In this document: positions 1-64,000 of the stretch, piece by piece
How positions within the stretch are numbered: the stretch's first letter is position 1
How the letters are laid out: each line of letters opens with the position of its first letter
Source: Streptococcus lutetiensis
Lineage (GTDB): Bacteria; Bacillota; Bacilli; Lactobacillales; Streptococcaceae
DNA: 64,000 nucleotides
NCBI RefSeq assembly: GCF_900475675.1
Contig: NZ_LS483403.1
Span: forward strand, 1,612,001-1,676,000
Reading direction: 5' to 3'
Notes under the pieces: generated by a model
Database searches by the model: none
Seen by the model: the letters and a program-made list of their open reading frames with translations, nothing else
What the model was told of the DNA's origin: nothing
Translations under genes and position numbers: made by a program

Positions 1-668
1 GCCAAAATAGGTCGAATCATTGGCAAAGTGATATAGAAGAAACGTTGACGACTGTTACAACCATCGATTTCAGCGGCTTCAAAAATATCTGGGCTAATTC
101 CCATAATAGCTGCCATCAACATGATTGTGGTATTACCAAACCACATCAAGAAGTTCATCACACCAACCAATGAACGTGTTCCAAGAGCAGATCCCATGAA
201 ATCAATCGGTTCTTTAATCCAACCAAGTGATTCCAAGATAGAATTGATAGGACCATTTGTTGAAAAGAGTGTGAAGAATAACATGGCAAAGGCTGACGCC
301 ATGATTAAGTTTGGCAAGTAAATGACAACTTTAAAGAATTGTCGTCCACGAATTTTAAGTCTTGCATCAACAAACCAGTTGGCAAGTAGCAAGGCAATAA
401 CAATCTGTGGAATAAAACCAATCAACCACATAATCATGGTATTTGCCGCATATTTCAACATATCTGAATGCAATAAGCTTACGTAGTTTTTTAGCCCAAC
501 AAAATTAGGCCCAATCTCTGTCATCCCTGAACGATAATATTCAAAGAAACTATACCGAATGGTGTCCACCAAAGGTATAAAAGAGAAAATGAAGAAAATT
601 AGGAAGAAGGGAAGGATGAAAATATATCCCCATTTCCCATAATCTATACGCTTACGTCTTTTTTTCAT
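1..668 (-). CDS. ABC sugar transporter permease (MalF type), partial
   Basis: Membrane permease of a CUT1-type carbohydrate importer; the C-terminus is cut by the window edge, leaving about 222 residues. The N-terminus is basic (MKKRRKR) and followed by a hydrophobic segment, with further membrane segments after it. The permease/ATPase coupling EAA loop begins near the edge (EAAEIDGCNSRQRFFYITLP). The start at 668 follows a strong GGAGGAG site. It lies 160 bp downstream of the solute-binding lipoprotein gene on the same strand, so both should be one operon; a second permease is expected off the left edge. Substrate is inferred to be beta-glucan oligosaccharide from the neighbours. Confidence 0.9.
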   Translation of the reverse strand, partial: MKKRRKRIDYGKWGYIFILPFFLIFFIFSFIPLVDTIRYSFFEYYRSGMTEIGPNFVGLKNYVSLLHSDMLKYAANTMIMWLIGFIPQIVIALLLANWFVDARLKIRGRQFFKVVIYLPNLIMASAFAMLFFTLFSTNGPINSILESLGWIKEPIDFMGSALGTRSLVGVMNFLMWFGNTTIMLMAAIMGISPDIFEAAEIDGCNSRQRFFYITLPMIRPIL

Positions 669-828
669 CTTTATCACTCCTCCAAAATACGAGGAGCAAG
701 TCAGAATACCTTCCATCTGGAATCGATTTTCTAATTCGCTCCCGTAAGGTCTACCAAAATTCTAAAATCCTAATTAAATGCCCCAATTTTTTCAAATAGT
801 ACTTAAGTCTGGGACGATTAAGCTACTT

Positions 829-2196
829 TTAGTCTGGCCATTTAACATCTGTAATTTCTGGATAACGTTCTTTAATAGCTGTTTCAAAGTTTGATTTAGC
901 TTTGTTGTAGCTTACTTTACCTTGTAGGTAATCATTAAAGGCATTTTGAATCAATTCAACACAACCTTGGTCATATGATGACAATGGTGCAATCTTAATG
1001 TTTTCTGCAACTGGTGCGTAGTATGAATAAGCATTTTCACCACCAAGGAAATCTGATTTGAAGCTATCATCTTTAGCTGCTGCTTCCATACCAGATTTAG
1101 TATTTGTGAAGTCTTGGTAATCTTTAGAAATCTTCAAAAGGTTATCTTTATTAGCTGTCAAAGCTGTGATGATTTCTTTAACATGTTTAGGGTTATCAGT
1201 ACCTTCGGCACCATGGATATATGAACCACCCCAGTTGTATTCTTGTGGTGGATTTGTAACAGCCCAATCGCCATCTGCACCATCCCAATTTGATTTCAAA
1301 GTAAAGTCAATGCCCCAAGCTGGGAACAAGAATGAGAAGACTTTAGATTGTGAACCCATTGCTTTGTTCCAGTCGTCAGTCCATTGACCTTTAACTGTTT
1401 TATTGAAGTAACCAGCATCAAGCCACTCTTTAGAATCTTTAACCCAATTCATAATTTGTGGGTCAACACGAACTGTTGTTGAACCATCTTCAACCCATGG
1501 TTTAGAAATGCTATTACCGTACAAGCGGAATGTATCAGCATATGATGCAAATGTGTAGTAACCTTTATTAAGAAGTTCTTGTGATGTTGCTTTCATAGTA
1601 TCCCAGTCTTTAACTTTTTCACCAACTGCTGTTGGGTCATCAGTACCAAAGACATCTTTTGCAATATCACGACGATAGATTAGAACACCTGGACATGTTT
1701 GCCAAGTTGAACCGCGTTGAACGCCATCTTCATCAGAAGCTGTTTCTTTAGTGAATGCATATTGGTCAGCCAAATCTTTCTTAGGATCAATTCCTAAATC
1801 TTTCAAAGGCATTGCAACATTTGCTTTTTTAGAAGTGTATTTTCTCACGTAGTCAGTTTCTGACAAGAAGATATCAATCTTATCATCAGCAGAAGCTGAG
1901 TCTTGTTTTTCAAGTGCTTCATCCAATTTTTGTTGGTAAACACCATCTTGGTTTGGATTGATAATCCAGTGGATTTCACTACCGTCTTTTAGTTTAGTAA
2001 CTGTTCCATCTTTAGAAGTTGATTTAACTTCTGGATATACAGCTTCCACACGTTGACGGAATTCATCATTCCAAGAGTAGATGTTGATAACTTTGCCTTC
2101 TGCACCCGAAGCTGATGTACTTGATTTAGAAGAGCAACCAACCATTGTCCCTGCTGCAAGAGCAATCGCTATAAAAGCGCTTACTTTTTTGTTCAT
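829..2196 (-). CDS. ABC transporter solute-binding lipoprotein, probable beta-glucan oligosaccharide binding
   Basis: A 455-residue family 1 extracellular solute-binding protein. The signal peptide ends in a lipobox with Cys21 (TMVGC), so it is lipid-anchored outside the membrane. AAGGAGAAGG precedes the ATG. It is transcribed with the permease gene below it and diverges from two GH94 phosphorylases. The promoter has TATAAT at 2243-2248, no good -35, and an upstream box shared with the lichenase gene, which suggests activator control. Binding of cello- or mixed-linkage oligosaccharides is inferred from context, not from residues. Confidence 0.88.
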   Translation of the reverse strand: MNKKVSAFIAIALAAGTMVGCSSKSSTSASGAEGKVINIYSWNDEFRQRVEAVYPEVKSTSKDGTVTKLKDGSEIHWIINPNQDGVYQQKLDEALEKQDSASADDKIDIFLSETDYVRKYTSKKANVAMPLKDLGIDPKKDLADQYAFTKETASDEDGVQRGSTWQTCPGVLIYRRDIAKDVFGTDDPTAVGEKVKDWDTMKATSQELLNKGYYTFASYADTFRLYGNSISKPWVEDGSTTVRVDPQIMNWVKDSKEWLDAGYFNKTVKGQWTDDWNKAMGSQSKVFSFLFPAWGIDFTLKSNWDGADGDWAVTNPPQEYNWGGSYIHGAEGTDNPKHVKEIITALTANKDNLLKISKDYQDFTNTKSGMEAAAKDDSFKSDFLGGENAYSYYAPVAENIKIAPLSSYDQGCVELIQNAFNDYLQGKVSYNKAKSNFETAIKERYPEITDVKWPD

Positions 2197-2242
2197 AATC
2201 CTTCTCCTTTTTGAGGTTTCCCCTCATGTTTTTTGTAACTGC

Positions 2243-2306
2243 ATTATAACGCTAATCCAAGAAGTGTTATATTATAATATTTTAAAAAATATCAGTTTTA
2301 TGACCT
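2243..2306 (-). promoter_or_regulatory. Promoter and upstream box of the ABC importer
   Basis: On the minus strand TATAAT lies at 2243-2248, with no recognisable -35 hexamer 17 bp upstream. At 2284-2306 is a 23-bp block identical at 21 positions to 9078-9100 upstream of the lichenase; its core is ATATCA-N3-TTATGA. Box-to--10 distance is 36 bp here and 47 bp at the lichenase, differing by about one helical turn. That spacing fits an activator site, which is inference. Confidence 0.55.
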
Positions 2307-2484
2307 TGTTTGAAAAAATTTTTATAAAAAATCACGCTTTTCTAATCTTTTTAATAGGTAAACCTTTTCATATAAAACGCCGTTTTTCCTATAAAATTAG
2401 GGTTTATGGCCACTTTTCTAACTTTATAAACCATAGTTTCCTAATAAAGTGCCATATGTAAAAAAAAATGATACTTCTTGAGTT

Positions 2485-2504
2485 AATATCATAATTATGA
2501 TATT
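2485..2504 (+). promoter_or_regulatory. 20-bp palindrome upstream of the GH94 operon
   Basis: A perfect dyad whose core is ATATCATAATTATGA (2486-2500), matching the ATATCA-N3-TTATGA boxes at the importer and lichenase promoters. It lies 72 bp upstream of the first phosphorylase start and is a likely operator for the same regulator. Confidence 0.5.
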
Positions 2505-2576
2505 TTTCTCTTCTTTTTTATTTCCTATAAGGCTAATTTCGACTAAAATATGGGGCAGAAGATAAAGGAGATAACT

Positions 2577-5273
2577 ATGAAGCCATTAACTTTTACTAAT
2601 AATAAGGGGGATTTCAAACTATCCCAAGCAGAAAATATCAGTTCTTTGTACTTTCCACTTGCCTCAGAAGTTGGACTAAAAAGTGCAGTCACTCCTAACT
2701 TGGGTGGGGATTCAAAAATCAATCAAGAAACTTTCCTATTAGAACCTGTCAGCGTGGATAACCTCCACAACAATCGTTCAACTCGAAATTTCTGGGTTCG
2801 CGACGACAAAGGAAATGTTTATTCTGCAACAGGTGCTTCTGCTAAGCAAGAAGCTCTACGTTTTTCAGATCAAGAAGAAAATTCTGTAGAAGCTGGTTTT
2901 ATGTGGCATACTATTGAACGTCAATCAGCTGACTTACCTTTAAAATCTACAATCACATCATTTGTTCCACAAGATGAAAATGTTGAAGTCATGCTTGTAA
3001 CACTTGAAAATTTATCTGATGCTGACCAAACTTTAACAGCATACGGTGCCATTCCGATTTTCGGACGTAGCGCTGATAATATCCGTGACCACCGAAATGT
3101 AACATCTATGCTTCACCGTATCAAAACTACAGATGAAGGTGTTTTAGTTTGTCCAACCATGTCATTTGATGAACGCGGTCACCAACTCAATCACCAAATT
3201 TACTACGTGCTTGGCTTTGATGACAAGGAAAAAACACCTGAAACATTCTATCCAACCGTAGAAATGTTTATCGGTGAAGGAGGAACATTTACTCATCCAG
3301 CTGCCGTTTATAAAGAAACAAGTGGCGTAGCAAGCGACAGCCATATCGATGGGCGCGAAGCCATGGGTGCCTTCAAATTTGAACCATTCACCTTAGCTGC
3401 TGGTCAAAGCAAAACTTTCATCCTATTAATGGGGATCAACGAAAATCAAGAACATATCCAAGCAGTCGCTCAAAAATATAAAAATCTTACGACTGTCGAA
3501 AAAACATTGCAAGAAACAAAAGATTACTGGCAAGAAAAAGTTGGAGTTGATTTCAAAACTGGCGACAGCGACTTTGATGGTTATATGAAATGGGTTTGTT
3601 TCCAACCATTCCTACGTCGTCTCTTTGGTTGTTCATTCCTTCCACACCATGACTATGGACGTGGCGGACGCGGTTGGCGTGATCTTTGGCAAGACTGCTT
3701 GTCACTACTTTTAATGGAACCAAAAACAGTTGGTGATATGATTGTCAACAACTACAAAGGAGTTCGTCTTGATGGTACCAACGCTACAATCATCGGTGAA
3801 GGTGATGGTAACTTCCTTGCTGATCGTAACGGTATCACACGTGTTTGGATGGACCACGCACTTTGGCCTTTAATGACAACAAAACTTTATATCGACCAAA
3901 CAGGCGATATCGATATCTTAACTAAAGAAGTTTCTTACTTTAAAGACCCACACGTCAAACGTGGTACTGAAATCGACCAAGACTGGAACGATGCCTACGG
4001 CAATGAACAACGTACTGCTGACGACGCTGTCTACACAGGTAGCATCCTAGAACACTTGTTAATCCAACATTTGACAGGATTCTATGAAGTTGGCGAACAC
4101 AATATCTATCGTCTCCGCGGAGCTGACTGGAATGATGCCCTTGATATGGCGGATAAAAATGGTGAAAGTGTTGCATTTACCGCTGCTTACTCTGGTAACT
4201 TGATGGAACTAGCAAGCCTTGTTCGCCTCCTAGAAAGCGAAACCAATACTGAATCTATCGAAATTCTTGAAGAAATCGGACTCTTGCTCAAAAAAGATTC
4301 TGATATCTACGATAATATCGAACGCAAGCACCAAATTCTTGATGCTTACACTAACCAATGCCTTCACAATGTGAAAGGACGCAAAATCAGAATTTCACTT
4401 TCTGAACTTGCTCTTAACCTCATTCAAAAAGCAGCTTGGTTGCGTCAACACCTTCAACAACAAGAATGGCTTGACTTTAACGACCAAGAAGGTTGCTACA
4501 ATAGCTACTACGACAACAGCAGCAAACCAACGGAGGGCTTCTACAATGACCGTATGCACATGATGTTGACTGGACAAGTCTTCCCTATCATGAACTACGT
4601 CGCTACAGATGAACAAATCCGTAAAATCACTGCCAGCGCTGACCACTACCTCTACCGCCCAGAAATCGGTGGCTACCGCCTCAATACAGATTTTAAAGAA
4701 ATCAAAACAGACCTTGGACGTATGTTTGGTTTTGCTTACGGTGAAAAAGAAAACGGTGCTGTCTTCTCTCACATGACTGTTATGTATGCTAATGCGCTTT
4801 ACCGTCGTGGCTTTGCCAAAGAAGGTTGGAAAGCTCTTAAGACACTATCTGATACAGCTCTAAAATTTGAAACTAGCCGTATCTATCCAGGAATTCCTGA
4901 ATACTTCCGTGCAGATGGTCGAGGAGTTTATCACTATCTAACTGGTGCAGCAAGCTGGTACATGTTGACAATGGTTACTGAAGCCTTTGGTGTTCACGGT
5001 AAAGCAGGTGACTTTGTCCTTTATCCAAAACTTCTTGCAGAACAATTCGACGAAAATGGACGTGCAAGTATCACAACTCAATTTGCTGATAAAACCTTCC
5101 AAATCCACTACGATAATCCAAATCAAAAAGATTTTGGAAAATACATTATCAAAAAAGCCACTTGTGATAGCCAAGAAATCGATATTACGGATGATGCTTT
5201 TGCCTTTATCACAAAAGCTGACCTTGCTAACCTAAGCGACGAGGTTCATGAAATTGTCATTACACTAGATTAA
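2577..5273 (+). CDS. GH94 family glycoside phosphorylase, possible laminaribiose/beta-1,3-oligoglucan phosphorylase
   Basis: Intracellular inverting phosphorylase releasing alpha-glucose-1-phosphate. I start at 2577 (898 residues) because AAGGAG sits six bases upstream; an in-frame ATG at 2550 has no such site. The GH94 DWND motif holding the catalytic acid region is at residues 517-520. There is no signal peptide. It lies 20 bp before the cellobiose phosphorylase gene, so the two are an operon. About 900 residues is longer than cellobiose phosphorylase and near the size of known laminaribiose phosphorylases. The lichenase next door yields oligosaccharides with a beta-1,3 bond, so beta-1,3 specificity is plausible. 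Cellodextrin or other GH94 specificity is not excluded. Confidence 0.85.
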   Translation: MKPLTFTNNKGDFKLSQAENISSLYFPLASEVGLKSAVTPNLGGDSKINQETFLLEPVSVDNLHNNRSTRNFWVRDDKGNVYSATGASAKQEALRFSDQEENSVEAGFMWHTIERQSADLPLKSTITSFVPQDENVEVMLVTLENLSDADQTLTAYGAIPIFGRSADNIRDHRNVTSMLHRIKTTDEGVLVCPTMSFDERGHQLNHQIYYVLGFDDKEKTPETFYPTVEMFIGEGGTFTHPAAVYKETSGVASDSHIDGREAMGAFKFEPFTLAAGQSKTFILLMGINENQEHIQAVAQKYKNLTTVEKTLQETKDYWQEKVGVDFKTGDSDFDGYMKWVCFQPFLRRLFGCSFLPHHDYGRGGRGWRDLWQDCLSLLLMEPKTVGDMIVNNYKGVRLDGTNATIIGEGDGNFLADRNGITRVWMDHALWPLMTTKLYIDQTGDIDILTKEVSYFKDPHVKRGTEIDQDWNDAYGNEQRTADDAVYTGSILEHLLIQHLTGFYEVGEHNIYRLRGADWNDALDMADKNGESVAFTAAYSGNLMELASLVRLLESETNTESIEILEEIGLLLKKDSDIYDNIERKHQILDAYTNQCLHNVKGRKIRISLSELALNLIQKAAWLRQHLQQQEWLDFNDQEGCYNSYYDNSSKPTEGFYNDRMHMMLTGQVFPIMNYVATDEQIRKITASADHYLYRPEIGGYRLNTDFKEIKTDLGRMFGFAYGEKENGAVFSHMTVMYANALYRRGFAKEGWKALKTLSDTALKFETSRIYPGIPEYFRADGRGVYHYLTGAASWYMLTMVTEAFGVHGKAGDFVLYPKLLAEQFDENGRASITTQFADKTFQIHYDNPNQKDFGKYIIKKATCDSQEIDITDDAFAFITKADLANLSDEVHEIVITLD

Positions 5274-5293
5274 GAAAAAGAAAGGATTTTCTC

Positions 5294-7705
5294 ATGAAAT
5301 ACGGTTATTTTGATGACGTTAATCGCGAATATGTCATCAACCATCCAAACACACCCAAACCTTGGGTCAACTACCTTGGTTCCCCAGAATACGGTGCCAT
5401 TATCTCAAACAACGCTGGCGGTTACAGCTTTGCTAAATCAGGTGCCAATGGACGCATTTTACGCTACGTCTTCAATAACTTTGACCAACCAGGTCGCTAC
5501 ATCTACCTTCGAGACGATGATACCAAAGACTTCTGGTCTGCCTCATGGCAACCTGTTGGTAAAGACCTTAAAGACTACCACAGTGAATGCCACCATGGTA
5601 TGGGCTACACTAAAATGATTGCTAATTACTCTGGCATTCATTCAAAAGCCAGCTACTATGTGCCAAAAGATAAAAGCTATGAAGTTTGGGCAATTACCGT
5701 TACTAACCGTTCTGAACAAACTCGCCATTTAACACTAACTGGTTACGCTGAATTTACCAACCACAGCAACTACGAACAAGACCAAGTTAACCTACAATAT
5801 TCACTTTTTATTACACGCACACTTTTCCAAGATAACCGCATCATCCAACAAATCCACGGAAATCTTGATACCCTTGATGACAGCGAACAAGTTGATGAAA
5901 AGAATGTTACTGAACGTTTCTTCGGTCTTAGCGGTGCTAGCGTCAGCTCATATTGTGGAGACAAAAAAGGCTTCTTAGGCGGCTACAACGGCTACGACAA
6001 ACCTGTTGGTGTCACATCAGGAGACCTCGGCAACCAAACAAGCTACAATGAAAATGCTTGTGGTGCCCTTTCAAGTAAAGTCACTCTTGAACCTCAAGAA
6101 AGCAAAACACTTGTCTTTCTTCTTGGTGAAAAATCATCACAAGAAGCTGCCGAAATCCTAGAACATTACAAACACCCTGCAGAAACTGTTGAAGCAGAAA
6201 TTCAAGAACTTCGCAAAGAATGGGAAGACCGCTTGACTAACCTACAAGTCAATACACCTAGCCCAGAATTCAACACTATGCTTAACACTTGGAACGCTTA
6301 TAACTGTTACATGACCTTTATCTGGTCACGCGCAGCATCATTTGTTTACTGTGGTCTTCGTAACGGTTATGGTTACCGTGACACCGTTCAAGATATTCAA
6401 GGTATCATTCACTTGAAACCTGAAATGGCTGCCGAAAAAATTCGTTTCATGTTATCAGCTCAAGTTGACAACGGTGGCGGACTTCCACTTGTAAAATTCA
6501 CTCACAACCCAGGACATGAAGACACACCAGATGACGCTTCTTACGTTCAAGAAACTGGGCACCCAGCTTACCGTGCTGATGATGCTCTCTGGCTCTTCCC
6601 AACAGTTTACAAATACATTTCTGAAACAGGAAACCTTGCTTTCCTTGATGAAGTGATTCCATTTGCCAATAAAGGCGAGGCTAGTGTTTACGAACACTTA
6701 AAAGGTGCTGTGCAATTCTCACTTGACCACCTTGGACCACACGGCATGCCTGCTGGACTTTATGCCGACTGGAATGACTGCCTTCGTCTCGGTGCCAATG
6801 GTGAATCATCATTCGTTGCTTTACAATTCTACTATGCTCTAAGCGTCTTGCGTAAATTTGCCAAAGCCAAAGAAGATACTGACTACCTTACTTTCCTCGA
6901 CTCTGAGCAAGAGAAAATGGGACAAAAAATTCAAGACCTCTGTTGGGATAATGACCGCTTCATTCGTGGCTTTACCGAAGCTGGCGAACGTATCGGTGCA
7001 GCTGATGACCCCGAAGCTAACATGTGGCTAAACCCTCAAAGTTGGGCTGTTATCAGTGGCTTTGCTGATAAAGAACAAGCTGAACTTGCCATGAACAATG
7101 TCTACGAGCAACTTAACACTGATTATGGTGCCATCCTCATGAACCCACCATATCACGCTCACGCATTCGACGGGGCCCTTGCCGTTATCTACAACCAAGG
7201 GACAAAAGAAAATGCAGGTATCTTCTCACAATCACAAGGCTGGTTAATCCTAGCTGAAGCCCTACGCGGACAGGGTCAACGTGCCTTTACTTACTTTATG
7301 GAAAATGCCCCAGCTGGTCAAAATGACCGTGCAGAGATTCGCCAACTAGAACCTTACTGTTATGGCCAATTCACAGAAGGTCCTGCTAGCCCACACTTCG
7401 GACGTTCACACGTTCACTGGCTCACAGGTACAGCATCAACTATCATGGTTGGTTGTGTGGAAGGTATCTTGGGACTTCGCCCCGACTTAAGCGGATTAAA
7501 ACTCTCACCAGCCATTCCAAAAGAATGGGATAACTTCAGCATGACTAAGATTTTCCGTGGCAAAGAACTTCACATCACTGTGGAAAATCCAAACCACAAG
7601 GAAACAGGCTTTACAAAACTTATCCTAAACGGCAAGGAACTTGACCAAGCCTATCTTCCTGAAGAACTCTTACAAGACACTAACCAAATCACTCTTACCC
7701 TATAA
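5294..7705 (+). CDS. Cellobiose phosphorylase (GH94)
   Basis: Cytoplasmic phosphorolysis of cellobiose to glucose-1-phosphate and glucose. The protein has 803 residues, the usual family size, and opens with the typical cellobiose-phosphorylase N-terminus (MKYGYFDDVNREYVI). The catalytic-acid motif ADWND is at residues 491-495. AAAGGA precedes the ATG and the gap to the upstream GH94 gene is 20 bp. A terminator follows directly. With the binding protein and lichenase it completes a route from extracellular glucan to glycolysis that saves ATP. Confidence 0.93.
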   Translation: MKYGYFDDVNREYVINHPNTPKPWVNYLGSPEYGAIISNNAGGYSFAKSGANGRILRYVFNNFDQPGRYIYLRDDDTKDFWSASWQPVGKDLKDYHSECHHGMGYTKMIANYSGIHSKASYYVPKDKSYEVWAITVTNRSEQTRHLTLTGYAEFTNHSNYEQDQVNLQYSLFITRTLFQDNRIIQQIHGNLDTLDDSEQVDEKNVTERFFGLSGASVSSYCGDKKGFLGGYNGYDKPVGVTSGDLGNQTSYNENACGALSSKVTLEPQESKTLVFLLGEKSSQEAAEILEHYKHPAETVEAEIQELRKEWEDRLTNLQVNTPSPEFNTMLNTWNAYNCYMTFIWSRAASFVYCGLRNGYGYRDTVQDIQGIIHLKPEMAAEKIRFMLSAQVDNGGGLPLVKFTHNPGHEDTPDDASYVQETGHPAYRADDALWLFPTVYKYISETGNLAFLDEVIPFANKGEASVYEHLKGAVQFSLDHLGPHGMPAGLYADWNDCLRLGANGESSFVALQFYYALSVLRKFAKAKEDTDYLTFLDSEQEKMGQKIQDLCWDNDRFIRGFTEAGERIGAADDPEANMWLNPQSWAVISGFADKEQAELAMNNVYEQLNTDYGAILMNPPYHAHAFDGALAVIYNQGTKENAGIFSQSQGWLILAEALRGQGQRAFTYFMENAPAGQNDRAEIRQLEPYCYGQFTEGPASPHFGRSHVHWLTGTASTIMVGCVEGILGLRPDLSGLKLSPAIPKEWDNFSMTKIFRGKELHITVENPNHKETGFTKLILNGKELDQAYLPEELLQDTNQITLTL

Positions 7706-7707
7706 AG

Positions 7708-7735
7708 GAAACTGGGACTTGTTCCCAGTTTTTTT
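7708..7735 (+). terminator. Terminator of the phosphorylase operon
   Basis: Inverted repeat ACTGGGA/TTCCCAGT followed by a run of seven T, starting three bases after the stop codon. Confidence 0.85.
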
Positions 7736-8084
7736 ATGGCTTCATTTTAAAAAAAGTCCCTTCTCTAAGGCAAAATCATCTCTTATAAGAGTCATTAAGA
7801 ATGATTGTATATTTTATTCAGCCAAAGCAATTACTGCGTCAAATCGCCTTTTATAGCTGCTATAAGATGAGCCTACACAGGCTTATCAAGCCACCAATCA
7901 ATTGATTCTACTCATCATAAAAAAGGAACTGAGACAAGCTCAGCTCCTTTTATCGTTAATGTTTAAAAAGAAAGAATTTTAAAGAGTTATTTTGTTGAGA
8001 GAGATTTTAACCGATTTATTTGGGGAGTGTAGTTATAATCAGTTAAATAAAAACAAATTGTTATTTGGTTACTGTCTAGCTTTA
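7736..8084. other. Spacer between phosphorylase and lichenase genes
   Basis: About 350 bp without a supportable gene. It contains only the lichenase terminator at 7918-7950. Short ORFs across the spacer on the plus strand have no ribosome site or recognisable sequence. Confidence 0.6.
7918..7950 (-). terminator. Terminator of the lichenase gene
   Basis: Stem GGAGCTGAG/CTCAGTTCC, read on the minus strand, followed by TTTTTT. It lies 134 bp past the lichenase stop. Confidence 0.75.
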
Positions 8085-8804
8085 TTAAAATTGGTCGTAG
8101 CTAATCCAGTCATAGTATCCATACAAAGGAGTTTGACCATTGTATGGAGCCAACCATGCATCTGCGCCTTTTTCTGGCCAAGCATTCATCATAATCTTAC
8201 CAGGTGTGCTAGGAATATCATTGTAAGCAGTATAAACAGCTCTTCCATCAACATACCAAGTAATGTGATTAGCTTGCCAATCAAAACCATAAGTATGGAA
8301 GCCTTGAGAGGCATCAAATCCTAAATTGTGAAGATGCACGTGTTCATCTTTTTGACCTCTACCATGAGTAAAGTAGTTGAATTGAACTTTTGTTGTATCT
8401 TTCCCTAAAAATTCAATGTCAATTTCATCCCAAGGTTTGCCTTCACTCGGACCAGTATAAGTGAAGAATGAAGAAACGACACCTGGATTTTTAATAGGTT
8501 TCATGTTCACTTGATAAAGACCATAGCCGAAGCGTTCTTTACTACGCCATTCGCCCCCAGTGTAGCCACCACGACCATCACTGTCAATTTTAAGACTCAT
8601 CAAACCGTTATTAAAGCCGACATTTCCAGGGACAAAATTACAATTAAACATACTTCCATTGGAACCATTACGAAGTTCCATGGTATTACCATTATAGTAA
8701 TTTAGTTCTTGACTATAGTGGTATTTGCTTTGCGCATCAACACCTTGTTGAAAACCAAAGAGAGCCAATAAGAGAACAATTAAACAACTAACTTTTTTTC
8801 ACAT
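8085..8804 (-). CDS. Secreted lichenase, endo-beta-1,3-1,4-glucanase (GH16), start region frameshifted
   Basis: Cleaves mixed-linkage beta-glucan outside the cell. The catalytic GH16 motif DEIDIEF is intact; counting from the TTG at 8768, E115 is the nucleophile and E119 the acid/base. The mature domain (from about QSKYHY) is complete. The ribosome site TTGAGG precedes an ATG at 8804 and an overlapping GTG at 8802. The ATG is followed at once by TGA, and the GTG frame hits TAG after an A7 tract (8793-8799). With A6 or A9 the GTG would read M-K-K-(K)[13 protein letters not shown], a normal signal peptide. So the gene is off by one base here: real mutation, phase switch or sequencing error. The only in-frame alternative start, TTG at 8768, removes the signal's basic end. 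Confidence 0.85.
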
Positions 8805-9025
8805 AATAATACCTCAATTTTAATCGTTTTTAAAAAGGAGTTCTGTCAGAAAAAGGAACTAATCTCCTCTACTACAGATTGAAAACGCCTAATCAGTCGT
8901 AGTTAAATTCACTTTTTCTTTTCAGTAACTGTTACTTCAAAAATGGGGCAATTTTTTCTTTTTCATATTCCGAAAAGAATGCTAGTCACACGATAAATGT
9001 TTCTCTTTAAAACCCTCCTTACACC
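8805..9025 (-). other. Long 5' leader of the lichenase gene
   Basis: About 215 nt lie between the predicted transcription start (near 9019) and the start codon. I see no known riboswitch. A partial cre-like string (half matching CGTTTTCA) occurs near 8877-8893, but its left half does not fit. Confidence 0.35.
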
Positions 9026-9100
9026 ATTATATCATAAGTATAGTGCTTTTATTTTAGATAATATATTATATTCCCACAAAAAATATCAAATTTATGACCT
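9026..9100 (-). promoter_or_regulatory. Promoter and upstream box of lichenase
   Basis: Extended -10 TATGATATAAT on the minus strand (hexamer 9026-9031) without a fair -35. The 23-bp box at 9078-9100 matches 2284-2306 at 21 of 23 positions. The box lies between the terminator of the next gene (9115-9165) and this promoter, as expected for a lichenase-specific control site. The transcript would carry a leader of about 215 nt. Confidence 0.55.
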
Positions 9101-9114
9101 GAAGGCAGAAAATT

Positions 9115-9165
9115 AAAAAAGTCTTCTCAGAACCATTTTGCTAAAAAATAGCTCTAAGAAGACTT
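9115..9165 (-). terminator. Terminator after the small membrane protein gene
   Basis: Nine-base perfect stem AAGTCTTCT/AGAAGACTT with a long loop and TTTTTT on the minus strand, 30 bp past the stop at 9195. Confidence 0.7.
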
Positions 9166-9194
9166 CCTAAAAATAAAGAAAGACAACTCATCAT

Positions 9195-9368
9195 TTAAAC
9201 GTGGTGATTTAATCTCACTCGTTTATAAGACATAATGACCTGCATTAATGCTGATAAAAAGAAAATAACTGCAGCTAAAATCAAGACACTTTTCACACCA
9301 CTATCTAAAAATACTAGAACCAGCAAAATCAAATCAACAATTCTGACATAAATGCTAATTTCCTTCAT
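9195..9368 (-). CDS. Small hypothetical membrane protein, 57 aa
   Basis: Not recognised. An ATG preceded by GGGAGG (seven bases of spacing) opens a 57-residue frame beginning MKEISIYVRIVD. It has two hydrophobic stretches (about residues 9-22 and 28-46) and a short basic tail ending HHV, so a two-pass membrane protein is likely. It has its own promoter (TATAAT 9427-9432), a cre-like site at the start point and its own terminator, which together support a real gene. Function unknown. Confidence 0.65.
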   Translation of the reverse strand: MKEISIYVRIVDLILLVLVFLDSGVKSVLILAAVIFFLSALMQVIMSYKRVRLNHHV

Positions 9369-9407
9369 CGCCAAAAACCTCCCTTTATTTTATCCCATGT
9401 ATTTTTA

Positions 9408-9432
9408 TAAAACCGCTTTCATCTATATTATA
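9408..9432 (-). promoter_or_regulatory. Promoter with cre-like site
   Basis: TATAAT at 9427-9432 on the minus strand. ATGAAAGCGGTTTTA (9408-9422) matches the CcpA cre consensus except one base in the right arm, and covers the expected start point, which would give catabolite repression of the small membrane protein. Confidence 0.45.
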
Positions 9433-9591
9433 CTACATTTTTGACCGCTTTTTCATAAAATCTTAAAAAATTTTTATAAAAAATCATAATTTCAATATGA
9501 AACCGTGGTTTAAAAATTATTTTTTTATCAAATGCTTTCTTAATACTATCAGTAGCTTAACCAATGACTTCTTTTAGATAAGCAATTTGGG

Positions 9592-9624
9592 CAAAAAAAG
9601 TCCGCCAGACTCGAGCACTGGCGG
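9592..9624 (-). terminator. Terminator of rpmH
   Basis: Perfect stem TCCGCCAG/CTGGCGGA followed by CTTTTTTT on the minus strand, 12 bp past the rpmH stop. Confidence 0.9.
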
Positions 9625-9635
9625 ATAGTCTATCA

Positions 9636-9770
9636 TTAAGCAGATAAAACTTTACGTCCTTTACGACGACGAGCTGCAAGCACGCGACGTCCGTTTTTAG
9701 TTGACATACGGTGACGGAATCCGTGTTTACGTTGACGACGGATTTTACTTGGTTGATAAGTACGTTTCAC
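9636..9770 (-). CDS. rpmH: 50S ribosomal protein L34
   Basis: A 44-residue, very basic protein with the standard L34 sequence ([18 protein letters not shown] near the start). It starts at GTG after AGGAGG. It has its own TTGACA promoter and a strong terminator. It normally lies close to rnpA-yidC-jag; here about 4.3 kb containing an ABC/LytTR operon and an IS separates it from jag. Confidence 0.97.
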
Positions 9771-9844
9771 GATGAATACCTCCTAATAGATTTTCGTATT
9801 CGTTTAGCCGGCTATATTTGATCAGTTACTAAACATACCATACT

Positions 9845-9873
9845 ATTTTATAATAAGTCCGTCTAACTGTCAA
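9845..9873 (-). promoter_or_regulatory. rpmH promoter
   Basis: TTGACA (9868-9873), 17-bp spacer, TAAAAT (9845-9850) on the minus strand. Confidence 0.7.
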
Positions 9874-9961
9874 GCTCTACTTTTTGTTTAATTTCAAAGA
9901 CTTTCTTTTGAGCGTCTGATAGAAGAAAAAGTCCTGAATCCTGGCAATAATAAGTTAAAAT

Positions 9962-10363
9962 TTATTTTTTAGTTTTTTCTGGTAGTTTCTGGTTAATATT
10001 TTTGATGCGGTGATTAAAGCTAATATAAATCACGAGCCAAATAATCAAATACGTTAGGAAAAACTCACCTAAAAATGGTAGTGACCAGATAAAGGATGTT
10101 GTGGTACCAATTAACATATTTAACCAGCTGTTCAAGCCATAAACTAAACAAAAGTGAATCAGAATTTCCCAAGTAATCGGAATAACATCCACTTCAAAAA
10201 TCATACTAACAATTCCAATCAAACCACTGACTAAAACAACGCTGGTAATCTGATGAGTCGTCTGAGTAGTCACATTATTTTGCCATAAAAAGAATAGGTA
10301 AAGAAGGCCTCCAAAGCCAACACCAACTAGAAAATAGACAATCCCTCGTTTCAAAAAAGTCAT
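9962..10363 (-). CDS. DUF3021 family membrane protein
   Basis: A 133-residue protein with four hydrophobic segments and a basic tail (KNINQKLPEKTKK). It is the last gene of an operon after a LytTR regulator (stop 10 bp upstream). DUF3021 proteins are usually paired with LytTR regulators, and streptococcal LytTR systems use a membrane partner as an inhibitor of the regulator; that role here is inference. Start chosen at the ATG after GAGGTG. Confidence 0.75.
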   Translation of the reverse strand: MTFLKRGIVYFLVGVGFGGLLYLFFLWQNNVTTQTTHQITSVVLVSGLIGIVSMIFEVDVIPITWEILIHFCLVYGLNSWLNMLIGTTTSFIWSLPFLGEFFLTYLIIWLVIYISFNHRIKNINQKLPEKTKK

Positions 10364-10373
10364 CAATCACACC

Positions 10374-10829
10374 TCACAATCCCAAAGCTTTTTCCAAATC
10401 TGACAAATAACGTCTGCTAACATTTGTCGTCACGTCATTTGTAAGCATGGCCAACATATTTCCTGAGAAACTATTCTCCAAAGATTTTAAATGATTAATA
10501 TTAATCAGAGCATGCTTTGAGACCTGTACAAAGTCTGGATTAGCTAGATGCTCACGAAACTTGTACAAGCGATCCGTAGTGATAAGTCTTCCATTGGTCG
10601 TCTCCAAAATCAAAGAAGTCCCATCAACATCCACAAGAATCAAATCTGACACGCGTAATAACTCTGTACGAACAGCTGTTTTTACTGGCAAAATCTCCAC
10701 CCTGCCCTGCTCAAATTTCGCTAAATAATCTAAAACATATTGGACAGCTTGGTCGTATTTTCTACTTCGTACCAAAATTTCAATAGTCTCTTTTGGTAAA
10801 CTGCTATCCTCTTCAAACTGGTAATGCAC
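10374..10829 (-). CDS. LytTR-family transcriptional regulator
   Basis: A 151-residue protein. The C-terminal half (about 60-151) is a LytTR DNA-binding domain (FREHLANPDFVQVSKHALIN). There is no receiver domain, so it is not a classical response regulator. It starts at GTG after GGAG, 13 bp past the ABC permease gene and just before DUF3021. It probably controls its own operon and the co-encoded transporter. Confidence 0.85.
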   Translation of the reverse strand: MHYQFEEDSSLPKETIEILVRSRKYDQAVQYVLDYLAKFEQGRVEILPVKTAVRTELLRVSDLILVDVDGTSLILETTNGRLITTDRLYKFREHLANPDFVQVSKHALININHLKSLENSFSGNMLAMLTNDVTTNVSRRYLSDLEKALGL

Positions 10830-10842
10830 CCTTCAACTCCTC

Positions 10843-11682
10843 TTATTTACGTTTAGTCAATGAAAATCGCTCAAGATACAAGCTTAGTGCCAGAAGAACG
10901 ACGATGCCACAAATAACAAGACTCACTAAAAGTATTTCTTGATTTAAGGTTGTTAAGCTTTTTAATTTCAACCCAATCCCTAAAAATTCTTTTGCATCCG
11001 TGTTAACAGCATCTTTTGCAATCAAAAGCTGACGATAAGCTGCTGATACGTAAGCTGCTGGCGTTAATTTAACCACTTTTTGTGCAAAATCAGGCAACGC
11101 CCCAATTGGCATGTAAACTCCAACAAGAAATCCTGAAACTGTTCCTACAATAGTCGATAAAGCTTCATTTGTTGTTAGTGTTTTAACAAATTGCAAAACA
11201 AGGAGAGCAGAACCAGCTCCCATGATTGAACTTAAAAGCATTATTAAAAGCATTTGAGGTAAATGGTTAAAACCAAAATCAATGCTATCTTGCCAGTAGA
11301 AATAAAGCTGCATGGTAACCAACATGACTAGCTGCATAATAAAACCAATCACACTAGATGAAATGAGGTAGCCAAGATAAAGTTTTAATTGTGAAATATC
11401 TGTCAGTAAAAAATCTTCTAACTTATGACTGACCTTATCTTGAACCAAGCGAGAAATACCAGTCCACGTTGTTGTAATACTCGTTACCGCTAGCGTCCCA
11501 CCAAGCACCCAATTATCGAGTAATTCTTCAAGATTTGGTGTGCCAGTAAAGGAATCTTGCATGTTCTTTTGTAAAAAAACAACATAAAGAATAAATGCAA
11601 TCAAAGCTCCCAAAAGTGAGAAAAAGACACTTGCTTTATTTGAAAAATAGAGTTTTAAATTGCGTTTGGTCATCGCCCACAT
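10843..11682 (-). CDS. ABC-2 type transporter permease
   Basis: A 279-residue protein with about six membrane segments and a basic end on each side (TKRNLKLYFSNK; SLTKRK). The ATG follows the ATPase stop with no gap, and GGGAG lies nine bases upstream within the ATPase gene. Together with the ATPase it forms an exporter of the DrrA/DrrB type. Substrate unknown; lantibiotic/antibiotic self-protection and lipid export are typical of the family. Confidence 0.85.
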   Translation of the reverse strand: MWAMTKRNLKLYFSNKASVFFSLLGALIAFILYVVFLQKNMQDSFTGTPNLEELLDNWVLGGTLAVTSITTTWTGISRLVQDKVSHKLEDFLLTDISQLKLYLGYLISSSVIGFIMQLVMLVTMQLYFYWQDSIDFGFNHLPQMLLIMLLSSIMGAGSALLVLQFVKTLTTNEALSTIVGTVSGFLVGVYMPIGALPDFAQKVVKLTPAAYVSAAYRQLLIAKDAVNTDAKEFLGIGLKLKSLTTLNQEILLVSLVICGIVVLLALSLYLERFSLTKRK

Positions 11683-12534
11683 TTAAGCCATCTCCCTTCC
11701 CGTAATGCTCAAAAAGACATCATTAATATTGGCTTTCATATAGTCAAAATCACTAATTACGTCTCGCTTATCAGATAAAATGGCTAAAGCATTAGCCGAA
11801 TCATCCACAAACATTTTTAACTGACCGTTTTCTAAAAGCTTGTAATCAATATCTGAAAAAGCCGTGATATTATCCGTTTCAATTAACAAATATGGTTTTG
11901 AATATCTTTCTTTCAGTTCCTTAGCAGAACCTTTGGCTAAAACCTTCCCGTGATCAATAATATAGGTCATATCAGCATTTTCAGCCTCTTCAAGGTAATG
12001 AGTGGTCAAAAAGATAGTCAAGTTTTCTTCACGCTGTAAACGGCGTAAAATCTCCCAAATAGCCCGACGTGTCTGAATATCAAGTCCTGTCGTTGGCTCA
12101 TCTAAGAAAAGCAAATTTGGCTTATTCAAAAGTGCACGAATGATATCAACACGACGACGTTGTCCACCAGACAAAGTGCCATAAGTTTGATTAAGAAAAT
12201 CCTGTAAACCTGTCAATCGAATAAGTTTTTCTAACCAAGCTTTATCTTGTTTACGATAAAGTGCTTGGCGACTTTTCAGATTATCTAAAACACTCAATTC
12301 CTCATCAAGCACACTCTCTTGAAAAACCATTCCAATTTTCAAATCTGCTGCCAATTCAATCTCACCTGATGTTGGTTTTAAGAGCCCCGTCAGCATTTTC
12401 ATGGTTATTGATTTTCCAGCGCCATTTGTCCCAATATAAGCTAGCAATTTCCCTTCTTCCACTTCTAAATTTAAGTGGTCAATCACCGTTTTATCTCCAA
12501 AGGTTTTGATTAAATCTTTTGTTCTAATAAGCAT
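11683..12534 (-). CDS. ABC transporter ATP-binding protein (ABC-2 export type)
   Basis: A 283-residue ATPase. Walker A is GTNGAGKSIT (Ile where Thr is usual after Ser), the signature is LSGGQRRRV, and Walker B is LLFLDEPTTGLD followed by the H-loop TTH. First gene of a four-gene operon (ATPase, permease, LytTR, DUF3021). GGGAGG precedes the ATG. The IS861-like element ends 47 bp upstream, so the native promoter region may be altered. Confidence 0.9.
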   Translation of the reverse strand: MLIRTKDLIKTFGDKTVIDHLNLEVEEGKLLAYIGTNGAGKSITMKMLTGLLKPTSGEIELAADLKIGMVFQESVLDEELSVLDNLKSRQALYRKQDKAWLEKLIRLTGLQDFLNQTYGTLSGGQRRRVDIIRALLNKPNLLFLDEPTTGLDIQTRRAIWEILRRLQREENLTIFLTTHYLEEAENADMTYIIDHGKVLAKGSAKELKERYSKPYLLIETDNITAFSDIDYKLLENGQLKMFVDDSANALAILSDKRDVISDFDYMKANINDVFLSITGREMA

Positions 12535-12610
12535 AATTAACCCTCCCTTTTGACATTATTTTATCAAAAAAAGGCTTGAATGTACTGACCCCAAAAAGTT
12601 GGACAATAAA

Positions 12611-13375
12611 TTATTGAAAGGATTTAGTTCTGTATTGCACAGGACTGAGTCCTTTTAATTTTGTCTTGATACGTTTATTGTTGTAATAAAAAATATAATC
12701 CGTAATGGCTTGTTCTAGCTTATCAAGCGACTTAAAAGTCTTTTCATAACCGTAAAACATCTCAGACTTTAAGATGCCAAAGAAGGACTCCATCATGCCA
12801 TTATCTGGACTATTTCCCTTGCGTGACATAGATGGACGAATCCCTTTGGATGCCAAGAAATCATGATAAGACTGGTGTTGATATTGCCACCCTTGGTCGC
12901 TGTGAAGAATAGTTCCTTGGTAAGAGGTAGCCGGAAATGCTCTTTTAAGCATGGTTTGAACCTGTTTTAAATCAGGTGAGCGTGACAAGGTGAATTCAAT
13001 AATCTCACTATTGTATCCATCAAGAACAGGGGATAAATAGAGTTTCCCTCTAATATTCGGTAAAGCGAATTCAGTGACATCTGTATAACACTTCTCATAA
13101 GGCTTAGCCCCTTCAAACTGACGTTGAATTAGATTATCAGCTTTCTTCCCAATCTCTCCCTTGTAAGACGAGTATTTACGCTTACAACGAGTACGAGCAG
13201 CGAGTCCCATGAGTTTCATTAACCGTTGAACCTTCTTATGATTGATAACAAATCCTCGGTTTCTTAGTTCTAAATGAATACGACGGTATCCATAATTGCC
13301 TTTATGGTCATCGTAAATGGTTTGAATCATCTCTTTGACCTTCTTATCTTTCTTAGCTCTATTAAACCGTTTCAA
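12611..13375 (-). CDS. IS861-like transposase OrfB (rve/DDE domain)
   Basis: Catalytic part of the IS3-family transposase. The DDE residues lie in YTDVTEF, LHSDQGWQYQ and NGMMESFFG. The frame stays open upstream of the TTG at 13375 to about 13480, overlapping orfA in the -1 frame, so the product is expected as an OrfAB fusion by frameshifting in the CAAAAGG region near 13470. Confidence 0.92.
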   Translation of the reverse strand: MKRFNRAKKDKKVKEMIQTIYDDHKGNYGYRRIHLELRNRGFVINHKKVQRLMKLMGLAARTRCKRKYSSYKGEIGKKADNLIQRQFEGAKPYEKCYTDVTEFALPNIRGKLYLSPVLDGYNSEIIEFTLSRSPDLKQVQTMLKRAFPATSYQGTILHSDQGWQYQHQSYHDFLASKGIRPSMSRKGNSPDNGMMESFFGILKSEMFYGYEKTFKSLDKLEQAITDYIFYYNNKRIKTKLKGLSPVQYRTKSFQ

Positions 13376-13425
13376 CTGATAATAATAAGTAGAACGAGCT
13401 AGCTTAGCGGTTTTTAGTAAGAGGT

Positions 13426-13962
13426 CTAATCGAAATCCTCCTGAGACCAGTTCTCTAACTGTTTCCGCCTTTTGCGCTGTAAGGCTTCGTCCCTCAAGCG
13501 CAATTCCCTCAACTTTTTTAGATAAGCTACCTCGGTACGCAGACGCTCATTCTCTTCCAGAATATGCTCTAGCTCAGTCATTTCTTTACAAGTTTTCTTT
13601 GGTTTACGTCCCATCTTACTCGGTCTCCCTCGTTGTTTCTCAACAATAGTATACCCGTTTTTCTTGTATTGTGCTATCCAATTGGTGAGTAGGGATTGTT
13701 GGGGAAGAGCATAATCCAGTGATACGGTGAGCTGAGATTGACCTTCAATAAGAACTTTATTAATGATTTCCTGCTTTAATTTAGAGGGATAATACTTATT
13801 TTTCCCTTTTTTAACAACCTCAATACCATGTTTATTCATAAGCCGTACCATGTACTTAAGATTGGATAGACATACACCGTACTTTCGACTAATATAAGGC
13901 CAAGAAAAACCAGCTTGTCTTAACTGATATATTTCTAGTTTATCTTCATAACTTAATTTCAT
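13426..13962 (-). CDS. IS861-like transposase OrfA
   Basis: A 178-residue DNA-binding subunit with helix-turn-helix segments near the N-terminus ([20 protein letters not shown]) and a C-terminal coiled coil ([20 protein letters not shown]). I use the ATG at 13962 (MKLSYEDK), the usual start of this family. It overlaps orfB in a different frame. Confidence 0.9.
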
Positions 13963-14073
13963 ACAAAAACACCCCAATTGTTAGATTTTTTTCTGTCTAA
14001 CTTTTGGGGTGCAGGTCAGAAATAAAGCCTTTTTCGGTAAGCGGTCAAAAATAAGCGGTAAATAGTATTAAAA

Positions 14074-14093
14074 AAAGCCCGAATGGACTTTTA
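14074..14093 (-). terminator. Weak terminator after jag
   Basis: Short stem AGTCC-attc-GGGCT then TTTTTTT on the minus strand, directly past the jag stop. Confidence 0.45.
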
Positions 14094-14097
14094 AGTC

Positions 14098-15105
14098 TTA
14101 TTGAACAGGTGTTACGACCACGTAACGATTTGGGTCGTTACCTTCAGAATAACTATCAACGCCTTCAATACTTGTGATAGTTTTATGAACAATTTTGCGT
14201 TCACTATTACTCATTGGATCCATGACATAATCTTTACCAGTTTCAAGCACACGGCTTGCGGCTTTGCGGGTAAATTCAATCAATGTCTCTGTACGGTGTT
14301 CCACGTAATCATGAACATTCAAAATCACAGAGAAATTCTTTGAATAACGGTCATGTAGGAAATTTTGTGAAAGCAATTGGAGTGATTTCAACACTTTTCC
14401 GTGATAGCCAATCACACGACCAGCCTCTGGTGTTTCGATTTGCAAATTGATTTGACGGCGATTGTGGCTTGTTTCCACAGTCGCCTCAACATCCATTTCG
14501 TAGATGATTTTTTTAACATAATCAGCTACTTCTTCTGTCGCTTTTTCGATATCTTTGCTTAATTCACGTTGAGCTGGAAATTCGCTGGCCACAAATTCTT
14601 CAAAACTTTGGTCTGTGTTAACAGGTTTTGGTGTGTCTGAAACTTCTTTTGGCTCTACAACTGCTTCGTTAACATCGTCTGTTTTTCCGAGCGCTTCTAA
14701 AACTTCTGTATGTCCAGATTCTTCAAGAATGGTTTGTGTTTTTTTCTTGTGCATGACGATGTCTTCCTTGACAGAATCATCGATGACTTCTCCACGTTCT
14801 TCCATTTTTTTAATGATGCTGGCTACTTTACGAAGCTCCATAGTATCTTCAAATTTTGATGATACAGGCTCATTTTTTTGATTAACTTCTTCTGGCACAC
14901 CTTTAACTGCTTTTTGGTTAGCACGGTGAGCAGTGACTTCATTAATCCCTTCAATATCTACTTGAGCTGGTTTCTTACCAAAGCCAAAGAAACCTTTTTT
15001 CTCACGAGAAACAACCTTAATATGGGCTTTAAGACGTGACAAATTTAACTCTTTCAAGCCCTTTTCAATAGCATCTTCAACAGTTCGACCTGTGAATATT
15101 ACCAT
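14098..15105 (-). CDS. jag: RNA-binding protein Jag/KhpB
   Basis: A 335-residue protein: Jag_N domain at 1-50 (FTGRTVEDAIEKGLKEL), an acidic linker at about 55-190, a KH domain (RVIGYHGKVLKSLQLL near 230) and a C-terminal R3H domain (ERKIVHKTI). KhpB pairs with KhpA in streptococcal RNA binding and cell-elongation control. Third gene of rnpA-yidC-jag; the gap to yidC is 12 bp. Confidence 0.95.
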   Translation of the reverse strand: MVIFTGRTVEDAIEKGLKELNLSRLKAHIKVVSREKKGFFGFGKKPAQVDIEGINEVTAHRANQKAVKGVPEEVNQKNEPVSSKFEDTMELRKVASIIKKMEERGEVIDDSVKEDIVMHKKKTQTILEESGHTEVLEALGKTDDVNEAVVEPKEVSDTPKPVNTDQSFEEFVASEFPAQRELSKDIEKATEEVADYVKKIIYEMDVEATVETSHNRRQINLQIETPEAGRVIGYHGKVLKSLQLLSQNFLHDRYSKNFSVILNVHDYVEHRTETLIEFTRKAASRVLETGKDYVMDPMSNSERKIVHKTITSIEGVDSYSEGNDPNRYVVVTPVQ

Positions 15106-15117
15106 AGTTTTATCCTC

Positions 15118-15933
15118 TTACTTTCTTCTCTTTTGCGCTTTCTTTTTAGCACGACGAATCTTAGCCGCATGTTCTTTTTCAGCACGTTCCTTAGCTTCAC
15201 GTTCTGCAATAATCTTAAATGGATTATTTAACAAAAGGATTTGGAACACTTGGAAGGCATTTGATACTGTCCAATAAAGCACAACCCCTGACGCCAAACG
15301 GAAACCAAAGAAGAAGATAATGATTGGCATCACGTAGGTCATAAGCGTCATCGCGAAATTTTTCTCACGCGCAGCTTTATTAGTCAACCAAGTTGAAAGG
15401 AATGTAAATAGAGCTGCCAAAACAGGCAAGATATAATATGGATCTGGTTGCGACAATTCAATCCACAAGAAAGTTCCTGTTTTCAAGAAAGCAACACGAG
15501 TCAATGCTTGGTACAAAGCCATCAAAATTGGCAATTGCACAACCAATGGAAGCATTGTCGCATATGGGTTAACACCATATTCTTTATAAAGTGCTTGGCT
15601 TTCTTCAGTCAATTTCATGCGGCTGTCTGTATCACGGCCAGGATATTTTTCTTGTAATTTTTTAAGCTCTGGCTGCAAATCTTGCATCTTTTGACCTGAT
15701 TTGATTTGCATGTTGTAAAGTGGCATCATAATGGCACGAATAATGATGGTAAAGAGAACAATACCCACACCAATACGACCATTAATTGAAAGCCATTGAA
15801 TAGCTTTGGCAAAGAAGTAAACAATTTGTTCCCAACCGTTAGTTGATGAAGCGGTTACTTCGCTGCGCCCACAAGCAGCCAAAAGCATTAAAGTAAGACT
15901 ACTTAATCCTAATAATTTAATCTTTCTTTTCAC
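15118..15933 (-). CDS. yidC: Membrane protein insertase YidC/OxaA
   Basis: A 271-residue lipoprotein-type insertase. The GTG at 15933 follows AGGAAGG and lies inside the end of rnpA (17-nt overlap). The signal peptide ends in lipobox LLAAC (Cys21). About five membrane segments follow, then a basic tail rich in K/R ([14 protein letters not shown]) that binds ribosomes in this family. Confidence 0.95.
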
Positions 15934-16276
15934 TATTGAGACCTTCCTGATATAAATTAGCAAGTTTTAACACATGTAATAAATTTTTCTTCACTTCATG
16001 GTAATCAAGTTCCTCGACACCTTTACGCGCAATGATGACAAAGTCCTGATTAAGCAAATTTGGTGATAGTTCCATGATAACGTGACGAATTTTTCGCTTA
16101 ATACTATTGCGAGTGACCGCATTACCAAGTTTTTTGCTCACAGAAAGCCCTACTCGATAGTGGCTCTGATTTTTTTCTAAATGATAAAGGACAAATTTTC
16201 GGTTAGCAACACTTGTACCTTTGCTAAAAATCGCCTGAAAATCTTTGTCACTTTTGATACGATAGGTTTTCTTCAA
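15917..16276 (-). CDS. rnpA: Ribonuclease P protein component
   Basis: A 119-residue basic protein with the RNR motif ([15 protein letters not shown]). It helps RNase P RNA process tRNA 5' ends. The promoter includes TATAAT near 16297 in a TATGGTATAAT context. It overlaps yidC. Confidence 0.96.
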
Positions 16277-16319
16277 CGTACGACTCCATTCTAAATTATT
16301 TTTATTATACCATAAAATT

Positions 16320-16353
16320 CAAAAAAGCCCTAACCTCTAAGGAGTTTGGGCTC
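16320..16353 (-). terminator. Terminator of argH
   Basis: Stem of GAGCCCAAACTCC with GGTTAGGGCT followed by TTTTTT on the minus strand, 64 bp past argH. Confidence 0.75.
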
Positions 16354-16416
16354 ATTATCTTTAAAATATTTTTATTGGAAAATACGCTTAAAAATCTTGA
16401 AAAGCCTAAGTGTCTA

Positions 16417-17811
16417 TTAATCTAAGTTTTGCAAGGCTTCATTGGCTAATTTAATTTGCCATTTGACTTGGTCAAATCCTGTTCCACCAAGAGAATGACG
16501 ACGCTCAACTGCCGTATGAGATTTGAGAGTTTCATAGATATCTTCTTCAATCAAATCAGAAATTTCTTGGTAACGTTCAAATGGCACATCTTGCAAATAA
16601 TAACCAGCTTTCGTGCATTCGAGGACTAATTTACCTACAATTTCGTGAGCTTGACGGAAAGGAAGCCCCTTGCTAGCAAGATAGTCAGCCAATTCAGTCG
16701 CATTTGAAAAGTCTTTTTCAGTTGATTCACCCATGTGTGCTTTATTCACAGTCATTGTTTTGAGCATACCAGCTAAAATATCGATAGCTACCGTGATGGT
16801 TTCAACAGTGTCAAACATCCCTTCTTTATCTTCTTGTAAATCTTTGTTGTAGGCAAGTGGTAAAGATTTCATGACTGTCAAAAGACCAAAGAGATTGCCA
16901 TAAACACGACCTGATTTTCCACGAATCAATTCCGCCATATCAGGATTTTTCTTTTGTGGCATGATAGATGACCCTGTTGAGAACGTATCAGAAAGCGTCA
17001 CAAACTTAAACTCATTTGAACACCAGCTAATGATTTCTTCACAAATACGGCTCATGTGCATCATCAAAATCGAACTGTTTGCCAAAAATTCCAAGATAAA
17101 ATCACGGTCAGACACAGCATCAAGAGAGTTGCTGTATGGTTTAGCAAAACCCATGAGCTCCGCTGTCATTTCACGGTCAATCGGAAAAGTTGTTCCAGCA
17201 AGAGCAGCTGCACCAAGTGGTGATATATCCGCATGCTTGATGTTAAATTCAAAACGTTCACTATCACGCGTAAACATGTTATAGTAAGCCATCAAGTGAT
17301 GCCCAAATGAAATTGGCTGTGCGTGTTGCAAATGCGTGTAACCTGGCATGATGGTATAAACATGCTCATCAGCCAAACTAACAAGAGTTTTACGCAAGTT
17401 CGCAAGTTTAGCAATGACTTCGCCAAGCTTGGCTTTCAAATACAAGTGCATGTCAGTTGCAACTTGGTCATTACGTGAACGCGCTGTGTGCAATTTCCCA
17501 GCAACTGGACCAATTTTAACGGTCAAAAGACTTTCCATATTCATATGAATGTCTTCGTTTGACACGTCAAATTCGATTTTGCCATCCTTGTATTCAGCTA
17601 GCAATTCTTCAAGACCAGCTTTGATTTGATTGGCTTCATCTTTTGTGATAATGCCTGTTTCACCAAGCATGATCACATGTGCAATTGAGCCTTTCAAGTC
17701 AAACTCTGCCATTTTTTGGTCAAAAGAAATGGATGCCCCAAATTCTTCAACCCATTTTTCAAGACCAGCTTCAAAACGCCCGCCCCATAATTTATGATTT
17801 TCTGTTGTCAT
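16417..17811 (-). CDS. argH: Argininosuccinate lyase
   Basis: Last step of arginine synthesis. The fumarase/lyase signature [12 protein letters not shown] is present. I use the ATG at 17811 (464 residues), which gives the typical [13 protein letters not shown] start; an in-frame TTG lies eight codons upstream. Neither has a good ribosome site. An 11-codon frame beginning TTG at about 17848 ends in TGA two bases before this ATG, so translational coupling is possible. It follows argG by 435 bp of structured spacer. Confidence 0.94.
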
Positions 17812-18246
17812 ATCACTGATACAATGAACCACCAAAGCTGGCGTTCAAAGCCTTTCTCTTTTCTTATTTCAATTAACAAATAAGTCCCAGGAGCTACCAA
17901 GGACTTATGATGTGTTGCCTCACTGGGCGAATGTCTTAAATGAATCTCACAGGATATCATTATTTAAGCTCGATGCCACTCTCTGTTGACACTAACGAGT
18001 GTTTGGTAAGTTATAAGAAAAGAGTCTCAGATGGGGCTCCCTGTCCCCTTTTATCTGATTCTTGGTGAAAATTTTCAGTACTAATCATAGTCATCATGAC
18101 TTGCCGTATCCTAAGTACTGCCTGCGCCATTCTTCCTTGGTTAGCTTTGAACCCCTCACCAATTCTTTTCTTATTTATTTGGCTGTGACTTGTTCACGTC
18201 CATGTTTTTCTTTTCTTTTTCATAATCGACTGCTTAAGCAGATGAT
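17812..18246 (-). other. argG-argH spacer: structured leader, possible decayed T-box
   Basis: 435 bp with no intact gene. Read on the minus strand it has several hairpins: CTGCTTAAGCAG (18229-18240), CAGAT-aaaa-GGGG...CCCC-ATCTG (about 18027-18058), ACACT-CGTT-AGTGT (about 17987-18001) and ATAAGTCC...GGACTTAT (17880-17908), the last followed by TTTG. AGAGAGTGGC, CTGTGAGATTC and AGTGAGGCAACACATC appear in the order of T-box elements, but the essential TGGN bulge is not intact. A coding-like stretch (LTKEEWRRQYLGYGKS) with an upstream in-frame stop lies at 18097-18170. I read this as decayed sequence. Confidence 0.35.
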
Positions 18247-19437
18247 TTATTTATTGTTAACTTGTGAGTTAACTTGAGTTGGTAGTCCCCAAAGTTTGAT
18301 GAAGCCTACAGCTGCATCTTGGTCGAAGCTATCAGCTGATGTGTATGTTGCCAAGTTTTCATCGTAAAGTGAATTTGGTGATTTACGAGCAATAACTTTT
18401 GCTGAACCTTTGTACAATTTAACTTTTGCAGTACCATTAACCACTTTTTGTGTTTCTTTAATGTAAGCAATAATTGCTTTTGTTGCTGGGCTGAACCACA
18501 AAGCATTGTAGATAAGGTTTGACAATTCATTTTCAAGAATTGGTTTGAAATGAGACACTTCACGTACCAATGTGATGTCTTCGATTTCTTTGTGAGCTGT
18601 CAAAAGAGTGATCGCACCTGGGCATTCGTAAATTTCACGTGATTTGATACCAACCAAACGGTTTTCAACGTGGTCGATACGTCCAACACCGTGTTTACCT
18701 GCGATAGCATTAACTTCTTGGATAAGGTCAGCCAATTTCATTTCTTTGCCGTTAAGAGCAACCGGTTTACCTTCTTTGAATTCGATATCGATGAATTCTG
18801 GTGTATCAGGAGCTTCTTCCGGAGAATTTGTGATACCAAAAGCATCTTCTGGAGCTTGGTTCCATGGATTTTCAAGAACACCACATTCATTAGCACGGCC
18901 CCAAAGGTTTTGGTCAACTGAATATGGATTGTCAAGGTCAGCAGGAACTGGAACACCATTTGCTTTAGCGTATTCAATCTCTTCTTCACGAGACCATTTC
19001 CATTCACGGACTGGAGCAATAACTTTCAATTCAGGATCAAGCGCAGCGATTGCTACTTCGAAACGAACTTGGTCATTCCCTTTACCAGTACAACCGTGAG
19101 CGATTGTTGTCGCACCAGTTTTATGAGCGATTTCTACCAATTTTTTAGAAATCACTGGACGGCTAAGTGCTGATACTAATGGGTATTTTTGCTCGTAGTA
19201 AGCGTGAGCTTGAAGCGCTGGAAGTACGTATTCTTCAGCGAATTCATCTTTAACGTCAAGAACGTAAGATTCAACTGCACCAACTTTAAGAGCTTTATCA
19301 TGAATAAAATCAAGGTCTTTACCTTCGCCGACATCCATACAAACAGCAACGACGTCATAATCTTTCATAAGCCAAGTAATGGCAACTGAAGTATCAAGAC
19401 CACCAGAGTACGCAAGGATAACTTTTTCTTTTGACAT
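18247..19437 (-). CDS. argG: Argininosuccinate synthase
   Basis: Condenses citrulline and aspartate with ATP. The P-loop pyrophosphatase motif [12 protein letters not shown] is at the N-terminus. The ATG at 19437 gives 396 residues, the family norm; the longer upstream frame has no conserved sequence. The promoter overlaps an ARG box. Confidence 0.96.
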
Positions 19438-19480
19438 AGGACTGCTCTCTTTTCTTATTTTTGTGTTTTTATCAATTTTA

Positions 19481-19517
19481 TGTGTATAATAATACATAAC
19501 AAAACCAATCCTGTCAA
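19481..19517 (-). promoter_or_regulatory. argG promoter with ARG box
   Basis: TTGACA (19512-19517), 17-bp spacer and TATTAT (19489-19494) on the minus strand. TATGTATTATTATACACA (19481-19498) matches the ArgR consensus TNTGNATWWWWATNCANA at every fixed position and covers the -10, so ArgR with arginine should repress argG. Confidence 0.8.
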
Positions 19518-19610
19518 CACTTTTTTGAATATTTTTTCAAAAAAACTTAATTTTTTATGATTTTATAACAAATATACCGCATATATACAGAAATAAGCAC
19601 TTTTTATGCA

Positions 19611-19638
19611 AAAAAACTCCCTAGCAAAAGCAAGAGAG
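19611..19638 (-). terminator. Terminator after MFS gene
   Basis: Stem CTCTCTTGC-TTTT-GCTAGGGAG then TTTTTT on the minus strand. Confidence 0.65.
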
Positions 19639-19653
19639 AATATATTAGCTAAA

Positions 19654-20820
19654 TTATTGAACTTTTTCAAAGCGTTCTGTGTAGAACAAAGCTGCTGTCA
19701 TCACAATTGTACAGATGAACAAGCAAAGTGCTGCTACTGTCCATGAACCAAAGAGATTAAAACTAAATCCGAAAAGCGTTGGTACAAAAGCTGGCAGGAA
19801 GTAACCACCTGATTGCACCATACCAGATAATTGTGCTGTTTGGCTTGGTGTGTGTGATTTCATTGAGAATATCACAAGCAAATATGGGAACAAAGCGCTA
19901 ACTGCGATACCGATAAGAATATTCACAATCAACCAGTAAGTAAAGCTGCTAGTTTGGAACAAGAGCATACCTGTACCTGCAATACCACAAATTGATACGA
20001 TAGCAAGCATGATTTTACGATTTTTACTTGAAAGGCTAGTTGTCAATGTTGGAATAGTCAATGAGAATGGCAAGCTCATCAATGAGTAAATTGAAGCTAA
20101 AATTCCCGCTGCTTCGCTTGAAACGCCTGCTTGGCTAGCCATTGTTGGCAACCATGTCATCCCTGTGTAGAAAAGAAGGGATTGCAAGCCACCAAAGATA
20201 AGAAGGGCAATTGCCGCTTTGTTTTTCCAAAGAGATGCAGAATGTGTGTGTTCATCTTTTTCTGTCATATGATTATGGAAAGTATTTGGGAACCAAACAA
20301 CTAACGCAATCAAAATCAAGAGACTAAGGATAACGATTAGCCCTTTCCAAGAAGTCATTTTAACAATCGGCACAGCGACTGATGAGGCAACTGATGAGGC
20401 AATCCCCATAGCTATTGTATAAACCGTTGTTAACAACCCAATACGAAACGGTTGGTTTGCTAAAATGATACTTGGGAACAAAACGTTCATCATGGCAATG
20501 CTGATACCGATAATCATCGTACCAATGTACAGACTTGGAAGGTTAAATACACGCATGATTGACCCTGCAAAGAGTGCAACCAAAACCATAGTGAATAATT
20601 TTTCAAGTCCAAACTTGTCTGCTAGACGCGGTGCCAAAGATGAGCAAAACGCAAACATAATCAATGGAATACTAGTTAAAATCCCTAATGAATTCACAGA
20701 GACACCCAAACCATCTGCCACATCACTTAGGACAGTTGGAATAGTGGTAAAAGGAATACGCATTACGGTACCTACTAGGATAATCCCTGGGACGAAAAAG
20801 ATAGAATAGTCTTTTTTCAT
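19654..20820 (-). CDS. MFS transporter, CynX/NimT-like
   Basis: A 388-residue protein with about 12 hydrophobic segments; its N-terminus (GIILVGTVMRIPFTTIPTVL) resembles the cyanate/nitroimidazole (CynX/NimT) transporter group. Substrate unknown. The ATG follows GAGGAG. A 70-bp IS remnant lies immediately upstream of the ribosome site. Confidence 0.8.
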   Translation of the reverse strand: MKKDYSIFFVPGIILVGTVMRIPFTTIPTVLSDVADGLGVSVNSLGILTSIPLIMFAFCSSLAPRLADKFGLEKLFTMVLVALFAGSIMRVFNLPSLYIGTMIIGISIAMMNVLFPSIILANQPFRIGLLTTVYTIAMGIASSVASSVAVPIVKMTSWKGLIVILSLLILIALVVWFPNTFHNHMTEKDEHTHSASLWKNKAAIALLIFGGLQSLLFYTGMTWLPTMASQAGVSSEAAGILASIYSLMSLPFSLTIPTLTTSLSSKNRKIMLAIVSICGIAGTGMLLFQTSSFTYWLIVNILIGIAVSALFPYLLVIFSMKSHTPSQTAQLSGMVQSGGYFLPAFVPTLFGFSFNLFGSWTVAALCLFICTIVMTAALFYTERFEKVQ

Positions 20821-20831
20821 GTAACTCCTCT

Positions 20832-20901
20832 TAACTTAATTTCATACAAAAACACCCCAATCGTTAGATTTTTTTCTGTCTAACTTTTGGGGTGTAGGTC
20901 A
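20832..20901 (-). mobile_element. Remnant of an IS861-like right end
   Basis: Seventy bases that match the right end of the IS at 13949-14018 almost exactly, including the first codons of orfA (MKLS, then a stop). The rest of the element is gone. It forms a hairpin CCCCAAAAGTTAGA/TCTAACGATTGGGG followed by TGTTTTTG on the minus strand and is the only terminator-like structure between gltX and the MFS gene. Confidence 0.85.
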
Positions 20902-20925
20902 GAATACCTCAGACTTTTTTAGCTA

Positions 20926-22383
20926 TTATTTCAAATTTTTTAGCATGTTATCAATGTGTTCAATTGATTTTTCACGACCAAGAAGGTAGATAGTATCTGG
21001 AAGTTCTGGACCGTGCATTTCACCTGAAACGGCGATACGAATTGGCATGAAGAGGTTTTTACCTTTGATACCAGTTTCTTTTTGAACAGCTTTAATTTGT
21101 GGGAAGATGTTTTCTGATTTGAAATCTTCGTCACTCATAGCTTCAAGTTTAGCTTTGAAGGCTTCAAGAACTGTTGGAACTGTTTCACCAGCCATGAATT
21201 CTTTTTCAGTATCTGTCAATTCTGGGAAATCTTCAAAGAACAAATCAGTCAATGGAAGGATTTCATCAACAGATTTCATTTGTGGTTTGTAAAGTTCAAC
21301 TAATTTTTCTGCTTTATCAGTCAAACGACCAGCTTCTTCCAAGAATGGTTTAGCCATTGCAAAGATTGTATCAAAATCTGCATTCTTGATGTATTCGTTG
21401 CTCATCCAGTCCATTTTCTTTTGGTCAAAAGCAGCTGGAGATTTGCTCAAACGGTGTTCATCAAAGAGTTTGATTAATTCTTCACGTGAGAAGATTTCGT
21501 CTTCACCACCTGGGTTCCAACCAAGAAGAGCGATGAAGTTGAAGACTGCTTCTGGCATGTAACCTTTTTTACGGTAGTCTTCGATGAATTGAAGTGTGTT
21601 AGTATCACGTTTTGACAATTTTTTACCAGTTTCAGAGTTGATAATCAATGTCATGTGACCAAATTCTGGTGCTTCCCAACCAAGTGCTTCGTAAACCATC
21701 AATTGTTTCGGTGTGTTTGCAATGTGGTCATCACCACGGATAACGTGAGAGATTTCCATCAAGTGGTCATCGATAACAACGGCAAAGTTGTATGTTGGGT
21801 AACCATCTTTTTTCTGGATAACCCAGTCACCACCGACGTTTCCACCTTCAAATTCGATGTCGCCTTTAACGATATCATGCCATTTGTAGATACCAGATTC
21901 GTTAACAGCCAAACGAACTGTAGGGATGATTCCTTTTGCTTCACGTTCTGCGATGTATGCTGCTTTTTCTTCTTCAGACATACCAAGGAATTCGTTGATG
22001 TAACGAGGAGTTTCACCAGCAGCTTCTTGGCGTTCACGTTCTGCAGCTAATTCTTCTTCGGTAACGTATGATTTGTAAGCTTTACCTTCAGCCAACAATT
22101 GGTCGATGTATTTTTGGTAAGTATCCAAACGTTCTGATTGGCGATATTTTTCGTGAGTTTGTGGGCTTTCGTCCCAATCCACTCCCAACCATTTAAGGTT
22201 TTCCAATTGTGAACGTTCACCGTCTTCAACATGACGTTTACGGTCAGTATCTTCGATACGGATAACAAAATCACCACCGTGGTGACGAGCGTAAAGATAA
22301 TTAAAGAGCGCAGTACGCGCATTTCCGATGTGTAGAAGTCCTGTTGGACTTGGTGCATAACGCACGCGAATTTTCTTAGGCAT
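20926..22383 (-). CDS. gltX: Glutamyl-tRNA synthetase
   Basis: Class I synthetase of 485 residues. The HIGH-type motif is [14 protein letters not shown] and the KMSKS-type motif is KLSKRD. In Gram-positive bacteria this enzyme usually also charges tRNA-Gln for later transamidation. Confidence 0.97.
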
Positions 22384-22443
22384 TTTCGTCTCCTGTTAAA
22401 ATTTCAATCGCTTCTATTATAGCACAATCTTGAGTCTTGGAAC

Positions 22444-22471
22444 AAAAAATTCAGCTGAAATCAGCTGAATT
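22444..22471 (-). terminator. Terminator of the LURP-like gene
   Basis: Perfect stem ATTCAGCTGA/TCAGCTGAAT and TTTTTT on the minus strand. Confidence 0.75.
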
Positions 22472-22505
22472 CCTTCCTATATCCAAGATTTAGAACAATT
22501 GAGCT

Positions 22506-23003
22506 TTAACTTGATGCTGAATTAGCTGCACTTGACTCTTTTTCTTTGACATAATCAATGGCAACAACTAACGAAATGACCAAATCTGATAGAGCGTCGT
22601 CATAAATTTCCACTCGATAAGTTGAGGGAAATTTAAACCATTCTTGGTGGATATTAGCTACCTCACTTCCTTGATTAAGAAGACTAAACGACATATTCCA
22701 AATATCACCAGCTACTTCCAAGCCAAAGTCAGAAATATCATATTTGGCTTTCAACAGTGAAAAACGTTTTTGAATCGTAATTTCCTTACCATCCGCAAAA
22801 GTCACCGTAAATTTCTGGAAAGGAAAACTAAACTGTTGCTTGATGTGACTAACGGTCTTTCCTTGCCCATCAAAAATAGTAAATTCCTTAAATAGTTTCA
22901 GAAAAGAACCTTGAACCTGATAAGCCAAACGACCACCTTCATCTAAAATATCAAACTTACCAGCTAGTGACCAGAATTTCTGTTTAATTTCGAACCTTCG
23001 CAT
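22506..23003 (-). CDS. LURP-one-related (YxjI-like) protein
   Basis: A 165-residue protein with the beta-rich tubby-like pattern of the LURP-one-related family: repeated short strands such as FEIKQKFWSLAGKFDILDE and KYDISDFGLEVAGDIW. No signal peptide or catalytic motif. The tail is Ser/Ala-rich. Function unknown. GGGAG lies before the ATG. It lies 38 bp from the reductase gene and may be co-transcribed. Confidence 0.75.
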   Translation of the reverse strand: MRRFEIKQKFWSLAGKFDILDEGGRLAYQVQGSFLKLFKEFTIFDGQGKTVSHIKQQFSFPFQKFTVTFADGKEITIQKRFSLLKAKYDISDFGLEVAGDIWNMSFSLLNQGSEVANIHQEWFKFPSTYRVEIYDDALSDLVISLVVAIDYVKEKESSAANSASS

Positions 23004-23041
23004 AAGCTTCTCCCATCTTACTCAAAACACTAAAGGTATTT

Positions 23042-23968
23042 TTATGGCAAGTCATTGCCAGCAGCCAAGTAAATTTCATACCATTCTTTTCGCGTCAACT
23101 GGATTTCTGCTGCCTTAGCTGCCTCAGCGACACGAGCTTTTTTGGTTGTTCCAATCACAGCTTGCATTTTTGCTGGATAGCGCAGCACCCAAGCAATAGC
23201 AACCGCTGACGGGCTGACATGATATTTTTCAGCCAAACGGTTTAAAACCTGATTTAACTCAGGGTATTTCTCAGAACCTAAGAAAACACCACCAAAATAG
23301 TCAAACTGAAGCACTGACCAAGCTTGAATCACCACATCATGCAAACGACAATACTCAAAAATACTGCTGTCGCGAACAATCCCAGCCTCTTGTTTCATAT
23401 TGACATGAAAACCAGCGTCAAAACTAGGAGTAAAGGCTGCACTCAGTTGCAATTGATTAGCCACCAAAGGTTGGTTAACATCTTTTTGAATCAATGCCAT
23501 CATCATCGGATTTTGATTTGAAACACCAAAATCGATAACTTTTCCCTGTGCCTTCAACAAATCAAAAGCTTCCGCAATTTCTGCAGGCTCCATAAGCGCA
23601 TCTGGACGATGAAGTAACAAAGAATCAATGTAATCAACATTAAGACGCTTTAAAATACCATCCACAGCTTCTAAAATATGCTCTTTTGAAAAATCAAAAT
23701 AAGTAAATTCTTCCATGCGGATACCACATTTTGATTGAATCCACATCTTCTCACGCAAATCAGGACGACATTTCAACACCTCTCCTAAGATCTGTTCACA
23801 TTTTCCATGACCATAACAATCAGCAATATCAAAGGCATTAATTCCAACCGCCAAAGCCGACTCAATCAACTCTTCAACTTGATCAACCGTCATTTCTGAA
23901 ATGCGCATTAATCCTAAAACAACTTCTGAAACTTCCTTTTGGCGCTCGCCAAATTTAATATATCTCAT
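23042..23968 (-). CDS. Aldo/keto reductase family oxidoreductase (YdhF-like)
   Basis: A 308-residue TIM-barrel NADPH reductase. The catalytic tetrad is visible: Asp and Tyr in DIADCYGHG, Lys in IQSKCG and His in LLLHRPD. AAAGG precedes the ATG. Substrate unknown. It lies 26 bp from the carbonic anhydrase gene on the same strand. Confidence 0.88.
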   Translation of the reverse strand: MRYIKFGERQKEVSEVVLGLMRISEMTVDQVEELIESALAVGINAFDIADCYGHGKCEQILGEVLKCRPDLREKMWIQSKCGIRMEEFTYFDFSKEHILEAVDGILKRLNVDYIDSLLLHRPDALMEPAEIAEAFDLLKAQGKVIDFGVSNQNPMMMALIQKDVNQPLVANQLQLSAAFTPSFDAGFHVNMKQEAGIVRDSSIFEYCRLHDVVIQAWSVLQFDYFGGVFLGSEKYPELNQVLNRLAEKYHVSPSAVAIAWVLRYPAKMQAVIGTTKKARVAEAAKAAEIQLTRKEWYEIYLAAGNDLP

Positions 23969-23994
23969 TTTTTTCCTTTTTCAAAATCAAACAC

Positions 23995-24492
23995 CTAGAG
24001 TGTTACTTCACTGATGCGACCTGTATCAACATCATAAACAGCTCCTGAAATAACGATATCATCAGGAATCAACGGAGACTCGCTCAGCTTTTTAACATCC
24101 TCACGGACACTTTCTTCAACATCAGAAAATGGCAGAAAGTCTTTTCCATGGACCGACACACCTAAATCACGCGCCAATTGGTCCGCGAAAGCATCATTAT
24201 TAAGACCTTTCATCCCACAATCCGTATGGTGCAAAACAACAATTTCGCGTGTGCCCAATTGCTGCTCAGAAATTACCAAAGATCGAATGGTATCATCGGT
24301 CACACGCCCACCTGCATTTCGCAAAATATGAGCATCTCCAAGCGCCAATCCAAGGGCATGCGCCACGTGCAGGCGCGAGTCCATACAAGTCACAATCGCA
24401 ACATGTGTCTTAGGTTTCTGTGGCAAATGCGCCGTGCCATGCAAGTCAGCATAAGCTTGATTGGTTTTTAAAAATTTTTCAAAATAAGACAT
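23995..24492 (-). CDS. Beta-class carbonic anhydrase
   Basis: A 165-residue zinc enzyme interconverting CO2 and bicarbonate. Ligands and dyad lie in CMDSRL (Cys, Asp-Arg) and HHTDCG (His, Cys). AGGAGG precedes the ATG. The nearby radA ends upstream with its own terminator. Confidence 0.93.
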   Translation of the reverse strand: MSYFEKFLKTNQAYADLHGTAHLPQKPKTHVAIVTCMDSRLHVAHALGLALGDAHILRNAGGRVTDDTIRSLVISEQQLGTREIVVLHHTDCGMKGLNNDAFADQLARDLGVSVHGKDFLPFSDVEESVREDVKKLSESPLIPDDIVISGAVYDVDTGRISEVTL

Positions 24493-24576
24493 AAAAGTCC
24501 TCCTAATATAGCCATGAGAGCGTTTTTTATCATCTTATCATTTTTAGGATTGCTTGTCGCTTAAAAAGACTTAGCA

Positions 24577-24604
24577 CAAAAAAACAGAGGAGCATTCTCC
24601 TCTA
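24577..24604 (-). terminator. Terminator of radA
   Basis: Stem AGAGGAG-aatg-CTCCTCT then GTTTTTTT on the minus strand, just past the stop. Confidence 0.85.
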
Positions 24605-24607
24605 CAT

Positions 24608-25969
24608 CTATTTAAAAACTTTCTTAAGAACTTCACCGACGGTTGTTACCCCAACCACTTCAATCGTTTCTGGAATATCAATACCAGCCAAAGAATTCTT
24701 TGGCGAGTAAACTTTGGTAAAGCCAAGTTTTGCCGCTTCATTGATACGTTGTTCAATACGAGTGACACGACGAATCTCACCCGTCAAACCAATTTCACCA
24801 ATAAAAGCTTCTTGGGGATTGGTTGGCTTCTCTTTATAGCTTGACGCAATCGCTACCGCAACTGCCAAGTCAATGGCTGGTTCATCAAGTTTCACCCCAC
24901 CAGCTGACTTGAGATAAGCATCTTGATTTTGCAACAAAAGCCCACAACGTTTTTCAAGCACCGCCATAATCAAGCTGACTCGGTTAAAATCAAGACCTGT
25001 CGTTGTGCGTTTGGCATTTCCAAAAACCGTTGGTGTTACCAAAGCTTGGACTTCTGCTAAAATTGGACGACTTCCTTCCATAGTAACCACGATAGCTGAG
25101 CCAGTCGCACCGTCCAAACGTTCTTCTAAGAAAACTTGGCTAGGATTAAGTACTTCAACAAGCCCGCCTGATTGCATTTCAAAAATGCCAATTTCGTTGG
25201 TTGAGCCAAAACGATTTTTCACGGCACGCAAAATACGGAAAGTATGGTGACGTTCCCCTTCAAAATAGAGTACTGTATCCACCATATGCTCAAGCATACG
25301 CGGCCCAGCAAGCTGCCCCTCCTTAGTCACATGACCAACGATAAAGGTTGCAATATTATTAGTCTTAGCTAGTTGCATGAGCTCCGATGTCACTTCACGC
25401 ACTTGTGATACTGACCCTTGAACCCCAGAAATGTCAGGGCTCATAATGGTTTGAATCGAGTCAATAATCAAGAAATCAGGCTGAATTTGCTCAATCTGCG
25501 CACGAATGGCTTGCATATTAGTCTCAGCATAAAGGTAAAATTCATTGTCAATATCGCCAAGACGTTCACTACGTAGTTTAATCTGCTCAGATGATTCTTC
25601 CCCAGAAACGTAAAGAACCGTTCCCTTGTCAGCAAGCTGAATCGATACTTGCAAAAGCAGGGTTGATTTTCCGATACCTGGGTCACCACCGATAAGCACC
25701 AAACTACCTGGCACCACACCGCCACCAAGCACACGGTTAAATTCATCCATGTCTGTCTTCGTGCGTGAGTAGTTAATCGAGCTCACATCTTTTAACTTAG
25801 TTGGTTTGCTCTTTTCACCTGTCAAGCTGACACGCGCATTTTTAACCTCTTGCACCTCAACTTCTTCAACAAATGACGTCCATGACGAACAGTTTGGGCA
25901 ACGCCCTAAATACTTAGGAGAATGATAGCCACACTCCTGACAAATAAATGTTGTTTTCTTCTTAGCGAT
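24608..25969 (-). CDS. radA: DNA repair protein RadA, apparent ATC start
   Basis: Branch-migration ATPase of recombination and transformation. Order: zinc finger CQEC...CPNC (about residues 10-25), Walker [11 protein letters not shown], RadA motif KNRFG, Lon-like C-terminal domain. The conserved N-terminus ([16 protein letters not shown]) is in frame with the rest but has no ATG, GTG or TTG before it; an in-frame TGA lies two codons upstream. GGAGG sits nine bases before ATC at 25967-25969, giving exactly 453 residues, the usual streptococcal length. The first later GTG would lose the zinc finger. Confidence 0.93.
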
Positions 25970-26004
25970 AGCTCATTTCCTCCCTTATATTTTCACTCTA
26001 AACC

Positions 26005-26451
26005 TTATTTTCCTGTTGACCCAAAGCCACCAGTACGCACACCAGCTGCTTCGTCACCATCAGCAACCAAGAAAGGCATGAAAACACCTTGGACAATGCG
26101 TTCGCCAGCTTCAACCACAACTGTTTCATCTGTAATATTTTTCATTTGCGCAAAGATGTGACCTTCATTGGCTGGATTGCCATAGTAGTCACTATCGATA
26201 ACACCTACTGAATTAATCAAAACCAAGCCTTTTTTACGTGGATTTGATGAACGATCAAAGAGATAAAGCACCTCGCTAGCTTGCATGTAAGCTTTGACAC
26301 CAGTTGGCACCAATTTGATTTCACCTGGTGCGATTTCTGTTGTGACAGCTGCTTTCAAATCATAACCAGCTGCATGCGCTGTTTCACGTTTTGGTAATAA
26401 TGTTTCGTCTGTGAATTGAGAAACTAATTCAAATCCTCTAATTTTGCTCAT
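26005..26451 (-). CDS. dut: dUTP diphosphatase
   Basis: A 148-residue trimeric dUTPase. Motifs: AHAAGYDLKA (1), DRSSNPRKKG (2), GVIDSDYYG (3), and GFGSTGK (5) at the C-terminus. It removes dUTP and yields dUMP. The gene ends 35 bp before the radA start, probably one transcript. Confidence 0.95.
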   Translation of the reverse strand: MSKIRGFELVSQFTDETLLPKRETAHAAGYDLKAAVTTEIAPGEIKLVPTGVKAYMQASEVLYLFDRSSNPRKKGLVLINSVGVIDSDYYGNPANEGHIFAQMKNITDETVVVEAGERIVQGVFMPFLVADGDEAAGVRTGGFGSTGK

Positions 26452-26477
26452 TTTGTCTCCTTAATTATCTATTCGTA

Positions 26478-27245
26478 TTAGATTTCTTTTCCTTCAAAGG
26501 TAAAGCGAATGTGTGGAAATTCTTTTTCGCCGTCTTTTCCTACCATGAATTCCTTAGCTTCTTTTTTGATTTGATTTAAATCAACACCCTGCATTTTTGC
26601 CGCAAAAACACAGCCACAATAACATTGGCGGTAAATGTCATACTCTTCACACATTTCAACAGAACGGCGGTAGCCATTATTTTTCTTGAAATCACTTGGC
26701 AAATACTTAGTCGCATAAACCTTTTGGACCTCGACACCGACACTGTTAATGACTTGGGAATTTTTGTGCGGGCTGATTGTTAAAGCACTAGCAAAATAGT
26801 CATAGCCAAGCTCAACTGCTTTTTGCGCAGCCTTGTCCAAACGATAATCAAAACAAGCCGTACAACGTTCCCCACCTTCAGGCTCTTCTTCTAAGCCATG
26901 AACCTTTTGAAAATATTCAGATGGGTCATAAGGTGCTTCGATGAAATCAACCGTATTTCCTGTTTTTTCATTAAATTCTGAGATAAATTTTTGCACCACA
27001 TAAGCACGGCGAAGATACTCATCCTTTGGGTGAATATTAGAATTCGCAAAATAAACCGTCACATCAGCGTATTGCGTCAAATATTCTAATGTATAAGTTG
27101 AACACGGCGCACAACAAACGTGAACAAGAATTTTAGGTCTTACTTCTTCTTGCGCCCAACGTTTAGCCATTTGTTGCATGACACGGTCATAGTTGATTTT
27201 TTGATTGGGATTCATTCGTGATAAAATCTCTTCTAAATCAATCAC
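26478..27245 (-). CDS. queH: Epoxyqueuosine reductase QueH
   Basis: Last step of queuosine synthesis in tRNA (non-B12 type). Cys motifs CCAPC, CTACF and CYCGC fit the metal-binding pattern of the family. The GTG at 27245 follows GGAAAGGAAG and gives 255 residues; the longer upstream frame includes the promoter (TATAAT near 27286). The partner tgt gene is at 43.2 kb. Confidence 0.9.
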   Translation of the reverse strand: MIDLEEILSRMNPNQKINYDRVMQQMAKRWAQEEVRPKILVHVCCAPCSTYTLEYLTQYADVTVYFANSNIHPKDEYLRRAYVVQKFISEFNEKTGNTVDFIEAPYDPSEYFQKVHGLEEEPEGGERCTACFDYRLDKAAQKAVELGYDYFASALTISPHKNSQVINSVGVEVQKVYATKYLPSDFKKNNGYRRSVEMCEEYDIYRQCYCGCVFAAKMQGVDLNQIKKEAKEFMVGKDGEKEFPHIRFTFEGKEI

Positions 27246-27400
27246 AAAAATAGTCTTCCTTTCCAGTACTGATGAGGTCACCCCATTATACCATAAGTTA
27301 TTTTTCAAAAAAATGACAAAGATTTCTAATTAAAATAGAGCAAAAAATGATAATTATCACCTGTTTTTTATAAACAAAGACAAACAGAGCTGTCTTATGA

Positions 27401-27406
27401 TATAAT
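27401..27406 (+). promoter_or_regulatory. gpsA-galU promoter -10
   Basis: Extended -10 TATGATATAAT; no convincing -35 17 bp upstream. Leader of about 30 nt before gpsA. Confidence 0.5.
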
Positions 27407-27444
27407 GGAGATTGTAATCTTGCTCGTTTAAGAGAGGAGTAAAA

Positions 27445-28461
27445 ATGACAAGACAAAAAGTTGCTGTCTTAGGGCCTGGTTCTTGGGGAACCGCTCTTGC
27501 ACAAGTATTAAACGACAATGGACATGAAGTTTGTCTATGGGGAAATATCCCAGAACAAATCGAAGAATTAAATACGAAACATACTAACACTCGCTACTTC
27601 AAAGACATTACAATCTCTGAAGATATCAAAGCGACACTTGAATTGAAAGAAGCACTTACAGACGTTGATGCTATCTTATTTGTTGTCCCAACAAAAGTAA
27701 CACGTTTGGTCGCTAAACAAGTCGCTGAAACACTTGATCACAAAGCTGTTATCATGCACGCTTCTAAAGGTCTTGAACCTGGAACACACGAACGTCTTTC
27801 AACAATTCTTGAGGAAGAAATTCCTGCCGAATTGCGCTCTGAAATCGTCGTTGTCTCTGGACCAAGCCACGCTGAAGAAACAATTGTTCGAGACATTACC
27901 TTGATCACTGCCGCTTCTAAAGATCATGAAGCTGCTAAATACGTTCAAAAACTCTTTAGCAACAATTACTTCCGTCTTTACACTAATACTGATGTTATTG
28001 GTGTGGAAACAGCTGGTGCGCTTAAAAACATCATCGCTGTTGGAGCTGGTGCACTTCACGGTCTTGGTTTCGGTGACAATGCTAAAGCAGCCGTTATCAC
28101 ACGTGGACTTGCTGAAATCACACGTCTCGGGGTTAAATTGGGAGCTAACCCACTCACTTACAGTGGCCTTTCTGGTGTTGGTGACCTTATCGTAACAGGA
28201 ACATCTGTTCACTCTCGTAACTGGCGAGCTGGTGATGCTCTTGGTCGCGGTGAAAAAATCGAAGACATCGAGAAAAATATGGGAATGGTTATCGAAGGGA
28301 TTTCAACAACTAAAGTTGCCTATGAGTTAGCTAAAGAATTGGATGTCTACATGCCAATCACAACTGCTATCTACAAAGTCATCTACGAAGGTGCTGATGT
28401 TCGTGATAGCATTCTTGGCATGATGTCAAACGACTTCCGTTCAGAAAACGAATGGCACTAA
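27445..28461 (+). CDS. gpsA: Glycerol-3-phosphate dehydrogenase [NAD(P)+]
   Basis: Makes sn-glycerol-3-phosphate for phospholipids. Rossmann motif [10 protein letters not shown] at residues 9-18, and the conserved active-site region [18 protein letters not shown]. 338 residues. GAGAGGAG precedes the ATG. galU follows 60 bp later, presumably in the same operon. Confidence 0.96.
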
Positions 28462-28521
28462 AATTAGAATTATAGTATAATTTAATTCAGCATAGTTTTA
28501 TTTATGAAAAGGAGTTCTCGT

Positions 28522-29442
28522 ATGAATATGAGAAAAGTTAGAAAAGCCGTTATTCCCGCAGCTGGTCTTGGAACTCGTTTCTTGCCAGCTACAAAAGCAC
28601 TCGCTAAAGAGATGCTTCCAATTGTTGATAAACCAACCATTCAGTTTATCGTTGAAGAAGCCTTAAAATCAGGTATTGAAGAAATCTTGGTTGTTACTGG
28701 TAAATCAAAACGTTCTATCGAAGACCACTTTGACTCAAACTTCGAATTAGAATACAATTTGGAACACAAAGGGAAAACTGATCTTCTTAAACTCGTTAAT
28801 GACACTACAGCCATTAATCTTCACTTCATCCGTCAAAGTCACCCTCGTGGACTTGGTGATGCTGTCCTTCAAGCCAAAGCTTTTGTAGGCAACGAACCAT
28901 TTGTCGTTATGCTTGGTGATGACCTTATGGATATCAACAACGATAAAGCTGTACCACTTACAAAACAATTGATTAACGACTATGAAAACACACATGCATC
29001 AACAATCGCTGTTATGCATGTGCCACACGAAGAAGTTTCATCTTACGGCGTTATCGCACCTCAAGGCGAAGGAAAAGACGGTCTTTACAGTGTTGAAACA
29101 TTTGTTGAAAAACCAGCACCTGAAGATGCACCTAGTGATCTTGCTATCATCGGTCGCTACCTTCTTACTCCAGAAATCTTCAATATTCTTGAAGCACAAA
29201 AACCTGGAGCTGGTAATGAAATCCAATTGACAGATGCTATCGACACTTTGAACAAAACACAACGTGTTTTTGCACGTCAATTTAACGGTGATCGCTATGA
29301 TGTCGGTGATAAATTCGGCTTCATGAAAACTTCTATTGACTATGCGCTTCAACACCCACAAATCAAAGATAACATGAAACAATATCTTATCGATTTGGGT
29401 AAAAAATTGGAAGCTGAATCAACTAAAAAAGAGTCTAAATAA
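28522..29442 (+). CDS. galU: UTP-glucose-1-phosphate uridylyltransferase
   Basis: Makes UDP-glucose for glycolipid, capsule and galactose metabolism. Nucleotidyltransferase motif [19 protein letters not shown] near the start. I use the ATG at 28522, six bases after AAAGGAGT (306 residues), rather than the in-frame ATG at 28504, which overlaps that site. Glucose-1-phosphate from the phosphorylases at 2.6-7.7 kb is its substrate. Confidence 0.95.
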
Positions 29443-29455
29443 TATACTATAACAT

Positions 29456-29495
29456 AAAAAAGTTCCTCTAGACAAAGTCTAGAGGAACTTTTTTA
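29456..29495. terminator. Bidirectional terminator of galU and rhomboid genes
   Basis: Perfect repeat AAAAAAGTTCCTCTAGAC and its complement around AAA, with T tracts on both strands. Confidence 0.92.
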
Positions 29496-29503
29496 TTATA
29501 ACT

Positions 29504-30175
29504 TTAATGTAAAGCCAGGACAATCAAGAAAAGACTTAACCCAACATAAGTCGCTGCTGCCAACCAACGTTGCCACGGTTTAAACATGTTTTTCTCCACA
29601 AGTGTCGGTAAAAAGATGGCACATAAGACACCACCAACAAGACCGCCAATATGACCAGCAATTCCAATACTTGGAGTAAATAAGTTAAAAATCAGATTCA
29701 CAATAATCAAAGCTTGATAATTTCTTCCAAGTTCTTTCAAATAAGGATTTCTTCCAAAATACCCTGCGACCATAATCGCCGCAAAAACACCAAAAAGCGA
29801 CGTTGAAGCACCCGCAGCAATCACGTTTGGCGTAAAGAAAAGCGTAAAGATATTACCAACAATTCCTGATAGAACATACAAGGCTAAAAATTTGTGATGT
29901 CCCCAGATCTGCTCTGCTATTTGACCAACAAAATATAGCGTTAAAGCATTGAAAAAGAAATGCTCCCAACCGATATGGACAAATATCGGTGTCACTAAGC
30001 GCCACAATTGACTTGGAAATAAACTAACGTAAGCACCATACATCCCGCCAGTATTAAAAATAGCTTGGTTAGATGTGGCATTTCCAAAATAAATCACCTG
30101 CATGGCTATAAAAACCAAAGTCGTTAGAGCCAGCAAAAAAATCGTCACTGGACTTTCTTTAATAACGTTTTTCAT
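29504..30175 (-). CDS. Rhomboid family intramembrane serine protease
   Basis: A 223-residue protein with about six membrane segments. Catalytic Ser is in GASTSLFG and His in GHIGGLVGG. GluP-like. The start overlaps the end of the 5-formyl-THF cyclo-ligase gene by 4 nt, the usual pairing in Firmicutes. Confidence 0.92.
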   Translation of the reverse strand: MKNVIKESPVTIFLLALTTLVFIAMQVIYFGNATSNQAIFNTGGMYGAYVSLFPSQLWRLVTPIFVHIGWEHFFFNALTLYFVGQIAEQIWGHHKFLALYVLSGIVGNIFTLFFTPNVIAAGASTSLFGVFAAIMVAGYFGRNPYLKELGRNYQALIIVNLIFNLFTPSIGIAGHIGGLVGGVLCAIFLPTLVEKNMFKPWQRWLAAATYVGLSLFLIVLALH

Positions 30176-30699
30176 CGACTAAATACCTCCATAACAGCGA
30201 CATCATGACTGTCTGGCTGAAACTCTGCTTTCTGACACTCATAAATCGTACTGATCGTTTTGCCTTTATAATCCGCTAAATACCTGTCATAATAGCCAGC
30301 TCCATATCCAATTCGAAAACCATCTTGGTTAAAACCAACACCTGGTACATGAATCAAATCAATTTTTGACTTATCCACAGCTTGATCACCAGCAGGTTCC
30401 CACAAACCAAATGAGTTTTTCACCAAGTTATCCACATCATAAAGACAAAAAATCATTTTGCCGTGTGGATGAGTTTTTGGAACTAAAATAGTTTTGCCAT
30501 CTTTTTGAGCTTGTTTAATCAACAATTCAGTATTGTACTCAAAATCAAAAGCTAAATAAGTTGCAATAGTATCCGCTTTTTGATAAGCAGAAGATGCTAG
30601 TAAATCATCTAATAAAGCCTTATCTTTCAAGGCTTTTTCTTTTCTATCTTGATATTTTAAATGAGTAATGATACTCTTTCGTAAGGCTACTTTTTCCAT
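30172..30699 (-). CDS. 5-formyltetrahydrofolate cyclo-ligase
   Basis: Recycles 5-formyl-THF to methenyl-THF with ATP. The family motif GYGAGYYDR is present. I start at the ATG at 30699 (175 residues, MEKVALRKSI), the family's usual start. There is no ribosome site: TATCAT in a TGTGT context ends six bases before this ATG, suggesting a leaderless transcript. A longer frame upstream would begin inside the promoter. Confidence 0.92.
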   Translation of the reverse strand: MEKVALRKSIITHLKYQDRKEKALKDKALLDDLLASSAYQKADTIATYLAFDFEYNTELLIKQAQKDGKTILVPKTHPHGKMIFCLYDVDNLVKNSFGLWEPAGDQAVDKSKIDLIHVPGVGFNQDGFRIGYGAGYYDRYLADYKGKTISTIYECQKAEFQPDSHDVAVMEVFSR

Positions 30700-30754
30700 G
30701 CTTTTATGATAACACAAAACCGAGATTTTACTCAGCAAAAACCTTAAAATTTAC

Positions 30755-30787
30755 TTTGAGGTTTTTTTAAGGTTTCTCAGATATACT
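30755..30787 (+). promoter_or_regulatory. CiaR box and promoter of csRNA A
   Basis: Direct repeat TTTGAG-N5-TTTAAG (30755-30760, 30766-30771), then exactly 10 bp, then TATACT (30782-30787). This is the layout known for CiaRH-activated csRNA promoters. Confidence 0.8.
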
Positions 30788-30794
30788 ATATCTA

Positions 30795-30934
30795 TCCTAA
30801 ATAGCGGTTCTCCCAAACCGCTGGGAATTGGCTCTTTTGGAGTTATTCCCTTTTCATAAATCTCCTGGACATGATTGAAAAATCATGTCCTTCCCTTTTT
30901 AAGCCGCTAGCTCCCAATAGCGGCTTTTTTTATT
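30795..30934 (+). ncRNA. csRNA A, CiaR-dependent small RNA
   Basis: About 140 nt from the expected start to the T tract. Hairpins in order: AGCGGTT-ctccc-AACCGCT, GGACATGATT-gaaa-AATCATGTCC, and the terminator AAGCCGCTA...TAGCGGCTT with seven T. Pyrimidine-rich loops and linkers (CTCCC, TCTCC, CCTTCCC) could pair with ribosome sites of target mRNAs, the known csRNA mechanism. No start codon with a ribosome site lies inside. Confidence 0.8.
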
Positions 30935-30943
30935 TTTCAAATA

Positions 30944-30980
30944 CAAAAAAGGGAGCAAGACTAAAAACTTGCTACCTTTT
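30944..30980 (-). terminator. Terminator of the lysine genes
   Basis: AAGGTAGCAAG paired with CTTGCTCCCTT, followed by TTTTTT on the minus strand at the deacetylase stop. Confidence 0.75.
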
Positions 30981-32113
30981 TAATGACTTACTTTTTCTTT
31001 CAAGAAAGCTGAGATTTCACTAACCGCAAACGAAAGGGCTGCTTCATTTGGACTCATCTTAGGATGGTGAAGAGCGTAAGGTGTTTCAACGCCTAACCAG
31101 AACATCACTCCTGGAATTTTATTTAACAAATACCCAAAATCTTCTCCAGTCATAGCTGGTAAGCAGTCAATCAGATGTACAGCTTCGCGATTTCTGAAGA
31201 AGTCCATAGCCTCACGCGCCAATTCGGGATTATTTTCCACAGGGAGATAACCGCCCTGTTTCAAATTGACCTCTACTTCCATTCCAAAACTTGCTGCTAC
31301 TCCTTTAGCAATCTCAGTTATACGTTTTTGAATTAAAAGGCTCATGTCTTGCGTCAAAGTACGAATAGTACCGTGCAGCTGCGCTATTTCTGCAATGACA
31401 TTATTCGTTGTCCCCGAATGAAATGACCCAAAAGTGACGACGCCACCTTGAATCGGGTCGACATTTCGACTGACAATTGTCTGAATCTGCGTGACAAAAT
31501 ACGACGCAGCAACCAAAGCATCATTTGCTTCATGTGGAAAAGCAGCATGTCCTCCTTTTCCTTTAAAAGTCACCAGCACTTCGCAAGTTCCTGCAAACAA
31601 TGTTGAGGTATTGGTCGCAATATCACCAACCTTGAAATCAGGGCGAACATGAAGTCCATAAAATTCATCTGGTTTCCAATCACCAAAGGCATTATCTTGA
31701 TACATGAGCATGCCGCCTGCTTCATTTTCCTCTGCTGGTTGGAAAAGAAAGAGTAAATTATTTTTAGGCTGTACTTGCACCAATTCATTAAGTAAACCAA
31801 GCGCAACGGTCATGTGCATGTCATGCCCGCAAGCATGCATACGCCCCTCATGCTGGCTAGCAAACGCCAACCCAGTTTCTTCTACAATAGGCAAAGCATC
31901 AATATCTGTTCGCCAACCAATCGTCTTTTCAGGAGCTGAGCCATTTAAAAAGACAAGAATCCCAGTTCGCCAAGTACGTTGCTCTACAAAACCTTTTCCA
32001 GCCGTAATTTCTGCAATACGCTCCAAAAGATAAGCTTGTGTTTTAAATTCTTCCAAACCAATTTCAGGAATCTGGTGCAAATCACGGCGGATATTAACTA
32101 AATCTAAAGTCAT
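30980..32113 (-). CDS. N-acetyldiaminopimelate deacetylase (M20 family)
   Basis: M20 amidohydrolase of 377 residues with the metal-binding HACGHDMHM and a downstream catalytic Glu pair (PAEENEAGG). The ATG at 32113 follows AAAGGA and gives the typical start ([17 protein letters not shown]). M20 proteins of this type are often labelled hippurate hydrolase; immediate linkage to dapH supports the acetylase branch of diaminopimelate/lysine synthesis. Confidence 0.88.
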
Positions 32114-32171
32114 ATTTTTTCCTTTATTTTTTAAAAGCTTGAGAGAAGTTCTCAAGCCTTTACTTCCTTTA

Positions 32172-32870
32172 TTACAAATTACGCAAAGCGTCTTCGAGTG
32201 CTGTTTTTTGTTGTGTTTTGGCATCAATTTCTTTGATGACACGCGCTGGAACACCTGCTACAACAACATTTTCAGGTACATCTTTGGTAACAATAGCTCC
32301 CGCAGCAACAACAGAACCATTACCGACTTGAACCCCTTCGATAACGACCGCATTAGCACCGACAAGGACGTTGTCTCCGATACGCACAGGGTCAGCTGAA
32401 GCTGGTTCAATTACACCTGCAAGAACAGCACCTGCACCGATATGGCTATTTTTACCAACAATGGCACGACCACCAAGAACAGCACCCATGTCAATCATTG
32501 TTCCTGCACCGATTTCAGCACCAATATTAATCACAGCTCCCATCATAACAACCGCATTGTCTTCGATTGTCACTTGGTCACGAATGATAGCCCCCGGTTC
32601 GATACGAGCGTTAATACAGCGTTTATCAAGCAATGGCACAGCTGAATTACGACCATCTTGTTCAACAACATAATCTTTATTTTCAGTCAAGTTTGCCAAA
32701 AGTGGCTCAATGTCTTTCCAATCACCAAAAAGCACATTACCAAGCTTAATGACACTTTCTGGAACAGCTGCTGCTAATTCACCTTCAAATGTCACTTTAA
32801 CATTTGTTTTTTTCTCAGCATTTCCGATAAATGCGATAATTTCTTGAGCAGTCATTTTTTGTGCAGTCAT
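32172..32870 (-). CDS. dapH: Tetrahydrodipicolinate N-acetyltransferase
   Basis: A 232-residue acyltransferase with a left-handed beta-helix made of hexapeptide repeats (about 90-200; e.g. [19 protein letters not shown]). It acetylates tetrahydrodipicolinate for lysine and peptidoglycan. First gene of the pair with the deacetylase 58 bp downstream. The promoter has TATAAT near 32977 and a leader of about 95 nt with no known riboswitch. Confidence 0.95.
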
Positions 32871-33017
32871 ATTTAAGATACCCAGAGCGTTTTAAAGACC
32901 TAGGAGAATCCTGATACCAAGACTTTCCAAGCCAAACACCCTACTCCTTCCAATTCAAAATTAGTTAATTGTATATTATTATAACAAATATTCAGAAAAT
33001 TTGGAAAGGAATTTTAT

Positions 33018-33052
33018 TAAAAAATCACTCAGTAAAAAACTGAGTGATTAGG
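33018..33052 (-). terminator. Terminator past the EcsC-like remnant
   Basis: Stem ATCACTCAG/CTGAGTGAT with TTTTTT on the minus strand. Confidence 0.75.
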
Positions 33053-33100
33053 TATTATTAAAATACAAAATAACTTTTATTCACCAGCTAATTCTGTAAA

Positions 33101-33654
33101 TTATCCATCAATATCTTCCACGTCTTTAGCCATCTTTTGTCTAAAGTCTCCTCTATACTCATTCATTCCCGAAAAATCTTCTGAAATTTTTCCGTCCAAT
33201 AAATCCTACAAATGTATCGACTAATTTATTTCCCATTGGTTTAAATGTCATATAAGTTAGACCCCCAGAAATCACTCCACCAATTACTGGAATTACTTTA
33301 GTAATTGATTTCCCGATACTTTGTTTCGTAATTTTAAATCCTATGATGCTACCTATTTTCTTAACAAGCGGATACCAAGCAGTCTTGGTTAAGGCTTGTT
33401 GTGCTACTTTTTTCCCAAGATTTTTTTCCGGCCGTTTTAGATACATTAGCAATTAAGGCAGATGAACCGCCTGCTCCAAACATAATGCCTAGATAGGCAA
33501 CAATACGAATTCGTGCTTCCTCTGGTAGTTGATTATAATCTCCGCTAAATAACTCTTCTTCACCAAATAAATAAGCTATTTGCTGTGACAAATTTAGAGC
33601 AAAGCCAAAATATTGAACCACATCTGCTCCTCCAGATGCCAAAGCAGTAACTGG
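33101..33654 (-). pseudogene. EcsC-family protein, 3' remnant with two frameshifts
   Basis: C-terminal part of an EcsC-family protein in three frames. Frame one runs from the IS junction (ALASGGADVVQYFGFALNLS) to SKTAGKK, where an A7 tract (about 33424-33430) shifts the frame. Frame two carries GKKVAQQALTKTAWYPLVKK and IGGVISGGLTYMTF, and ends early near 33160. Frame three ends with MNEYRGDFRQKMAKD and a stop at 33101. The 5' part is replaced by the truncated IS. Not functional. Confidence 0.75.
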
Positions 33655-34380
33655 AAAAGAGAAAACTCGCTCAATCACTTTTCTACGTTTTGAAAAATTA
33701 GGGAAAAGGATTTTCTTTTGCTTCATGTTCTTCCTGGCAGGTGTAATTAGATCAATTCCTTTTAATTCCAGCCTATCATGCAGTGACTGACCTAGATATC
33801 CCATATCTCCAAGGACTGTTGGTGCCCCAAATTGACTCAACACTTCCTCGGTCATTGAACTATCAGCCATTGAAGCAAGAGTAATTGTGTAGTCTATGAC
33901 ATAGCCTGATTCACTGACTAAAGCATGACATTTATATCCATAGAAGTACTGTCCCTTTGTAGCATTGTAGCCAACATTTGCATAATCTCCAAGAACTTTG
34001 CTTCTGAAATTACGAATAGGCTGACACAAAGGAAGGGGGAAGCTGTCAATAATCGATACACTAATTCCTTCAACCTCTTTAAAGACGAGTGCTTGGCGAA
34101 TGACTTGGATACTCGGTAAGAGGGCATTACAACGGCGGACAAAGCGAGAATATTCTAGGAAATTAGGAAATAAACTTTGAGCCAATTGGTGCTTAGCTTT
34201 AAGCGTTTCACTAAAATGCAGTACGCCCCATAGGTAACAAGCGATAACTAAGCAATCTGATGTTGCGAGATGGACGTTCTTTCGGTTTTGAACCTTAAGG
34301 GGAACCCTCATTTGATAAAGCGTCTCAATGGTTGTCAGTAAATAAACAAAAACATTTGGAAGTGTGCTATTATAAGTCAT
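33655..34380 (-). pseudogene. IS982-type transposase, C-terminally truncated and fused to EcsC remnant
   Basis: About 242 residues of transposase with an intact N-terminus and the region holding IDSFPLPLC and GYKCHALVSESGYVIDY. The frame continues into the EcsC remnant at RVFSF/PVTAL and runs on to 33361, a chimeric ORF of 339 codons. The catalytic C-terminal part is lost. Confidence 0.85.
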
Positions 34381-34470
34381 ATAAGTCGTACGCTTTCTAA
34401 TGCTTAGTGGTTTAAGATTAGGATAGCACGACTTAGTTATTTTCCAATGAAATTAACTAGCAATTCGGGT
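33655..34470 (-). mobile_element. Truncated IS982-type element (copy 1)
   Basis: 816 bp nearly identical to 38145-38959, with the right terminal repeat intact (AACTAGCAATTCGGGT) and the transposase 3' end plus the left repeat missing, cut at 33655. Same orientation as copy 2. Confidence 0.88.
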
Positions 34471-34477
34471 AAATAAT

Positions 34478-34726
34478 TTGTATTCTTTTACTGGGTATTC
34501 TCCTTTTGTAATAGCACTAGTGGGGATAGTTGCAATGTCAGTTTATCCAGTATTAGAGTGGGTGGCATATAGTCGTATTGGTAAAAGGGGAGGGAAATGG
34601 TGGAAATTATTTCTATTCGTGATGGGAATATTGTCTATATATCATAGTTATAGTAGTTTGGGAAACCTTTTAGTATTTTTACTTAGAATTATTATAGGAA
34701 TTTGCTACATCTTTACTTTTTTCTAA
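34478..34726 (+). CDS. Hypothetical membrane protein, possibly 5'-truncated by IS
   Basis: Not recognised. An 82-codon frame opening at TTG eight bases after the IS end, so the native start may be lost. It shows three hydrophobic segments (YSPFVIALVGIVAMSVYPVL, WWKLFLFVMGILSIY, LLVFLLRIIIGICYIF) split by a basic loop RIGKRGGK. No ribosome site before the TTG. AT-rich. The next gene starts 49 bp later. Confidence 0.4.
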   Translation: MYSFTGYSPFVIALVGIVAMSVYPVLEWVAYSRIGKRGGKWWKLFLFVMGILSIYHSYSSLGNLLVFLLRIIIGICYIFTFF

Positions 34727-34774
34727 AAGATATCAACCTTTCAAGTAATAGTAATTAGAAAAGGAAGAGAACTA

Positions 34775-35311
34775 ATGAGTCAAAATAAAGAGGCAGAAAA
34801 TTTAGACGATATATTTTTAATCAAAGATAAGAATAAACCCAGAACAAATAAAGAAAGAAGCAGAGAAGAAAAAGCAAGGGAAACTAAGCAAATTGTGAAT
34901 AATCTTAAAAAGATGCAAGATCCTGGAAAGAGATGGAACGAAGAACAGAAGAATGAAGTTCACTATGAAAGAAATGGACTCGTTAGATTTGAAAGCCTTA
35001 CTAAACAAAAGCCAAGAAAAATTAAAAGAGGAAAAAGCTATCAAGTGTTTATGGAAAATATAGATATTTATCTTGATTCTAATGAGGTTAGATTAGAAAT
35101 AAAAAAACTGCTTCAAGATACTAAAGATTATTTACTTCAAGGAGTCTTTGATGTTTTTGATGCTCATTGTTATCTTAGAGGTAATATTTATTTTTTAGTT
35201 CATAAAGGGAGTCAATTAAATGATTATGAACGAAAGATTCTAAAATCATTTAAAAATAAACCATATTTAAAAAATATCATTACAATCATTAGTATTTGTG
35301 TGATATCATAG
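34775..35311 (+). CDS. Hypothetical protein, 178 aa
   Basis: Not recognised. Well-placed AAAGGAAGAG precedes the ATG. The N-terminal 100 residues are highly charged (KDKNKPRTNKERSREEKARE) and look disordered or coiled; the second half appears folded (YQVFMENIDIYLDSNEVRLE ...) and the last 15 residues are hydrophobic. Very low GC compared with core neighbours. Ends 75 bp from copB, with a shared bidirectional terminator. It might be an accessory protein acquired with this island. Confidence 0.6.
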   Translation: MSQNKEAENLDDIFLIKDKNKPRTNKERSREEKARETKQIVNNLKKMQDPGKRWNEEQKNEVHYERNGLVRFESLTKQKPRKIKRGKSYQVFMENIDIYLDSNEVRLEIKKLLQDTKDYLLQGVFDVFDAHCYLRGNIYFLVHKGSQLNDYERKILKSFKNKPYLKNIITIISICVIS

Positions 35312-35357
35312 TTAATCTTTAGGTTTATTTAAATGATAAAAGTTTCATAATTAGTAT

Positions 35358-35392
35358 GAAAAAAATAGAAGAGCATGTGCTCTTCTATTTTT
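35358..35392. terminator. Bidirectional terminator between hypothetical and copB
   Basis: AAATAGAAGAGCA and its exact complement around TG, with A and T tracts on both sides. Confidence 0.9.
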
Positions 35393-37499
35393 TATCATAC
35401 CTCAATCCCATCGCGTTGATTGAGACAATCACGGTTGAGATTGACATCAGGACTGCTGCAATGAGAGGATCAATATAAATCCCTGTAAATGGATAAAGAA
35501 TACCCGCTGCAACAGGAATAGCAATGATGTTATAGCCTGCTCCAAACCAGAGGTTTTGTTTCATTTTTCTAAGCATGCGTTTGGAGATATTAATCATATC
35601 CAGGACGTCACTTGGATTGGAGTTAACTAGGACGACATCAGCGGTACTGATAGCAACCGAAGTTCCTGCTCCAATCGCAAAACCAATCGTAGCAGTTGCA
35701 AGAGCTGGGGAATCATTGACACCATCACCAATGAAAAGCACGCCGGCTTTCTTTTGGTACTCTTTCACAATTTCTGCTTTATCTTCAGGTTTTAATTCCG
35801 CTCTAAATTCGGGAATATTTAGTGCACTAGCAATTTTTTGAGCAGTTTCTTTATTATCACCCGTGAGCATAACAGGGGTAATTCCTTGAGCTAATAAACC
35901 ATTAATAAAGGCTTTCGCGTCTGCTTTAGGAGAATCTCCTAAGGCAATAAATCCTAAAACATCTTGTTGTTCATTGATTAGGAAAGATACAGTTAAACCT
36001 AAATCTAAATATTGAGCAATCTTTTGTTCATCATAAGAAAGTTGATTTTCACGAAGATATTTATAGTTAACAATTTGATAAAAGTTTTGATTAACTTGTC
36101 CTTTAATCCCAACTCCTGGAATATTTTCAACCGCTTCAACTTTTAGATTTTCAAGAGGTTTAGCAGCTGAAACGATTGATTGAGCAATCGGGTGAGTGGA
36201 ACTTCCTTCAAGTGCTGCCATGATTTGGAGAATGTCTGTTTCATCAGTAAAATCAATAACACTACGAACAATAAACTTACCGTCAGTTAATGTTCCCGTT
36301 TTATCCATTAAGGCATATTTAATTGTATTTATTTTTTCTAGAGAAGTTCTGTTTTGAATTAATAAACCATTTTTAGCAGAAATACTGGTTAGGCGAGAAA
36401 CAACAAGTGGAACCGCAAGACCTAAAGCATGTGGACATGCAATTACAAAAACAGAAACCGCAAGAAGTAGAGCAAAACTAAAGTTAGAACTAATTGTCCA
36501 AAAAACTAATGAAAAGATACCAACAATAAGTGCAGCATAGAAAAGGTAACCAGCCACTCTATCTGCCATGTTTTCCAAATTAGATTTTTGAGTTTGGGCT
36601 TTCTTGACTAATTCGGCCACTTGATTGAGAAATGAATCTTTTCCAAGGGTTGTGACTTTCATCTCAAATGGTTGGTTTTGATTGAGGGAACCACCATAAA
36701 CAAGGTCATTTATTTTTTTATTGACTGCTCTGCTTTCACCAGTAATCATTGACTCATCAACGAGCGCTTCACTTAATATAAGGCCATCCGCAGGTATTTT
36801 CTCATTTTCTTTCACTAAAAGTAAATCGCCAACTTTTAGTTCTGAAAGCTCCACATCCTTCCCACTTTTTAAGTGAGCTTTTTTGGGAACAAGGCTTGCT
36901 AAATCTTTCAACGCATCGCCAGCACCCATGATTGCTTTCATCTCAATCAGATGACCAATCAGCATAATGACAATTAATGTTGCCAGTTCAAACCAGAAGT
37001 TCATGCCCATATGTCCGTTAAAACTCATGATTGTGGCATAAACAGAATAAGCATAGGCAACGGTAATTCCCATTGTAATAAGCATCATCATGGCTGGCTT
37101 ACGGCTTTTTAATTCACCTTTTGCTCCGCTAAAAAAAGGAGTCCCAGAGTAAAAGAAGATAATTGTACCAAGGATAAGTTGCAAAATTTCACTTCCGGGG
37201 AATTTAAGGATAGTAAAGCCCGCGATTGGTGAAATGAGTAGAAGCGGAATCATAAGAATGATAGCCACTTTGAGCTTTTTACTCATATCACCCATATGCA
37301 TCATGTGTCCTCCATGATTCATCATATCCATATTGTCCATATCATGCATATTATCCATATTGTGCATGTTGTGCATGTTGTGCATGTTGTGCATGTTGTG
37401 CATCTCATGGTTTTCGTGCTCCATATCCATTATTTCATGATTATGATAATGCTCAGACATCATTTCATCGTGATTAGACGAATGAGTTTTATTTGACAT
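35385..37499 (-). CDS. copB: Copper/silver-translocating P1B-type ATPase, CopB-like
   Basis: A 704-residue metal efflux ATPase. The transmembrane CPH motif (VIACPHALGL) marks the CopB (P1B-3) class rather than CPC. Also present: TGES, the phosphorylation motif DKTGTLTDG and GDGVNDSPAL. The first 75 residues are extremely His/Met-rich with five HNM-type triplets encoded by a 9-bp tandem repeat. A CopY-type operator lies in its promoter. It lies between two IS982-type copies, so acquisition by transfer is likely. No copY, copA or copZ is nearby. Confidence 0.93.
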   Translation of the reverse strand: MSNKTHSSNHDEMMSEHYHNHEIMDMEHENHEMHNMHNMHNMHNMHNMDNMHDMDNMDMMNHGGHMMHMGDMSKKLKVAIILMIPLLLISPIAGFTILKFPGSEILQLILGTIIFFYSGTPFFSGAKGELKSRKPAMMMLITMGITVAYAYSVYATIMSFNGHMGMNFWFELATLIVIMLIGHLIEMKAIMGAGDALKDLASLVPKKAHLKSGKDVELSELKVGDLLLVKENEKIPADGLILSEALVDESMITGESRAVNKKINDLVYGGSLNQNQPFEMKVTTLGKDSFLNQVAELVKKAQTQKSNLENMADRVAGYLFYAALIVGIFSLVFWTISSNFSFALLLAVSVFVIACPHALGLAVPLVVSRLTSISAKNGLLIQNRTSLEKINTIKYALMDKTGTLTDGKFIVRSVIDFTDETDILQIMAALEGSSTHPIAQSIVSAAKPLENLKVEAVENIPGVGIKGQVNQNFYQIVNYKYLRENQLSYDEQKIAQYLDLGLTVSFLINEQQDVLGFIALGDSPKADAKAFINGLLAQGITPVMLTGDNKETAQKIASALNIPEFRAELKPEDKAEIVKEYQKKAGVLFIGDGVNDSPALATATIGFAIGAGTSVAISTADVVLVNSNPSDVLDMINISKRMLRKMKQNLWFGAGYNIIAIPVAAGILYPFTGIYIDPLIAAVLMSISTVIVSINAMGLRYDKK
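37361..37405. repeat. 9-bp tandem repeat in copB
   Basis: Five units of TGTGCATGT, the last with one change, encoding His-Asn-Met triplets on the minus strand. In frame, so copy number may vary without breaking the gene. Confidence 0.9.
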
Positions 37500-37540
37500 A
37501 TTTTACTCCTAAATGAATGCTTTGAAATTTCTATCTATAT

Positions 37541-37571
37541 ATAGTTTACAATTGTAAACTATATAAGTCAA
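37541..37571 (-). promoter_or_regulatory. copB promoter with CopY operator
   Basis: On the minus strand TTGACT (about 37566-37571), 17-bp spacer and TAAACT. A 22-bp perfect palindrome at 37541-37562 contains the cop box TACAATTGTA (37547-37556; consensus TACANNTGTA) between -35 and -10, ideal for CopY repression. Confidence 0.85.
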
Positions 37572-37614
37572 GGAAAAGGTAACAGCAAAGAGATACTAAG
37601 AATTCAAGTTTTAG

Positions 37615-37962
37615 TATGAGTGGAGTGATAAAAGCAATTCATATTTGCTAGATTCATGCTATGCTATTTTGGCTTCCGCTGAGTCAGATGGTTCAATAAC
37701 ATCTTCAAGTATGTTGACTAATCCAAATTTATCTTCAAATGAAGCAAAAGTTTCGACCTTAATTTCTAAGGTATCAAGTAGTCCGAGTCTTTCAAATTCA
37801 TTAAGCGCAACTAGCTTACAACTTGAAACAACTGTAACTAAAGGAGAGCTTCCCAAAACAGGTGCTGATGACGATTTAAGTTTAGTATTAGCAGAATTGG
37901 GATTAGGCTTAGTGGCAACGTTAACTATTGGAAAAGTTAAATATAAAAAAGGTTTTGAGTAA
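37615..37962 (+). pseudogene. 3' fragment of an LPXTG surface protein
   Basis: About 110 codons with no ATG in frame. A Ser/Thr/Asn-rich stretch is followed by LPKTG, a hydrophobic segment (LVLAELGLGLVATLTIG) and the basic tail KVKYKKGFE, a sortase signal. The 5' end is missing or frameshifted. Its stop codon overlaps the left end of IS copy 2 (37962). Confidence 0.65.
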
Positions 37963-38959
37963 CCCGAATTGCTAGTTGATTATTTAGCCATGACTTGATA
38001 CCCGATAGAATATCTTAAAGTCTCTGGTTCCAGTGATTTAGCTGATTTTAACAGTAAAGAATACGCTAAAAGTATCATCTCTAATTTCAATTGAAAACCT
38101 TGAGGCGAACGACTTTTACAACGCTCAGCTCCTAGATTTGTCAAAAAAGAGAAAACTCGCTCAATCACTTTTCTACGTTTTGAAAAATTAGGGAAAAGGA
38201 TTTTCTTTTGCTTCATGTTCTTCCTGGCAGGTGTAATTAGATCAATTCCTTTTAATTCCAGCCTATCATGCAGTGACTGACCTAGATATCCCATATCTCC
38301 AAGGACTGTTGGTGCCCCAAATTGACTCAACACTTCCTCGGTCATTGAACTATCAGCCATTGAAGCAAGAGTAATTGTGTAGTCTATGACATAGCCTGAT
38401 TCACTGACTAAAGCATGACATTTATATCCATAGAAGTACTGTCCCTTTGTAGCATTGTAGCCAACATTTGCATAATCTCCAAGAACTTTGCTTCTGAAAT
38501 TACGAATAGGCTGACACAAAGGAAGGGGGAAGCTGTCAATAATCGATACACTAATTCCTTCAACCTCTTTAAAGACGAGTGCTTGGCGAATGACTTGGAT
38601 ACTCGGTAAGAGGGTATTACAACGGCGGACAAAGCGAGAATATTCTAGGAAATTAGGAAATAAACTTTGAGCCAATTGGTGCTTAGCTTTAAGCGTTTCA
38701 CAAAATGCAGTACGCCCCATAGGTAACAAGCGATAACTAAGCAATCTGATGTTGCGAGATGGACGTTCTTTCGGTTTTGAACCTCAAGGGGAACCCTCGT
38801 TTGATAAAGCGTCTCAATGGTTGTCAGTAAATAAACAAAAACTTTTGGAAGTGTGCTATTATAAGTCATATAAGTCGTGCGCTTTCTAATGCTTAGTGGT
38901 TTAAGATTAGGATAGCACGACTTAGTTATTTTCCAATGAAATTAACTAGCAATTCGGGT
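37962..38959 (-). mobile_element. IS982-type element, full-length copy 2
   Basis: 998 bp with terminal inverted repeats ACCCGAATTGCTAGTT on the left and AACTAGCAATTCGGGT on the right. No clear target duplication. Nearly identical to copy 1 over the shared 815 bp. Confidence 0.9.
37980..38869 (-). pseudogene. IS982-type transposase, frameshifted
   Basis: The full coding length is present, but a single base is lost near 38701 (CACAAAATGC versus CACTAAAATGC in copy 1). This splits it into an N-terminal part (38869 down to 38645) and a C-terminal part (down to 37980, ending LRYSIGYQVMAK). Copy 1 has the intact N-terminus and copy 2 the intact C-terminus. Confidence 0.9.
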
Positions 38960-38995
38960 ATATATATGATTTTGTCAATCGGTTTCAGAGAATTT

Positions 38996-39012
38996 TTTAA
39001 GGAAATTTTAAG
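38996..39012 (+). promoter_or_regulatory. Orphan CiaR-type direct repeat
   Basis: TTTAAG-GAAAT-TTTAAG, a perfect match to the CiaR half-sites and spacing, 37 bp past IS copy 2. No -10 lies 10 bp downstream (CGCAAA), so no csRNA start is apparent. Confidence 0.4.
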
Positions 39013-39025
39013 GATTTTTTCACGC

Positions 39026-39054
39026 AAAAAAAGCTCCCTTACGGAAGCTTTTTT
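39026..39054 (-). terminator. Terminator of pgi
   Basis: AAGCTTCC-gtaa-GGGAGCTT then TTTTTT on the minus strand. Confidence 0.85.
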
Positions 39055-39072
39055 ATCTATGTTAATGATGAA

Positions 39073-40422
39073 TTAAAGACGTGCGTTCAATTCAGCTGAC
39101 AAGTCTTCAAATCCTGGTTTACCAAGAAGAGCAAACATATTTTTCTTGTATGCTTCTACACCTGGTTGGTTGAATGGATTAACGGCGTTAAGGTAACCTG
39201 AAAGACCGATAGCTAATTCGAAGAAGTAGATTGTGTAACCAAGAGTGAATTCATCTTGTTGAGGAAGTGTCAAGAACATGTTAGGTACTCCACCGTCAGT
39301 GTGAGCAAGAAGTACACCATCAGTTGCTTTTTTGTTTACGAAATCAACGTCTTTACCTTGAAGGTATCCAAGACCATCAAGATCTTCTGACAATTCAGGG
39401 ATAACAACGTTTTTACGTGGTTTATCAACACGAACAACTGTTTCAAAGATGTTACGGTAACCTTCTTGGATGAATTGTCCAAGTGAGTGAAGATCTGTTG
39501 AGAAGTTAGCAGATGTTGGGTAGATACCTTTTTGGTGTTTACCTTCTGATTCACCAGCTAATTGTTTCCACCATTCACCGAAGTATTGAAGTGATGGTTC
39601 GTAGTTAGCCAAGATTTCAGTGATATAACCTTTACGGTAAAGAATGTTACGAATAGCAGCGTATTGATAAGCGATGTTTTCTGAAATTTCAGCAGAAGTC
39701 AATTCTTGACGTGCAGCGTTAGCACCAGTCATAAGAGCTTCGATGTCGATACCAGCGGCAGCGATTGGAAGAAGACCTACGGCAGTCAATACTGAGAAAC
39801 GTCCACCAACGTTATCTGGAACAACAAATGTTTCCCAATCGTTAGCAACAGCTTCAACTTTAACAGCACCTTTAGCTTTATCAGTTGTAGCATAGATACG
39901 TTTGTTGGCTTCTTCTTGACCGTATTTTTCAATCAAAAGTTCTTTGAATACACGGAAAGCGATAGCTGGTTCAGTTGTTGTACCAGATTTAGAGATAACG
40001 TTTACTGAAAAATCTTTATCTTTAACATATTCAACAAGGTCTGCAAGGTAAGTTGAAGAAATTGAGTTACCAGCGTAAAGGATTTGTGGACCTTTACGTT
40101 CTGCAGATGCTTGTAGGTTATAGAAGTGGTTGCTCAAGAAGTCGATAGCCGCACGAGCTCCAAGGTAAGAACCACCGATACCGATAACAACAAGAACTTC
40201 GCTGTCTGATTGGATTTTAGCAGCAGCTTTTTGGATACGCGCAAATTCTTCTTTGTCGTAGTTTTCAGGAAGGTCTAACCAACCAATGAAGTCAGAACCT
40301 GGACCTGTACCTTTGCGCAAGTATTCGTCAGCAGCGTTGACTTGTGGTTGCATGAAGTCGATTTCTTCTTGTTCGACGAATTGACCCAAAAGTTTTGAAT
40401 AATCAAATTTAATATGTGTCAT
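39073..40422 (-). CDS. pgi: Glucose-6-phosphate isomerase
   Basis: Glycolytic isomerase of 449 residues. Phosphosugar isomerase motifs [25 protein letters not shown] and [11 protein letters not shown] are present. The ATG at 40422 follows GAGGAG; the upstream extension lacks conservation. Single-gene unit with its own terminator. Confidence 0.97.
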
Positions 40423-40437
40423 TACAATACTCCTCAA

Positions 40438-40693
40438 AAAATTAAATTTCTCTTCTATATTACTCTTTTATGCATGATTTTTCAATGATTTTTACTAAAT
40501 TATCTCAATTAAATAAAGCGTTTACCAAGTTGCTGAAAACTTTCATGAAACAACCATCTTGTGATGAAAATTCCACCAATTTTTACAGTTATAGCCACGT
40601 CACAACACAGATGACACTTGATTTATCTAAATGATTAAACATGATTAAAATATTTTAATTCCTGCCCCTATTCGCCCCTTTTAGTCTCTTAAA
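40438..40693. other. Spacer upstream of pgi
   Basis: Gene-free AT-rich DNA. I see no repeat, ORF or known RNA here besides the pgi promoter region and the hairpin at 40694-40731. Confidence 0.5.
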
Positions 40694-40731
40694 TAAAAAG
40701 CAACCCTCTGAAACGAATATGTCAAAGGGTT
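40694..40731 (-). terminator. Terminator downstream of the SRP RNA
   Basis: AACCCTTTGA...TCAGAGGGTT stem then GCTTTTT on the minus strand. Confidence 0.7.
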
Positions 40732-40750
40732 TTAGTTTTATATACAAAAA

Positions 40751-40823
40751 GAGCACACACCTACAATCGCTTAGGGCTGCTGGATTCCTCCCCTGACCCA
40801 CTTCACGCGCAGATGTTGCTCCG
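40751..40823 (-). ncRNA. ffs: Signal recognition particle RNA (4.5S type)
   Basis: The conserved SRP domain IV core is present on the minus strand: GGGTCAGGGGAGGAATCCAG, then CAGCCC. The 5' (GGAGCA) and 3' (TGCTC) ends pair. TATAAT at 40830-40835 with TTGCAT 16 bp upstream sets the 5' end near 40823; a T-run follows at 40746-40750. Confidence 0.9.
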
Positions 40824-40858
40824 AAGAATATTATATCATAATTTCTAGATTATGCAAA

Positions 40859-41365
40859 CTAAAGCTGTTCTTTGGCAGCTTGCTTAGCTGCTTTTTTCTT
40901 TTCACGGTTTTTACGGAAAAAATCTTGCATGATACCTGCACATTCAGCCTCGAGAATACCCGTCTCAACCTCCACACGATGATTAAGACGAACATCTGTC
41001 AAAATGTCGTAAAGACTTCCAGCACCGCCGAATTTTTGATTGGCAGCCCCATAAATCACTTGCGGAATGCGGGCAAGCCCAATAGCTCCGCTACACATCA
41101 CGCAAGGCTCAATGGTCACAAATAGGGTGCTATCTAGCAAACGCCAATTGCCTTCGTTTTCATTGGCATCATCAATCGCCATGATTTCAGCGTGTAAAAT
41201 AGCCTTTTGCCGCTCTTCACGCGCATTATGCCCACGTCCAATAATCTCACCATCTTTGACAATAACACAGCCAATTGGAATTTCTTCTTTTTCTAGCGAT
41301 TTTTGCGCTTCCTTAAGCGCTTCTCGCATGAAAAACTCTTTTTCTTCCTGTGTAAATTCAGCCAT
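40859..41365 (-). CDS. tadA: tRNA-specific adenosine deaminase
   Basis: Converts A34 to inosine in tRNA-Arg. Zinc and catalytic motifs HAEIMAI and PCVMCSGAI. Start at 41365 (MAEFTQEEK, 168 residues) overlaps the MBL gene stop by one base (TAATG), so translation is likely coupled. Lysine-rich tail. Confidence 0.94.
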   Translation of the reverse strand: MAEFTQEEKEFFMREALKEAQKSLEKEEIPIGCVIVKDGEIIGRGHNAREERQKAILHAEIMAIDDANENEGNWRLLDSTLFVTIEPCVMCSGAIGLARIPQVIYGAANQKFGGAGSLYDILTDVRLNHRVEVETGILEAECAGIMQDFFRKNREKKKAAKQAAKEQL

Positions 41366-42141
41366 TAGAGCTTCCCAATTTGCCACGATTTGTGAGGCTC
41401 TGCCAAATCAACAGGAACATCTGCAGCAAAACCTTGTGCTTCTTCTTTGAGCACTTGAAGGTGGTTTTCAGCAGAGATGCCTTGTGGTGGAACTGGTGGT
41501 GTGTGTGTCAAAACAAGTGATTTCACACCTGCAGCTTTGGCAATTTGCCCTGCTTCTTTGGTTGTCAAATGCGCTGGGTGATTTTCATTTCCTGCATAAA
41601 GGTAAACATCTGCCAAGAAAAGGTCAGCACCTGCAGCAAATTTATCCAAACCTTCAAAATAGCCTGTATCACCAGTGAAAACAAGTGTTTGCCCTGTTGC
41701 ACGTTCGACAATACGAAAAGCGTAGCAAGGAACAGGGTGAACAGTTTTGATAAAGGTAATGTCGAATGGACCAACCTTCTCAACGCCGTTGACATCATAA
41801 GCTTTCCCTTGAGAAACACCGTCTAAAGTCAGTTTAGCAAATTCTTGCTCATCTTCGGTATGTCCGTAGATTGGCAAAATTTTAGGCTCCCAGAGATGTT
41901 TGGGATATAGTTGGAAATAATGGCGTAGCACGCCTAAATCAGCAACATGGTCAGGATGATAATGTGAAATAATCACCGCATCCAAGTCAAGTGGACTAAT
42001 TTCTTTTTCGAGTTCTGTGACAGCGCGGCTTCCGCAATCCATAAGCAATTGAAAGCCATCTTCACTTGTAACAAGATATGAAGTTGTTCCGCCGTCTTTG
42101 TAAGGGTATGCGCCCCAGCAACCAAGTGTTGTAAGTTTCAT
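41365..42141 (-). CDS. Metallo-beta-lactamase fold hydrolase (RNase Z-like)
   Basis: A 258-residue hydrolase with the metal motif SHYHPDH and later His/Asp ligands (FTGDTGYFEG; LTHTPP). COG1234-like. Substrate not known. AGGAGTC precedes the ATG. Overlaps tadA. Confidence 0.88.
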   Translation of the reverse strand: MKLTTLGCWGAYPYKDGGTTSYLVTSEDGFQLLMDCGSRAVTELEKEISPLDLDAVIISHYHPDHVADLGVLRHYFQLYPKHLWEPKILPIYGHTEDEQEFAKLTLDGVSQGKAYDVNGVEKVGPFDITFIKTVHPVPCYAFRIVERATGQTLVFTGDTGYFEGLDKFAAGADLFLADVYLYAGNENHPAHLTTKEAGQIAKAAGVKSLVLTHTPPVPPQGISAENHLQVLKEEAQGFAADVPVDLAEPHKSWQIGKL

Positions 42142-42216
42142 AGTAGACTCCTTCTCTAGTATTACTTACTCACATTATAACAAAAAATGAAATCTTTTTT
42201 CAAAAAGGTAAATCAC

Positions 42217-43068
42217 TTAACACGCTACTTGAGACGGAATTAATTTATCTTTGAATTTATAGGCAATCATTGCTGCAACAACTGATTTAATCGTATCTCC
42301 TGGAATAAAAGCTAGATTTGATAAAAGCGAAGCTACTAACGGCGTATGTGTGTAAACTGACAAATAAACCGCACCAACAACATCCACAAAAATCATGCCA
42401 CCAAGTAAAATGGCAATAAGATTTACCACAAAGCTTGTCTTTTTAAAAATGGCCAAAATTCCTGAAATTACCATCGGCACAAACAACCAAGCAATGACAT
42501 AGCCAAGCGTTGGTCCAGCAAAAACAGTAAAAAAAGTGCTACCTGAAAATGCTGGAATGAACATCCCTAAAAGATCAAATAAAAGAATCGACAAGGTTCC
42601 CTTTTTCCAACCCAATAAAATTCCAGCCAGCATAACTCCCAAATTTTGCAACACAATCGGAACTGGAATAAAGCCCAAAGGTATAGCAGGAATGAATCCC
42701 AAAATCACTAAAATCGTTGACATCATCGCAATGTAGAGCAAATCTCTCACGTTTTTCATAAACAACTCCTTAAAATAAATGGTCTCGTGCACCTGGCACT
42801 TCGGATTAAAGGCATGGTGACAATACGGACAAGCTCCCTTTTTATACTCAGCAAAAGTTAAAAAATGACGACAGCTCCCACGAATGACGGGCGCTACATC
42901 TTCTTTTGACACTAATTTAAAAGGGTGATTTTGCAACTGATTGTGACACTGATAGCAAACAAAATATTCCTTACATTTATTACATTTTAGGGCAACGACA
43001 TCACACTTTGTATGATAATGCAGGCATCTTCCCTCACTATCAAGTCCAATTCCATAAATCATAATCAT
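42217..43068 (-). CDS. bioY: CHY zinc-finger/BioY continuous reading frame
   Basis: One open frame joins a CHY-type zinc-finger domain (residues about 14-95; C/H pairs such as CNKCKEYFVCYQCH and CPYCHH) to a BioY biotin transporter S-component (about 180 residues, six membrane segments). An internal ATG at 42759, six bases after AAGGAG, would start BioY alone. Usually these are separate genes, so BioY may be made independently, by fusion, or both. The AAAGG before 43068 supports that outer start. BioY works with an ECF energy module encoded elsewhere. Confidence 0.85.
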   Translation of the reverse strand: MIMIYGIGLDSEGRCLHYHTKCDVVALKCNKCKEYFVCYQCHNQLQNHPFKLVSKEDVAPVIRGSCRHFLTFAEYKKGACPYCHHAFNPKCQVHETIYFKELFMKNVRDLLYIAMMSTILVILGFIPAIPLGFIPVPIVLQNLGVMLAGILLGWKKGTLSILLFDLLGMFIPAFSGSTFFTVFAGPTLGYVIAWLFVPMVISGILAIFKKTSFVVNLIAILLGGMIFVDVVGAVYLSVYTHTPLVASLLSNLAFIPGDTIKSVVAAMIAYKFKDKLIPSQVAC

Positions 43069-43164
43069 CACCAACCTTTTAACAAAGTTTACTACTTCAT
43101 TTATTTTTAGTCAACTTATTTTTTCGATTAGGTTAACACTTTTTAAAAACTAATATCACTAAAA

Positions 43165-43199
43165 CTAAAAAAGCCTAGAACAAAAGCCGTACTAGACTC
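43165..43199 (-). terminator. Terminator of tgt
   Basis: AGTCTAG...CTAGGCT stem then TTTTTTAG on the minus strand. Confidence 0.7.
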
Positions 43200-43207
43200 T
43201 GTAGTTA

Positions 43208-44419
<1,212 letters not shown>

Positions 44420-44534
44420 TCAGACTGAGAAAATCTGAAAAAACTTCCAGATTTTTACAATGCATTGCTTAAATAGCGCAACCTTTACGATTTTACCAAA
44501 AATCACATTTTTTGTCATGTTTACCTCTTATCGT

Positions 44535-44563
44535 GTGACTTCTCTAATACAATGTGATATAAT
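44535..44563 (+). promoter_or_regulatory. Promoter of the DUF975 gene
   Basis: GTGACT (44535-44540), 17-bp spacer and an extended -10 TGATATAAT (hexamer 44558-44563). Confidence 0.6.
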
Positions 44564-44614
44564 GAAAGCCTGGAAGTAATACATTTTACGGAATTTTTTA
44601 AGGAGGTTCATATT

Positions 44615-45367
44615 ATGAAAGCTTCAGAAACTCGTCAAAAAGCTAGAGAATTTTTGAAAACTCTCTCTGGTAAGTACCAATTGTTTCTTGTTTCTATCAT
44701 TTTAGCTATTTTAACAATTTCAATTAGCTATACAGAAACATATCATATTAATGGTACTACAGTTAATGCTACTGCATCTGTTCCAGGTATTGTTTCAATT
44801 CTGTCTGCATTATTCCTTGCTTCAGCAAGTTACGCCGTGCTTGATGTTATTCGCCACAAACGTGACTATGTTGAAGTGGGAGACAACATGCGTGTTTTCT
44901 CAAATGAAATATTTGGAAAATATGTAGTGACTGCTATTGTCAAATGGGTGTTCCTATTCCTATGGTCTTTAATCGGTATTGTGGGTTCTATCATCTTTGT
45001 TGCAGGAGTTACAGCAACTACTTCAAATAATTCTAATGGTGGCATCTTTGTCACTATCATTGGATTTGTTCTTATGGTTGCAGGTTTTGCTCTTTCAATC
45101 ATCAAACAATACTCATATAGCATGACAACATACGTCCTTTATGACGCTATTCAAAATGGCACTTATGAAGGTCCACGTAGTGTTATCAACAAGAGTACAG
45201 AATTAATGACTGGCAACAAATGGCGCTACTTCTGCTTACAATTTAGCTTCATCGGTTGGTATATCTTGACTGGCCTAACATTTGGCTTGCTTCATTTCTA
45301 TACACTTCCATACACTACAACTGCTACACTTTTCTTCTATGAAGATTTGCTAGATAAAGCAGAATAA
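44615..45367 (+). CDS. DUF975 family membrane protein
   Basis: A 250-residue protein with about five or six membrane segments, beginning MKASETRQKAREFLKTLSGK, the usual DUF975 start. AAGGAGG precedes the ATG. Function unknown; the family has been linked to envelope stress only by context. Single gene with its own promoter and terminator. Confidence 0.85.
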   Translation: MKASETRQKAREFLKTLSGKYQLFLVSIILAILTISISYTETYHINGTTVNATASVPGIVSILSALFLASASYAVLDVIRHKRDYVEVGDNMRVFSNEIFGKYVVTAIVKWVFLFLWSLIGIVGSIIFVAGVTATTSNNSNGGIFVTIIGFVLMVAGFALSIIKQYSYSMTTYVLYDAIQNGTYEGPRSVINKSTELMTGNKWRYFCLQFSFIGWYILTGLTFGLLHFYTLPYTTTATLFFYEDLLDKAE

Positions 45368-45383
45368 TAAATCATTAACAAGC

Positions 45384-45414
45384 AAAAAATCTCCAGTAAT
45401 ACTGGGGATTTTTT
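45384..45414 (+). terminator. Terminator of the DUF975 gene
   Basis: AATCTCCAGT-aat-ACTGGGGATT then TTTT. Confidence 0.85.
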
Positions 45415-45420
45415 ATGATT

Positions 45421-45454
45421 AAAAAGAGAGCCTGGAAATTTTCCCAAACTCTTT
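45421..45454 (-). terminator. Terminator of perR
   Basis: GAGTTTGGGA...TTTCCAGGCTC hairpin then TCTTTTT on the minus strand. Confidence 0.6.
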
Positions 45455-45953
45455 ATTTATTATCTTCTCGGTAAGCCATGAAAGGTTCGCCGGCTGCTTT
45501 GAGCTTTTCTTGGCATTTTGGACAAATACCGTAGGCTGTCAATTGAACCTTAGTAATCATGTAGCCAGTTTGTTCATAAGCTTCTTTTCCAATATCAATA
45601 GCATCAACATCCATAAAGTCTGCAATATCGCCACAATATTTACAAACGATATTAATGTGCTGGTGACCCATGAAGTCATAGTAGGTTATTGGGTCGTTAG
45701 TCACTTTTAATTCAGCAACAAAACCTTCTTTAACCAAGACTTTCATGTTATTGTAAACAGTCGCCAAACTCATATTTGGATGTTCTGGCAAAAGGTCTTT
45801 ATAAATTTTCTCAGCACTTGGGTGCTCATAGCTATTTATGATATAAGCGATAATGGCTTTACGAGTCTCCGTGATACGAATGTGCTTTCTTTTGAGATGC
45901 TCAATGACATTTTCATAGGCATCCAAAGGACGGTGATGGGTATGAATGTCCAT
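45453..45953 (-). CDS. perR: Fur-family peroxide-responsive repressor
   Basis: A 166-residue metalloregulator: winged helix (ATVYNNMKVLVKEGFV), His/Asp metal site and two structural CxxC pairs (CKYCG, CPKCQ). PerR is the usual Fur-family member of streptococci and controls oxidative stress and iron genes. AGGAGAG precedes the ATG. TATAAT lies near 45985. Confidence 0.9.
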   Translation of the reverse strand: MDIHTHHRPLDAYENVIEHLKRKHIRITETRKAIIAYIINSYEHPSAEKIYKDLLPEHPNMSLATVYNNMKVLVKEGFVAELKVTNDPITYYDFMGHQHINIVCKYCGDIADFMDVDAIDIGKEAYEQTGYMITKVQLTAYGICPKCQEKLKAAGEPFMAYREDNK

Positions 45954-46134
45954 TATGGCTCTCCTGTTCTATTTATTAAGGTCATTATAACATAGTTTAT
46001 CTGTCAGTGATCCTGACATGCTCATTCATTTTTTATAAAAATCTGACGATTTCAAGTTTTCGAGGTAAAAGTTAACTATTTTTCCCAAAAAGACTACTAA
46101 TCTAGCATTTTTAGCCAATAAAGAATGAGAAAAT

Positions 46135-46605
46135 TCATTTCGAAAGAACCTCCTCATTTTCACTGTTATTTTCAAAAAACTTTTTCAAGCCTTGGTATTC
46201 AATCTTAATACACTTGTTCATAACGATTTTATCACGTCCAGTAGCTTGTAGAATCTCTGCAGCTTCTTGGCTTTCTAGACCTAGCTGAGCCCAAAAAATA
46301 TCAGCATCCGTTTCGATAAAATCTTTGGCAACTTCTGGGAGAAACTCACTTCGTCTGAAAACATCAACGATATCAACGTGAACGGGAATGTCTTGGAGTC
46401 TAGCATAGGCTGTCTCACCAAGTACCTTCTCACCCGCTAAACGTGGGTTAACTGGGATAATCGTATAACCTGCTTCTTGCATCACCTTAGAAACACCGTA
46501 AGCTGGACTATTTTCACGCTCGGAAAGTCCCACAACAGCAATGGTTTTAGCATTTTTAAGATAAGATGCAATCACATCTTGGCTAGGATTTTGAAACGAT
46601 GTCAT
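46135..46605 (-). CDS. CoA-binding domain protein (YccU-like)
   Basis: A 156-residue Rossmann-type protein: AVVGLSERENSPAYGV glycine-rich loop and KCIKIEY near the end, typical of the succinyl-CoA-synthetase-like CoA-binding family. Physiological role unknown. GGAGGCAG precedes the ATG. Confidence 0.88.
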   Translation of the reverse strand: MTSFQNPSQDVIASYLKNAKTIAVVGLSERENSPAYGVSKVMQEAGYTIIPVNPRLAGEKVLGETAYARLQDIPVHVDIVDVFRRSEFLPEVAKDFIETDADIFWAQLGLESQEAAEILQATGRDKIVMNKCIKIEYQGLKKFFENNSENEEVLSK

Positions 46606-46668
46606 TTAGCTGCCTCCTTTTATTGCATCTTTCTTAAGTATAGCAAATCATTGATTTTCTGCCTAGCA

Positions 46669-46704
46669 AAAAGGAAATGACTGTATCAGTCACTTCCTTT
46701 TCAT
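46669..46704 (-). terminator. Terminator of polA
   Basis: AAGGAAGTGACTG...CAGTCATTTCCTT then TTTG on the minus strand. Confidence 0.7.
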
Positions 46705-46708
46705 TTTT

Positions 46709-49363
46709 TTATTTTGCTTCGTACCATGTTTGGCCTGCACTTTCATCTGCCACTAGTGGGACTGAAAGTTCGATGGCTGATTCCATGGTTTCTTTAACTA
46801 ATTTTTCGATAGCTTCTAGCTCGTCTTTTGGCACTTCAAGGATGATTTCATCGTGTACTTGTAGAAGCATTTTTGTCTTGAATTTACCTTCAACTAAAGC
46901 TTTATCAAGGTTAATCATAGCAATTTTGAGAATATCGGCTGCGCTACCTTGAATTGGCGAATTAATGGCTGTACGCTCAGCAAATTGACGCACGTTGAAA
47001 TTACGAGCATTGATATCTGGCAATTCACGACGACGGTGGAAGAGCGTTTCAACATAACCTTTAGCTTTAGAATCACGCACCACGCGCTCCATGTAGTCTT
47101 TAATACCTGGATAGCGTTCGAAGTAAGTCTCGATGTATTGTTTAGCAACTTTACGTGGAATACCCAAGTTATTAGCAAGACCATAGTCTGAAATACCGTA
47201 AACAATACCGAAGTTTACTGCTTTTGCGTTACGACGGTCATTTGGTGTGACGTCTTCTGGTTTTTCAATGCCGAAGACACGCATGGCTGTTGACGTGTGG
47301 ATATCTGCTCCCTCACGGAAAGCTGCAATCAAATGTTCATCATTTGAAATGTGAGCAAGCACGCGTAACTCGATTTGTGAGTAGTCAGAACTTAGAAGGA
47401 CTTCGTCTGCTGTTTCTGGGACAAATGCCTTACGAATCAAGCGACCTTGTTCCAAACGCACTGGAATGTTTTGCAAGTTAGGGTCAACACTAGACAAGCG
47501 ACCTGTTTGTGTCAAATCTTGCAAATAACGCGTATGAATTTTGCCATCTTTCAAGATAAAATCTTGCAAACCAACGATGTAAGTTGATTGAAGTTTGGCG
47601 ATTTGGCGGTATTCTAAAATCTTAGATACGATTGGTGAGATTGGTGCCAAGCGTTCCAAGACATCTACCGCTGTGGAATAGCCTGTCTTAGTCTTCTTAG
47701 TGTAGCTTGTTGGCAATTGCATCTTGTCAAAAAGCAATTCTCCCAATTGTTTTGGTGAATTAATGTTAAATTCCATACCAGCTAAATCATAGATTTCTTG
47801 TGTCAACTCATCAATAACAGCTTGGTTGGCTTTTTCCATGTCTTGCAGCGTTTCTTTCTTAACCGAAATACCAGCGATTTCCATCTTAGCAAGAACGTTT
47901 GCAAGAGGTTGTTCCATATCAAAGAGAAGGCTTGCTTGTTGATGCTCTGTCAGCTTGTCTAGCATGGCTTTTTCAGAGTGGTTCAAAACAACAATCTTAC
48001 GAGCCAAGTGGCTAAGAAGAACAGCCTTATCTGGCACGGCGCGTTTAGCCCCTTTACCATAAACAGCTTCATCGCTATCAAGAACATACTCTGTGTAAAG
48101 ACGAGCAATCGTTGATAATTCATTGTCATCCACGGTTGACAAGAGGTATTTTGCCAAGCGGCTGTCAAATGCTGGCGCAGGCAAATCAATTCCTAAATGG
48201 CTAAGAAGCACTTTGCTACGTTTGAAATCATAAGTCTTGATTGGTTTAGCTAGCGCTGCTTTGAACAAATCGTCCTTAAGCAACTCAAGATTTGTTGATG
48301 CATAAATCGCCTTGTCATTTCCCCAAGCAAAACCAATGATATTTTCAATATGATAATTATCACCTAAGATTTCAAAATAGAAAAATTGATCATCTGTGAA
48401 CATGTCTGCACTCAAGCTATCCACTTCAGTGTAGGAAACATCGAATTTTTCTTGTTTCTTAGTAGCACCAAGATTGTCTTTAAACTGTTTGAAGCCCATT
48501 TCATCATAAAATGGCACAAGTTTTTTTAAGTCTGGTCCGCTGTAATTAATATCATCTAAACCAATCGCAATCGGCGCTGTGATGTTAATTGTCGCCAAGG
48601 TCTTAGATAAGAAAGCTTGCTCTTTATCATTAATCAAGTTTTCTTTCATCTTAGATTTCTTCATGCCGTCGATGTTTTCGTAAACACCTTCAAGGCTGCC
48701 GTATTCTAAGAGAAGTTTTAGACCTGTTTTTTCACCAACTTTGGTAACACCAGGAATATTATCGGATTTATCACCCATAAGGGCTTTAAGGTCGATGAAT
48801 TGTTTTGGCGTAATCCCCATTTTTTCCATAAGGTAAGTTGGGGTGAATTCTTCAAACTCAGCCACACCTTTTTTAGAAATTTCAACAGTTGTGTTGTTAT
48901 CCGCTAATTGGATAAGGTCTTTATCCCCACTGACAATGGTTACGTCGTACTCATCTTCATTTTCAGCCAATTTATCCAATGTTCCGATGATGTCATCAGC
49001 TTCATAGTTTTCCAATTCATACCAATTGATACCAAGCGCTGTTAACATTTCACGAATGTATGGCAATTGTTCACGGAATTCATCTGGTGTTTTAGCACGA
49101 CCAGCTTTGTAATCTTTGTACATTTCTGTACGGAAAGTCGTTTTTCCCGCATCAAAAGCTACCAAGACGTGCGTTGGCTGAATTCTTTCTAATAAATGAT
49201 TGAGCATGAGGTGAAAACCATAGATGGCATTGGTGTGCAGACCAGCACGGTTTTTAAAGCGATCAATCTGATTGTAAAGTGCAAAAAAGGCACGATAAGC
49301 AACGGATGACCCGTCAATTAATAATAATTTCTTCTTGTTTTCCATGGCTTTATTATACCACAT
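46709..49363 (-). CDS. polA: DNA polymerase I
   Basis: Gap filling and Okazaki maturation. Order: 5'-3' exonuclease (1-290), degenerate 3'-5' exonuclease-like domain (300-460; no DxE at FYFEIL, so proofreading is probably lost), polymerase motifs A (DYSQIELRVLAH), B (RRNAKAVNFGIVYG) and C (QVHDEIILEV). Two starts compete: 49363 after GGAGG (884 residues) or 49345 (878, MENKKKLLLIDGSS, the family start), which lies six bases after TATAAT in a TGTGG context and could be read from a leaderless mRNA. Confidence 0.96.
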   Translation of the reverse strand: MWYNKAMENKKKLLLIDGSSVAYRAFFALYNQIDRFKNRAGLHTNAIYGFHLMLNHLLERIQPTHVLVAFDAGKTTFRTEMYKDYKAGRAKTPDEFREQLPYIREMLTALGINWYELENYEADDIIGTLDKLAENEDEYDVTIVSGDKDLIQLADNNTTVEISKKGVAEFEEFTPTYLMEKMGITPKQFIDLKALMGDKSDNIPGVTKVGEKTGLKLLLEYGSLEGVYENIDGMKKSKMKENLINDKEQAFLSKTLATINITAPIAIGLDDINYSGPDLKKLVPFYDEMGFKQFKDNLGATKKQEKFDVSYTEVDSLSADMFTDDQFFYFEILGDNYHIENIIGFAWGNDKAIYASTNLELLKDDLFKAALAKPIKTYDFKRSKVLLSHLGIDLPAPAFDSRLAKYLLSTVDDNELSTIARLYTEYVLDSDEAVYGKGAKRAVPDKAVLLSHLARKIVVLNHSEKAMLDKLTEHQQASLLFDMEQPLANVLAKMEIAGISVKKETLQDMEKANQAVIDELTQEIYDLAGMEFNINSPKQLGELLFDKMQLPTSYTKKTKTGYSTAVDVLERLAPISPIVSKILEYRQIAKLQSTYIVGLQDFILKDGKIHTRYLQDLTQTGRLSSVDPNLQNIPVRLEQGRLIRKAFVPETADEVLLSSDYSQIELRVLAHISNDEHLIAAFREGADIHTSTAMRVFGIEKPEDVTPNDRRNAKAVNFGIVYGISDYGLANNLGIPRKVAKQYIETYFERYPGIKDYMERVVRDSKAKGYVETLFHRRRELPDINARNFNVRQFAERTAINSPIQGSAADILKIAMINLDKALVEGKFKTKMLLQVHDEIILEVPKDELEAIEKLVKETMESAIELSVPLVADESAGQTWYEAK

Positions 49364-49417
49364 CTTGAGCCTCCATTTGGCTCTTAAAGATGTTTCAAAA
49401 AGAAGAAAAAATTTCTC

Positions 49418-49450
49418 CTTAAGCTTACTTTAAGCCACTCCTCTTATACT
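49418..49450 (+). promoter_or_regulatory. CiaR box and promoter of csRNA B
   Basis: CTTAAG-CTTAC-TTTAAG (49418-49434), exactly 10 bp, then TATACT (49445-49450): the CiaR-dependent promoter layout, same as for csRNA A. Confidence 0.82.
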
Positions 49451-49457
49451 ATAATCA

Positions 49458-49580
49458 TTCCTAAAACTTTCACAACTAGCTTTGCTAGTTTGACGTTCAT
49501 CTAGAACTCCCAATTTAGATGAATGTATCTTTTTCATAATCTCCTTAAAGTCTAGCTACTCCAGCTAGGCTTTTTGTTTT
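49458..49580 (+). ncRNA. csRNA B, CiaR-dependent small RNA
   Basis: About 123 nt. Hairpins: AACTAG-ctttg-CTAGTT, TTCATCTA...TAGATGAA with CTCCC in its loop, a free CTCCTT linker, then terminator CTAGCT-actcc-AGCTAG followed by TTTTTGTTTT. Anti-ribosome-site strings and the CiaR box match the csRNA family. Sits between polA and an auxin-carrier gene, both on the other strand. Confidence 0.82.
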
Positions 49581-49615
49581 AAAAAAGCATCCCAATTATT
49601 AGATTTTTGGAATGC
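49581..49615 (-). terminator. Terminator of the AEC permease gene
   Basis: AGCATTCCAA...TTGGGATGCT stem then TTTTTT on the minus strand. Confidence 0.8.
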
Positions 49616-49624
49616 TAATGATAT

Positions 49625-50569
49625 TTATAAAACGTTCAATAAGAGCATTAGAATTGGAATGACAACCATAGTCAAAATAGTTGATTCGGTTACCATGATA
49701 GCTGCATAGTCACTATCTGCTCCGTAAAGTTTAGCCACAACAGGTGCATTGGTCATGACTGGCATGGCTGATTGAATAATAAAGACTTCTTTCATCAATT
49801 GTGGCATTTGGGTGTGTTTGACAATGATTAACATCAAAAGCGGAGCAATCACGAAACGCCCGACTACGACCAAGACATTGTCTTTGGTAAATCGCAAACG
49901 TGACAGCCCTACATTTGCCACCGAAATCCCAATGAAAATCATCGACAAAGGGATGGTCAAATTGCCCAAATATTGGAAATCACTCAATAAGAAAGCTGGG
50001 AGTTTGATATTTAAAAGAACCAAAATCACCCCAATGATGAATCCCATAAGTGGTGGCGAGAAGATTTTCTTCAAGGTTCCTCGCAAATCAAGCGTGACTT
50101 CTTTGCGACCATCTCTTTGAATCAAATAAGTCCCTATAGTCCAGAAAAACGTCGTGTTACACATGTAATAAACCAAGACATAAGGAATACTTTTATCCCC
50201 AAAAAGTGCTTGATTGATAGGAAGTCCCACAAAAATCGTATTAGAATTAAAAAACATAGAAACAAATAAGCCCTGATGCTTTTTATCAATCAAGAATAAA
50301 TGAGCTACCGCTACAGCAATAGCTAATAAAATCACCATTGAAAGCGCTGGAAAACGCAATTGTGGCAGCATTTCAAGCAACTCTTTTGCCGTAAAACGCC
50401 CAACAATGGTTGAAATCATATAGCATGGTAATGCTACTTGTGTTACCAACTTGGCAATGAGATTCGGCGCTTTTTCATCGAACCAACCTTTTTTGGTTAG
50501 CACATAACCGACTAATACCATGATAAGAATAATCAGAACACCCGAAAAACTACTCACAAACCTTGCCAT
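49625..50569 (-). CDS. Auxin efflux carrier (AEC) family permease
   Basis: A 314-residue protein with about 10 membrane segments and an AEC family layout, including the central broken helix region (FNSNTIFVGLPINQALFG). Bacterial members carry malate or other carboxylates; the substrate here is unknown. AAGGAAG precedes the ATG. Confidence 0.85.
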   Translation of the reverse strand: MARFVSSFSGVLIILIMVLVGYVLTKKGWFDEKAPNLIAKLVTQVALPCYMISTIVGRFTAKELLEMLPQLRFPALSMVILLAIAVAVAHLFLIDKKHQGLFVSMFFNSNTIFVGLPINQALFGDKSIPYVLVYYMCNTTFFWTIGTYLIQRDGRKEVTLDLRGTLKKIFSPPLMGFIIGVILVLLNIKLPAFLLSDFQYLGNLTIPLSMIFIGISVANVGLSRLRFTKDNVLVVVGRFVIAPLLMLIIVKHTQMPQLMKEVFIIQSAMPVMTNAPVVAKLYGADSDYAAIMVTESTILTMVVIPILMLLLNVL

Positions 50570-50655
50570 TGCTTACTTCCTTTTCACCTTTTAGTTTCAG
50601 TATAGCATATTTTTAGCGCTTTCTTAACTACTTTTATGAATATTACCCCAGTCAT

Positions 50656-50690
50656 TTAAAAAAGCTAGAAAAATAATATTTCTAGCTTTC
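50656..50690 (-). terminator. Terminator of the YkvI-like gene
   Basis: AAAGCTAGAAA...TTTCTAGCTTTTTT on the minus strand. Confidence 0.85.
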
Positions 50691-50700
50691 TTATTCTTGA

Positions 50701-51948
50701 TTAATCATCATTTTCCGAATCGAACACTTGCTCAACGTGGTCATGAATATCTTTTTTAATTTCTTTTGTTTCAACGACAGATTCTTCACCTAGTTGTTGA
50801 TATTCTACTTTATCTTTCTTGGTAAATTTCTTATCATCGTCATATTTTTTAGAAATCAAGGAAATCATGCGGCGACGAAGATGTTTTTCGTCCTGCACAT
50901 TACCTTTTTCACGAATCCAAGCTTGAAGCAAAACAACCAACATAATCAAGCCAATGTAACCAAGGATTGGATACATGACAGAAACCAGTTGTTTAAAACC
51001 AAGGAAGGACAAGGCATAACCACTTACGACAAAAAAAATCATGTCACGTTTAAACTGACTTTCACCTTTATTTTCAGAAAAGCGTTTTGCTAAAGCATAG
51101 TAAAGACTAAAGGCTGTGTTGAAAATAAGCCCAAATACGACAAGGGAATAGGCAAAAGCAAACCAAGGATGGATTTCATTGGCAAGTACTAACATTGGAA
51201 TATCTGCAGAAGCAATCTTTCCAACATTGACAAACAAGACAAGTGAGGTAATCGCAATAATCAGACCGACAATTGCACCACCAAGTGTTCCCCCTTTTTC
51301 AGCAACGCCAATACGAATAATTGAACCACCAAGGACAAAAGCCATTGATACCCCAGTCATCACACAAATGGCGAAGTAATTAAGAACAGACACCCAAATA
51401 TTTGGCATATTTGTCGGTAGAGTCTTAGCTACTGTATTTAACTGTTCAAAGTCAAAAGAATGTCCAATCAGACTATGACCAGCAATGATCAATACCATGA
51501 TAATAACAATCGGCGTGAAAATCCCAATAATCTGAGTAATTTTCTCAAAATCAAGGAAACTTACAAAAATCACAAGGAGAACACAGATTAAAGCTCCTAA
51601 CCAAGTGGGCAATCCAAATTGTTGATTAAGGTTAGAACCCGCTCCAGCAATCATGACAAATCCAATGACATAACAAGAAATAATCAAAGCAATGTCTAAT
51701 ACACGATTGGTAAAAGGATGGGCAATCTTTGAAAGCACCTCTGAGTGGTCATTCGAACGATAGTAACTTCCTAATGTCACGATAATACGTCCAAAGATAG
51801 CATTCAAAATACCTAAAACAATAACGCCAATCATTCCCCAGATACCAAATCCGACAAAATATTGCATCAAATCCTGTCCCGAAGAAAGTCCAGCACCAAC
51901 AATAATACCAACATAAGCCAGTGCAATTGATAAAATTCGTTTAACCAT
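50701..51948 (-). CDS. YkvI-like membrane transporter
   Basis: A 415-residue protein: about 10 membrane segments (AYVGIIVGAGLSSGQDLMQY at the start, resembling LeuT-fold helix 1) and a long acidic/basic cytoplasmic tail after residue 345 (KKYDDDKKFTKKDK). Related to YkvI; substrate unknown. AAAGGAGG precedes the ATG. Confidence 0.8.
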   Translation of the reverse strand: MVKRILSIALAYVGIIVGAGLSSGQDLMQYFVGFGIWGMIGVIVLGILNAIFGRIIVTLGSYYRSNDHSEVLSKIAHPFTNRVLDIALIISCYVIGFVMIAGAGSNLNQQFGLPTWLGALICVLLVIFVSFLDFEKITQIIGIFTPIVIIMVLIIAGHSLIGHSFDFEQLNTVAKTLPTNMPNIWVSVLNYFAICVMTGVSMAFVLGGSIIRIGVAEKGGTLGGAIVGLIIAITSLVLFVNVGKIASADIPMLVLANEIHPWFAFAYSLVVFGLIFNTAFSLYYALAKRFSENKGESQFKRDMIFFVVSGYALSFLGFKQLVSVMYPILGYIGLIMLVVLLQAWIREKGNVQDEKHLRRRMISLISKKYDDDKKFTKKDKVEYQQLGEESVVETKEIKKDIHDHVEQVFDSENDD

Positions 51949-52133
51949 TTTTCCTCCTTTTTAAATCAGGCAACATTAATAGGTTAACAAAAACAGATTA
52001 AGACAAAATGACGATTGTAATCTCAATATGACATTTGTTAAATTTCTGTGAAAATTTTCACGTTATTTACAACTCTTTTTCAAGCAAATGCCATTTAAAA
52101 AATAAGGGTATTTCTTACCTTCATTTTAGCACA

Positions 52134-52171
52134 AAACCCCGCCAGAAAGCTTCTGGCAGGGTTTGCTTTTA
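52134..52171. terminator. Terminator of purA
   Basis: Stem AAACCCTGCCAGAAGC with the facing GCTTTCTGGCGGGGTTT, read on the minus strand. Confidence 0.75.
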
Positions 52172-52192
52172 TAAAGATTTTTTTCAACTTAA

Positions 52193-53649
<1,457 letters not shown>

Positions 53650-53894
53650 ACTTTTCTGTGTTTTTTTCAATATTTGACCTTGAGATTTTATTTTTTCCGA
53701 ACTTTTTTTGAAAAAACGGCTTTTTTTCACATATTTTCTCTCATAGTTAAAATATTCAAACAACTCTTGGTAAAGCAAAACTTTTTTCATAGCAAATCTT
53801 TGCATTTTCAGACGCTTTTCCATAGAATAAATTTACATTAAAATGTATACCGTTTACATCATAATCATAGTAATTAGAGTAGCGAGGAATTACC
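53650..53894. other. Divergent spacer purA/gshF
   Basis: T-rich DNA on the plus strand, with no supportable gene; an overlapping minus-strand ORF spans the purA promoter and is rejected. The gshF promoter should lie near 53840-53870 but I see no strong hexamers. Confidence 0.4.
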
Positions 53895-56144
53895 ATGTCA
53901 CTTAATGGTTTACTAGAAAAATCACCAGCGACTTTGCCTATTCTTCAAGCAACTTTTGGGTTAGAAAGAGAAAGTCTTCGAATTGGAAAAGACCACCGTA
54001 TCGCACAAACTGACCACCCTGCTTGCCTAGGCAGTCGCTCCTTTCACCCTTACATTCAGACGGACTACAGTGAAGCACAGCTAGAACTTATCACGCCTAT
54101 CGCTCATTCCACAAAAGAAGCGCTCCGCTTTTTGGGAGCACTGACTGATGTTGCTGGCCGTTCCATCGATAAGTCTGAATACCTCTGGCCTTTATCAATA
54201 CCACCAAAACTATGTGAAACAGACATTCACATTGCCAAGCTAGAGGATGACTACGAGTGCTACTACAGAAAACACTTGGCTGACGTTTATGGAAAAACAC
54301 TGCAATCAATGTCTGGTATTCACTTCAACATGGAGCTTGGAAAAGATTTGGTCGCAAGCCTTTTTAAAGAAAGCGGCTATCAGTCTATTATTGATTTTAA
54401 GAATGATATTCACCTTAAATTAGCTCAGAATTTCCTACGTTTTCGTTGGCTTTTAACTTATCTGTATGGGGCTTCGCCAATAGCTGAAGAAGGCTTTTTT
54501 AGTAAAACTTTAGCCAAGCCCGTTCGCTCCATCCGAAACAGTCACTTAGGTTATGTTAATCATAAAGACATTCAGGTTTCTTACGAAAGCTTGGAAAAAT
54601 ACATTTCCGATATTGAGGCTTACATAGCTTCTGGCAAGTTGATTGCTGAAAAAGAATTTTACTCTGCGGTTCGCCTGCGTGGCAGCAAGCATGTTCGTGA
54701 CTATCTGACAAATGGTGTCACTTACCTTGAACTGCGCACTTTTGACCTCAATCCTTTTGATAACCGTGGAATTACTCAAGAGACACTTGATACTGTGCAC
54801 CTTTTTGTTCTTGCGCTTCTTTGGCTAGATAGTAGCTCTGCTATTGACCAAGACATCACAGAGGCTAGCAAGCTAAATGACAAAATTGCACTTAGCCACC
54901 CTCTAGATAAATTACCTGAAGATGCTCCCATCGAAATCATCCTTTTAGCTATGCAAGGAATTGTCGATTACTTTGAATTATCTGACTATTATCAAGGGCT
55001 TATCGACGCTATCAAAAATCAGATTGAGCATCCTGAACAAACTATCGCTGGACGCTTGCTAGAAGAGATTGACACCCTATCATTAGAATCTTTTGGGCAA
55101 AAACAAGGTCAAGCCTTTCACGATTATGCTTGGCAAGCCCCTTACGCACTCAAAGGCTATGAAAACATGGAATTATCAACACAATTATTGATGTTTGATG
55201 CCATCCAAAAAGGTGTTCACTTAGAGGTTCTCGACGAAAACGACCAATTCATCAAACTTTGGCACGGTGAACACGTCGAATACGTTAAAAATGCCAACAT
55301 GACCGGCAAAGACAGCTACATCACACCACTTATCATGGAAAATAAAGTTGTCACTAAAAAACTATTGTCAAAAGCTGGTTTCCCAGTTCCAAAAGGTGAA
55401 GAATTCGCTGATAAAGCTGCTGCGCTCCGCTATTTCTCACAAATCAAAGACAAAGCTATCGTCGTCAAACCAAAATCAACTAACTTTGGACTTGGTATTT
55501 CTATTTTCAAGGAATCTGCCGACCTAACAGCTTATCAAAAAGCCTTGGATATCGCCTTTGCTGAAGATGATACTGTTCTTATTGAAGAATTCATTTCAGG
55601 TACGGAATACCGCTTTTTCGTCCTAGATGGCAAATGTGAAGCTGTGCTACTGCGTGTTCCTGCTAACGTCGTCGGAGACGGCAAGCACACCATCGCTCAA
55701 TTAGTAGAGATGAAAAATCAAGACCCACTACGTGGACGTGACCACCGTTCTCCACTTGAAATCATTGACCTTGGCGATGTTGAAAAGCTCATGCTCCAAC
55801 AACAAGGTTACACGCCTGATGATATTCCAGCTGACAGAGTCCGAGTTGATTTGCGACGTAACTCTAACATTTCAACAGGTGGAGATTCCATTGATGTGAC
55901 AGACATTATGCCAGACGATTATAAAACATTAGCTGCGCAAATGGCTAGAGCTGTTGGTGCTTGGGTGTGTGGAGTTGATTTGATTATTCCTGATAAGAGT
56001 CTTCCTGCAAGCAAAGAAGAGCCAAACTGTGCTTGTATTGAACTCAATTTCAACCCTGCTATTTACCTTCACACTTATTGTCACGAGGGTCCAGGACAAG
56101 CACTTACACCAAAAATCCTAGCCAAACTATTCCCTGAACTTTAA
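53895..56144 (+). CDS. gshF: Bifunctional glutamate-cysteine ligase/glutathione synthetase
   Basis: Makes glutathione in one protein of 749 residues, the streptococcal GshF size. N-terminal gamma-GCS domain (about 1-430; FGLERESLRIGKDHRIAQTD); C-terminal ATP-grasp domain (about 480-749; VVKPKSTNFGLGISIF, EFISGTEYRFFVLDGK). AGCGAGGAA precedes the ATG. Single gene. Confidence 0.96.
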   Translation: MSLNGLLEKSPATLPILQATFGLERESLRIGKDHRIAQTDHPACLGSRSFHPYIQTDYSEAQLELITPIAHSTKEALRFLGALTDVAGRSIDKSEYLWPLSIPPKLCETDIHIAKLEDDYECYYRKHLADVYGKTLQSMSGIHFNMELGKDLVASLFKESGYQSIIDFKNDIHLKLAQNFLRFRWLLTYLYGASPIAEEGFFSKTLAKPVRSIRNSHLGYVNHKDIQVSYESLEKYISDIEAYIASGKLIAEKEFYSAVRLRGSKHVRDYLTNGVTYLELRTFDLNPFDNRGITQETLDTVHLFVLALLWLDSSSAIDQDITEASKLNDKIALSHPLDKLPEDAPIEIILLAMQGIVDYFELSDYYQGLIDAIKNQIEHPEQTIAGRLLEEIDTLSLESFGQKQGQAFHDYAWQAPYALKGYENMELSTQLLMFDAIQKGVHLEVLDENDQFIKLWHGEHVEYVKNANMTGKDSYITPLIMENKVVTKKLLSKAGFPVPKGEEFADKAAALRYFSQIKDKAIVVKPKSTNFGLGISIFKESADLTAYQKALDIAFAEDDTVLIEEFISGTEYRFFVLDGKCEAVLLRVPANVVGDGKHTIAQLVEMKNQDPLRGRDHRSPLEIIDLGDVEKLMLQQQGYTPDDIPADRVRVDLRRNSNISTGGDSIDVTDIMPDDYKTLAAQMARAVGAWVCGVDLIIPDKSLPASKEEPNCACIELNFNPAIYLHTYCHEGPGQALTPKILAKLFPEL

Positions 56145-56241
56145 CCCATAAAATCTTTGCCACAATTACAGTCATCACTTGTCATTCTTAACCGTTTTAC
56201 GATAAAATAAAATCAATCTTAGATAGAAATGGATTGAATAT

Positions 56242-57060
56242 ATGTCTCGACCTAGAAAAAACGGAGGAGGCCTCATTATCGCTATTATCGGGGTTATCCT
56301 TCTCATTGCTTTGCTTGAAAGCTTGTTAGAAATCATTATCCCACTTGCAATCGTTGGTGGTATTGGATATGGTATTTATTATTTTGCGACCAAGCAATCA
56401 CGTCTTGAAAAGGTTAATACTAAGCAACGCTTGCAAGATTTAAAAGATAACATTCGTATTACTGACCGCCAAGTCAAACTTTTGGACAGTTATCTCGATG
56501 AAAAAAATTACACCCAATACGTTGTCAATGCGCGCCAGCTATTGCCACAAATACGTCACATCAAGTCTGAACTTAGTGAGCTCAAAGCCAAAATGGATTT
56601 AAACATCTACAAGCGTGTTCTCAAAAAAGCTGAAACTGTTGAAAAAGATATCAAATTCCAACTAGACCGACTGGATGTCTCACCAGTAAATCCTGACATT
56701 TCTGAGGAAGAAGCTGATTTACTAGAACTCGCTCCAGAGTTAGCTCATCTTTACAATAACATTCAGCAAGACCATTTGACTATCTTGAAGAAGATTGAAA
56801 ATGCTGATAACAAAGAAGAACTCACTGCACTTCACGAGGCTGATATGGACCGCTTCCGCGATATTTTGGATGGCTATCTAAAAATCAAAAAAGCCCCGAA
56901 AAATTATTACAATGCTGATGAGCGTTTAGCAAAAGCGAAAACCGCAATGGAAAAATTTGATTTGGCTCTCGATGAAACGCTTCGAAAATTGAATGAAAGT
57001 GACTTAAAAGACTTCGATATCAGTCTTCGCATGATGGCTGACGACGATACAAACTTATAA
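56242..57060 (+). CDS. XpaC-like protein
   Basis: A 272-residue protein: two N-terminal hydrophobic stretches (LIIAIIGVILLIALLESLLE, IIIPLAIVGGIGYGIYYF) then a long helical cytoplasmic region, as in the XpaC (5-bromo-4-chloroindolyl phosphate hydrolysis) family. It precedes telA by 18 bp, the conserved xpaC-telA pair. Weak ribosome site. Confidence 0.85.
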   Translation: MSRPRKNGGGLIIAIIGVILLIALLESLLEIIIPLAIVGGIGYGIYYFATKQSRLEKVNTKQRLQDLKDNIRITDRQVKLLDSYLDEKNYTQYVVNARQLLPQIRHIKSELSELKAKMDLNIYKRVLKKAETVEKDIKFQLDRLDVSPVNPDISEEEADLLELAPELAHLYNNIQQDHLTILKKIENADNKEELTALHEADMDRFRDILDGYLKIKKAPKNYYNADERLAKAKTAMEKFDLALDETLRKLNESDLKDFDISLRMMADDDTNL

Positions 57061-57078
57061 GTTTAATGGGAGGGTATT

Positions 57079-58353
57079 ATGGCTGATACTTTTAACTTTG
57101 ACATTGATAAAATCGCAGATAATGCAATCACAAAAACAGACAAAACAACCAAAATCATCGTAGCAACTGATACTTCAGCAACTGGTCAAGTCTCTTTTTA
57201 CGACACACTGACCCCTGAACAACAATCAGCAATCACAGCCAAAGCTCCTGCTTTAGTTGATAATTTTGTTGCTGACCAAAATGCTCTGCTTGATTTTGGA
57301 ACATCTGCTGTTGAAGAAGTTAACACAACCGTCAACCGCATTTTGGCTGAGCAAAAAAAACTTGAAATTCCACAAGTTGATGACCTGCTCAAAAACGCTA
57401 ACCGCGAGTTAAACGGCTTTATCGCCAAATACAAAGACGCTAAGCCTGCTGAGCTCGAAAAGAAGCCAAATTTCCTACAAAAGCTCTTTAAGCAAAGCAA
57501 AAATAGCCTGCAAGAATTCTATTTTGATTCACAAAATATCGAGCAAAAAATGGATGGTATGGCTGCCGCTGTTGTCAAACAAGAAGAAATCTTGGCTCGC
57601 AACATCGTCTCAGCAGAAATGCTAATTGAAGACAACAACAAATCTATTGAAAACTTGGTTGGCGTTATCGCCTTTATCGAAGCTTCTCAGACAGAAAGTG
57701 CCAACCGTGCGCAAGCTCTTCAAAATGAACTTGCAACACTTGATAGCGCAACGCCTGATTACCAAGTAAAATCTGACGAGCTAGCTCGCATGACCGAAGT
57801 CATCAATATGCTTGAACAACAGCACACTGAATACCTCAGTCGCCTTTACGTTGCTTGGACAACCACACCGCAAATGCGCAACATGGTCAAAGTCTCATCA
57901 GATATGCGCCAAAAACTTGGCATGCTCCGTCGCAACACCATTCCGACAATGAAATTATCAATTGCACAGATCGGTATTTTGCAACAATCCGTCAAATCTG
58001 GCGTGACTGCTGATGCTATTGTCAATGCTAATAACGCTGCGCTTCAAATGCTTGCTGAAACGAGCAAAGAAGCCATCCCTATGCTCGAACGCACTGCTCA
58101 AAGCCCAACCGTTTCTATCCAATCTGTCACAGCTCTTGCTGAGAGCCTCGTCGAACAAAACAACGGTATTATCGCAGCTATCGACAACGGTCGAAAACAA
58201 CGTGCTCAACTCGAAGCAGCCGTTGTAAAATCCGCAGAAACCATTAACGACTCTGTTAAAATTCGTGACCAAAAAATTATCGAAGCCCTTCTTAACGAAG
58301 GCAAAGAAAGCCAAGAAGAAGTCGAAAAAACAAACGTCACAGAAGAAAAATAA
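57079..58353 (+). CDS. TelA-like toxic anion resistance protein
   Basis: A 424-residue, mostly helical protein with no membrane segment; TelA family. The pair with XpaC is linked to tellurite and cell-envelope-antibiotic tolerance in other Gram-positive bacteria. GGGAGGG precedes the ATG. The tail is acidic (EEVEKTNVTEEK). Confidence 0.87.
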   Translation: MADTFNFDIDKIADNAITKTDKTTKIIVATDTSATGQVSFYDTLTPEQQSAITAKAPALVDNFVADQNALLDFGTSAVEEVNTTVNRILAEQKKLEIPQVDDLLKNANRELNGFIAKYKDAKPAELEKKPNFLQKLFKQSKNSLQEFYFDSQNIEQKMDGMAAAVVKQEEILARNIVSAEMLIEDNNKSIENLVGVIAFIEASQTESANRAQALQNELATLDSATPDYQVKSDELARMTEVINMLEQQHTEYLSRLYVAWTTTPQMRNMVKVSSDMRQKLGMLRRNTIPTMKLSIAQIGILQQSVKSGVTADAIVNANNAALQMLAETSKEAIPMLERTAQSPTVSIQSVTALAESLVEQNNGIIAAIDNGRKQRAQLEAAVVKSAETINDSVKIRDQKIIEALLNEGKESQEEVEKTNVTEEK

Positions 58354-58356
58354 ACT

Positions 58357-58384
58357 AAAAAGCGAGGAGAACCTCGCTTTTTTC
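58357..58384 (+). terminator. Terminator of the telA-like gene
   Basis: AAAGCGAGG-agaa-CCTCGCTTT then TTT. Confidence 0.88.
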
Positions 58385-58454
58385 GCTTCTCATTTTTCAC
58401 TGCATGATTACGCTTTACAGCTCACAATACTAGCCCATCAATTTTGCTTTGTGT

Positions 58455-58460
58455 TATAAT
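58455..58460 (+). promoter_or_regulatory. hslO extended -10, possibly leaderless
   Basis: TGTGTTATAAT ends six bases before the hslO ATG at 58467; no ribosome site lies between, so transcription should start at or next to the A of ATG. Confidence 0.6.
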
Positions 58461-58466
58461 ATTCTT

Positions 58467-59333
58467 ATGGATAAACTTATAAAATCAATTTCAAAATCTG
58501 GTTCTTTCCGTGCTTATGTGCTTGATAGCACTGAGACTGTTAGAACTGCTCAAGAAAAACATCAAACACTTCCTAGCTCTACAGTTGCTCTAGGTAGAAC
58601 GCTTATCGCCAATCAAATCCTAGCCGCCAATCAGAAAGGAGACAGCAAAGTAACCGTCAAAGTCATTGGTGATAGCTCACTTGGTCACATTATTTCTGTG
58701 GCTGATACTAAAGGACACGTTAAAGGCTATATCCAAAACACTGGCGTTGATGTTAAGAAAAATGCTACTGGTGAAGTCATGGTCGGCCCATTCATGGGTA
58801 ACGGTCAATTCGTTGTTATTACCGATTACGGTACTGGTAACCCATACACATCATCAACACCACTTGTCTCAGGTGAAATCGGTGAAGATTTGGCCTTTTA
58901 TTTGACTGAATCTGAACAAACACCTTCTGCCGTTGGACTTAACGTCCTTCTTGATGACGAAGACAAAGTCGAAGTTGCTGGTGGCTTTATGTTGCAAGTT
59001 CTTCCAGGTGCATCTGAAGAAGAAATCAACCGCTACGAAAAACGTATCCAAGAAATGCCAGCCATTTCAAAACTCTTGGAATCTGACGACCACATTGAAG
59101 CCCTTCTAAAAGCTATCTATGGCGAAGACGAATACAAAGTCCTTGCTGAAGATGAAATCGGCTTTAACTGTGACTGCTCACGTGAACGTTTCGAAGCTGC
59201 TCTTGTCACTCTTGGCAAAGATGAATTAAAAGCCATGAAAGACGAAGACCACGGTGCTGAAATCACTTGCCAATTCTGCGGTAAAACATACAACTTTACT
59301 GAAGATGATTTGGAGGGCTTGATTAATGACTAA
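58467..59333 (+). CDS. hslO: Hsp33 redox-regulated chaperone
   Basis: A 288-residue chaperone activated by oxidation. The C-terminal zinc switch NCDCS...CQFC is intact. The ATG at 58467 gives the family start ([12 protein letters not shown]). No ribosome site; the extended -10 suggests a leaderless mRNA. Overlaps dusB by 8 nt. Confidence 0.95.
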
Positions 59334-60303
59334 TCTCAGCTCATCTTTCATGATTGGTGATGTTGAAATTCCTCACCGCACGGTTCTAGCACCCATGGCA
59401 GGGGTGACAAACTCTGCTTTTCGTACTATTGCCAAAGAATTTGGAGCTGGCTTAGTCGTTATGGAGATGATTTCTGAAAAAGGACTTCTCTATAACAACG
59501 AAAAAACCCTGCACATGCTACACATTGATGAAACTGAACATCCGATGTCTATTCAACTTTTCGGTGGCGATGCAGATGGTCTAAAACGCGCAGCTGAATA
59601 CATCCAAGAAAATACAAAAGCTGACATCGTTGACATCAATATGGGCTGTCCTGTCAATAAAGTTGTCAAAAACGAAGCAGGAGCAAAATGGCTCAAAGAC
59701 CCTGATAAAATTTATCACATCATCGATGAAGTCACTTCCGTTCTTGACATTCCGCTTACTGTCAAAATGCGTACTGGATGGTCAGATAACAAACTAGCTG
59801 TTGAAAACGCGCTTGCCGCTGAATCAGCTGGTGTCTCTGCCCTTGCTATGCATGGACGCACACGTGAACAAATGTACACAGGTAAATGTGACCTTGAAAC
59901 ACTTGCTCGCGTTTCAGAAGCCATCACTAAAATTCCATTTATCGGAAACGGTGACGTGCGCAGCGTTCACGATGCGAAATACATGATTGAAGAAATCGGT
60001 GTAGATGCCGTTATGGTTGGACGCGCAGCCATGAACAATCCTTACATCTTCACCCAAATTAATCATTATTTTGAAACAGGTGAAGAATTACCAGACCTTC
60101 CATTTGTCAAAAAATTGGACATCGCCGAAGATCACCTTAAACGTCTCATCGACCTCAAAGGTGAAAAAATCGCTGTCCGTGAATTCCGTGGCTTAGCTCC
60201 ACATTACCTTCGTGGTACTGCTGGGGCTGCTAAAATCCGCGGGGCCGTCTCACGCGCAGAAACAATCGACGAAGTCAAAGAAATTTTCAACAGCTTACGA
60301 TGA
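59326..60303 (+). CDS. dusB: tRNA-dihydrouridine synthase
   Basis: Flavoenzyme of 325 residues reducing uridine in tRNA. Active-site Cys in [12 protein letters not shown] barrel motif [15 protein letters not shown] lies within hslO, and the start overlaps hslO. The hslO-dusB pair is common in streptococci. Confidence 0.95.
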
Positions 60304-60307
60304 TATA

Positions 60308-60345
60308 GAAACTCCCCGATAACAAAAGTTACTCGGGGAGTTATT
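60308..60345 (+). terminator. Terminator of dusB
   Basis: AACTCCCCGA...TCGGGGAGTT hairpin followed by ATTAT. Confidence 0.75.
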
Positions 60346-60390
60346 ATAACAAATAACCCTGCTTGTTTTATCCAAGCAGGGTTATTTGTT
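60346..60390. terminator. Terminator of clpC
   Basis: AACAAATAACCCTGCTTG paired with its exact complement around TTTTATC, overlapping the clpC stop. Confidence 0.85.
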
Positions 60391-62830
60391 ATGCAATATC
60401 AAATTTGAGTTGTCCTTTTGAAACACCAATTTTAAGAGTATTTCCACTTGCCAAATTACCTGATAGGATAAGTTCAGATAGTTTATCTTCGACTTTATCT
60501 TGAATAGTACGGCGAAGTGGACGAGCACCCATTTCTGGGTCGTATCCAGCTTCAGCAAGGTATTTAAGCGCTGATGGTTGGAATTTAAGTGTGATATCTT
60601 TTTCAGCCAATGTTGCAATCAATGGTTTAACCATAATTTTAACAACATCACGCATATTTTCTTGTGTTAGGTGGTGGAAGACAACTTTTTCATCAATACG
60701 GTTGATGAATTCTGGACGATAAGTTTTCTTAAGCTCTTCCATGATGCGTTTTTGCATAGCATCATAATCATGAGCCATGTCACGCGCCCCAAATCCAACT
60801 GTCTTATCATCACGAAGGGCAGTTGCACCAAGGTTTGACGTCATGATAATAATAGTATTTGAGAAGTCAACTTTACGACCACGACTATCTGTCAACACGC
60901 CATCATCCAAGACTTGAAGTAAGACATTGAAAATATCTGGGTGAGCTTTTTCAACCTCATCAAAAAGAAGCACTGAATAAGGTTTGTTACGAACTTTTTC
61001 TGTAAGTTCTCCACCTTCTTCATAGCCAACATATCCTGGAGGCGCTCCGTTAAGACGACTCGCTGCAAATTTTTCCATGTATTCAGACATATCAAAGCGG
61101 ATAAGTGCTGATTCATCATCAAAAAGTAGCTCTGCTAAAGCCTTAGCTAATTCTGTCTTACCAACACCTGTTGGTCCTAAGAACATAAATGAACCAATTG
61201 GACGTTTTCCTGTACGGATACCAGCTTGATTTCGACGAATAGCACGGCTAATGGCAGAAATTGCAGCATCTTGACCAATAACACGTTTGTGCAATTCTTT
61301 TTCAAGCGTCAAATATTTCTTACTGTCAGCTTGCGTCATTTTTTCAACAGGAATACCTGACAAACGGCTAAGAGTTGCCATGATGTCATCTTCTGTCACA
61401 GCTGTTGGCTTACGTGTCACAGCTTTACGTAATGCTTTTAGCAATTTTGTAGCTTTTTTGAAATCACCTTCTAAGATAGCTTGGTCAGCTGGAGTTAAGT
61501 CAGAAGGTGTTTCTTTTTTCACCAAACCTTGAACGGTTGCACTAGCTTCATCAAGCAAATCAATAGCTGAGTCTGGTAGATTCTTACTTGTCAAATAACG
61601 GTGGGCAGCTTTAACTGCTGTCAACACAGCATCATCAGAAATCATTACATTGTGGAAAGTTTCGTAAGATCTTTTAAGTCCAAGTAAAATCTGATAAGCA
61701 TCTTCAACACTTGGTTCTTCAATCGTAATTTTCGCAAAACGACGTGAAAGAGCTGCATCTTTTTCGATATGTTTTTGATATTCTTCTTGAGTTGTCGCAC
61801 CAACCATGTGAAGTGTACCGCGCGCAAGAGCTGGTTTTAAGATGTTAGCAGCATCCAAAGTACTATCAATACCTGAACCAGAACCCATGATAGTGTGGAC
61901 TTCATCGATAAACAAAATAATATGACCATCTTCTTCGATATCTGAGATGATTTGGTTCATGCGCTCCTCAAAGTCACCACGGAAACGAGTCCCCGCAACA
62001 ACACTCATCATATCAAGCTCTAAGACACGCATATCTTGGAGTTCATAAGGAATTTCACCATCGACAATACGTTGTGCCAAACCATAAGCAAGAGCCGTTT
62101 TTCCGACACCGGCTTCACCAACTAAGACAGGATTATTTTTAGTCTTACGGCTAAGTACTTGAACCATGCGAGAGACTTCTTTTTCACGTCCGATAACTGG
62201 CTCAAGTTTTCCTTGACGAGCTAATTCAGTCAAATCACGAGTGAAGTCTGATAATTCTCCCGCAGTTGACTGAGGTTTCATCATTTCTGAGAAAGCTCCG
62301 CCCATTGTAGCTTTTTTAGGCTTACGAAGATCATGGATAGCTTTGATTTTTTCTTTGGTAAATCCAGCATTACGTGACAATGATTTACGTAAATCAAGCA
62401 AGCGTGCTGAATCACCATCTTCTTTATTTTTAAATCCAGCAACTTCCAAAAGACGTGTCGCAAACAAATCGAGATTCAACAACATAGCATAAAGGACATG
62501 CTCTGTTCCGACTTCAGTGCTGCCAGTCACTTTGCAAATTGATTCAGCAAAAGCTAAGACGTCTTTTAGGGCTTTAGATTGTTCTAAGAACTGCACATTT
62601 TTCACATCTGCCAAAGGTGATTTTCCGAGCGCCAAAACAGCCGCCGCTTCGTACTCTTCGTAAGCAATCTTATTTTGGTATTCAGCAAATGTTAACCCTG
62701 CCACTGAATCATGAACAGCTACCATGGCTAAAAGCACATGCCAACTTTCTAAATATGGGCTTTCAAATCGCGCCGCCTGATACTGGGCGATACTGAAAAC
62801 CTCCTGCATTTTCATTGAATATTCACTCAT
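60389..62830 (-). CDS. clpC: ATP-dependent Clp protease ATP-binding subunit ClpC
   Basis: An 813-residue AAA+ unfoldase that feeds ClpP. N domain at 1-150, two ATPase modules (Walker A GEAGVGKT and GPTGVGKT; Walker B LFIDEVH and LLFDEVEKA). Start overlaps ctsR by four bases (ATGA). Controlled by CtsR at the shared promoter. Confidence 0.96.
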   Translation of the reverse strand: MSEYSMKMQEVFSIAQYQAARFESPYLESWHVLLAMVAVHDSVAGLTFAEYQNKIAYEEYEAAAVLALGKSPLADVKNVQFLEQSKALKDVLAFAESICKVTGSTEVGTEHVLYAMLLNLDLFATRLLEVAGFKNKEDGDSARLLDLRKSLSRNAGFTKEKIKAIHDLRKPKKATMGGAFSEMMKPQSTAGELSDFTRDLTELARQGKLEPVIGREKEVSRMVQVLSRKTKNNPVLVGEAGVGKTALAYGLAQRIVDGEIPYELQDMRVLELDMMSVVAGTRFRGDFEERMNQIISDIEEDGHIILFIDEVHTIMGSGSGIDSTLDAANILKPALARGTLHMVGATTQEEYQKHIEKDAALSRRFAKITIEEPSVEDAYQILLGLKRSYETFHNVMISDDAVLTAVKAAHRYLTSKNLPDSAIDLLDEASATVQGLVKKETPSDLTPADQAILEGDFKKATKLLKALRKAVTRKPTAVTEDDIMATLSRLSGIPVEKMTQADSKKYLTLEKELHKRVIGQDAAISAISRAIRRNQAGIRTGKRPIGSFMFLGPTGVGKTELAKALAELLFDDESALIRFDMSEYMEKFAASRLNGAPPGYVGYEEGGELTEKVRNKPYSVLLFDEVEKAHPDIFNVLLQVLDDGVLTDSRGRKVDFSNTIIIMTSNLGATALRDDKTVGFGARDMAHDYDAMQKRIMEELKKTYRPEFINRIDEKVVFHHLTQENMRDVVKIMVKPLIATLAEKDITLKFQPSALKYLAEAGYDPEMGARPLRRTIQDKVEDKLSELILSGNLASGNTLKIGVSKGQLKFDIA

Positions 62831-63288
62831 AAATGGAATCCTTTTCTATCTAATCTTTGTAAGATTTTTCGCAACATACGTGCACGAATTTCAGGAGCAT
62901 CTTTTCCTAAAACCTCATCAGTAGCTGTTGCTAAAATCAGATTTCCTTCACGTTCACTAATAATTTTTTCGTCAAAAAGTAATTGAATCAAATCTGTAAA
63001 GACTTGCTCGCTGATACGTTCACCGATATTTGCCATAAGATTATCAAACATTTGGTGTTGGTCTGAAAAACGCACTCTAGCAATGCGAATATAACCACCA
63101 CCACCACGCTTACTTTCGACTGTATAGCCACGACTTTCTGTAAAACGTGTTTTAATCACGTAGTTAATTTGGCTAGGAACAACTTGAAAGGCATCTGCCA
63201 AGTTTGACCGCTTAATCTCAGCAATACCTGATTGGGCAAGTAATTGCTTGATGTATTCTTCAATACTATCAGATGTATTTTTTGCCAT
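62827..63288 (-). CDS. ctsR: Heat-shock repressor CtsR
   Basis: A 153-residue class III heat-shock repressor with helix-turn-helix and the wing glycine loop KRGGGGYIRI that senses temperature. Start at 63288 (MAKNTSDSIEEYI) after GGAGG; the longer frame upstream covers the operator. Autoregulated with clpC. Confidence 0.96.
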   Translation of the reverse strand: MAKNTSDSIEEYIKQLLAQSGIAEIKRSNLADAFQVVPSQINYVIKTRFTESRGYTVESKRGGGGYIRIARVRFSDQHQMFDNLMANIGERISEQVFTDLIQLLFDEKIISEREGNLILATATDEVLGKDAPEIRARMLRKILQRLDRKGFHL

Positions 63289-63335
63289 TAGCTTCCTCCT
63301 TTTCAAGATTAAAGACCATTTCAATATGGACTCTC

Positions 63336-63361
63336 TTTGACTATAACTGACTAATATTATA
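63336..63361 (-). promoter_or_regulatory. ctsR-clpC promoter with CtsR operator
   Basis: TATAAT at 63356-63361 on the minus strand. Just downstream, AGTCAGT-TAT-AGTCAAA (63336-63352) matches the CtsR heptad repeat RGTCAAA-NAN-RGTCAAA with two changes in the first heptad, and covers the start point. Confidence 0.75.
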
Positions 63362-63485
63362 ACAAAAATATCACTTTTTATAAACGAAAATACACCAAAT
63401 GACCTGCTATCGTAAGCTTTTCTCACCATTTAAAATAAATAGCGCTTATTAAGCAATAGTATTTTACTATTAGAACAGATTTTAG

Positions 63486-63514
63486 TTGAGTTTGTTTCCT
63501 AGATAAGATACAAT
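63486..63514 (+). promoter_or_regulatory. Promoter of the COG2426 gene
   Basis: TTGAGT (63486-63491), 17-bp spacer, TACAAT (63509-63514). Confidence 0.65.
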
Positions 63515-63545
63515 TAACCTTGTAACAAATGAAAGGTTTCAAGTA

Positions 63546-64000
63546 ATGAACTATATTATTACATTTTTAATCGGCATGGTGCCACTTATTGAGCTTCGTG
63601 GTGCTGTTCCTTATGCTATCGCAACTGGTATTCCAATGTGGCAAGCACTGATTATCGGGGTTGTTGCCAACATGCTTCCAGTTCCAATTATCTTCTTCTT
63701 TGCTCGCCGTGTTTTAGAATGGGGAGCTGATAAACCTGTTATCGGCGGTTTCTTTACTTGGTGTTTGAAAAAAGGTCACAAAGGTGGTAAAAAACTTGCA
63801 GATACTGCTGGTGACAAAGGAATTTTCATTGCTCTTCTTCTCTTTGTAGGAATTCCAATTCCTGGAACAGGAGCTTGGACAGGAACACTTGCTGCTTCAA
63901 TTCTTGACTGGAACTTCAAACGCAGTATTACAGCGGTTATGCTAGGGGTTATCCTTGCAGGCTTAATTATGGGAGCACTAACTGTTCTTGGCTTGGGCGC
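63546..64000 (+). CDS. Small multidrug export protein (COG2426), partial
   Basis: Runs off the right edge after about 151 residues, nearly the usual length. Begins MNYIITFLIGMVPLIELRGA, the conserved start of the COG2426 (DUF2988-like) putative small multidrug export family, with four or five membrane segments (VGIPIPGTGAWTGTLAAS is the second family repeat). GAAAGG precedes the ATG. Transport role is unproven. Confidence 0.85.
   Translation, partial: MNYIITFLIGMVPLIELRGAVPYAIATGIPMWQALIIGVVANMLPVPIIFFFARRVLEWGADKPVIGGFFTWCLKKGHKGGKKLADTAGDKGIFIALLLFVGIPIPGTGAWTGTLAASILDWNFKRSITAVMLGVILAGLIMGALTVLGLG

Follow-up and report, generated by a model that had tools for sequence, protein, structure and literature searches.

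At the left end of the window, the whole 64,000-nucleotide stretch of DNA analysed here, the gene of an ABC importer substrate-binding protein (829..2196, minus strand) is followed by a permease gene of the BPD_transp_1 family (permease 1; 1..716, minus strand), which continues left of the window, where a second permease gene, a GH16 frame and an AraC-family gene are found. The binding protein had no Pfam or NCBIfam match at an E-value of 0.001, and its role was assigned from its neighbours and relatives. On the other side lie two GH94 phosphorylase genes identified by family match, the larger GH94a (2577..5273, plus strand) and the smaller GH94b (5294..7705, plus strand), which we take to be cellodextrin-phosphorylase-like and cellobiose-phosphorylase-like, respectively. 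The next gene of the set, a GH16 lichenase (8085..8768, minus strand), matched the NCBIfam model BGlucanaseBglS above its cut-off. A longer lichenase frame is interrupted, within 8768-8810 (minus strand), by a stop as its second codon, whereas loci L015-L017 have an open frame at that point, beginning with a signal-peptide-like stretch. The strain of the window may have little secreted lichenase despite an intact promoter. The importer cluster has another GH16 gene, left of the window (L011:5713-6900, minus strand), which contains stops in the part upstream of its catalytic frame, and in L015-L017 a stop is likewise present about 10 codons upstream of the matched part.

The initial annotation of this DNA had placed a shared box at 2289-2303, 2486-2500 and 9083-9097, and a pattern scan of the 64-kb window found an exact ATATCANNNTTATGA at each of these positions; the identity of 21 out of 23 bases claimed for the importer and lichenase blocks likewise holds, by eye, for 2284-2306 compared with 9078-9100. 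The conserved unit is a 19-bp box, GTCATRANTNTGAYATTTT in the sense of transcription, and all three copies are oriented alike relative to their own gene. Read along transcription, the predicted activator boxes are GTCATAAAACTGATATTTT at the importer promoter (2286..2304, minus strand), ATCATAATTATGATATTTT at the phosphorylase promoter (2488..2506, plus strand) and GTCATAAATTTGATATTTT at the lichenase promoter (9080..9098, minus strand). The phosphorylase copy overlaps a perfect 18-bp palindrome (2486-2503) and therefore also matches on the minus strand (2489-2503); as this palindrome is absent from most other species' copies, it was treated as incidental.

With up to two mismatches to ATATCANNNTTATGA, 26 sites were counted in the window against a mean of 11.1 in shuffled sequence, and none of 100 window shuffles reached 26. 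A weight matrix of the box, built from 134 homologous promoters, gave its top scores in the window to the lichenase (26.3 bits), importer (23.4 bits) and phosphorylase (18.7 bits) copies, the sole other match above 8 bits being the reverse reading of the palindromic copy (8.2 bits). In the whole 1.79-Mb genome (G000, one contig), exact ATATCANNNTTATGA yielded seven matches at six places, three of them within the window, and the reversed-pattern control yielded none. The three places off the window are a gap that runs into the beginning of an ORF, dnaJ-like by eye, a stretch between listed ORFs, and the inside of an ORF that by eye looks phage-borne. Allowing two mismatches, the genome gave 32 matches versus seven in the control. 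Three other one-mismatch sites in G000 lie inside open frames and were not counted as regulon members; one more one-mismatch site is located at 562362.

The distance from the box to the -10 was determined as the best offset between 35 and 39, counted from the last base of the 19-mer, with a match of 5/6 or better regarded as a -10; the window and two misplaced importer rows (L022, L024) were among the rows. On this basis, 68 of 73 importer rows had a -10 at 37-39 bp. In 59 of 62 GH94a rows and in six of seven GH94b rows it was located at 37-38 bp, and in all five lichenase rows as well as in the single Lachnospiraceae GH16 row (1/1) at 37 bp. All three window promoters have their -10 at 37 bp, namely TATAAT for the importer (2243..2248, minus strand; without a recognizable -35), TAAAAT for the phosphorylases (2544..2549, plus strand) and TATACT for the lichenase (9037..9042, minus strand). 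A scan of offsets 0-69 in the GH94a promoters gave peaks at 37 (39/61) and 38 (19/61), with no other peak above 5. In the importer promoters the scan likewise peaked at 37 (51/72) and 38 (15/72), with further peaks at 9 (44/72) and 14 (42/72), both at a conserved TAATATA, and at 2 (15/72). Because of the TATAAT-like letters at offsets 9 and 14, the importer -10 is not unique by sequence alone.

A proximal TATAAT, 12 bp after TGATAT and constant in the importer and lichenase promoters, was at first favoured as the -10, but was rejected since the TAATATA stretch has no TATAAT counterpart in the GH94a promoters and the -10 at 37-38 bp is common to the promoter types examined; the proximal stretch is a possible second site. 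The initial annotation had further given box-to--10 distances of 36 and 47 bp for the importer and lichenase promoters, about one helical turn apart. Both distances are present in the sequence, but the 47-bp TATAAT of the lichenase promoter is missing in the four other lichenase promoters examined. The helical-turn offset had to be abandoned, as 5/5 lichenase promoters have a TATACT with the same spacing as at the importer, and the phosphorylase promoter too has its -10 at this spacing. As to the -35, the best match to TTGACA averaged 2.43 out of 6 over 69 importer promoters (shuffled, 2.70) and 2.63 out of 6 over 60 GH94a promoters (shuffled, 2.59), so that in neither set did it stand above shuffled expectation.

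When the matrix was shifted along the promoters, a displacement of 20 bp most often scored best in the GH94a set (31 of 63 promoters; 21 bp in 13). In the importer set it scored best in 19 of 71 promoters, on a par with 11 bp (17/71). The repeat at +20 may represent a weak second site over the -35 position; this is suggested by the aggregate signal, not proven, and in the window the +20 copies score -34 versus 23 bits for the main box at the importer, -28 versus 19 at the phosphorylases and -25 versus 26 at the lichenase. The predicted weak sites, each 20 bp downstream of its box, would be 2266..2284 (minus strand) for the importer and 9060..9078 (minus strand) for the lichenase, both containing TAATATA, and 2508..2526 (plus strand) for the phosphorylases, the last from the aggregate over 63 GH94a promoters.

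Conservation of the box was assessed at the loci of the best 80 of 209 relatives of the binding protein, each retrieved together with flanks of at most 10 kb. Eight of these loci are streptococcal (S. equinus twice, S. vicugnae, S. caballi, S. orisratti, S. henryi, S. porci and one further species), and the other 72 are titled Lachnospiraceae, Blautia, Gemmiger, Faecalibacterium and similar. Counting as a box any match with at most two mismatches to GTCATRANTNTGAYATTTT within 350 bp upstream, 77 of the 80 importer genes, from streptococci to Lachnospiraceae, are preceded by one: 75 were scored automatically, and the boxes of L022 and L024, at -115 and -116, were found by reading the nearer stretch. 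In L058, L070 and L080 the importer gene showed no box within these limits. Random windows of the same loci gave 10 hits in 1463, and the reversed motif upstream of the importer gave none in 80. One of the two GH94 genes is boxed in 74 of 80 loci by automatic count; the miss at L016 reflects only a split GH94a alignment, the box being present there, and in L025, L026, L045, L048, L074 and L094, which have another gene order, it is GH94b, now leading the rearranged pair, that carries the phosphorylase box upstream. Lack of conservation in related species had been named as grounds for giving up the proposal; the box proved to be conserved far beyond the genus.

The regulator gene had been stated to be absent from the window, and a candidate was indeed located outside it: an AraC-family gene (genome position 1608763-1609554) that lies 2.4 kb beyond the left edge of the window, closes the importer cluster on its downstream side and is probably co-transcribed. 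When the ORFs of at least 110 residues from the 80 loci were clustered into families, those present in at least 10 loci were the binding protein (77), GH94a (75), the two permeases (75 and 75), GH94b (73), the AraC family (64) and a further large protein (61), the next regulator family after AraC being found in six loci. By tblastn the AraC gene was detected in 69 of 80 loci, all 69 of which are boxed at the importer or GH94. No histidine kinase was found among the ORF clusters present in at least six of the 80 loci. A protein of about 820 residues, conserved at 61/80 loci, resembles by eye a GH3 beta-glucosidase. Just upstream of the AraC gene, TGGTAATCGTTTACA (L011:5571-5585, minus strand), presumably a cre-like sequence, suggests catabolite control by CcpA.

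The candidate regulator matched PF12833 (HTH_18; 78.7 bits) and PF00165 (HTH_AraC; 75.9 bits), both above cut-off. Like AraC/XylS proteins, it ends in a DNA-binding domain of about 100 residues that contains two helix-turn-helix motifs, and its fold matches AraC-family domains. The N-terminal part had no Pfam match, and neither a cupin nor a receiver domain was detected in it. Arabinose-type AraC carries an N-terminal cupin sugar-binding domain; the N-terminal part here, predicted to be all-helical, sets the protein apart from that type, and the presence of only HTH families in Pfam sets it apart from the YesN/CuaR type, in which a receiver domain precedes the AraC domain and a histidine kinase is linked. 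The score with TIGR04094 (YSIRK-adjacent surface antigen regulators) was 134.4 bits, the cut-off being 200. AlphaFold2 was run on 46 of 68 extracted regulators, the first row being that of L015, which is 98% identical to that of G000, and returned a model consisting of helices throughout (mean pLDDT 82.8, pTM 0.49). Among the best 50 of 227 fold matches, the close ones were DNA-binding domains of about 100 residues (AraT, YesN, MarA and others) and longer ones, e.g. Rns, were near a TM score of 0.4; judged from the model, the N-terminal part appeared to have no clear structural relative among these 50.

In all 46 regulators the recognition helices keep the residues SxxYLSR and FSSQSHFI without change, in keeping with the constant box. 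A GACA variant of the importer box accompanies regulators that are 49-61% identical (eight loci versus 58). Such co-variation of regulator and box was discarded as evidence, as the recognition-helix residues are unchanged and six of the eight GACA loci keep GTCA at GH94b.

Specificity within the genus was examined in 147 Streptococcus genomes, six of which possess the AraC gene when called at an E-value of 1e-60. The exact core TCATRANNNTGAYATTTTT gave 18 matches in 13 of the 147 genomes (reversed control, 5); 10 of these are at the locus and eight elsewhere, each of the eight in a genome without the AraC gene, and all nine exact core matches in genomes with the AraC gene sit at the locus. Two genomes in which the AraC gene is present, G112 and G143, have no exact core and carry boxes with one or two mismatches at the locus. 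When one mismatch was allowed in seven streptococcal genomes, 13 of 32 matches were at the locus and 19 elsewhere (control, 8), and the one-mismatch pattern is thus less specific than the exact core. These counts bear on the objection that the box might be common at unrelated sites. G037 (L160) has a box before the lichenase and no AraC gene at E 1e-60. Reading of 20 kb of this locus revealed that the importer, the AraC gene and the first half of GH94a are gone, and since the importer and part of GH94a are missing as well, the exception fits decay of the locus. GH94b of L160 is split over two frames, and the lichenase box and -10 remain.

A search of ten genomes of the source loci with one mismatch to GTCATRANTNTGAYATTTT gave 21 matches (control, 1), of which, by position arithmetic, 18 are at importer or GH94 promoters, one is before a surface protein and two are elsewhere. 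The boxed surface protein has 1270 residues with GH16, CBM_4_9 and Big_2 domains. A stricter pattern, the exact box followed after 35-38 bp by TATRAT, was applied to 299 genomes around the Lachnospiraceae genome G147 and gave 17 matches in 12 genomes and none in the control. All 17 precede an importer binding protein (nine), GH94a (five) or a surface GH16 protein (three). Eight of the nine boxed binding proteins are 71-79% identical, and the ninth (L176; 39%) adjoins GH94a; two of the three surface GH16 proteins also contain CBM_4_9, and the third runs off its contig. Seven of the 17 matches share sequence with the 80 source loci; the 10 new ones are all at such genes. Relatives of the importer were also searched for in the genus to which G153 (Blautia massiliensis) belongs; in its 64 genomes, 13/13 importer orthologues (72-79% identity) are boxed with the -10 at 37-38 bp, and 17/17 importer paralogues (39-45%, tblastn) are without a box, at least five mismatches being found; seven of the 13 orthologues share sequence with the source loci and six do not.

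The box, its spacing, its conservation, its specificity and its linkage to the AraC gene, all of them read from sequence, point to an AraC-family activator that turns on a beta-glucan regulon by binding to the box, a reading to which we assign a probability of roughly 0.86. The earlier proposal of an activator box for such a regulon, with the regulator gene outside the window, is supported by the comparative evidence. In this model the 19-bp box would be the main operator of a transcription activator encoded at 1608763-1609554 and composed of a DNA-binding domain with two helix-turn-helix motifs and an all-helical N-terminal part in which no sensor domain is recognized. The protein would contact the box directly at about -68 to -50, reckoned from the -10. 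A weaker contact, which may also be made in the window promoters, would be with a direct repeat lying 20 bp closer to the gene (about -48 to -30), at the place of the -35. It would thereby recruit RNA polymerase to promoters which have a -10 at a fixed distance and lack a -35, so that beta-glucan oligosaccharides, as the presumed inducer, would on arrival turn on the GH16 lichenase, the importer and the two cytoplasmic GH94 phosphorylases together.

The same boxes could in principle be the operator of a repressor, or the AraC-type protein might itself repress, with beta-glucan lifting the repression. Their closeness to the core promoter would suit this, as would the perfect palindrome of the phosphorylase copy, a form frequent in repressor operators. 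However, the palindrome is not shared by most other species, the main box stops, on the upstream side, about 14 bp short of the -35 position as placed from the -10, the lack of a -35 and the -10 spacing kept over deep divergence fit activation, and the linked regulator belongs to the AraC family; repression is therefore improbable. A different regulator might read the box, either an unlinked one or the OmpR-type two-component pair whose response regulator and histidine kinase genes adjoin the AraC gene in G000 and L015-L017. Among the eight streptococcal loci, however, only L015-L017 have close relatives of this pair (at least 88%) as neighbours, L019 having a 35% similar one several kilobases off on the other side, and response-regulator ORFs occur in 6/80 loci versus 64/80 for the AraC family. 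Together with the confinement of the nine exact core boxes of the six AraC-gene genomes, among 147, to the locus, this makes another reader very unlikely.

That the three boxes are due to chance, or are a generic promoter element of AT-rich DNA, hardly deserves credence: the same genes are boxed across distant genera, the 299-genome search was specific in 17 of 17 cases with an empty control, and paralogous importers are without the box. These observations outweigh the AT-richness of the genome, the excess of two-mismatch matches in G000 over its control and the eight exact core matches in streptococci without the regulator. We further consider it an evenly balanced question whether the AraC protein with its new all-helical sensor, the 19-bp box and the 37-bp geometry form a self-contained beta-glucan module that is intact between gut Clostridia and rumen-type streptococci and probably moved with its targets, box and -10 alone sufficing to find a genome's beta-glucan enzymes.

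Oat and barley beta-glucan is a common component of dietary fibre and feed, and to our knowledge the control of its use in Firmicutes has been little described. The present analysis yields a candidate regulator gene with its predicted binding site, the exact positions of the promoters and a predicted regulon transferable from one strain to many, and in the 299-genome search the pattern located beta-glucan enzymes from DNA alone. The geometry of the box resembles that of AraC at araBAD, where the activator sites I1 and I2 are direct repeats separated by about two helical turns and the nearer site overlaps the -35. The systems differ in that the repeat here is 20 bp with a weak nearer copy, and in the all-helical N-terminal part without a Pfam match. 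By sequence as well as by fold, the best solved-structure match of the DNA-binding part is AraT of Geobacillus stearothermophilus (6swi); AraT is titled a response regulator, and 6swi covers its DNA-binding part only.

A similar set of genes has been described in B. producta (bp1313-bp1318), where, according to the accessible part of the report, enzyme and importer genes are induced on barley beta-glucan and the locus comprises a GH16 beta-glucanase with four CBM4 modules, GH94, an AraC-type gene, a binding protein and ABC genes (PMC10318527). The AraC gene itself was little changed and its protein undetected; that part assigns no binding site, and the word promoter is absent from the text (PMC10318527). 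The likeness of the present locus to that of B. producta is one of gene content alone (GH16, GH94, AraC-type gene, binding protein and permeases), and it is other Blautia genomes that carry the box and spacing. In other Clostridia the box precedes surface proteins with GH16 and CBM_4_9, and the B. producta locus, as far as described in the accessible part, has a GH16 with CBM4. CuaR of Ruminiclostridium cellulolyticum, an AraC/XylS-type protein, activates an ABC importer and a GH94 cellobiose phosphorylase, as given in the part of the paper seen (PMC5663094). As described there, CuaR is a response regulator, accompanied by a sensor kinase as well as by a second binding protein (CuaS/CuaR; PMC5663094); the regulator here differs in having only HTH matches in Pfam and no receiver domain. 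The accessible part of a review on hemicellulase regulation contains nothing on this locus (PMC10766802), and no description of the 19-bp box was found among the matches listed in a literature search mostly outside subscription journals. The regulon proposed here is a new one of this general kind, with an apparently one-component regulator.

Two minor observations concern related sequences in other genomes. Upstream of the paralogous importers of L195, L198 and L211 a related but different box of the GTCAGAAATCTGGCAAAAT type is present, perhaps the site of a paralogous AraC regulator. At L163:3635, in a Lachnospiraceae genome, a one-mismatch box is located before two genes which by eye are lipoprotein-like and large membrane-sensor-like.
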